Assembly: GCA_010356995.1 (NCBI GenBank)
Contig: ML996715.1
Location: forward strand, 7,648 to 44,343
DNA length: 36,696 nucleotides
Origin: Trichodelitschia bisporula
Taxonomy: Eukaryota; Ascomycota; Dothideomycetes; Phaeotrichales; Phaeotrichaceae
Direction: 5' to 3'
Below are positions 1 to 36,696 of this stretch, in pieces. The position numbers were made by a program, and so were the translations under genes. The notes below the pieces were generated by a model, which saw nothing but the letters and a program-made list of their open reading frames with translations, was not told the origin of the DNA and ran no database searches. The first letter of the stretch is position 1. Every line of letters begins with the position of its first letter.

Positions 1-1717
1 CTTTACGTCCAGCTTACAGATATCATGGACTCCAAAGACACGATGGCATGAAACCCTTCGGAAACCTTCTGCATCCATCCAAGCGCCTCAAGCCAGTGAA
101 GGAGATGCTCCTTCAGGAACTCATGAACTTCACCGTCATCGTTGAGCTGAGATCCACTCTTATGAAGATGCTGTATCCAGTAGAGGCATGCATACTGCTT
201 CTCAGGTTGGAGGGAGCCTTCAACCTTATGACTGTCGACCTCGGTCTTGAGTACTCCAGGCCGACCTATTCCAAGCATGTCCTGCGTGAGGAAGTCTGAC
301 ATGACCTGTATGCATTTCGTGGCAAGGGCTTGATGCGCTTGCTTTTCATCGACCCAGAAACCTGTATCTCCGCTTCTCTTCGAGTCGAGAAGGAAGTCAC
401 GGAATGAAGGGTGGTGTAAACGGAGTGGGTAACCTGGTTCCTTTGGAATGTCTAAAATGGCGTAAAGAACACCCAGTATCTGACTCACATCATCCTGTGG
501 GATGTTGAGCAGCCTGCTCAAGGACTGGGTGGAAAGTGGAGAGAGCAGGGTTACAATGCTTCCAAGAAGACCTTTGAGCTCAGATCGGACCTCATCTTTC
601 TCCTCGTCTGAATAGCGGGGAGAAGTGCAGTGGTTAAGGACCTCTGTGTAAATTTTGTTGAGTTGCTCTACTGGGGAGTCGACAGCAGTGCGACTTTGGT
701 TCAGGATCGTTTCCAGTCTCTTTGTAGCAATTCGCTTTAGCTTTCCGTCATGAATAAAGCGGCATGCGGTTGCTGCCCAGATAAACAGGCCACTTGCGTG
801 CTGAACAAGGCGATGAATGATTTCCTCGCCTGGCCAGCTAGCGTGAAGAGAATATTCGTGGGCAATGCATGCGAGTTGGTGCCGTAGAAAAGTGCGGATA
901 TCGTGGTCAACAATCGATGGTGGTATATTGTGGAGTACAAAATCCCGGTGTTCGTCTTCCGGAATTTTGATAGGAAGCCAAGGTCTGCTCGTCAAAAACA
1001 CTCGGAGCCGTGGCCTCTCCAACAACCGAGCTTCCGCCAACAGTTGCAGAATGATCCGTATGCTGTCCTCATTCTCGCACTCGTCGAGCGCGTCAACCAC
1101 CAGCATAAATGCAAAAGGGAATTGGTTGCCCTTGAGCTTCGACAATGGACCGAGGACAAGATGGCGCCACTGGTCGAGTAGAGACAGGTTTGCGATGTTG
1201 CTGCGCTTGGTGATAGCATCGCAGATGGTCGGCTTCAGAGCCTGCACGTTGTCTGCAAGTTGTACTGCGATGCTTGTCACAAACTTGCCGGCATGGCTAA
1301 CATCTCCGCCACCTCGAGAGAAGAAAAAGCTGGCTCCAAGAGATTCTTCCACGGAACACCTAGCGGCCACTGTTTGCGCCACCGTGGACTTGCCAGTACC
1401 AGCCAACCCACTCAGCCAGAAGATGCTTGGTGAGTTTTCTTCATTGACCCAGCTGTGTATCTCCTGGAGAAGGTCGACACGGGTGCCAGGAAGACAGGTA
1501 GACTCAAGTTCTCGTTGGCGTGCATTAAATGGCGCATCGGCAGCAAAAGGTAAGGCCTTGAGCCCGTTGTCATCTAGGCGACTAATTAGCCTCGGTTTAT
1601 AGCGAACAGTTACATATACTCACCGCTTCCAATACTCACAGGTCCGAATTGGCCGGTAAGAGCAATTGAACGGTTGGAGACAGACACGCCGCTGATGTTT
1701 TGAGTACTGCCAGACAT
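1..1717 (-). CDS. NACHT NLR with N-terminal amyloid-like motif exon (5' part; runs off left edge)
   Basis: STAND/NACHT ATPase of a fungal NOD-like receptor, a cytosolic sensor that oligomerises on ligand binding. Exon 1 (1624-1717) encodes only 31 residues with the segment GVSVSNRSIALTGQFG (residues 10-25); a 50-bp intron (1574-1623, donor GTGAGT, acceptor CCTAG) leads to exon 2 (18-1573). Exon 2 holds the family linker (PFNARQRE, then CLPGTRVDLL), Walker A GLAGTGKST (residues 87-95), Walker B with LVVDALDEC, FLTSRP, and the helical C-terminal half of NACHT (GLFIWAATACRF). The ATG at 1717 was chosen because it gives a coherent phase across the intron. The TAA near position 5 is not the end: a GTAAGC donor at 17 matches the place where the paralogue at 36457 splices, so repeats (WD40, ANK or TPR by family habit) probably follow outside the window. 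It is divergent from the gene at 2948, which ends in a matching motif. Domain assignment is firm; the signalling role of exon 1 is inferred. Confidence 0.88.
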
Positions 1718-2947
1718 GAGATTCGAAGCCGCGACGACGTAGGAAATTGCTGATATCAGGCTACTGCTCTATCATGGCAAATGTTGTCGAGCGCACGCGC
1801 GTTAATATCCAGGAGTGACCGTATATGCATCTCGGATCAAGACTGAGTTGAGCTAGGATATGTACAGCTTGTTGTGGTCTAATGAACCACCCTGCCGCCA
1901 TCGCTCAGCCAGAGAATACGCCACGACTCAGGCTGAGCCGAAGCGCAGCCCAGTAATCTCGCTTTACGCCCTGCCACCCCGCTCATTATGTGACTGCCAG
2001 TTGCTTTTACTGGACTACGGCAAGACCATTCAGCATGCATTCCACCAGCGCTCGCATAGCAGCGCGTCAGGATGCTTATGCGGGTTTCCTGCGCCTCAAT
2101 ATTGTCGGCGTACCCGAATAAGCTGTCGGCGTACTCGAATGAGCAGTCTTGGGCGGCGGACACTGGTGGTAAGTTGAGGTGGCACAAGGGCTTAAGGGAC
2201 AGAGAATGTGGATGGATGTTAGGGCGAAGCAAGCGACAATTTCTTTGATGTATTTAATCTAGGACAAGGCTTGATTATAAGATAAGAGACAAAGAGTCAA
2301 AATGAGAACAGCGCGAATCTAAGTTATAGGCCGTGAACGAAGCTGCATCGGACTTCGGCGTTGTCTAGCATCGGCTTCGGCATTTACCGTGCGTCGGCTT
2401 CGGCGTCGCCGCGCTAAGGCTGGCTGTCCGGGCGCATCCCCACTGAGCTGCTCGGCATGAGCCGTGACAATGGAGTTGGATGAGAGAGCAGAGCTGTGGA
2501 ACAAGTCTTGTTGGTTCCTTGGCACTCTGGCCCTATACTTGCCTGGCTCAAGCTGAAGGCCTGCCGACCCTTGGACCTTGCCGGGGTGAGTGCTCACATC
2601 CGGTGAAGTGAGCCAGATGCTAGGTTGACAACTGGTACGGCGAAGATGCCTTGCGACGGCTAACTGTGTGTTTCCTTACTTGGCAGTCTGTTGCCATCGC
2701 TGCCTGTCCCTAGCACGCTAAGCTAAATACGATGATTCGTTGCAGCCCGCAATATCTCCTCAGCTGAAGAGCCCTCCTCAGCCCTAAATACTACCCGTTG
2801 CCTCCCTCAACAGCCATCTTTTCCTTCCTTTGTGCAAGACTCCATTCGTCTATCGTCGCCTACTTGAACCTGCCTTGATGGTTTTCTTCTGTTTACTTTC
2901 AGCACGAGAGCACATACAACGACTCTTGAAGCCAACCCCCAGAACTC
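1718..2947. promoter_or_regulatory. Divergent intergenic region between NLR and its putative effector
   Basis: This 1.2-kb stretch lies between two divergently transcribed genes and must carry both promoters. No convincing coding frame was found. It holds a 21-bp tandem pair (2103-2123 and 2124-2144, unit TGTCGGCGTACYCGAATRAGC) and a degenerate GCATCGGCTTCGGC-type repeat around 2343-2405. The last 200 bp before the plus-strand ATG are pyrimidine-rich, with CTAAATAC near 2784, as is common upstream of fungal start codons. Confidence 0.45.
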
Positions 2948-3897
2948 ATGGATCCCTTGAGTATCGCTGCAAGCACTCTGGGCATTGCGCAGGTTGTCGT
3001 AATCAGCATCGTCAAACTCCATGATTTTATCAATGAACTCGCTGAAGCTGATGAAGAGCTAAAAAATATTGCTTCGAACATTGCGGGTATCCATCTCGCG
3101 TTGACCGCCCTGGGGGAACTCGACATTTCCACGGAAAGGACTCGGGCTGTTCTCAAGAAGGCTGGCGTCGCTGAAGCCGTGAGCAAGTGCGGCGCGCTAT
3201 GTGACAAATTCACCAAGAGCCTCGAACGGTGGACGAAACATTCCAGCGGGAACAAACTCTCCTTCAGAGATCGCTTATTAGTCGGCATGTGGCACAGCGA
3301 GAAAATCCGGACGTTCAAGATGCGGGTTCAGTCTTGCAAGGACACAGTTCATTTTGCCGTTTCATGTACCCAGCTGTAGGCGAGCTGTCAAATACCATGT
3401 TGGCAGACACACACTAACGCTAGAAAAGGATCATCTCACTTGACGATGAACATTCTTCTGAGGATCGTCGAAAGGAACTAGAGATACGAGCACGGAAGGT
3501 GAGGGAGGAAGTTAAAGAGCATGTCGATCTCAGCAAAACGCAGCAACTTGAAGCACAACAGCGCAAGAAAGAGTTGGAGAAAGAGTCCGACAGCGAAACA
3601 GAAGAAGCCTTCCAACTGCGAGAGTCCGCTATTGAAGAGGTTGAAAAGCAGTTACGTCTCCTCAGGGTCGATCAAGAGTCCTCTGAAGCAGTTCTCTCAC
3701 AGCTACCCTCCGAGTCAGTGGAACAGGAAATTCGCGATATCCGCACTGCCGAGAATTCGTGGGCTGCGGTAGGGTCGTCAGCGAGTGTTGTCGGAATTAC
3801 TCGTCAGCGAATTGAAGGGGTACATACGACGAACCAATCCGTTGCGGTTGTGGGGAGATTTGACGTGACTTCGATTCCTGGCCCCATGTCACGGTGA
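2948..3897 (+). CDS. PigL/SesA-like helical effector with C-terminal amyloid-like motif
   Basis: Predicted cytosolic partner of the adjacent NLR. It opens with MDPLSIAAS, the typical start of the fungal PigL_N/SesA-like N-terminal domain (helical, related by architecture to HeLo-type cell-death domains). A strongly charged, Glu/Lys-rich coiled coil follows (about residues 145-240), and the last 29 residues include GVHTTNQSVAVVGRFD (273-288). Two exons: 2948-3375 and 3429-3897 (GTAGGC donor, CACTAAC branch site, AAAAG acceptor), giving about 298 residues; an alternative intron 3359-3423 also keeps the frame. The C-terminal segment aligns ungapped with residues 7-29 of the divergent NLR (identities I, G, V, N, S, A, G, F, S, I). 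By analogy with HET-S/NWD2 and HELLP/SesB-type pairs it would be triggered by templated folding from the NLR. The domain call is good; the amyloid role is inference. Confidence 0.72.
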
Positions 3898-4212
3898 TGG
3901 CGATGGCATACGACAACCTCGCCGCATCATTGCGCGGTTGACAGTGGCGTCGGCAGGCAGAAGCCGACTGTGACTCACAATTTTTAATAAGTGGCGAAGG
4001 GAACAGGCTGGAAGGTTCCAGAGGATGTTTGTACGTCACCAATATGCGGATTGTGGATGTGTGAGTGCTGCTGTGTGTATTGTGTGTAGATCTAGCGAAG
4101 AGGGAGTTCAAGAACCCGCTCAGCAGGTGGAGAGTTGACTGCCAAGCCATGAGGCCGGCCTAGTCCATTCATATTTGATCTCATCTTGCCATCTGACCTT
4201 GGGTCAACAAAA

Positions 4213-4309
4213 GGGAGCCGGTGCCAGGCTGAAGACGGGGCAATTTGAGGGAGGCGCGGTGGTTCAATGCAGAGGAAAGACGAGCACACGTTACTGCTTA
4301 TCCAAAATC
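4213..4309 (+). repeat. Dispersed ~98-bp repeat, copy A
   Basis: Matches 17581-17678 in the same orientation along its whole length (shared cores GGTTCAATGC and GCACA-GTTA-TGC). Most differences are C/T or G/A transitions, which is the footprint expected of RIP or of methylation-driven decay. It has no coding potential of its own. It could be a SINE-like or MITE-like remnant, but no terminal structure is visible. Confidence 0.6.
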
Positions 4310-4395
4310 TCTTAGCGCATCAGTAATTTACATTTCAATTGAAGGAAATCTGGCGCTGGATTGGCGGCAAGACTGAGGAAGATAATAGCTCCCAC

Positions 4396-4418
4396 TGATC
4401 ACGCATCACCTTTCAACG
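4396..4418. mobile_element. 23-bp LTR-end fragment
   Basis: Identical over 23 bp to the end of the copia-type LTR at 29793-29815 and close to the end of the LTR at 23747-23926. It is a fossil scrap; the rest of the element is not recognisable here. Confidence 0.55.
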
Positions 4419-4770
4419 GTCTGGATACCCACCCCTCGTATTTCGTGCATTGACTTTGGTTTGAAAGGATGAGCACGTTCGCTAGAATGACAACAAGAGC
4501 TTTCGAACAATTAGAGTCAAAAGGAACAACATGAAATTGAAAATAATGGTCTCCTGCTGCAGCCCGTGACATACACCTGTCGACTAGGAAACCCTCGTAC
4601 TCCTGCGCTATCAAGACGACCCCCCACCCGAGTCACTCCACCAAGGAAACGCGTAACTCGAACAGGAGCCGGATTGCCCTGTCAACCGCCTATGACGTAT
4701 TGAATTTCCATCGCGAGTTAGCGTCACTGCATTGGGGACAACTGCGCTTGTGGATGGCGAGGTTTCCACG

Positions 4771-5451
4771 TTACGAAAATTTCTGGCCACATTCACAGGC
4801 AAACGGCTTTTCCCCGGTATGGGTGCGCTGGTGGTCTATCAAGGTATCCGGTCGTGAAAAGGCCACGCCGCAGTTGGCAACGCTGCAAGGGTACGGCCTC
4901 TCTCCGGTGTGAGTGCGCTGATGTCGGGTCAAGCCTTTCGACCATGAATAACCACTCCCGCAGCCGGGAAACTGGTAAATGTACGGCGCCTCGGGGGCAG
5001 AAACGTCAACCACCTCGTTTGTCTCGGGATGGACATAGATGTCAACAAGATGGCCAAGAGCCTCGTCTGGGACGCAAAACACCACCCTAAACGTTTGCTT
5101 CTCCGCCCGTAGAGTCCGGCGCTTTGTGCTCCGCGTCTGAGCTGCCTGGGGTTTGGCCGCTCGAGTTGTTGCTGATGTCGTGGTCGTTGCCGCTGCTGTC
5201 ACTGCTCGAGCCCTTGCTGTTGCTGCCGACCGCCGCGTCTTTTCTCTGCGGCTGTTCCGAAGGCGTACCCGCTTATGCGCCGCGCTTACATGCCGGGCAA
5301 GGTGATCCCGCCAACCGTATTTCTTGTTGCATCCTTCGTGCGTGCAAGGGTGGGCGAAGTTTCCTCGAAAAGTCGCTTCGTGATCGCGGGCGTTCCACGG
5401 ACGCGTGTGCGTCTTGGGGCATTGCGGGCATTTGTATATCCCGGTCGACAT
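4771..5451 (-). CDS. C2H2 zinc-finger protein, stopped in its last finger
   Basis: Probable nuclear DNA-binding protein. Fingers in order: a CPQC...H half-finger just after the start, a C-x4-C-x12-H-x4-H finger (CTHEGC...[10 protein letters not shown]), a basic Arg/Thr/Ala linker, a finger lacking its first Cys (QFPGC...HQRTH), a good TFIIIA-type finger (CSVANC...HQRTH), the linker TGEKPF, and a fifth finger beginning CECGQKF. The frame meets TAA at 4771 inside that finger, and the same frame continues sensibly beyond it (RGNLAIHKRSC) to a TAG at 4690, so the stop probably replaced a CAA codon, a CpA-to-TpA change typical of RIP. The start was taken at 5451 (MSTGIYKC); the frame stays open to 5631, but that part contains Pro residues coded by a 13-G run and looks unlike protein. 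Specific targets are unknown. Confidence 0.68.
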
Positions 5452-5499
5452 GGCATCGCGATCTTTGGCCAGAATATTAGCGGAGAGAATGAAAAACCT

Positions 5500-5512
5500 G
5501 GGGGGGGGGGGG
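5500..5512. repeat. 13-base G homopolymer
   Basis: Uninterrupted G run just upstream of the zinc-finger start. Its true length in the genome may differ from the assembly. Confidence 0.85.
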
Positions 5513-5667
5513 ATATCAGATCCTGTCGCAATCTGCAAATGTCTCTTTCGTGCAGCTTTTTCAAGGTAGGTCGCGTCGTGCTTTGGATCTTTGTGGATTC
5601 TGGCTAGCTTTAATGTGGGGGCTGATTGCAATGCCTACAATCCCCGAGCAGCGAGGTGTCACAGGAT

Positions 5668-5885
5668 GGATGAAGGGACGACCGGCTGTTGGGGCGCGGT
5701 TCATCCATCACGTCGACGCCTCCCCACGCAAGTGAAGGGGTGCACTCGCCATCAGGTGAGTACCCATCGATAATAGGGAGGCGTCGCCGCTCAAAGCATC
5801 CCTTGACGGCGGATGAAGGGGGGAGCGGTTGCTGGGCGCGGTTCATCCATCATTCTCCACGCAAGCGAAGGGACGCACACGCATT
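5668..5885 (+). repeat. Imperfect direct duplication, 143-bp period
   Basis: The segment at 5668-5751 (GGATGAAGGG...GCGCGGTTCATCCATCA...CCACGCAAG) recurs at 5811-5885 with small indels. Each unit has an internal inverted echo (GGATGAA and TTCATCC), so each can form a hairpin. No coding frame is convincing across 5632-6400. Confidence 0.6.
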
Positions 5886-6409
5886 GTCGGGGCGGCGAAC
5901 TCATCTTGTCAGACGAGGTAAGGCGTGAGCATCACCTTCATCTTCGGGTCTCCTATTATTATGGTCAATGTCAATGCAAATCCGCCTTCAAGGTCAGCGT
6001 GGCGTTATCCCGACAGAGGAATTGGGTGTGGGCCGCCGCTCAACCCATCTCCTGACTGATTAACACGGATGCGTCGGTTTATGCGCATTGCGGGACAGTC
6101 GGCACATGGAAGCAGGCGGCGATGTGTGCGTCCCATCAGGGAAGCGAGAGGGCAAGAGCCGGAGGAAGGAGTATGTCGCTGCGGAGCTAAGCTGTTGCGG
6201 CGGGCGGGGAAGGGATGCGAAGGAAGGGTGTGGATAGATAGGATAGGACTGAAAGTAAGAGCCAGTCGGAGCTCTCTCTCCTGATCCTATCTATGCTCCG
6301 ATTTCAGCCATCATTCTTAGCCTGTTGGCGGCTGAGTAACAACTTCGCTAGCTAGTCGCCGAAACGGTGTAACACGCATCTCATTGTTTCGACAGTGATT
6401 CCGGACACT

Positions 6410-6700
6410 CTAAGCGCCCGACTTCTGAAAAGTTGGTAGGCATCGGCCCGACCGTTTAATCCGAGAGCCAGTACACTCCGCAGTCATGAAGTCGCGATCG
6501 CAAAACTTCTCGGTAGCGGTCCCTTTCCGATAGTTAAGTTCGGTTACGAAACGAGAGAGCGCGGTACAGATTTCCTCGGTCACGAGCTCAAAATCGTATG
6601 GCTGCTGTCCCTCGTAAACGGCCCTTTCCATCGCGAGCAGAGTATCGCAGTAGAGGTCGTACAAGTCCAGATACTCTTGTTTAAGGTCTGGTGGTATCAT
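6410..6700 (-). CDS. Small hypothetical protein, 3' end replaced by a dispersed repeat
   Basis: 96-residue frame starting MIPPDLKQEY. The first ~68 residues read like real protein (acidic, amphipathic, rich in Tyr, Leu and Glu, e.g. YDLYCDTLLAMERAVYEG). The remainder, from MTAECTGSRIK onwards, is encoded by a 47-bp repeat that also occurs at 20691-20736, so the original C-terminus has probably been lost. No family was recognised. It may equally be a chance frame; no neighbouring operon-like context helps. Confidence 0.35.
   Translation of the reverse strand: MIPPDLKQEYLDLYDLYCDTLLAMERAVYEGQQPYDFELVTEEICTALSRFVTELNYRKGTATEKFCDRDFMTAECTGSRIKRSGRCLPTFQKSGA
6442..6488. repeat. Dispersed 46/47-bp repeat, copy A
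   Basis: Nearly identical to 20691-20736 (core TTTAATCCGAGAGCCAGTAC), with one single-base indel and one G/A transition. The flanks are unrelated, so the edges are sharp. Likely the end of an unidentified mobile element. Confidence 0.65.
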
Positions 6701-7764
6701 GATTGCGATGGAGGCGGCCGATTCGCGATATGAAGTGTTGTTGTCGGGTGTCGATGAGGCTTAGGCGGCCACGGCAGCATAACCCTCTCCATAGCCCCGT
6801 AGCTTACCTCAGCATATCCATCCTTGACGCGTGAACCTCAGCCACCGAAGTCTCTTCTAGCACCCACCATTTCCGATCCCCCATACACAACAAGTCCATC
6901 GCCTTCATGCTTCCAATGCCTGAAGAGAGTCACCTACGCACACTTCCTCGGAGTTTCTAGTTAACAGTGATGCCGATGCAGACTCCAAGCCCAAGATAAG
7001 CCGTCAAAAGTTGAAAATCCGCGCCTCTAGAGCTAGAGCCTTCTCTAAGTGTCCGAGCTACCGTATGGTTACCCCACATTCTCCTTCTCTCTCTCCTCAC
7101 GCCCTAGGTGGGCTGCAAGACGACAGAGAGTCAGGGTGGATCAAGTGTTATTCGAAAAAGTCGTGGCCGCCTGTCTGGGCCGCCTTTGCGGGTCGGAGCG
7201 GCCACAACCTTTTCAGATACGGGTAGTTCCTTGCGGGCCGAATGTGGGGATTCTCGCGATCGCCGGGCAGCCGCCCAAAACACCAAGCACAGTCTCGCCA
7301 AAACAGTAGCGATCAATACATCTACATCCTTGATATTCAACCCTCAGTCATTAAGTCTTCCCTCCCAGCTCCCACCATCCCCCCCCCATACATAACAGAT
7401 GCATCGCCTTCAATGCCCGAATAGGAGTCACATATGTACAGTTCCCAGGAGTTAGCAACTTGCATTGATGCCGATGTAGAAGACATTGGATCCAAGCGAC
7501 GAGCGCCAACTATCAGCCATGCTAGGAGGCCACGCGAATCCTGCCGCGAATATTCCGCATATACCAGATGTAGGGAACCCTGTCAAAGAAGCTCAAATCG
7601 TCCTTCATTGCCTTCTCCACTCTAATCCCAAGGACCCTCTCTCCATGTTCTCCACGCCCTCTCCCCTCAGCCTTAAAGGCACCAGACTCCTCCCACTCAG
7701 CCAAATGAGGCGCTCTATCTTCTGCGGGAAGTATAAGAAGAAGCTCGTTTAGGGATTAGTTTAC
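6701..7764. other. Intergenic region with a diverged ~160-bp direct duplication
   Basis: No clear gene. The stretch 6835-6995 resembles 7330-7490 in order and orientation (shared blocks: CCCACCAT, CCCCCATACA, ATCGCCTTCA, GAGTCAC, TGATGCCGATG). A minus-strand frame at 7522-7704 (ending WYMRNIRGRIRVAS) could be a downstream exon of the PNP gene at 7765, via a GTAAGT donor at 7768, but the acceptor is unclear. Confidence 0.4.
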
Positions 7765-9037
7765 TTACCTGCGCTTTCTACGATGTACTTTCGCTGGTGG
7801 TAGCCTCGGGTCGGTGGCCTGTGGTCCGCTTTGCGTAAGTGCTGGTGTGGGAAGTGTGTTCTGCGTTTCGAGGCCCTGCGCTGCTCTGCGGGCTGCGATA
7901 TTGCGACGATTCAAATGTGCGGGTATCTGTACCTGTCGTGTCTGGCATCCAGAGTCGTGGTGTGGTGCTAAGCCAGCGCACCCCCTGCAAGACGCGAGCG
8001 GTTGGGCCCTTTGGGCCCCGTTGGCGGTTCGCTCACCTCCACTGGCAGCTCGCTCACCTCCACTGGCAGCTCGCTCACCTCCACTGGCAGCTCGCTCACC
8101 CTCACTGGCGGCTCGCTCACGTTCACAGGCAATGACGCCGAGAAGCTCCTTCGCATATGCCGCAGCAGCAAGGCCAGCATGTCTCTGCCACTCTTCATTT
8201 TTGTGCTCGTCGCAGTAATCCGAAATGCCCCTGATGACAAGACATGGAAAATTGTTCATCAAGCCAGCGGCTTCCGTTTCGAAGCAAAGGCAATCCCCTA
8301 TTCGTCCGAGCTCATCTCGGATTGTGGCGTCTTTAACAACCTCGTTGCCAGAAGCAATGGTTCCATAGTGAACAACTGGCCCCGGGTGACGGCGGTCGTG
8401 AGGTTCATGTTCGTTTGGAACTCCGTATCCGGATTCGACGTAACTCAGATCGGTTTCCAGTGTCCTCCTCACCCTTTCCGATATGATGGCAGGGTTCCCA
8501 ATGAGATGTATCTCCAGAAATCTCACTGCGTTTTGCAGGAGAGCTGGGGGAGCGTTCAAAGAACCAGTTTCCCTGAATTCATACCGGTACGCCTTGCCCA
8601 TATCGTACTGTCTGACGCCCCCATAGCCAGAATTCGGTGCGCTCACGACGACGTCGCCTAGCCGTATATCATGTGCAGGAGATGGAATGCCTCCTCCAAT
8701 GCCGACCATGAGACCGAATTTGATGTTCGGGAATGTCGCGAGCACTGAGGGATTAGCCTACCGGTATGCAAGTAAGAGGCCAAAACTAACTGTGCTGCGC
8801 CGCAACGGCCGCAGATGTTGTTCCCGCCTGAGAGCAGCACGTAATAGCCACGTTGTGATTTCCCGTCTGACCCCCGATGTGGCCCAAGAAGTACAAATTT
8901 TGATCTATCGGGTTTCTCTGCTCCGGCTTAAGGCCTGCATGTCGTACATCAAGCATCGCTACAGCAGCATATGCTTCGTGCGGTAAGGCAGCAACCCATG
9001 CGACCGTGTATTGGTCGCTATCCAATTGGGAGGGCAT
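7765..9037 (-). CDS. Stand-alone PNP_UDP-domain protein with heptad-repeat tail
   Basis: Nucleoside phosphorylase-like (PNP_UDP) domain of the type used as an N-terminal effector domain in fungal NLRs; related immune PNP domains act as ATP nucleosidases in other systems. Two exons: 8791-9037 and 7765-8744, with a 46-bp intron (8745-8790, GTTAGT...CAG) that restores phase. Landmarks: YTVAWVAALPHEAYAAVAML at the N-terminus, FGLMVGIGGG, DIRLGDVVVS, VHYGTIASGNEVVKDA, ETEAAGLMN and FPCLVIRGISDYCDEHKN near residue 290. After the domain comes a run of ERAASGG heptads and a basic Gln/Arg/Pro-rich tail, about 408 residues in all. No NACHT domain follows, unlike the NLR at 33730. The last codons (AGG TAA) overlap a perfect GTAAGT donor, so the true C-terminus may be spliced further left. 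The domain is certain; the activity is inferred from family. Confidence 0.85.
8029..8130 (-). repeat. 21-bp in-frame tandem repeat (ERAASGG heptads)
   Basis: Four to five copies of a 21-bp unit (plus-strand CTCGCTCACCTCCACTGGCAG), nearly identical to one another, lie inside the PNP coding region and encode ERAASGG repeats. Near-identity of the units implies recent expansion by slippage or unequal exchange. Confidence 0.85.
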
Positions 9038-10159
9038 AAGTCAATTGACAGGATTCTCAGATTACTAGAGCGTTAGCACGTGAAAGCAGGTGGGGAAAGG
9101 CGGGATCCCTTACTATGGTAAGGGTCTATCTTACCTGCAGTCAAGCAGATGACGGTCATGAGCGGGAGACAGGGCGCGGAATGATTATGAGGGGGCCCTC
9201 AGGACTTAAGTATGTACAGTCCCAACACTTTGTGCCACAACCCCGCACTCCCAGCCTGATCATGGAATCTGCCTAAGCCGGCATGGGTACATCTTCATTC
9301 ACGAGTACTGTTGCCGTGGCTCGATACTGTGCAGCCTATTGGTTTGTCTGTCCCCTCGGTTCCCTGTATCGAAAGGCCATTCAACTCTGACGTAGCCAAT
9401 GAATGTGGGAAGGGCGAGAGACGCTGGGGCTGTGTGCATAACTTACTTTTTAAGCGGAACATAAGCAAAGGCAACTGTGAAAACTGAAGATTGAAAGGCG
9501 AAGAAAGAGAGAGAGGAAGACAATGTGTAAAATAAGTACGTGTTGCCCTCCGATGCTCCTTCCCTTAGCTATGAGGCACATTGCATCATGTCCCTTCCTC
9601 AGATAAGTATGCTTCTTCCTGACATAACAATGTTCCTGCCTCATGTCAACATCATGTGGGGTACACCGTCGCAGGCTCAAAGAGCGCCATAAGTGTGTCT
9701 CTCGCAACTTAAAAGAGTCCGCAAGTAAACTTCGAGAACAGGGCACCTTTGCCGGCTCCGATTAACTTATCAGGTTAGCGAGCACGCACTCCCTCGAGGA
9801 CGGGCGGCCTGCCTACAACAAGAGCATTGCATCAAACTCACTGACTCAGGAGTGACGTGGCGGTACCTCATCTTATCCCAGCGCTTTCAAGATCAAGAGA
9901 TGCCCGTAAAGTCGATGCGGTCAACGAAGACGAACACTCGAGGACGCGAGCGGCATACCTGCGACAAGCGCATTGCATCAAACCTCGATAGTCCAGGTAC
10001 GAGCTGACGCTGCTGGACGTCGGTCCAAGGCCAAAACTCGTCCGAAGTGTCAGCAGGGTTAACAGCACGAACACCCTCTCCGGACGTCATCATCGGCAGC
10101 CATGCTAAGCGGCGCGGCTAGGCACGGGCCGGCCCACGCGCCGTACCGCCACGAGGCAA
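9038..10159. other. Intergenic region with a ~65-bp direct repeat
   Basis: No gene recognised. The segment 9787-9850 is repeated at 9934-9998 (shared CACTC..CGAGGACG, then GCATTGCATCAAAC and CCAGG), 147 bp apart and diverged. It lies just upstream of the HET-domain pseudogene and may be a decayed 5' part of it. Confidence 0.4.
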
Positions 10160-11877
10160 GGGCCACCTTGGGCATCAGAACTCCACAGCGTAACCAGAAC
10201 GGCGCACAGCATCATCACGATACCCGGCGAGCCATTGCGGCTGTGGCTCGACGCGCTGTCGATTAACCAAAGCGATGAGAAGGAGAAGACGGCGCTGCTC
10301 GGCGTGATGGGCGATATTTACACGAATGCGTGGTCGGTGGTGGTGGTCCTGCCGCCGACGGACGAGCGCGCGTAACGCGTGCTTGCGACGCTAGCGCACG
10401 CGGCGACGATCCTCAACGCCAGCCCGCTCGCGACCGAGAACCCGAATACCCTCAAGGAGGACGCGCAGCTAACGCTCGCGTGCCGCTTGTTCAACGCGCT
10501 GATGGACGAGACGGCGCTCGGCTTGCCGGGCTGGGCATACTGGCGGCGAGCCTGGACGTTCCAGGAGTGGGCCCTCGCGCCGCATATCAGCCTGGGTCTT
10601 GACGGGGCGTACTTCGCGGGCAACGTCATCGGGATTAAAAACACGATCCTGCAGGCAGCGACGCTCATAGCCACGTACAAGCTTCTGCAGCACCAGTACA
10701 GCGTCATCGACTTCGGGTACTCGCGCGGCGAGGTCGTGCCTTGCTTCAACACCGTCAAGCGGCTCTTCCCCGACAAGCGCGCCTTCTACCCGCCAGACCT
10801 GATGACGGAAGAAGAGGCAAACATCGCCATCGTCACCGCAACGTTCAACTTCTCCAAGGCGTTGTGTCTGCGCAGTGCGGTGCCGACGCCGCTTGGCGGC
10901 ATGCCGCTGAAGCAAATGTTCAACCTCACGCCGGACGTCGGGCCAAGCACGCTTTTAGAGAAGTTCTGCTTTGCGTGGCACGCGCTGGGCGTGAGCAAGC
11001 GCGAGGCGCGCTTCGAAGCAGATCTCGTCTCGTCGTGGGCGTCCATGTGCAACATCAAGTACGCCTACAATCCTTCGGACTCCTTTGCCGCGGCGCTGCA
11101 GAAGGTGCTCGCCGTGCTCCGGCGGCAAACCACGATCTACGCGTTCCATATTTCGACCTCCGCACTTGGCGTCGACTTAGCCTTCCTCGAGTATGCGTCG
11201 CCGCACCGGCAGTGCAACGCGACCAACGCATCCTTTCTCCACGGTTTGCCGGTCCTCACCGGGCGCGCCGACACGCTGACATACTTCCGGCACTGCATGC
11301 AACCGGCGACAACGGTGGAAGTCGCCCCTGCCGCCGTCAAGTACCGGCGCATCGTCGGCGCACAATTGCTAGCCAGCGCCCCGCTAGCAGACTCCACCGC
11401 CGCGCTGTCCGCCTTTTTAGTAGCCCTGGTAGGGCACAACCAAGACGGACCGAGCGCAGCGATGTAAACCGACGTGCGCGTCCACCTCATCTCCCTGCTT
11501 CAAACAACATCCTCAGACAAGCAGTTCGTAGTCATGAGCCTGCCCACCGGCACTGGCATCATGGCAACATGGGCCATAGTACCGCGGGGCAGCTCGCCAG
11601 ACACGGGGTCATGCGCGAGGCGCTCAACGGGACGCTGGTTGTCGCCGCCGGCGACACGCTGCTCGCATATCTGACCATTTCCGATAACCTCTCTGGGACA
11701 TACTTGCTGCGTGTCGGCGGCGACGGCAAGATCAGCATTGATATGCGGCGCTCGCAGCGGGGGGACATGATGTCGTCGTTGTTGCCGCACGTGCAGACAC
11801 TGGCGGCACAGGTGAAGCTGGAGCGGCGCGAGGGCGTCTTTGGGGAGGCGGCGCCATCAAGCTGCCACTGCTTTTAA
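10160..11877 (+). pseudogene. HET-domain (heterokaryon incompatibility) pseudogene
   Basis: The HET domain (PF06985) is the commonest fungal self/non-self cell-death domain. Visible hallmarks are LRLWLDALSINQ, then EKTALLGVMGDIYTNAWSVV, then the family's WTFQEWAL stretch (WRRAWTFQEW). The downstream region is a long open frame (10376-11467) without a recognised second domain, ending with a segment rich in REALNGTLVVAAGD and DKQFVVMSLPTGTG-like sequence in two frames. The N-terminal half of the domain is missing or unreadable. The frame is interrupted about three times, including in-frame TAA codons that sit where a CpA-to-TpA change would create them, so RIP is a likely cause. GC-rich third positions across the open parts suggest decay is recent. 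Confidence 0.75.
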
Positions 11878-11920
11878 CGTTGCTCGTTGCCTCACTGGTC
11901 GGGATATTGAGCCTTGTCTG

Positions 11921-12063
11921 AGGGTTTGTCGTGGAAACTAGCAGTGGCTGCTGCTCGAGCCAAAACCAATGTATCAATTGATCTCTGACTGACTAGCTCG
12001 ACCTCTGAATGAGGTCGGGAATGAGTGACTATATACACAACGTCTGACTTCCAGTATCTTCCA
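11921..12063 (+). mobile_element. ~140-bp LTR-like repeat, copy A
   Basis: Reverse-complement match to 28311-28457, with shared blocks GTGGAAACTAGCAGTGGCTG, CTGCTCGAGCCAAAACCA, ACTATATACA and CGTCTGACTTCCAGTATCTT. The short stretch before it (TCTGAGGGTTTGT) looks like a polypurine-tract/3' LTR junction, and the ACTATATACA box would suit an LTR promoter. It appears to be a fossil 3' end of a copia-type element. No target duplication was found. Confidence 0.55.
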
Positions 12064-12246
12064 TCGATCTGACCAGTTTGTCAGGAAGAATACTCTAGGT
12101 ACTCAATTTGTCATCATAGAAGATTCTAGATCTTCATCCCGCAGCGGCTGGGTGTATACCGTCATTGCTCAGTCTGACAAGCCTTTTGTCGACTGTGGTG
12201 TGTCTGTCTGGGGACTAGTGCTTGAGTGGCGCGTCTGAGTACATTT

Positions 12247-12636
12247 TCAATGGAATTGAACCGGTGTAATGCACGACTTGTGACTCGCAACGGTCTCGAG
12301 AAGAGACTGGAGATCAGAAGGGTTGATGTTGCTGTGTATCGTCCCGTTGAGGCTGTGGAGCACCTGGTTTGCCGTTTGCAAAGCCTCATTCTGAGTCGTG
12401 AGGATGTCTTCGATCCGCTCTGTATGTACTCCACAAGGTATAATTGTCGTAAGCAGCAGTCTACCTCGTGGGATTGCGCTGGTACTGGGACAGAAGATGC
12501 CGCTCGGACGGCATGAAGTGTTGTTGAGATAAGCGCAAGCTAACAGGGAAACCAAATTCACACTATGATCACATGATTGCCAACTCCACACACTACACCA
12601 CTCTTTACCCGGCATTTGATTCCCGAGATACTCCAC
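12247..12636 (-). CDS. Unrecognised open frame
   Basis: 129-residue frame. Its last ~55 residues (from RIEDILTTQNEALQTANQVL to the end, PVQFH) have helical, Asn/Gln/Leu-rich composition that looks protein-like; the first part does not. No family, no neighbour with a related role, and no splice sites that extend it convincingly. It could be an exon remnant or a chance frame. Confidence 0.22.
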   Translation of the reverse strand: MEYLGNQMPGKEWCSVWSWQSCDHSVNLVSLLACAYLNNTSCRPSGIFCPSTSAIPRGRLLLTTIIPCGVHTERIEDILTTQNEALQTANQVLHSLNGTIHSNINPSDLQSLLETVASHKSCITPVQFH

Positions 12637-12824
12637 ATTTGTTTACTCCGCTCTTGTTTACTCCGCTTCCGGGGTTAGCATCTTACTTGCGCATTACCGG
12701 GCTTATTCCCATTGCGCTACTACGGCACTTCTCGGTATCTCTCTCACTACATCGTAGCCTTCTCCGCATCAGCTTCCGCTCTTTTACTCATTCTTCCACC
12801 TCTGCATACAATGCGCCCGTCACA

Positions 12825-13128
12825 ATGGCGATAACAGCAGCGCAGGTGAAGAAAGACGCGAGCCCGTGCACACGTACAATCGCATACCCGTTCTGGTTCG
12901 GCGGCTCAGCGTCTTGCTTCGCAGCATGCGTCACACACCCTCTTGACCTCGGTGCGCCGCCTCTCACTCGGAGTCTCCCACTCGGAGCCTCTCCCTCTCA
13001 CCTGAACCCTCTAACACCACACAGTCAAAGTCCGCCTCCAAACTCAACACCATGGCACGCGCCTCAACATGGCGCAAATGTTCCGGCACATCGTCGTCTC
13101 TGACGGACTCAAGGGTCTCTACTCCGGC
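12825..13128 (+). pseudogene. Mitochondrial carrier (dicarboxylate-carrier-like), 5' fragment
   Basis: SLC25-family inner-membrane transporter, 5' end only. Exon 1 (12825-12951) encodes MAITAAQVKKDASPC and the first membrane helix (FWFGGSASCFAACVTHPLDL); a 73-bp intron (12952-13024) leads to exon 2 (13025-13128) completing the carrier signature PLDLVKVRLQ and the matrix loop FRHIVVSDGLKGLYSG. A GT at 13129 marks the next donor, but the remaining two thirds of the carrier are absent; only scraps (around 13210-13260) hint at exon 3 before the convergent gene begins at 13500. The sequence best resembles fungal dicarboxylate carriers (DIC1), though related carriers are possible. A duplicated 16-bp motif (GTTTACTCCGCTYTT-like, 12642-12675) lies in the promoter. 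Confidence 0.72.
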
Positions 13129-13499
13129 GTACCACATCCCCTCCCCCCACTCCAACCCCCCACTGACCAGCCTAGCTCTCCGCCTCCCTCCTCCCCCAAC
13201 CCCGCACAGTATCAGCGTGCCTAACGCTCAACACCCGCTCCCCATCGGGCAGCACATGCAACCCCATCTTCCCCCCCCAGCCCAGCAACCAGGCTGCTAC
13301 CTCCCACCCCCGTTCCTGCCCCCATATGATGCGCCCTAAGCCTCCGCCAACCAGCGGCACGTATATCCGCCGCTCTCGTCGTCGTATATTACAGCTCCAT
13401 CTGGCAGGCTGTACCCCTTCTCCACCCCTACCCCAGCCGTCATACGGCGCACGAAGTACACCCCGCCCCCATCCGGCAATCACAGCATATCGGCCCCCA
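13129..13499. other. C-rich decayed remainder of the carrier gene
   Basis: Very C-rich plus strand with no usable frame. A stretch near 13209-13260 weakly resembles the next carrier exon (reads like SA-L...TR-G), suggesting erosion in place rather than clean deletion. Confidence 0.4.
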
Positions 13500-14686
13500 C
13501 TATATCCTTCTTCTGCGAAACGCCCACCACGCCTCCCACGGCAACCGCCACCCCGGGCCTCTCAACCGGCCATCAAAAACATCGAAATCGACACGCTCCA
13601 ACCGCTCCAGCCACATCCGCGTCGGCACCGCACCCATCAGCACGCCAAAACCCGCTTCTACTTCACGGAGCGCCTTGCCACTCGGCACATCCGTCGCGGA
13701 TTGTACCTCATCGTACCCCGCCCGCTGCGCATCGCCCTCGTGCTCGAACGCGTGGCCTGCGCCCTGGCCCGCCAGGAGCGAGCGCAGCATTTCGCGGGCT
13801 GTGATGAGGTGGTCGTTGGCGCGGGTTGCGTCTTCGAAGACTGCGTCGCGGAGGCCGGGGGCTGAGGGGCCGGTGCGCAGGATGGTTTCTTCTTGTACGC
13901 TGTGCGCCGCCATGATGTCCAGCGGGAGGAGGACGGGGGGGTGGGGCGCGCTGCCCTGCGCGGTCCCGCCGGAGGGGGGAGGCGGGAAGCCGAGTAGCGG
14001 GAGGCTGCGCAGGACGGCGACTATGCCGGTTGCTTTGCCGATGTGGGAGGCGAGGTGGTCGGCTGTGATGGAGGAGAGGATGAGGGAGGAGAGGGGGAGG
14101 GAGGAGAGGGTTAGGTAGCTGAATGTTGAGTAAGTGTTTTCGGCGTAGGTTTCGAGGGCGGAGAGGGCGGGGTAGGGTCTGTTTCCGAGGTATTTTTCGC
14201 GTTCGGATATTATGCGGTGGAGCCAGGCGCGGGAGAGGCGTGAGCCCCCCCGGTGCGTTGTTGGAGGGAGGTGCTTACGGCGGCGAGGAGGAGGGGGATG
14301 GGGTGTTTTGGGGGGTTGCCGACGAGGGTGGCGGTCACGGAGTCGCGCCAGAATTGGAAACGCATGGCGCCGATGGTGGGTTGGGAGGTGGAGTCGGCGA
14401 TGCGGGCGGTTTCGAGGTTGAAGGCGCGGAGGGCGAGGTAGGCGTCCCGGGCTTGGGGGGGGATGAAGGTGTGCAGGATGTAGGAGGGGGAGTCTTGTCG
14501 TCTGGATTTGTTAGCTTTGAAGGGGAGAGCAGATGGACGTACTGGAGGAGTGTAAGGCAGTATTGTCGGGGCGTTGTCTATCTCTGCGGCGGAGGCGGCG
14601 GGGGAGGGAGTGGAGCTATATGCCCGGTGCAGACATGATGCCTTACAGCGACCGGGACGGGCGCGGCGGAGGAGGGTTGAGGACAT
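13500..14686 (-). CDS. NDUFAF6-like complex I assembly factor (squalene/phytoene synthase fold), frame disturbed
   Basis: Mitochondrial protein of the squalene/phytoene-synthase family needed for complex I assembly. The ATG at 14686 begins an Arg/Ser-rich presequence (MSSTLLRRARPGRC...HRAYSST). Exon 1 (14543-14686) reaches RQYCLTLLQ; a 41-bp intron (14502-14542, GTACGT, GCTAAC, CAG) leads to exon 2 (13500-14501) with SYILHTFIPPQARDAYLALR, FQFWRDSV, then after a frame change LSRAWLHRIISERE, ALETYAENTYSTFSYLTL, ATGIVAVLRSLPLL, RANDHLITAREMLRSL and the C-terminal WLERLERVDFDVFD...WWAFRRRRI. Length and end match the family. Two one-base frame changes are needed to read it as family members read: one base too many in a C run (~14563-14566) and one too few in a seven-G run (~14241-14247). 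Both are homopolymers, so assembly error is as likely as pseudogenisation. It is convergent with the carrier fragment. Confidence 0.78.
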
Positions 14687-15156
14687 TGGAGAGTGGGTGG
14701 CCCGCCAGTCGGCCTGGAAGCGGGCCACGGCGCGCCATGCGGGGGATGTCACGGGGGGCTCGTCGTTGCAGATTTCGAAGAGTCGATGCAAAACGATGGC
14801 TTGACGCGCACCGGTCAGGGCCAAGGCCAGTTTTTGGACGAGACGAAGAGCTTCACCCTCCCCAGAAAGATCCCCAGCTACGCCCCATCGCGAGCTCATT
14901 GACCGCGAGTCCTCGGTGCTCAGCATTGCCGCCAACACTACTGAGCTCGACCGCGTTCATCGGTAAGCAGGCCTTCCCGCCCCTCTGCATGAGCCGCGGT
15001 CAGGCAGCAGCACAAAGCCTCCCGTCGAGAACGGCTTCACTCTCAACGCCAAAGCGGCCGCGGAGTATACACTCATGGAGCCCCTGCCGGCGCTGAACAT
15101 CCGCAACCGCAAGCGCGGCCTGGATGTGAAATCACGGCTGTGACGGCGATAGGCAC
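14687..15156. other. Region between NDUFAF6-like gene and hAT transposase
   Basis: Holds the upstream region of the minus-strand gene and perhaps the left part of the hAT element. A minus-strand frame continues open to 14938, but it lacks protein-like features beyond the presequence start. No terminal inverted repeat was identified. Confidence 0.35.
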
Positions 15157-16397
15157 TGGCTGTGTATGATCTGCCATGGCCGCAGCACCCATGACAGCAG
15201 CATCCGTGAGATCACCTCGTTCAGCCTCGGCGGCACAAGCCACATCACCCGCCACTCAGCCAAGTCCCACTGGATCACACGCTAACGCCTTTAATAGGCC
15301 ACATCTAGCGACTTCCTCGGCCTCGTGGCTAGCCTGTGCCATAACGGCCCCACCCCCACCCCCTCGCCCTACAGCACGCTGCGCCAGTGGAGATCATGCG
15401 GGCGTACCGCGCCGGCGAGGCATACATCAAGGCCCATCATGGCTTATTTCATCGACGCAGGCGGGCAGCTTCGCCAGCCCGTCCCCACACTGCCGGACAT
15501 CGAAGGTGCATACAGCGGTGAGAACCTTACCGCCGCCCTCAGCAACCTCATAAGGGTATTCGGCATTGACCACATAGGCAAGGTCGGCTTCTTCATACTC
15601 GACAACGCGCACCCCACCAACACCGCCGTCGCTACTCTCGGAGAGGAATTCGGCTTCGATGAGGCCGAGCGGCGCACATGTCCTTCCTTCAGGGCATGAT
15701 CAACCGCGCATGGGTGAAGCTCACCAAGTACTACGAGAAGCTGGATGAGTTCCCCGCCAACGCCATGGCTCTCATCCTCCACCCATAGTACAAGGATCGC
15801 CTCTTTGTCAAAATGTGGGCGAAGAAGATGCCCGGTTAGCTGCATTCGACGCGGCAGGCCGCTAGAACGTACTGGCGCAGCTTTGCGGCCAAGCATCGTG
15901 AGGCCAACGTGTCATTTCAAAGCGACGTGACTGTCAGCCAGCGCCGCACCCTTCCCTCCATGCTTCAGCGTGACAACCTTCGCCCTGCCACGCAGCGCCC
16001 CGATCGGTGCGTAGTTCTCGAGAACCTCCTTTCATCGGACGTCGAGGACGACCAGGAGAACGAAATCGATTGGTATCTTGCGGAGAGGCGCGTGTCGCAG
16101 TGCGCCAAGTTCGACCCTGTGAAATGATGGATGGGCAAGTGGGAGGACTTTCCCGTACTCAGTAAGCTTACACTCAGCCTCTTCGCTGTCCCGACCTCTT
16201 CATCGGAATGTGAGCGGCTGTTCAGCGGTGCCGGCCGCCACCTTACCCCGGACCGCGCGCCAATGCACGCGAGCACGCTGCAGGCTCTCGAGTGCGTGAA
16301 ATGCTGGGTTGGGCCGGAGCAGCAGCACGGGGAGAAGCGGAAGCGTGGCAGCGATAGCGAGGGCAGTAACAGTGAGGGCAGTGGCAGTGAGTTGTAG
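15157..16397 (+). mobile_element. Decayed hAT-family DNA transposon (transposase remnant)
   Basis: Class II transposase, cut-and-paste, Restless/Tol-like. Parts in order: a BED-type zinc finger (15157-15290: W..C..C, then ITSFSLGG and HITRHSAKSH); a catalytic-domain stretch (15325-15699, LPDIEGAYSGENLTAALSNL and GKVGFFILDNAHPTNTAV, the usual D-N-A motif of hAT RNase H folds); a linking region read as YYEKLDEFPANAMALILHP (15715-15790); and the C-terminal dimerisation domain (16128-16397: W..FPVLSKLTLSLFAVPTSS, ECERLFSGAGR). The frame is broken by in-frame stops at 15787, 15837 and 16125 and by at least one frame change near 15690, so it cannot make transposase. The usual catalytic Asp/Glu set is incomplete. 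An Asp/Ser/Glu repeat (GSDSEGSNSEGSGSEL) closes the frame. Confidence 0.82.
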
Positions 16398-16910
16398 ATG
16401 ATCTCGTTAATAAGAGCGCCTCTGGCGAATGTTTTCTCCCTCTTCGTGCGCATCTCCTCCGCGCATCTCCCCCGCGCATCTCCCCCGTATACTACTCCCG
16501 CGCCTTTCCCGTCCATCTCCCCTGCGTGCCTTGTCAGGGGCGTGCAAAAGTATGGAAGTCACAATGGGTAGGGTGCAGGCATGAACAAGTTACTTCCACA
16601 AAGATCTATCTGAAGGGCGAGCCGCCAGACTCTTGAGCAGATCGCGCTGCCATCTGCCTAAGGCATGGCGGGGTGCGGGAAGGCTGGCGTGACGTGGCAG
16701 CAGCCGCGGGGGAAGGTCGCGGGGAGCCAATGACGTTAAGGCCCGGCATTGGTCTCCCACGACACCCAGCTCTCATAGGGGGCCATCTACCGACATCCCC
16801 ACCTAATGTCACCGTCAACAGTCACGCATGCACGATCAAGATGTGGGTAAGACGTAGACTGTAAAGCTACGGAGCAAAGATGTCAGGGACTGCGGGTAAG
16901 TGGGCCTGGT

Positions 16911-16934
16911 GTGTGAGTGTGAGTGTGAGTGTGA
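16911..16934. repeat. (GTGTGA)4 microsatellite
   Basis: Four perfect 6-bp units, GTGTGA, with no coding context. Confidence 0.85.
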
Positions 16935-17264
16935 CGGCTTGGCACAGCGCCAAGCCCCATACAAACCCGGTGATGGTGCGAGCCCATGAAGCAGCAGAAA
17001 CCGGGTGTCATACCGTAACACCTAAAGCATCGAACAACGCCATATTCGTCTTCCCGGAGGTTTACAAAGTCGAAAACAACAATTGACAATTTGCTTACCT
17101 AGTCGCGCGCTTAATACCGGCAATTTCAATTGGATGGTGTCCGCCAAGGCTGATGACAAAGCACGTAAGATGCTAGTCCATATGACGTGAAGCCGTGTTA
17201 GGGTGCTAGGCGGATAATCCTATGTATGTCACCTGAGACCATACACAGAGAGCCCGATTCTTGA

Positions 17265-17348
17265 GCGCCACCTCCGCCCGCGCCACCATCTCCATCCGCG
17301 CCACCAACTCCACCCGTGCCACCAACCCACTCGCCACCTGCGCCACTG
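17265..17348. repeat. Imperfect ~18-bp minisatellite
   Basis: Four to five units built on GCGCCACCAACTCCACCC with base substitutions. In the minus direction a Trp/Gly/Arg-rich frame results, which is a by-product of the repeat. Confidence 0.7.
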
Positions 17349-17580
17349 CTTCAGCTCGTCTTCCCTTCCCTCACCACGGTACAACCCCGCACTTAGCCCC
17401 CCAGCCACCTCACTCGGAGAATCGGAGTGCGGGGTAGTGTTGCCTGAGTCACGTTGAGGCAGAGCTGACACTGCGAAGACGGAATAGGGGTCCTAACAGG
17501 TGCCCCCGCTCAATTGAGATATGACCCTTCCGATACTCATGATACTTCGCTTGCAGGTCCAACCGGGCCGGTTCTGGAGA

Positions 17581-17678
17581 GGGAAGCCGGCGACAGGCCG
17601 AAGATGGGGCGATTTAAGGGGGGCGTTGTGGTTCAATGCGGAGGGCAGGACAAGCACATGTTATTGCCCATCTAAAAC
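17581..17678 (+). repeat. Dispersed ~98-bp repeat, copy B
   Basis: Partner of 4213-4309 (see there). This copy is preceded by the TCCAACCGGGCCGG segment that also occurs near 20310, so the parent element was longer than 98 bp. Confidence 0.6.
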
Positions 17679-17911
17679 ACACACACGTACCTCCCATACA
17701 CACGCTCCCCCCACACACGCGCTGCTCCGGGTCCGTAAACAATCTGACATACTCGGGTCTATTCACCCGGCCTGGGTGCTCGCTCAGGCTCACCCCGGTC
17801 CTGACCGTCCAATTAACCATCTTGAATCGCTCATGAAGGGAATCACACTCCAGCCTCGCCTCGATCAACAGTGTAGCAAACAGGCCACGCCTGCTGTAGC
17901 CCAGGAGCTAA

Positions 17912-19929
17912 TCATGACAGCAGCGCAAATTCTGAAACAACGTCCTTGAGCATGTTGTCGAGAACAACGCACGTGAAAAATCCGGGATCGAAAATCACGA
18001 ATAAGACGTTTGGACACGTCGCTAAATGAACATTAGAGATCCGGACAAATGACAGAGGGAAGGTTGAACTTACGCAAGGACTTTGCTGGCCGAGAAGTTC
18101 GGAAGTCGACCACGACCCACTCTCTAAAATTGAAAGAGGTGTAACGGCCTTCCCCGACAAACCGGTCGTAATGCTCCTGTAGTTGGGTCCCGTCCCGCAG
18201 CAATTCAATACCCCAATGGACCCCAGGGATCACAAAGTCGATTCGCTGCCCGCCTAATTCCTTGCTGGAAAACTCCGGGGTGGGAATGATGCGTGCTCTG
18301 GTGACCTTGTATATCGTGCGGTGGAGTTCGGCGCCATAGGCTGCTTCTGGAGTCTTGGATTCTCGTCGCAGAGCATTCCCACAAAACGACTTCAGGCCAG
18401 TCAAGACACACTCCCGTACGCTCTTGAATGGGAAAGGACCGGTGAGATGTGGGACAACGGTGATCGCGGCAAACCTGGCTAAGGTTAGCTATAATTCGTG
18501 CAAAACAGTATAATGGACGTACCAGCGATGAACTTCGGTCGGATAAGTATAGACTATGGAATCGCCGTCTTTCACAACGGCATGCAGGTAGCCCTTGACA
18601 TAGCACTTGCGAAGTGCTTCAGGATTTGTGTCCTCTAGCTGAGCGAACCCTTCTATCGCAACCTTGATGAGAACATTGCGGACATCGGGGTCCCGAAACG
18701 TGGAATGAGGAAATCCGCGGTATGCAGCACAGGATTTGATGACGTTTACGAGGCCATCCCTATTGAACAAGAAATGCTCAAGGGAAGCAGACTGAATTTC
18801 CTTTCCATTTCTGACGATAGTTTTGCAATGCTGGACCATTGAAGGCTGAAGTCAGCAACGCCCAACCGTACAGATTGCTAGGGAAAAGGATGAGACCCAC
18901 ATGGGATTCCAGGAAATTCTCAATCAGGGCAGTCGCAAGGCCAATGTGACCCTCAGAAAACTTGAACAGCATGTCTAGGGCCTCATTCGAGATTGATGCG
19001 GGTATTGCCGTAGTCTTCTTCATCCCCCAGCTCATGAACTCTTCTTGCGAGAAAAACATGCCCACGGAGACAAAAGCTGACGGACGTAGCCCGACGATGC
19101 AATTCTCGGGAAGTGTAAATGGAGTCAATGCACACTCGTCATTGCCAAGGTCCGCCGAACTGCCATAGCAACAGGCGAAGACAAACTTGATACTTTGTGG
19201 TCTTTTTTTGAAATTCTCCAAGACACCCTTGATAGCCTCGTTCCAAAAGGCTGCATCAGCGTAACTCGTCTGCCCTTCATCGAAAAGAATGTAGGCTGGA
19301 GTGCAAAGGACGTCTGTGTGAGCATCCGGCATTAGTTCCTTCAGCTGATCAAACCAGGGCTTCGTTGCCCCTTTAGGGTAACGGGAAAGAAGATGGACCT
19401 GATTGCCTTGGAGACGAAGGTAGTGATAGAGGAGGTCCATGACGCTGGTCTTTCCGGACGCAGGGGTGCCTCGAAGCTGAACGACACCGGTGCGTTCAAG
19501 AAGCGCGACCACAGTCTCCAGGAGAGTTGTTCGGGGCTCCAGGTGAAGGTATTTTGCGACTTCATTGGACGAGATATCGGGTGGAATGGTATTTCGCTCG
19601 CTCGCACCTCTCGCGATTGTGGCAAAGGATTCGTCTTGGGGCACTTCATTCTGGTTAGCTAGGCCGGGGAAGGATGAGTTGCTGTCCTCACCAACGTCAA
19701 TCCCCGAAGAGGGCGGTGCAGCAGCTGTAGTCGGCAGACTGGGCGTGTCGTGGATTGAGAATGCATGATCGCAAACTGTGCAGGCTGGATCACCGCCTGC
19801 GCCCACCGGTGCCGAAGCCTGCATGCAACTGCACGCCATCATTCCTTGCCTGAAGCAGCATGGTCCACGGAACACCATGATGGGTGGGCTGGAAGGGCAT
19901 GAAGAGAGAGGGCGCCGGAATATTTCCAT
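17912..19929 (-). CDS. Crinkler-like P-loop NTPase with C-terminal REase-type nuclease domain
   Basis: Member of the fungal CRN-like family in which a P-loop NTPase is joined to a restriction-endonuclease-fold domain; such proteins are thought to act as effectors or in inter-organism conflict, probably on nucleic acid. Four exons with consistent phases: 18901-19929, 18523-18845, 18074-18474 and 17912-18021 (introns of 55, 48 and 52 bp with GTRNGT or GTGGGT donors), 620 residues. Order: Cys/His cluster (C24, C25, C33, C35, C50, C53, H55, H60), low-complexity linker, Walker A GTPASGKT (154-161), Walker B YILFDEGQ (213-220), helical middle ending in YVKGYLHAVV and HRW, then the nuclease region with E500, RIDFVIPGVHWGIELLRDG (D530, E541) and the family C-terminus CPNVLFVIFDPGFF. 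Starts at 19929 or 19878 are both possible; the frame is open to 20091. It looks intact, unlike most neighbours. The Cys/His cluster may bind zinc. Confidence 0.82.
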
Positions 19930-21420
19930 GATGGATGATAGCGTCCCTAAATTTGGAGTTCTTGATCGCGACTGACGTGGGTGCAGGCAGTATTGATGAT
20001 GTGAGTTGCTAGGCCTACGTGTTAAGGTAAGGTTCGGTTGCTTAAGAGAGAGCTTCCGGCCTGTCAGGGGCGCACAAATCACTGGTTGCACAGCATTGGT
20101 TGTGGAATAACATTCATTGAAAGCTTGAAGGACTATGTAAGGGTTTCGCGGTGACCGGGGAGTAAGCGGCGAAGATCTCCATGAGCTACTTGCGTCAGTG
20201 GATAGCCCTATGATAGAGTCGCAAAGCTAACCTTGTCCTCACGAAGATGTGGAGTGTGGGGGAGCTGGGGGTGCTAGCGCAACAGGCCAATGCCAAGTCC
20301 TTACCCCTGCAAGTCCAACCGGGCTGGAATTGCAGGATCAGCCATCAAGCTTACCAAATCACGTGACCCACACAGGGCCTGTGGCGATTTGACATGGGAG
20401 AGATGGTATCCTCCCATGACACGGCCTTTGTTTATTCGCCTAGCACATGGAATTTCCTTCAATCAATAACACAGGCGTGTATCCTTGGACGCACGCAAAA
20501 AAAAAATCTATATCGACGCACAATTCGAATCCAAAGCTTCCAGCCAACCGATCATCACTTTGCCTTGATTGATACCACACGGAAGCAAGGCTATGATGGA
20601 CGGGCTCTCTGTACAGCCAGTGACGATCAGCCACGTTCCGACGTAGCCACGCAATTGAATCAAGCCACCGAATCCACTCACTCGGTGGGTATCGGCCCGA
20701 CCTTTAATCCGAGAGCCAGTACACTCCGCGGTCATGTCTTTCTCTGTCTCCCAGATGCCTCTGCCTCCCGGCGTAACGTTCGCTGACCTCAACGTATCGC
20801 TCGATGATGTACCTTCATACGCTACCGCAATTGCTGCTGCATCCTGCATACTGTGACATTGATAGCTGAAAGGGGATAAATCCGCCATTTCAGAAATCGC
20901 TCGCTTCCGCTCGCTCAGCAATCTCAAATTCAGCTTCAAACAACACCAAACATACTTTCAGCTTCCAGCGCCTCTCGCGGAGCTCCAAAGCTTCATCGCA
21001 TTCAGCAACGCATTGCTAGCCTTCAAAGCTTCCAGCAAACACAGGAACCCTTCGAAAGTACCGCGAACGTGCAGCTCCTCAGATCACCAAAGCTTCGCGC
21101 ATTCAAACAGCGCTAGATCTTGCTACGCTTCTACCATTCACCAGCGCTTCCGCGAACCCCCCAGACCTCGAAGAACCTTGCAAACCTTCGATAAAAAAGC
21201 TTCCTCCAGATCTTCTCCCTTCACCGAGTCACCTCAACGTCATACGTTCAGCGTCTTACGTCCTACGTCTTACATCATCAACAAGCGCAGAGCTACCACG
21301 CCTCATCACTCTGCGACTGGCTTGCCTCCGTCCTTTACCCACCCTCAGCCAGCCGTAGAGCCCCTACATCCCACTACCCCACTTCCCCATCCATATACCA
21401 CACCCTCCGTCACACGTGCC
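19930..21420. other. Intergenic region, Crinkler-like promoter and eIF4E 5' region
   Basis: Carries the promoter of the minus-strand gene. It includes TGTCAGGGGCGCACAAATCAC at ~20064 (similar to 16535), the TCCAACCGGGCTGG fragment at ~20310, the 46-bp repeat at 20691-20736, and from 20930 a stretch with repeated TTCAAAGCTTCCAGC-like words (to ~21180), then a CT-rich leader before the eIF4E ATG. No separate gene could be supported. Confidence 0.45.
20691..20736. repeat. Dispersed 46/47-bp repeat, copy B
   Basis: Partner of 6442-6488. On the minus strand both copies can be read as MTAECTGSRIK, in otherwise unrelated frames. Confidence 0.65.
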
Positions 21421-22268
21421 ATGACTCAAGTTGCGAACCCCAACCAGCCCGTGCCGCTGGACACCATTCCCATCTCCTCCTGAGGGCTCTATGCGCGTGG
21501 AGAATGGCGCGAGCGACGCTCCCGTCACCGTCTTCCACGACCCGGAGAACTTCAACGTCAAGCACCCGCTGATGAACAAGTGGACTCTGTGGTTTACAAA
21601 GCCGCCAACCGGCAAGGTGCGTAATACTTGTCGTTGCTTAGCATTGGCTGACCGAAGCAGGACAACAACTGGAACGACCTGCTGAAGGAGGTGATTTCGT
21701 TTGACTCAGTCGAGGAGTTCTGGGGCATCTACGTATGTCTCCCACTTGACTCGCTCCATATTTCGTAACTAACCGCCCAGAACAACATCACGTCCGCCTC
21801 CGAACTCGCCCAAAAGTCCGACTACCACCTCTTCAAAGCCGGCGTGCGTCCGGAGTGGGAAGACCCCAGAAAAAGCACGGCGGCAAGTGGGCCTTCCAGT
21901 TCCGCGACAAAAAGAACATCAACATCGGCAACCTGTGGCTGCACGTCATGCTCGCCGCCATCGGCGAGACGCTCGAGGAGGAAGGCGACGGCGAAGTCAT
22001 GGGCGTCGTAGTCAACGTGCGCAAGGGCTTCTACCGCTTCGGTCTCTAGACCAGCTCGACGGGCCGCCCCTTCCCCGGCGGCGGCGACGGCAACACAGCC
22101 GGCGGCAAGGGGCGCTCCGTCGAGGCGGGCGCCGAGGTGCTCAAGCGCATTGGCCGTGCGTTCAAGGAGACGCTAGGGCTGAAGGACAGCGAGCAGGTCG
22201 AGTTCTCCGGGCATACGGACACGGCGACGAGTGACCGCACGCGCGCGAAGGCGAAGCTGTCGGTCTAG
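21421..22268 (+). pseudogene. Translation initiation factor eIF4E, frame broken
   Basis: Cap-binding subunit of eIF4F. Exons 21421-21616, 21661-21732 and 21781-22268 with clean introns (GTGCGT...GCAG; GTATGT, CTAAC, CAG). Landmarks: APVTVFHDPENFNVKHPLMN, KWTLWFTKPP, NNWNDLLKEVISFDSVEEFW, IYNNITSASELAQKSDYHLF, GGKWAFQFRDKKN, LWLHVMLAAIGETLEEE, GEVMGVVVNVRKGFYRFGL and the C-terminus VEFSGHTDT...KAKLSV. The frame changes once between the ATG and MRVENGASD (21480-21491), again in a C run at ~21870 within the cap-binding region (one base short), and TAG stands at 22048 where the family has Trp. As eIF4E is essential, this is either an extra decaying copy or partly assembly error. It is convergent with the DnaJ-X gene. 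Confidence 0.8.
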
Positions 22269-22527
22269 GCTGGTGCTGGTAGATGTGTGCTGTAGACGGT
22301 TGAGTGAGTAGTGGCGCAACAGGTGGTCGACACGACATGATCCCACCGTCCGCTGCTCACTGCCGCTACACAACTCTCATCACATCATCGTTATCAAGGG
22401 AGATGAATTAGTCTACCTGTCCAACGCCCACAGACAAACGCGGGGAATCACAGTTCTAGCTCATAACAGTCCAACAGCCAGACCAACTCGTAAAGCCGAA
22501 CGACGTCAAAAGGACAAGCAAGCAAAA

Positions 22528-23455
22528 CTAAGCCTTCTCGTGATTCCACTTGGGGAAGTCGCCCTTCTCGTTGACGTCCTCACTGTTCGCCTTCTTCTTT
22601 TCCTTCTTCTTCTCGGACAGCGGCGCCTTGCCATCTTCGTTGCTAGTCTTCTTCTTGTCCTTCTTGTCGGCTGTCTTCTCCTTCTTCATTTGCGCTTCGG
22701 CCATCAGTTGCTCGAAGGCCATGAAGTCGCCCTCTTCGTCGGGATCACGCGCCGCCTATGAGAGTTGGTTGTCAGTTCTCTCATGCGACGATACCAGCAC
22801 ACACCTTCGCAAACAGCTCGGCAATGATCATAAGCCCATGCGCACGCTCAATGCGCTTATCCAGCTTGACAGTCTTGTCATTGAGCATGCGATCACAGAC
22901 ATCCCTCAGCACGCCCTGAATCTCGAACTTCGTTCCCCGCCAAGCAGCCGCAAGGATCTTCCCCGCAACCTTCTTCTCATACTCAGCGCGCTTCTCATCC
23001 GTCCAGTCCTCGCCGCCCTTCTCCTCGGCCTTCGCCATCTCCTCCACAGACGACTGCGCAACGATCGCCCTGCTAATCGTGCCCCACGTGTCCTTAGCCA
23101 GCTGCCCCTTGTCCTTGATACGCGACCAGAGGCCCGTGATGCCGAACAGCTTCTGGCTCTTAAGGAAGGAGGACGCCTTGAACGTGTACGTCGCGCCAAT
23201 GGCGTGGAGAATTTCCAGGCCGAACGACTCCATCTTGAGATTCTCAACCTCAAGTGCGATCTTGTCGCGGAACGCACGGGTGACATCGGCGGTGCGGTCC
23301 GTCTCCGTCCACACGCTAAGCTTGTCAATGAACTTGCGCACAAGGTGCGCGACGCGCTTGTCACGCTGCCTCTTGCGCTCCTTCGTCAGACCGCCACGGC
23401 GTCCAAGGCAGCGCTGTTCTGTACTACCATACACGGCGGGAAGCTGCTTGACCAC
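22528..23455 (-). pseudogene. DnaJ-X (CAJ1-like) co-chaperone, C-terminal part without J domain
   Basis: Fungal type of Hsp40 with an N-terminal J domain and a C-terminal DnaJ-X region. Only the second is here: from LTKERKRQRDKRVAHLVRKF through KLSVWTETDRTADVTRAF, MESFGLEILHAIGATYTFKA, SRIKDKGQLAKDTWGTISRA, EEMAKAEEKGGEDWTDEKRA, ILAAAWRGTKFEIQGVLRDV to KLDKRIERAHGLMIIAELFA. A 49-bp intron (22756-22804, GTGTGT...CATAG) joins the last exon (22528-22755), which reads AARDPDEEGDFMAFEQLMAE and ends in a Lys-rich tail (WNHEKA). Upstream of 23455 no J domain can be found before the minisatellite at 23640 and the LTR at 23747, so the 5' half seems lost; within the part present the frame is open. Confidence 0.8.
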
Positions 23456-23639
23456 CGGATTGAGCGCAGCAGAGTAAAGGCGGTACCAGCCGGGGAGCGA
23501 TGCCGTCTCTTCCGGCTGCGATTTTGCTGTGATTGTGTGCGGGTGCGGTAGAGCTGGCCGTGCGCCTAGCGCGACGTAGCTGCGGAGAGGTTGCGCAAGG
23601 AGGTTGCGGAGCTCGCTTAGCCTTTTCGGTTTAGATGTT

Positions 23640-23746
23640 GGACGCTAGATGCTGGATGTTGAATGTTAGATGTTGAATGTTAGATGTTGAATGTTAGATG
23701 TTGAATGTTAGATGTTGAATGTTAGATGTTGGATGTTAGATGTTGG
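23640..23746. repeat. 14-bp minisatellite
   Basis: At least five near-perfect units of ATGTTGAATGTTAG, with variant units at both ends (GGATGTTAG, GACGCTAG). It lies exactly between the truncated DnaJ-X gene and an LTR. Confidence 0.85.
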
Positions 23747-23926
23747 TGTTGGAATGCGGTGGCTGTGTTCAGCCTCACTCAGTTTCAGCCACAGGGGTCG
23801 AGTATAAGTACACTCGGGGTCCCCACCTCTTTGACTAAAATATAAAAGCAACCTGTTCATGGACAGACATTCGGTCCAACCTATGATGCAGTGACGTTTC
23901 CGTTGATCACGCATCACCTTCCAACA
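23747..23926. mobile_element. Solo copia-type LTR, 180 bp
   Basis: Starts TGTTGGAATG and ends CCTTCCAACA, with a TATA-like CTTTTATATTTTAG box on the minus strand. It matches the LTR at 29496-29815 once the insertion in that copy is set aside. No matching target duplication flanks it, so the surroundings have been rearranged. A fossil; no internal region is attached. Confidence 0.75.
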
Positions 23927-24706
23927 CATGCAAGGCGCCAATGCGCCCTCGGCGGCTCAGCCGAACCAAGCCATAATATCAGACAAGTTTACGTTGCTAA
24001 TCCGGGCAGTCGGGACCAATACCTCGAATCCAACCACCATCTCCTACGCTTAATTTATAAAGGTGCAAGGAACTATATGGCCCTTGCAGCTGACATGGAC
24101 CTCGCCGCAAACCCCCAACCCAACGTCTGAAGAATGGGTGGCTGTCTACTGTATTCTTGTTATTGCGGCGTAGTTCATCTTGGCCGATCCTCTATGATAC
24201 CTGGTTCAGTGCTCTCGGGTCCAAGAGACGTACATTCGACAGGCCCAGGGAGACGTGACCTAGCTAGGTTGACCATAACACCGAGAACGACACACATCGC
24301 CGACGGCAGGTTCCTTTTCTGTCACGAGTCATGAAATAAATGATGGAACAGCAGCCGAATGCAATGTGATGTCGGAGAAGTTCGACACCGATCACCAAAT
24401 CAATTCTCCACTCAGTCACCCCCGGATGATAGGCCGGAATGGTGCCTTGTTAAATTATTCAAAGCAGTTGCGATGTTTTTGTACTTCGGCTCCATCAGCA
24501 CTTCGTGACAAATATGCGGGACATGTATTACGATCACATCGCAGAGATACAGAGTTCCGGTCACCATATTGCTGTTATGGCGCACGATAAACGGGGACAG
24601 TAATCACCCCTCTCCCTGGTGCAGTTCCAAGCGTACTTCCGGGTGCAGTCCCACTGGTTCCCATGTTAGTCCTAAGCCGGGGATAATAATTTGGAAATCG
24701 CAGCTC
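23927..24706. other. Intergenic region, nothing recognised
   Basis: Short unrelated frames only. Its right end may contain a last small exon of the gene at 24707 (a GTGAGA donor lies at 24705-24710). Confidence 0.4.
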
Positions 24707-25723
24707 TCACCTGTCCTGTTGTGCCGCTCCTTCGTCAAAGATCGTGAAAACCGTAAACCGCTGGGGGTATCGTTCGGCCCAAATCCGCCAACGCGCCGGA
24801 GAATCTTCCGACTTGAAATCCGGGTCTGGTTTCTCTTCCGAGTATCGGAGGGTCTCGAAATAGAAATGCCCCTTTCGCTGTTCGCCGGTGATTGGTCCCA
24901 TCCCACCCTCAACCTCCCATACTAGATTCCGATTTTGCCAAAAATATAAGCGTACTGCCGTGATGAAGTCGCCAATTGTAACTGGCCCGCCGTCGTTGCG
25001 CTCCATCACAAGAGGTTCGGGCCTTGGATCCGAATCCAGGTCCCATTCATAGGCGTCAATGCTCTCGATGTCCACTACCATTCTGGGCATTGGGGGATCA
25101 GCCGCAGGTTCAGCAGCAATCGGATGCCGCTGGTTATTGTCGATAAACGGTCGCAATTTGGATGGGTTGAACTTGGGCGCGTGCCAGGGCGAGTTTTCTG
25201 CAAAATGCTCGGGGGGTTCGTCTTCGTCCGGTTCGTAAACTTTGATATCTGCCTCCGGAAGAAAGATGGGCCAAAAAAGTCGCGAAAAGGCTCTTTCGTT
25301 GAACATCTTTGGTCCCGGAAAACAGGCAGGTGGAAAGACGATTACTCCAGCCACGACCGCTTCAGCTTCGGTCGTGAAAGCCGCCTCGAGCTCGTCTGCG
25401 GTCGGGAAGGGGGAGACAAGCTCGAGGGCTCTTCCTGTCGCCTCGCCTCGATATACATATCCAGGCCAACCATATGGGACCGATGTGAGACTGGAGTTGG
25501 CAGCAGCATCTGCTTCCGCTGAGCGGCTGGAAGTAGGGCCATTGCTCTCGACGCGTTCAGAAAGCGCATTGGCGGCATTGCCGACCGGGTCTGGATCGGC
25601 TGAGAGTCCTGGTGTGGGATGGCTGAAGCGGGGAATAGTGGACAAAGAAGAGTCTCCTGGTGCAGCGCTGCCGCCACTTTCTGAACGGAAGTCACCTGGC
25701 GGGGAATCCGGGGCGTTCTCCAT
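24707..25723 (-). CDS. Hypothetical acidic Pro-rich protein
   Basis: Single long frame of about 338 residues from the ATG at 25723 (MENAPDSPPGDF); the frame is open to 25795, but the upstream residues look non-coding. The N-terminal ~90 residues are Ser/Pro/Gly-rich and probably disordered. After that the sequence becomes well-formed: FPTADELEAAFTTEAEAVVA, RAFSRLFWPIFLPEADIKVY, an acidic EPDEDEPPEHF, VTIGDFITAVRLYFWQNRNL, and a C-terminal GHFYFETLRYSEEK...RWRIWAERYPQRFTVFTIFD. The VTIGDFI..V pattern recalls uncharacterised fungal DUF proteins, but I do not recognise the family. The final CAG GAC AG followed by GTGAGA may be a donor, so a short 3' exon is possible. No membrane segment or signal peptide. 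The open frame and codon usage make it likely to be real. Confidence 0.6.
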   Translation of the reverse strand: MENAPDSPPGDFRSESGGSAAPGDSSLSTIPRFSHPTPGLSADPDPVGNAANALSERVESNGPTSSRSAEADAAANSSLTSVPYGWPGYVYRGEATGRALELVSPFPTADELEAAFTTEAEAVVAGVIVFPPACFPGPKMFNERAFSRLFWPIFLPEADIKVYEPDEDEPPEHFAENSPWHAPKFNPSKLRPFIDNNQRHPIAAEPAADPPMPRMVVDIESIDAYEWDLDSDPRPEPLVMERNDGGPVTIGDFITAVRLYFWQNRNLVWEVEGGMGPITGEQRKGHFYFETLRYSEEKPDPDFKSEDSPARWRIWAERYPQRFTVFTIFDEGAAQQDR

Positions 25724-26342
25724 AGTGGCAGAAAAATGAAGAATATTGCAGAGTCCGGACCTAGACGGTAGTTTTAGAGTGAGGATTTCCAGCAAGACGA
25801 ATTCTATGGGAGCGCACCTTGGGGAAGCTGTGCCGCACCCTTATATCCTACCACCGGCGTTTCTCGACGGCAGATTCGTATATAATATAGAACATTGTGC
25901 GCATGGCCTGGTATACCTGTGATTCCGAGTAAACGGTCAGGTACTATAATTAATTCGTGTAGCATGTTGCATCAGGGGTATATGGCCCAACGCTACATTT
26001 GCCAAAACTCTTAAGACCTCGCAATTGCTCTGAAGCGCCCTGTCAGCCTTGCGGATTGACGGCCCGAAGTACTACCTGCCTACCTACGTACCGGAGCGTA
26101 GACGGTAGGACGGTGCGTCGAAGATCACAATCGCATGGAGACAGACCAAGTGATGTAGCCTTCGCCGTAATATACCGTATGATGAGATAACAAGACACGG
26201 AGGCGGGGGGTTGCGGTAATAGAATCACCGGGCAGTCTCCCCATGAACTTTAACTCGGGAGTAGTCATCGCATCGTATAAGGCCCTGACCCAGCACGCTT
26301 CATAGCAGACCCTACGTACGTTCTCTCTCAGGTACCACCAAA
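25724..26342. other. Intergenic region
   Basis: AT-rich upstream region of two divergent transcription units (24707-25723 minus; 26343 plus). No repeat or gene recognised. Confidence 0.4.
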
Positions 26343-27150
26343 ATGGCGTCTTTAGTCCGATTCCTCTTGTTTTTCTCGCTATGTTACCACTCCTCATCAC
26401 AATTTATTCAAAGGGTGGTGTGGGACAAGGTGAATGGTGTCGAAGTCCCGAGATGGCGCCCAACTTCCCAGGACCAGGTGCAAGCTGTCATACAGATGCT
26501 GATAAACCCCACGTTGATATACAACTGCCACTACATGAAAACTATTTGCAAAAATGCAAAGAAGTAGCTTACCGCTGGCCAGAACATCAGAGGTGGCGAA
26601 GTGGTGCAGCGAAATCTAGAGTTCACCTTTGATTTCGATCGAAAGAGGGCAGATAAGAGAGGAGACAGAATGTGTCCGACTGGCGCGACAGGTTGGAAGT
26701 TGACGTACCGCTGCCCTGAAGTAGACCAACCAGAGGCTATGCCAGGGCTATGGGACCAAAAAGGTCTCAAAACGATAGATCCGCTGGACCCCAGAGAGTA
26801 CGAAATTGAAGCTCGAAGATAATTCAATCAACTGACTGGTAGGAATGAGATTGTGCAAAGAAGCACGCGACGTTACACCTGCGAAGAGTTTCCACCGAGA
26901 GGGTAAGTAACATGTCCTCCGAGAGATGAGTCGTCCATGTTATAGGTTACTGACCTGGAAAAGTCGAGTCGAGGGGGGCATAGGGACGAAGGACCAGAAC
27001 ATTCGCGAAGGCCCCGGTGACCCTGGCTTCACCTACTGTGCTCCAATGATGGTGCGTTACCCCGTCCTAAGATGTGGACACGACAGGGCGGTCGACACCG
27101 TCTGGCATTGGCTTACGTTCGGAGATGTGCAATGGCGACCCAAATGCTAA
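26343..27150 (+). pseudogene. Secreted NucA/NucB-like nuclease gene (killer-toxin-associated type), looks broken
   Basis: The 5' piece starts with a hydrophobic signal peptide (MASLVRFLLFFSLCYHSSSQ) and goes on to WDKVNGVEVPRW. Later pieces carry MCPTGATGWKLTYRCPEVDQ and the telling RRYTCEEFPPRG...EGG, which resembles the active-site region of DNase NucA/NucB-type domains found in secreted fungal proteins, some of them attached to killer-toxin-like chitinases. The parts lie in order on one strand within about 800 bp, but do not form one open gene; I treat it as a fossil with several breaks. Family assignment rests on motif recall and is moderate. Confidence 0.45.
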
Positions 27151-27706
27151 GTGGTCGGAACAAAGTAAGGAGCTAATTCCCCACCCTGCTGCGAGTCCCC
27201 CAAGGGCTAAGTGATGCAACAGATTGGAAAGGCGAGGCACATAGAAAGCTTGGGGTAGGTCTGTCTTTGCCCATATAGTCCTGACAAGGCTGATGCCGTG
27301 ACCGTGTCGGCATACCCGATGTCGTGTTACCCGGAAATGCAGGCTTGGCACGGCGAACACCGAAGTGACGAAGATGGACGACGCCGAAGTCCGATGAAGT
27401 TCAGGAACATCCTGGAGATGTCGGCATACCCGATGTCGTGTTACCCGGAAAGGCAGGCTTGGCACGGCGAACACCGAAGTGGCGAAGATGGACGACGCCG
27501 GAAGTCCGGTGGACGACGCCGGAAGTCCGGTGGACGACGCCGGAAGTCCGATGAAGTTCAGGAACATCCTGGAGACCCATCACGGATATATACTGTTCAT
27601 TCTGTAAAACTAGAGAAGGCAACAAGCTGGGCAATCAATCTTTTCTCACACAATTCTTTGAGCACTTCCGTCAACAGACCGTTCAGATGTTGATGAACCG
27701 CAGGCA
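27151..27706. other. Region dominated by a minisatellite duplication
   Basis: Separates the nuclease-like fossil from the next plus-strand frame. Apart from the tandem repeat at 27305-27575 nothing is recognised; long frames here are products of the repeat. Confidence 0.5.
27305..27575. repeat. 114-bp tandem duplication with a nested 21-bp triplication
   Basis: Unit 1 is 27305-27418; unit 2 is 27419-27575 and is almost identical but carries three instead of one copy of GTGGACGACGCCGGAAGTCCG. Near-identity indicates recent origin. Confidence 0.88.
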
Positions 27707-27973
27707 ATGCTAAGAAGGGAATTCCGAGGGAATGTGGGCCGGCCATATAGAGATACCGATGTTGTAAGGTTTGGGTTCGCGTATGTTGATCAGCCAAACG
27801 TGGACATCACAGCTTGGGTCGCATGGATGAAAAACGGAGCCAGGCAGGAAGCAACAGCTCCACTTGTCAAGGGAACTTGGGTAAACAGTCTCAACTGGAC
27901 CGCCGAAGAGTCAGACAGGTTAACACCATGGGAGTACCTGGATATGATGGACGACTTACCCATGAAAAGATAA
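27707..27973 (+). CDS. Hypothetical open frame, possibly a 3' exon
   Basis: 88-residue frame with protein-like composition (DITAWVAWMKNGARQEATAP, WTAEESDRLTPWEYLDMMDD). No family recognised. It may be the tail of the unit that begins at 26343 or an independent fragment. Confidence is low because splice sites were not found. Confidence 0.3.
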   Translation: MLRREFRGNVGRPYRDTDVVRFGFAYVDQPNVDITAWVAWMKNGARQEATAPLVKGTWVNSLNWTAEESDRLTPWEYLDMMDDLPMKR

Positions 27974-28310
27974 CCGCCGTAGACGTCTGGCATACGTTGG
28001 AAGTGAGGGTGGACAGAACCACTCTGAGAGAGTCACCCTTCATGGTGCCTTCCACGTTTTCCTCCTTTTCCGAGTCCCAGTCGATAGAGAATGGGAAGTT
28101 CGGAAATGCAACGATTCCCAATCCGAAGCTCAGTCCGAAGCACACATTCGTTCCAAGCTGGACAGACGAAATCTCTACGGATCCGAGGCCTTTGGGGGTA
28201 CACCAGCAGCCCACGGGCGTAACTGACATCCTCGCCGTTGGCGCAGAGTATATCAACGCGGAGGTGGAATTTTTCGAAGCACCCTCAGCACTCAAATCTC
28301 AGCCTCAGCA

Positions 28311-28457
28311 AAGATACTGGAAGTCAGACGTGCTGTATATAGTCCCTCATTCCCGACCTCATTCAGATGGGCGAGCTAGTCAGTCAGAGATCAATTGATA
28401 CACTGGTTTTGGCTCGAGCAGCAGCCACTGCTAGTTTCCACTACAAACCCTGAGACA
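28311..28457 (-). mobile_element. ~140-bp LTR-like repeat, copy B
   Basis: Reverse-complement partner of 11921-12063. It starts directly where the copia coding remnant ends, preceded by a CTCAGGG polypurine-like stretch as at a 3' LTR. Confidence 0.55.
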
Positions 28458-29495
28458 AACAGATACCCAGGTCAGACGAGAGAGGAGTGAGTCCGTGGTC
28501 TTTGAGGAAGAGGGCCAGGGTTTGATACCAGATCCCCGGTGACTGCTTGAGTCCGTAGAGGGCCTTCTGCAGCTTGCAGACGTTGTTGGTCCCGTCATGG
28601 AATTCTGGCGGCTGTTCGACATAGATCTCTTCGTCCACCGTGCCGTAGAGGAATGCCGTTTTGACGTCCACCTGCTCCACTTCCAGGTCGAGCGCAGCAG
28701 CGATGGCAAAGAGGGCCTTGTAGCTCATGGGCTTGACCACGCTGGCAAATGTCTCGTTGTAGTCGATTCCTCCTTGTTGCTCGAACCCCCGGACCACCCA
28801 TCGAGCCTTGTAACGCGACACTTCCCCGTCGGGACCACGCTTGAGCTTGTAAACCCATTTGCCACGCAGCACCCTGCGACCGGCTGGTAGCAGAACCAGC
28901 GTCCAAGTTTGGTTGTCGATGAGTGACTGGTGTTCGTCGTGCGTTGCCTCCTTCCATTTGAGCCAGAAGTAGTCTTGTCGGGCTTGCGCGAGGCTTTTCG
29001 ACTCGAACGGTTCAAGGTTGTTCAGAATGCGCATCGCAGTGCTGAGGAACCCGCACATAAGGGCAAAATGGGTGTTCCCCTCGGTATCGGAGGAGGATGG
29101 CAGATTCCCTACCCGTCTCGAGCGTCGAAGCTCGGCTGTTTCAACCGGGTCCCGATCCAGCCGCTCAGGCATGTGGACTCTGATGACGTCGTCTTCGGTG
29201 GGATCATCTAGTGGTGGGTCGTCCAAGGGTTGATTGAGCGGGAGGGCGCTGGCTAGGGTAGCCGAATGAAATGGAGTGCCACTTGGCAAAGGGTATGCTG
29301 GCGGATCGGTGTCAGCTTCCCCGTCTCCCCCACCATTTGCAAGTGGAACGCCTCCATACTGAAGTGATGGAGCTCCCCCATGCTGAGGCGCGGTACGGAT
29401 GGAGGCTCTGTCGCTTCCTCGGGCGAAACGGTGGGCTGTTCAAGTCCTTCGTGGTGATAGCGCTTTCCGTGAAGACCACGTTCGGGGTGCGCATG
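28441..29495 (-). mobile_element. Ty1/copia retrotransposon fossil (reverse transcriptase part)
   Basis: A 282-residue open stretch (28441-29289) holds the start of a copia reverse transcriptase: WKEATHDEHQSLIDNQTWTL, GKWVYKLKRGPDGEVSRYKA, RYKARWVVRGFEQQGGIDYN, QVDVKTAFLYGTVDEEIYVE and ALYGLKQSPGIWYQ. An upstream stretch with RNVVFTES-like sequence belongs to the region before RT. Gag, protease, most of integrase, the RT catalytic YVDD region and RNase H are absent. The element is internally deleted and broken; its two flanks (28311-28457 and 29496-29815) are unlike each other, so it is chimeric. Moderately old, as another LTR has inserted into its right LTR. Confidence 0.85.
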
Positions 29496-29815
29496 TGTTG
29501 GAATGCGGTGGCTGTGTTCAGCCTTACCCAGTTTCAGCCACAGGGCTCGAGTATAAGTATGTTGAATTTGTGGCGGCAACGTGGGGTGGCTGGAGTGGAG
29601 CCAGGAGACAGGGGTCGTCTCCCGGTGATGTATATAGTCAGCTCACTTCCTACTGCTAGTTAGTTAAGCAACTCAGTCATGTTCATACTTCATTTCAACA
29701 AAGTACACTCGGGGTCCCCACCTCTTTGACAATTAAGCAACTTGTTCATGGACAGACCTTCGGTCCAACTTGTGATGCAGTGACGTTTCTGTTGATCACG
29801 CATCACCTTTCAACG
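29496..29815 (-). mobile_element. Copia-type LTR interrupted by a younger solo LTR
   Basis: Same family as 23747-23926. About 174 bp of LTR sequence is split by a 141-bp solo LTR plus its 5-bp duplication. Its right end directly abuts the truncated BET2-like gene. Confidence 0.8.
29560..29700 (+). mobile_element. Solo LTR, 141 bp, with 5-bp target duplication
   Basis: Runs TGTTGAATTT...TTTCAACA and is flanked by AAGTA at 29555-29559 and 29701-29705. The LTR at 23747 shows the empty site (TATAAGTACACTCGG), which proves insertion. Same family as 32586-32725. Confidence 0.92.
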
Positions 29816-30619
29816 CACACATCCTCCTTTTTCTCCGGCCGTCCGTTCAATCCGCCCTTACCCTCGCCCTCGGACACCTGCCGCTCGCTCAACCACCCAG
29901 CCAAGTGCTCCATATCGGCTGTATCAAGGCGGTCCGCAATTGACAGCGCCGCAAGGCAGGTGAATAGCTGGCCCGAATGCGATTCTGCACCAGGTGAATT
30001 GCCGTATGCACCGTCGAGATTGGCGCAGGACTCGATATATGTCACCGCATGTGGAACATCGACGAGATCCAACCGACCAAGGAGCGACAGCGCATTCAAC
30101 GCTCCGTACGGGAAGCGCGTGTCAGGCTCTCCATACTGATGCCGAAGAACGTCCCCGTAGCCGGATCCTGCAGCCCTGCAATAACTGCTCCGTCAGTCCA
30201 GTCCACATCTATCTAGAAAACTCACACTTAGCAATTTTCTCCTTCCCCGCCGGCACTCTCGCCTCAAGCTCCTCAAATCCATCCACCAGCGCCAAAATCT
30301 GCACTTCGCTCACAGTATACAGCATATGCGCATCATGCCCTGGAGCAGCACCCATCCCGCCCAACTCATGCAGACAGCTGAGCACGAATTCGAGCACCTC
30401 GGTGCGGGGCAAGGCGTCCGGCTTCCCGAGCAGGTGCAGCGCGGTCAAGCCCCAGTATAGCCCGTTTAGTCGCAGGTGCTCCGTCAGCCAGCACTCGAAC
30501 TCGTCGTGCCGCTTGTCTAGCGTTTGAATGTAGCGTATGTGGGCGTTGGTGTGAAGTTGCTGAGGGGAGGGTCCTGAGGAGAGGGCGCCGCCGCGGCCGG
30601 GGCCAGCGACGGGGGACAT
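29816..30619 (-). pseudogene. Rab geranylgeranyltransferase beta subunit (BET2-like), 3'-truncated and frame-disturbed
   Basis: Beta subunit of the type II protein prenyltransferase that attaches geranylgeranyl groups to Rab GTPases. The start at 30619 (MSPVAGPGRGG) leads to HIRYIQTLDKRHDEFECWLT, HLRLNGLYWGLTALHLLGKP, VLSCLHELGGMGAAPGHDAH and MLYTVSEVQILALVDG; exon 1 ends at 30228 (GTGTGAG donor). Exon 2 starts at 30175 and reads [11 protein letters not shown]-like in one frame, then after a further change GEPDTRF-like and [48 protein letters not shown] and [13 protein letters not shown]. The gene stops there, exactly at the LTR end (29815); the last Zn-binding His segment of the prenyltransferase is missing. 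One-base frame problems lie near the acceptor and near 30140. Insertion of the retroelement, or a rearrangement at it, removed the 3' end. Confidence 0.8.
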
Positions 30620-31513
30620 CGTGGATGTGAGCGTTGGTTTTCAGGGCTCAGCTCGGCCAGCACTGGCACTGCCTGCCGGTACGTGTGCTACAATGAAGCT
30701 GTCAGGGCTTTTCTGGTGGGTGGAGGATGTTGTAACTTTAGGGTCTTGGAGTATTGCGATGAGTTGGTCGAATTCCTGCAACCTAACTATCTGCTGATAT
30801 ATATACATAAAGAGTGGCGGATATGCTTGCGCAAACAGAAAGAACTAGAACACACTCGAACGCCGTAATTACCAATCTGATCTTTCTGGCCCCTTCCAAC
30901 AGAGGAAAGGTTGGCGCGGAGTTACATTGAAGGCTGCCTGGTCTCGTCGAGCCAAGCTCGCAGTAACCTTAAGCGAGTAGGGCGTAGGGTGCGGGAAGCG
31001 GAGATATATCGGATGATCCTTAAAGGGTTTACTCTGCTTGAGCGGTATGAAAAATATCAGCTCTTATGATCCCCAAGCCTTATGGCTTTGTAGATGAGAA
31101 TGAACTTTAACTTGAGTTGGCGGGGTTAGGATAAACCCCGCGCCAAGCCGTAAATGTATACTGCGAGGTGGAGCAAGAGCTTCAGCCACCCTTGTCACTG
31201 TACAGTAGCTCTGGACGAGAGAGGCAGCACTTGTGTTGGATCTTGAGGCCAACGTCAGAGAGTTACTGGGAGTAGATAGCCCCTAATCCATCCAATTTCT
31301 GTGCCTTTAATGTAGGGGATTTCGACCACGGTTGCCTCGCAGGGAGCTGGGTAATGGTGGTGATGTTACGTAGTACACGGGAAGGACGAAAGAATGGACT
31401 GATGTAGAATAGGAAAGGGCTCGACCGAGCTCGGTCTCAGTCTCGAGGGCATTCTGGTGGGAATTTCGCAGATGTCGTACTCGTGAAATCAAGCACCATA
31501 CGCGCAAAGCTAT
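30620..31513. other. Intergenic region between BET2-like and Mog1-like genes
   Basis: Promoter of the minus-strand BET2-like gene and 3' flank of Mog1. No other gene, no repeat recognised. Confidence 0.4.
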
Positions 31514-32243
31514 CTACGCCTTCTCTTCCTCGTTGACAAACAGGTCCCAGTCTTTGACCTCAAAGGTCTCCAGAATGCGGTCGCGCATCTGTATCGCCGC
31601 CCCGAGAAGCGGACCCGGCTTGCGTGCCTCGAGGTCAACATCCGCGCGGGAATACTCGTCTGCCACATGCGAGACATTAATCGAAATGACAATGTCAGTC
31701 TTCTGCGCCGCGAGCCGCACGAGCACCAGGAGGATGTCCGTAAAGTCGGCTTGCGGGGAGCGCGAAGGCGCGGCACTTAGATGTTGGGTGGCGAACATAG
31801 GGAACGCCGGGGTCGACCTAGGCAGTGAGGTTAGGTGGGGAGTGGGGTACAGACGAGGCAGTTAACGCGTAAGGGAGAGCTGTACTCATATTAGCGGGGC
31901 ATACATACGGCATTTTTGCCAGCGCCGCTGGGGCAAAATCCGCCCAGATGCGCGTCTCGTCGGCGCTGCTGGTCACGATATCGGTGTAATGGAAACGCAG
32001 AGCGGCTTCATCCGAGCTGTCGTTCGGCTGGATGACGCGCTCAGTTATGTCGAAGATGATGCTCGTGAGGCCGGTGGTGTGGAGGAAGACTTCCTGGTTG
32101 TCGGGACCTGGCGGATGGTGCTGTAGGGTTAGATAGGCGCAGAGTCGAGGCTTCCATGAATCTCACCTAACGTCTGCGAAGTCGCGGGGAAGGTTGGCTG
32201 TGAGTGCGCCGCCGAAGAGCGGGACGGTGGTGAAGGTGGTCAT
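31514..32243 (-). CDS. MOG1: Mog1-like Ran GTPase-binding nuclear import factor
   Basis: Small nuclear protein that binds Ran/Gsp1 and promotes nucleotide release during nuclear import. Three exons: 32171-32243 (MTTFTTVPLFGGALTANLPR, DFADV), 31909-32120 (EVFLHTTGLTSIIFDITERV, IQPNDSSDEAALRFHYTDIV, ADFAPAALAKMP) and 31514-31817 (FPMFATQHLSAA, DFTDILLVLVRLAAQKTDIV, MRDRILETFEVKDWDLFVNE). Introns are 50 bp (GTGAGA...TACAG) and 91 bp (GTATGT...CCTAG). Domain order and length fit the family. The frame is off by one between the first acceptor and EVFLH, at a short C run (GTCCCGAC on the coding strand, complement of ~32101-32106), so either one C is missing from the assembly or the copy is damaged. 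The rest is open. No TE sits inside it. Confidence 0.78.
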
Positions 32244-33729
32244 TGTAAAAGGTTTGGTGGCTTTGCCGAAGTGAGGTGAGGTTCGAGGTTCATAGCAGGC
32301 AGGGTATTCAAGTCTAGGGGAAAGCTGTAGGCAGACATGGCAGACTCAATGCTATGACTATTTCAACGCCACATAAAGGATGCAGCTCGAGACGGAATTA
32401 TTGAACCACTGAAGCAACTTTGGAAAGTGAGCGTTTCACATCCTCTAGTCATCGATTTGGTCCTGCAGAGGCCTGTCTTTGTGTCGTACGGATGTACAGC
32501 ACAGTTGATTGGCTTTTCACCCACGTAAGTACGAGGTACAGTACAACGTTACTTCACACTCACGCGGCACCGTACTGATGCTTACTGTTAAAATGAAGTG
32601 TGAACTTGACTGAGTTGCTTGATCGACTAGCAGTGGGAAGTGAGCTTACTATATACCTCGCCAGGAGACAACCCCGTCTCCAGGCTCCATTCCAGCCACC
32701 CCAGGTTGCCGCCACAAATTCAACACTTACTGACAGCCGGAGTGGTGGGCGGGACGACCTGAAAACCGAGTTTAGACATTTATCTGTCGCTTGATGTCGT
32801 CGCGTTGTTGTCGCGCACATGTCAGTGAGGAAGCGGCTTCTGCAGATCATTTTTCTTGTTCCCTCGTAGGCGCTTCTCCCCCGATACGAGGCCACAAAAG
32901 CTGGTGCAGCCTACTCCGCATGGACGGGAGGTACAGCACAGTCAAGCACCTCACGCAAGAAAATCGCCTTACTGTTTCGTACCATGGTAGTTTAAGCACG
33001 AACCACACGACTCTTCGAGCTCCGCCGGCATCTGCCTTCGGGAGGGGTGCAATAGTTCTAGTGTCCAAATCCGCAGTGGCCAACCGATGATGGGATAACT
33101 TATTAGCTTATGAGCAGGCCTCGTCGACGCCCAACCTCAGTGTACTCCGTACAACGGAGCAGACAATGCCTTTGCCGGCTGGCCATCTGCCCTTCCATCC
33201 ATACGTCGTACTGTGTAAATCTAAGCCTCTGTTATTGGTAGAAGTGTCGCCCTGGAGTATGCATGTAGACTGAAGAGGCGTGTTGGCATGTTAGGCCTGC
33301 GCCTTTGAAAGAGGAGTTGAGACTGCGCCTTTGAAGGGGAGGGGTGGCTCCCATTCCCTTTCTGTTCATTCTCCGCTCAGCCAACTTCGAAACGCACGCT
33401 GCACGCTTCACGCATCATTCGGGCCTTTCTTCTTGGCTGGTTGTACAACATGTCCCGCTATTATCGGATCAGAAAGCCACATCATCGGTACGAATGCATT
33501 TCTCTAATCACTGCCTCCTCTAATTCGCAATAGCCCAAAACCAACTAGGCTAGGCAAAGCCAGGAGCCTCCTCGTTAACAAATTTATTAAGAGCCGTCGG
33601 CCCACTATCACCGTTCTTCACAATATCGCTTCGCCGTCTCCGTCGAAAGTGCGCAGCCCTGTGGGTGGCGTGAAGGAGGGGGCAAGGAGCAAAAGACTCA
33701 TCATTAGGGAGGGAGTCTCGCCTCCCAGC
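32244..33729. other. Intergenic region upstream of the PNP-NLR
   Basis: Contains the solo LTR 32586-32725 and a 26-bp tandem pair (CTGCGCCTTTGAA words at 33297 and 33323). No gene recognised. The coding frame of the NLR is open upstream of its ATG to ~33649, but without another ATG. Confidence 0.45.
32586..32725 (-). mobile_element. Solo LTR, 140 bp, with 5-bp target duplication
   Basis: Reverse-orientation copy of the solo LTR at 29560-29700 (roughly 85-90 percent identical by eye), flanked by CTTAC at 32581-32585 and 32726-32730. A 5-bp duplication and TGTTG...AACA ends fit Ty1/copia integration followed by LTR-LTR recombination. Confidence 0.92.
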
Positions 33730-36696
33730 ATGGATAGACAGCAACTAGACAAGAAGGTAGGTTCTCAGTTCGTATGGCCCACCTCGTGGTCTACAGAAAT
33801 CGAATGCAAACCCACTGACAATGTGGAGCTCTCCCATACTGACACGGCTGCTGTTCGGAGCCTACTGCGCCAATTGAAGCATTCGGAATACACAATAGGA
33901 TGGATATGCGCACTCCCTATCGAACTCGCGGTTGCCCGAGAGATGCTGGATGAGGAGCACCAGGATCTCCCTCAGAGTCCACCAGATGACAATCTCTACC
34001 GACTTGGCCGCATTGGCGAACACAATACTGTCATTGTGGGCTTTCCGGCCGGATTCACGGGCTCCTCCCAGGCGGCCCGGGTGGCCAGTCAAATGCAGAC
34101 GACTTTCAAGTCGATTCGGTTTGGCCTTATGGTGGGCATTGGAGGTGGTGTGCCGAGCCGCAGATATGATATTCGACTCGGAGATGTTGTCGTGAGTCAA
34201 CCATCGAATGGCCATGGCGGAATAATCCAGTACGACTTTGGCAAAACAAGACCGGACGGGTTTGAGCGGACTGGTTTTTTGAATTCACCTCCAACCGCCT
34301 TACTGAGCGCTGTAGCGAGTCTGAAGGCCAATCGCGACTTAGAAAAAAAATTCCTACGCCACCTTTCGAAACCGACCCGTCAACCTTGGTTTGCACAGAA
34401 TGCCGGACCAGACGTTTTATATTGCGCTAACTACAACCATGACCGACCTGGTACTGATGACTGTCGGGAGTGCAAAACAGAGCATGTCGAACAGCGACAG
34501 CCACGTGAACATTTCATCGTCCATTACGGCACCATAGCGTCCGGAAATCAAGTCATGCGAGATGCTACGACAAGAGATAATGTCAGCAAGGACCTTGGAG
34601 GTGTACTCTGCTTTGAGATGGAGGCGGCGGGGCTTATGAACCATTTCCCGTGCCTTGTTGTGCGGGGCATTTGCGACTATGCGGACTCGCATAAGAATAA
34701 GAACTGGCAACCGTTTGCGGCAGGGCTAGCAGCTGCGTATGCAAAAGAGGTACTTTTGTTGATGCCGGCAGCCGAAGTCGAGACAGGGTCATCTGCGGTT
34801 GAGTTGATGAACCAAAATCTTGGTAAGTAGCCTTCACCTTTTCTTAGCTGGTAGAGGTCATAGGGAAGATAGGGTTAACCGCAGTCGTTAGAATTCAATA
34901 AGGTTCTTGGAAACATTCCCACGGCTGTAGAAGCGCCTTTCAATGCACGCAAACGAGAACACGACACTGCCTGCCTCCCTGATACCCGTGTCGCACTTCT
35001 CAAGCAGATATATGAATGGCGTGATGGCATGGACTCCCCAAATATATTTTGGCTGAGCGGGTTGGCCGGCTATGGCAAGTCTACGGTTGCGCGAACAGTG
35101 GCTGCCAGGTGTTTCAAGAAAGGCCTTAGCGCCAGTTTCTTCTTCACCAAAGGCGGCGGAGATGTTGGCCACGCCGGCATGTTTGTTACAAGCATCGCAG
35201 TGCAGCTTGCAAATAATGTGCCGGATCTAAAGCCGGTCATTTGCGATGCCATCGCCAAGCACAGCAACATCGCAAGCCTGTCTCTACGCGAGCAGTGGGG
35301 CCGTCTTGTTCTCGCTCCTTTATCGCTGTTTGGAACCGATCAATCCACTCCAAAATTTCTCCTGATTGTCGACGCTCTTGACGAGTGCACAGATGAGAGC
35401 GATGTGCGGATCATTCTTCAGCTTTTCGCCGAACTTCGAGGATCGCACCAAACCAGGCTCCGAGTATTTCTGACGAGCCGACCCGAAGCTCATATCCGGG
35501 ATGAGATTCAGCATATACCAGAAGTGGAACACTACGACTTTGAACTACATGGCATTCAACAGTCGGTTGTCGAACATGATATCCGCGTTTTCTTAGGGCA
35601 CGAGCTTCGCCGTATTTCCTGCAAGTACTTTGACCGCACTAACTGGCCAAGCGAGCAGATCATCAATCGTCTTGTTCAGAACGCAAGTGGCTTGTTCATC
35701 TGGGCTGCTACGGCATGCCGCTTTATTAGTGAAGGGAAACAATTCGCCCCCGACAGACTGGATTCGATCTTGGACCAAGGCCATACCGAGGGGAACACTC
35801 CGGAGAAGCAGCTCAATGATATCTATTCTACTGTTCTCGAGCAAAGCATTCCTGCAGGCTTTTCGGGAAAAGAGAAGGAAAAGCTGCGGTCTATGCTGAA
35901 ATCTCAACTTGGAAGCATTGTAACCTTATTCTCTCCACTTTCCATCCAGTCCTTGAGCAACTTAATGGAAACTCGCGACGACAAAGTAAGCCAGACACTG
36001 CACGATCTCCACGCCATTTTCGACATTCCAAAAGAGCCAAATAGCGCACTCCGTTTACACCACCCTTCATTTCGGGACTTTCTTCTGGATAAAAAAAGAA
36101 GCGGTAATGCCAAGTTCTGTGTTGACGAGAAGCAAGCACATCAGTCTCTTTCTGCGCACTGCATGCGACTTATGTCCAAATCCCTTAAGCAAGACTTGCT
36201 GGGAATCGGCCGTCCGGGTGCGCCTGCAACAGAAATCGAGAACGATCGACTGGAGAGATGTCTCCCTGCTGAAGTACAATACGCATGCCTCTACTGGATC
36301 CAGCATGCTCAGAAGGGTGGCTCCCAGCTTAGAGATGATGACCAAGTCCATCGGTTTCTAAAGGAGCATCTTCTTCATTGGCTTGAGGCGCTTGGATGGA
36401 TGCAGAAGGTTTCCGAAGGGTTTCATGCCATCGTGTCTCTGGAGTCCATGATATCTGTAAGCTGGACGTAAAGCAGAGTGGGGATACTTGGCTGATACTT
36501 GGTTTAGGCGCAGAGGTGTCCGCGATTATCGGAGTTTGTTCATGACATGAAACGATTTGTCCTCTACCACCGGTCAGCCATCGAACTAGCCCCCTTACAG
36601 ACATATTGCAGTGCGCTGGTATTTTCCCCGGCAGCAAGTCTTGTAAAAAGGCAGTTTCAAAGCCAAATGCCTCTGTGGATGCCCGGACTGCCGCAG
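33730..36696 (+). CDS. PNP_UDP-NACHT NLR (runs off right edge)
   Basis: Fungal NLR with a nucleoside phosphorylase-like effector domain before the NACHT ATPase. Exon 1 (33730-34822) starts at the first in-frame ATG, in good context (A at -3, G at +4), and carries YTIGWICALPIELAVAREML, FGLMVGIGGGVPSRRYDIRL, VHYGTIASGNQVMRDAT, FEMEAAGLMNHFPCLVVRGI and CDYADSHKN. A 69-bp intron (34823-34891, GTAAGT...GTTAG) restores phase into exon 2 (34892-36456): linker PFNARKREHDTACLPDTRVA, Walker A GLAGYGKST (about residues 421-429), Walker B LLIVDALDEC, FLTSRPEAH, GLFIWAATACRF and LRLHHPSFRDFLLD. A further intron (36457-36507 or -36513, GTAAGC, CTGAT branch site) leads to exon 3, open to the window end, reading EFVHDMKRFVLYHRSAIELA and LQTYCSALVFSPAASLVKRQ, the conserved segment that usually precedes WD40 repeats. 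It is a paralogue of the NLR at 1-1717. Confidence 0.9.

Follow-up and report, generated by a model that had tools for sequence, protein, structure and literature searches.

The window analysed here, the whole 36,696-nucleotide stretch of Trichodelitschia bisporula DNA, contains two divergent neighbouring genes whose ATGs are separated by ~1.2 kb: an effector on the forward strand and an NLR on the reverse strand. The effector coding sequence (+, 2948-3375 joined to 3429-3897) yields a 298 aa product with 100% identity to the deposited T. bisporula protein EJ06DRAFT_485117 (P0002). Exon 1 (2948..3375) encodes a HeLo-like (PF17111) domain and a hydrophobic stretch, found by Pfam and hydropathy respectively; a 53 bp phase 2 intron (3376..3428) was placed by splice-pair enumeration and gives a spliced product identical to P0002; and exon 2 (3429..3897, stop at 3895-3897) encodes a long helical charged region followed by a repeat region. 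A splice acceptor at 3423 was rejected as out of frame, the enumeration pointing to 3428 and matching the deposited protein. The NLR (-) begins with an exon coding residues 1-31 (1624..1717), placed by enumeration and by its match to EJ06DRAFT_270558 (P0013); a 50 bp intron (1574..1623), again enumerated and giving a product identical to P0013; and a second exon (18..1573) carrying NPHP3_N (PF24883, E 2.2e-29) and NACHT (PF05729, 29.8 bits) domains. This model has the same length as P0013 (554 aa) and 100% identity to it over the scored region, so that both gene models behind the pair described in the earlier note equal deposited T. bisporula proteins. The deposited NLR reading frame continues past 18 to a stop at 3-5; a 3' intron starting at 17 likely marks the true end of exon 2, and 4 of 6 paralogue loci likewise read into a stop and then resume.

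The effector matches PF17111 at 64.3 bits (cut-off 27.2, E 1.3e-17), and its N-terminus is strongly hydrophobic at residues 4-22, with a hydropathy maximum of 2.15 at residue 4. It had been put forward as a 'PigL-like' protein with a long coiled coil, a description we replace: PF17111 is HeLo-like and is listed as an HRAM partner (PMC9815663), and the effector is therefore not an unusual partner. NCBIfam gave no match for the effector and only weak P-loop matches for the NLR. The C-terminal repeats of NLR paralogues are WD40-like as judged by eye, and by analogy with these paralogues and with homologues the T. bisporula NLR would carry a WD40-like sensor.

The effector C-terminus and NLR exon 1 share a motif, as first noticed from the DNA, and here they align ungapped with 10 identities in 25 columns and a BLOSUM62 score of 56; adjacent divergent effector and NLR genes with the motif at the effector C-terminus and the NLR N-terminus have, as was also recognised then, the layout of amyloid signalling. 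Three controls of 20,000 shuffles each, run with an approximate effector join of 299 residues, never reached 56: the maximum was 42 when both sequences were shuffled (Gumbel p ~1.7e-6), 49 when only the effector was, and 54 when exon 1 and the last 40 effector residues were. Exon 1 was also scored against every stop-to-stop ORF of 40 aa or more in the window, 550 in all; the effector exon came top (56) after exon 1 itself, the next scoring 34. That the two termini are unrelated and alike merely by chance or composition draws something from that tightest control, whose maximum came within two points of the observed score, but with 0/20,000 in each of the three shuffles and both ends conserved in other genera its probability is negligible.

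Inspection against the published HRAM numbering (PMC4518210) resolves the shared region into three 21-residue units, two in the effector, 6 residues apart, and one in the NLR. The first effector repeat, r1 (3718..3780, +; residues 240-260, VEQEIRDIRTAENSWAAVGSS), fits the HRAM position pattern and is conserved in P0003-P0008; a six-residue loop (3781..3798, +), defined by the spacing of the two pattern matches, separates it from r2 (3799..3861, +; residues 267-287, TRQRIEGVHTTNQSVAVVGRF), the copy noticed earlier, which fits the same pattern and is conserved in P0003-P0007. The NLR repeat, r0 (1646..1708, -; residues 4-24, STQNISGVSVSNRSIALTGQF), likewise fits and has the ungapped score of 56 with the effector. 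The likeness of r2 and r0 in the earlier note thus stands, the weaker r1, starting 27 residues upstream of r2, having been overlooked there. All three repeats have Q3, I5, V/I8, T/V10, A16, V/T18 and G19. A strict pattern (21-residue unit, G19, hydrophobic 5, 8, 10, 16 and 18, with T allowed at 10 and also at 18, which r0 needs) was drawn up after the sequences had been seen. With that qualification, the six-frame translation of the window (71,029 residues) contains it 6 times, and r0, r1 and r2 make up half of these occurrences. In 88 collected proteins (59,295 residues), 20 of its 21 matches fall at effector C-termini (13) or at NLR residue 4 (7), the remaining one being at residue 170 of P0033, and two separate matches were found in 0/20,000 shuffled effector tails.

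Because r1 and r2 score only 28 against each other (7/21 identical) and a coiled-coil 21-mer from effector residue 214 scores 30 with r1, the case for r1 rests on HRAM positions and conservation and not on raw similarity. Across six effectors the invariant columns are HRAM positions 3, 5, 10, 14, 16, 18 and 19 in both repeats, and position 4 is acidic in r1 and R in r2 in 6/6 rows. In T. bisporula, r1 and r2 bear opposite charges at positions 2, 4 and 6, r0 has one charged residue, and this charge pattern agrees with the HRAM trends described in PMC4518210. Position 15 is W (r1), V (r2) and I (r0), so that the preferred K/R is absent, and in the five full-length effector homologues it is K or R in r1 and not in r2.

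Both repeats are kept in all five full-length effector homologues (6/6 counting T. bisporula). There is very little chance that this is an ageing or inactive pair which has inherited the motif and lost signalling: the pair is known here as gene models, but neither reading frame is interrupted, each gene has its model among the deposited proteins, and the HRAM positions persist in the repeats although identity over the remainder of the effector is down to 46-52%. Of the NLR relatives returned, 7/77, including Alternaria and Pyrenophora, have an N-terminal repeat by the strict pattern. The earlier note would have counted homologues lacking the motif against its proposal, and on the NLR side this partly applies: 70 of the 77 NLRs do lack r0 by that pattern, most of them having been retrieved by similarity confined to the linker and NACHT. 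The effectors keep their repeats. Effector and r0-bearing NLR are both present in Alternaria and Pyrenophora; the homologue search found r0 NLRs and no effector in Eremomyces, and an effector and no r0 NLR in Camillea, Amniculicola and Bipolaris. Repeat scores in the three genera with both partners are mixed. T. bisporula r0 is closest to its own r2 (51, vs 15 for r1); r0 of Alternaria and Pyrenophora scores 29 and 30 against T. bisporula r2 and 14 against its own r2, leaning to r1 (23 and 30, vs 14 for r2). Judged by these scores, cognate matching is not general.

The earlier note suggested an undescribed motif class. Set against the published HRAM description the class is probably not new, and a genuinely new class, sharing a beta-arch pattern with HRAM through convergence alone, is improbable. 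The lack of K/R at position 15 in T. bisporula and the weak similarity of r1 to r2 speak for a separate class, the comparison being with HRAM as described in print; K/R at position 15 is described, however, as a preference and not a fixed feature (PMC4518210), and the repeat number, length, spacing, positions 3, 5, 8, 10, 16, 18 and 19, charges and effector domain all fit the description of HRAM, including a loop of 6 residues that falls within the published 6-18 (PMC4518210). The Pfam HET-s family gave no match at E up to 10 in six effector tails (two weak unrelated families were returned), which would also favour a new class, but since only 38 of 155 HRAM proteins are reported to match that signature (PMC4518210) a missing match is expected. 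The 'TTN-S-V..VVG echo' of HET-s proposed earlier lies in another register from the one used here, in which the G of VVG is HRAM position 19. Q3 is given as the mark of HRAM2 (PMC4518210), and r0, r1 and r2 all have Q3 with no Q at 16 or 18 (A16, V/T18), so that the motif, matched to the published description of HRAM2, appears HRAM2-like. Of other motifs, PUASM (FxGxGxQxxGxGxF, of a PNP_UDP effector) had no match, the effector domain being PF17111, and sigma is described as ~40 residues with a threefold repetition of two submotifs (PMC5485727). PDB searches gave 30 chance-level matches for the effector sequence (best E 0.11, mostly antibody chains), no chain at E 10 for the tail profile and none at E 1 for the effector profile; a literature search for Trichodelitschia with NLR found nothing.

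The pair is of the HELLF/FNT1 and HET-S/NWD2 kind. HELLF of Podospora anserina (HRAM5) is described as a HeLo-like effector of similar size (277 aa) whose tail holds two HRAM repeats and whose gene adjoins that of an NLR (PMC7889193, PMC7885112); it differs in having Q16, where the pair here has A16 and Q3, FNT1 has NB-ARC and TPRs whereas the T. bisporula NLR has NACHT and putative WD40-like repeats, and HELLF has been tested by experiment (PMC7889193) while the T. bisporula pair is known from sequence. HET-S/NWD2 of the same species (HRAM1) has r0 in a NACHT NLR and r1 and r2 in the adjoining effector, all as 21-residue units, but with a HeLo instead of a HeLo-like domain and N3 instead of Q3. 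HRAM2 shares Q3 and is listed in Cochliobolus, Curvularia, Corynespora and Aaosphaeria among others (PMC4518210 Table 1), but its r0 are described as tending to group with r1 (PMC4518210), unlike T. bisporula r0, nearest r2. HELLP/PNT1 likewise pairs a HeLo-like effector with an adjacent NLR sharing an amyloid motif, but that is the PP motif (NxGxQxGxN, core GxQxG), absent from both T. bisporula ends and without a match in the protein ends examined. Three published cognate systems have the same layout. Structures are reported for HRAM1 and HRAM5.

With the gene models, the domains, and the spacing and conservation of the three repeats established, we put at roughly 0.8 the probability that the pair is a two-gene regulated-cell-death module of the HRAM kind, HRAM2-like by Q3. 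By analogy with HET-S/NWD2 and HELLF/FNT1, a ligand sensed by the C-terminal repeats would cause the NACHT receptor to oligomerise, the N-terminal r0 motifs would stack into a beta-solenoid amyloid, and this seed could convert effector r1-r2 to the same fold, with two rungs per molecule; the change would free the HeLo-like killer domain, whose hydrophobic N-terminal helix may then damage the fungus's own membrane and bring about cell death. It is very unlikely that the motif is instead an ordinary non-amyloid contact, or that r0 and r2 share the role of a membrane or docking peptide. The amyloid state rests on analogy and AlphaFold models are uninformative here (effector mean pLDDT 52.7 with the tail <50 and low-confidence helices at 154-194 and 201-234, not used as support; tail alone 58.1, with most of r1 helical and r2 a hairpin), but the motif is homotypic and repeated, spaces its glycine and hydrophobic residues as a beta-solenoid rung does, and stands where characterised relatives have a prion-forming motif.

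A module of the HRAM kind at this locus gives the HRAM superfamily a Q3-type pair in which both gene models are confirmed by deposited proteins. Upstream regions of paralogous NLRs in the same genome carry PNP_UDP words instead (17 of the 20 regions read), and since these close relatives thus have PNP_UDP in cis, cis-effector and trans-amyloid wiring could be compared on one receptor family. More speculatively, and in our view unlikely, there may be a separate Q3-type HRAM sub-branch in Dothideomycetes on an NLR lineage otherwise with cis PNP_UDP, in which one receptor body would have exchanged its fused enzyme for trans amyloid signalling. Marks of such a sub-branch would be an uncharged position 15 in r0 and r2, and an r0 that tracks r2 in Trichodelitschia and r1 in Pleosporales.

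The effector gene (CDS 2948-3375 and 3429-3897, + strand, separated by a 53 bp intron) encodes a 298 residue product identical to EJ06DRAFT_485117 of T. bisporula, a fungus placed in the Phaeotrichales (Dothideomycetes), and the divergent focal NLR gene (- strand, start at 1717, exon 1 ending at 1624, a 50 bp intron, exon 2 from 1573) encodes a product matching the deposited EJ06DRAFT_270558 (554 aa). The earlier note had proposed that these two divergent genes carry a common terminal motif, and this was confirmed: NLR exon 1 aligns with the effector without gaps over 25 columns with 10 identities and a score of 56, which was reached in none of 20,000 trials when both sequences were shuffled (maximum 42, Gumbel p ~1.7e-6), when the effector alone was shuffled (maximum 49), or when shuffling was confined to exon 1 and the final 40 residues of the effector (maximum 54). 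When 550 window ORFs are ranked by their score with exon 1, the effector exon stands directly behind exon 1 itself, and the following ORF scores 34. The deposited C-terminal end of EJ06DRAFT_270558 is probably an intron read-through, because the four paralogue loci readable at this position (L014, L015, L016, L018; six NLR-body loci inspected) likewise run into a stop, after which coding resumes; translated onward, three of the four enter apparent WD40 repeats, as judged by eye. The deposited ends of the focal NLR (window 3-17) and of its paralogue P0022 have a common tail, ...SMISVSWT, that looks like intron read-through.

According to PMC4518210, the HET-s-related amyloid motif (HRAM) is a 21 residue unit. 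Every copy has G19, positions 5, 8, 10, 16 and 18 are hydrophobic (10 is sometimes T), K/R is preferred at 15, and position 3 depends on the subtype (N in HRAM1, Q in HRAM2, H in HRAM3), with Q at 18 in HRAM4 and at 16 in HRAM5; effectors carry two copies, separated in 154 of 155 by a loop of 6-18 residues, and NLRs carry one at the N-terminus. In this register the common motif corresponds to TRQRIEGVHTTNQSVAVVGRF in the effector (r2, residues 267-287) and STQNISGVSVSNRSIALTGQF in the NLR (r0, residues 4-24), and the effector holds a further repeat that the earlier note overlooked, VEQEIRDIRTAENSWAAVGSS (r1, residues 240-260), separated from r2 by a loop of 6 residues. Q3, I5, A16 and G19 are common to all three; K/R at position 15 is absent from the T. 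bisporula repeats. This fit leaves the suggestion of an undescribed class of amyloid-signalling motif unsupported. The sequences support reading the two genes as an effector/NLR signalling pair, and the pair probably belongs to an already known kind of system, that of the HRAMs.

Our search pattern followed the PMC4518210 rules, with T additionally permitted at position 18, and was composed after the sequences were known, so its counts describe specificity and are not a blind test. Six-frame translation of the window (71,029 residues) gives 6 matches, of which r0, r1 and r2 make up three, and 88 proteins (59,295 residues) give 21: two in each of six full-length effectors, one in P0008, one in each of seven NLRs (at residue 4), and one in P0033 (at residue 170). 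Two separate matches appeared in none of 20,000 shuffled effector tails (at least one in 49), and one match in 17 of 20,000 shuffled NLR starts.

Because raw BLOSUM scores of r1 are low (28 against r2, with 7/21 identical; 30 against an unrelated coiled-coil 21-mer at effector residue 214; 15 against r0), its identification as a repeat rests on HRAM positions and on conservation in sequence alignment: positions 3, 5, 10, 14, 16, 18 and 19 are invariant in both repeats across six effector tails. Charges at positions 2, 4 and 6 are opposite between T. bisporula r1 and r2, position 4 being D/E in r1 and R in r2 in 6/6 rows, and r0 has one charged residue in each of three species scored, patterns that agree with trends described in PMC4518210. 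T. bisporula r0 scores 51 against its own r2 and 27-36 against four others, P0006 and P0008 being excluded. Such cognate matching is not general, since the r0 repeats of Alternaria and Pyrenophora score lower with their own r2 (14 each) than with that of T. bisporula (29 and 30, respectively); against their own r1 they score 23 and 30.

At least 11 proteins, own record included, were among the matches listed for the effector. Both repeats are kept in P0003-P0007 (Camillea, Amniculicola, Alternaria, P0006, Pyrenophora); P0008 (Bipolaris) has r1 and a gene model that stops short of r2, and P0009-P0012 are metagenome frames ending with the first exon and hence uninformative on repeats. Two NLR searches listed at least 77 distinct proteins, seven of which have a strict r0 pattern (T. 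bisporula's own gene, two from Alternaria alternata, one from A. tenuissima, one from Pyrenophora, two from Eremomyces); P0031 has an r0 with S at position 18. Both partners occur in Trichodelitschia, Alternaria and Pyrenophora, a genus-level statement that outside Trichodelitschia implies neither the same strain nor gene spacing. Among the matches listed there was no Eremomyces effector and no r0 NLR of Camillea, Amniculicola or Bipolaris. Seven NLRs with the same body type (P0015, P0016, P0034, P0035, P0036, P0044, P0055) have a second conserved stretch at residues ~6-35 (e.g. SLHIHGTSATNGGQSFAGLNLGTINYA in P0036), which in most aligns by eye with the r0 of P0014 at positions 5, 7, 10, 12, 15, 18 and 19, with L at 3; it is possibly an HRAM-like variant with no known partner. 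The short N-terminus of another NLR, P0021, contains IQIGVVNTKGRAEVHIGN (residues ~7-26), including IQIG, which we take to resemble the RHIM/PP core; the PP pattern has no match in that N-terminus.

Effector exon 1 matches PF17111 (64.3 bits, cut-off 27.2), a domain named HeLo-like and listed with HRAM in PMC9815663, and residues 4-22 are strongly hydrophobic, in agreement with the membrane helix described for HET-S. By analogy with NWD2/HET-S and HELLF/FNT1, the NLR would oligomerise, its r0 units would form a solenoid, this solenoid would template r1-r2 of the effector, and the killer domain would be released. Predicted structures speak neither for nor against such a mechanism: the effector model has a mean pLDDT of 52.7 and an unordered tail, and the tail modelled alone (58.1) shows a mostly helical r1 and a hairpin at r2.

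In the 25.65 Mb genome the r0 peptide found only itself, a weak test in which one candidate was scored; the effector recovered both of its own exons plus two weak matches (E 0.22 and 1.1), and PF17111 one further match, under cut-off. The focal NLR body has 30 matches. Upstream regions of 20 were read for PNP_UDP signature words drawn from sequences examined in this analysis, and these words occur in 17 (absent at L034, L039 and L041). Near its right end the window holds a second NPHP3_N/NACHT NLR (34879-36468, + strand, 64% identity to the focal NLR), which is likewise preceded by a PNP_UDP_1 ORF (E 2.4e-8; together 33508-36468). For these reasons the focal NLR seems to be one member, wired to a separate HeLo-like effector via HRAM, of a family whose enzyme domain is mostly in cis. 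The HRAM pattern matches 8 times in 243,190 six-frame residues of paralogue upstream regions, about the window background rate, and the match closest to an NLR (L040) falls inside a PNP_UDP stretch.

Elsewhere in the window, all on the - strand, are a PNP_UDP_1-like ORF (7768-8757; 24.9 bits, slightly under the 25.1 cut-off) with tandem DNA repeats seen by eye at ~8040-8130, an ORF with an nSTAND3 match under threshold (18781-20226; 22.1 vs 27.2 bits), a retroelement-derived RVT_2 reverse-transcriptase ORF (28444-29439; E 1.5e-43), and an SQS_PSY (squalene/phytoene synthase family) ORF (13503-14510; E 2.3e-21).
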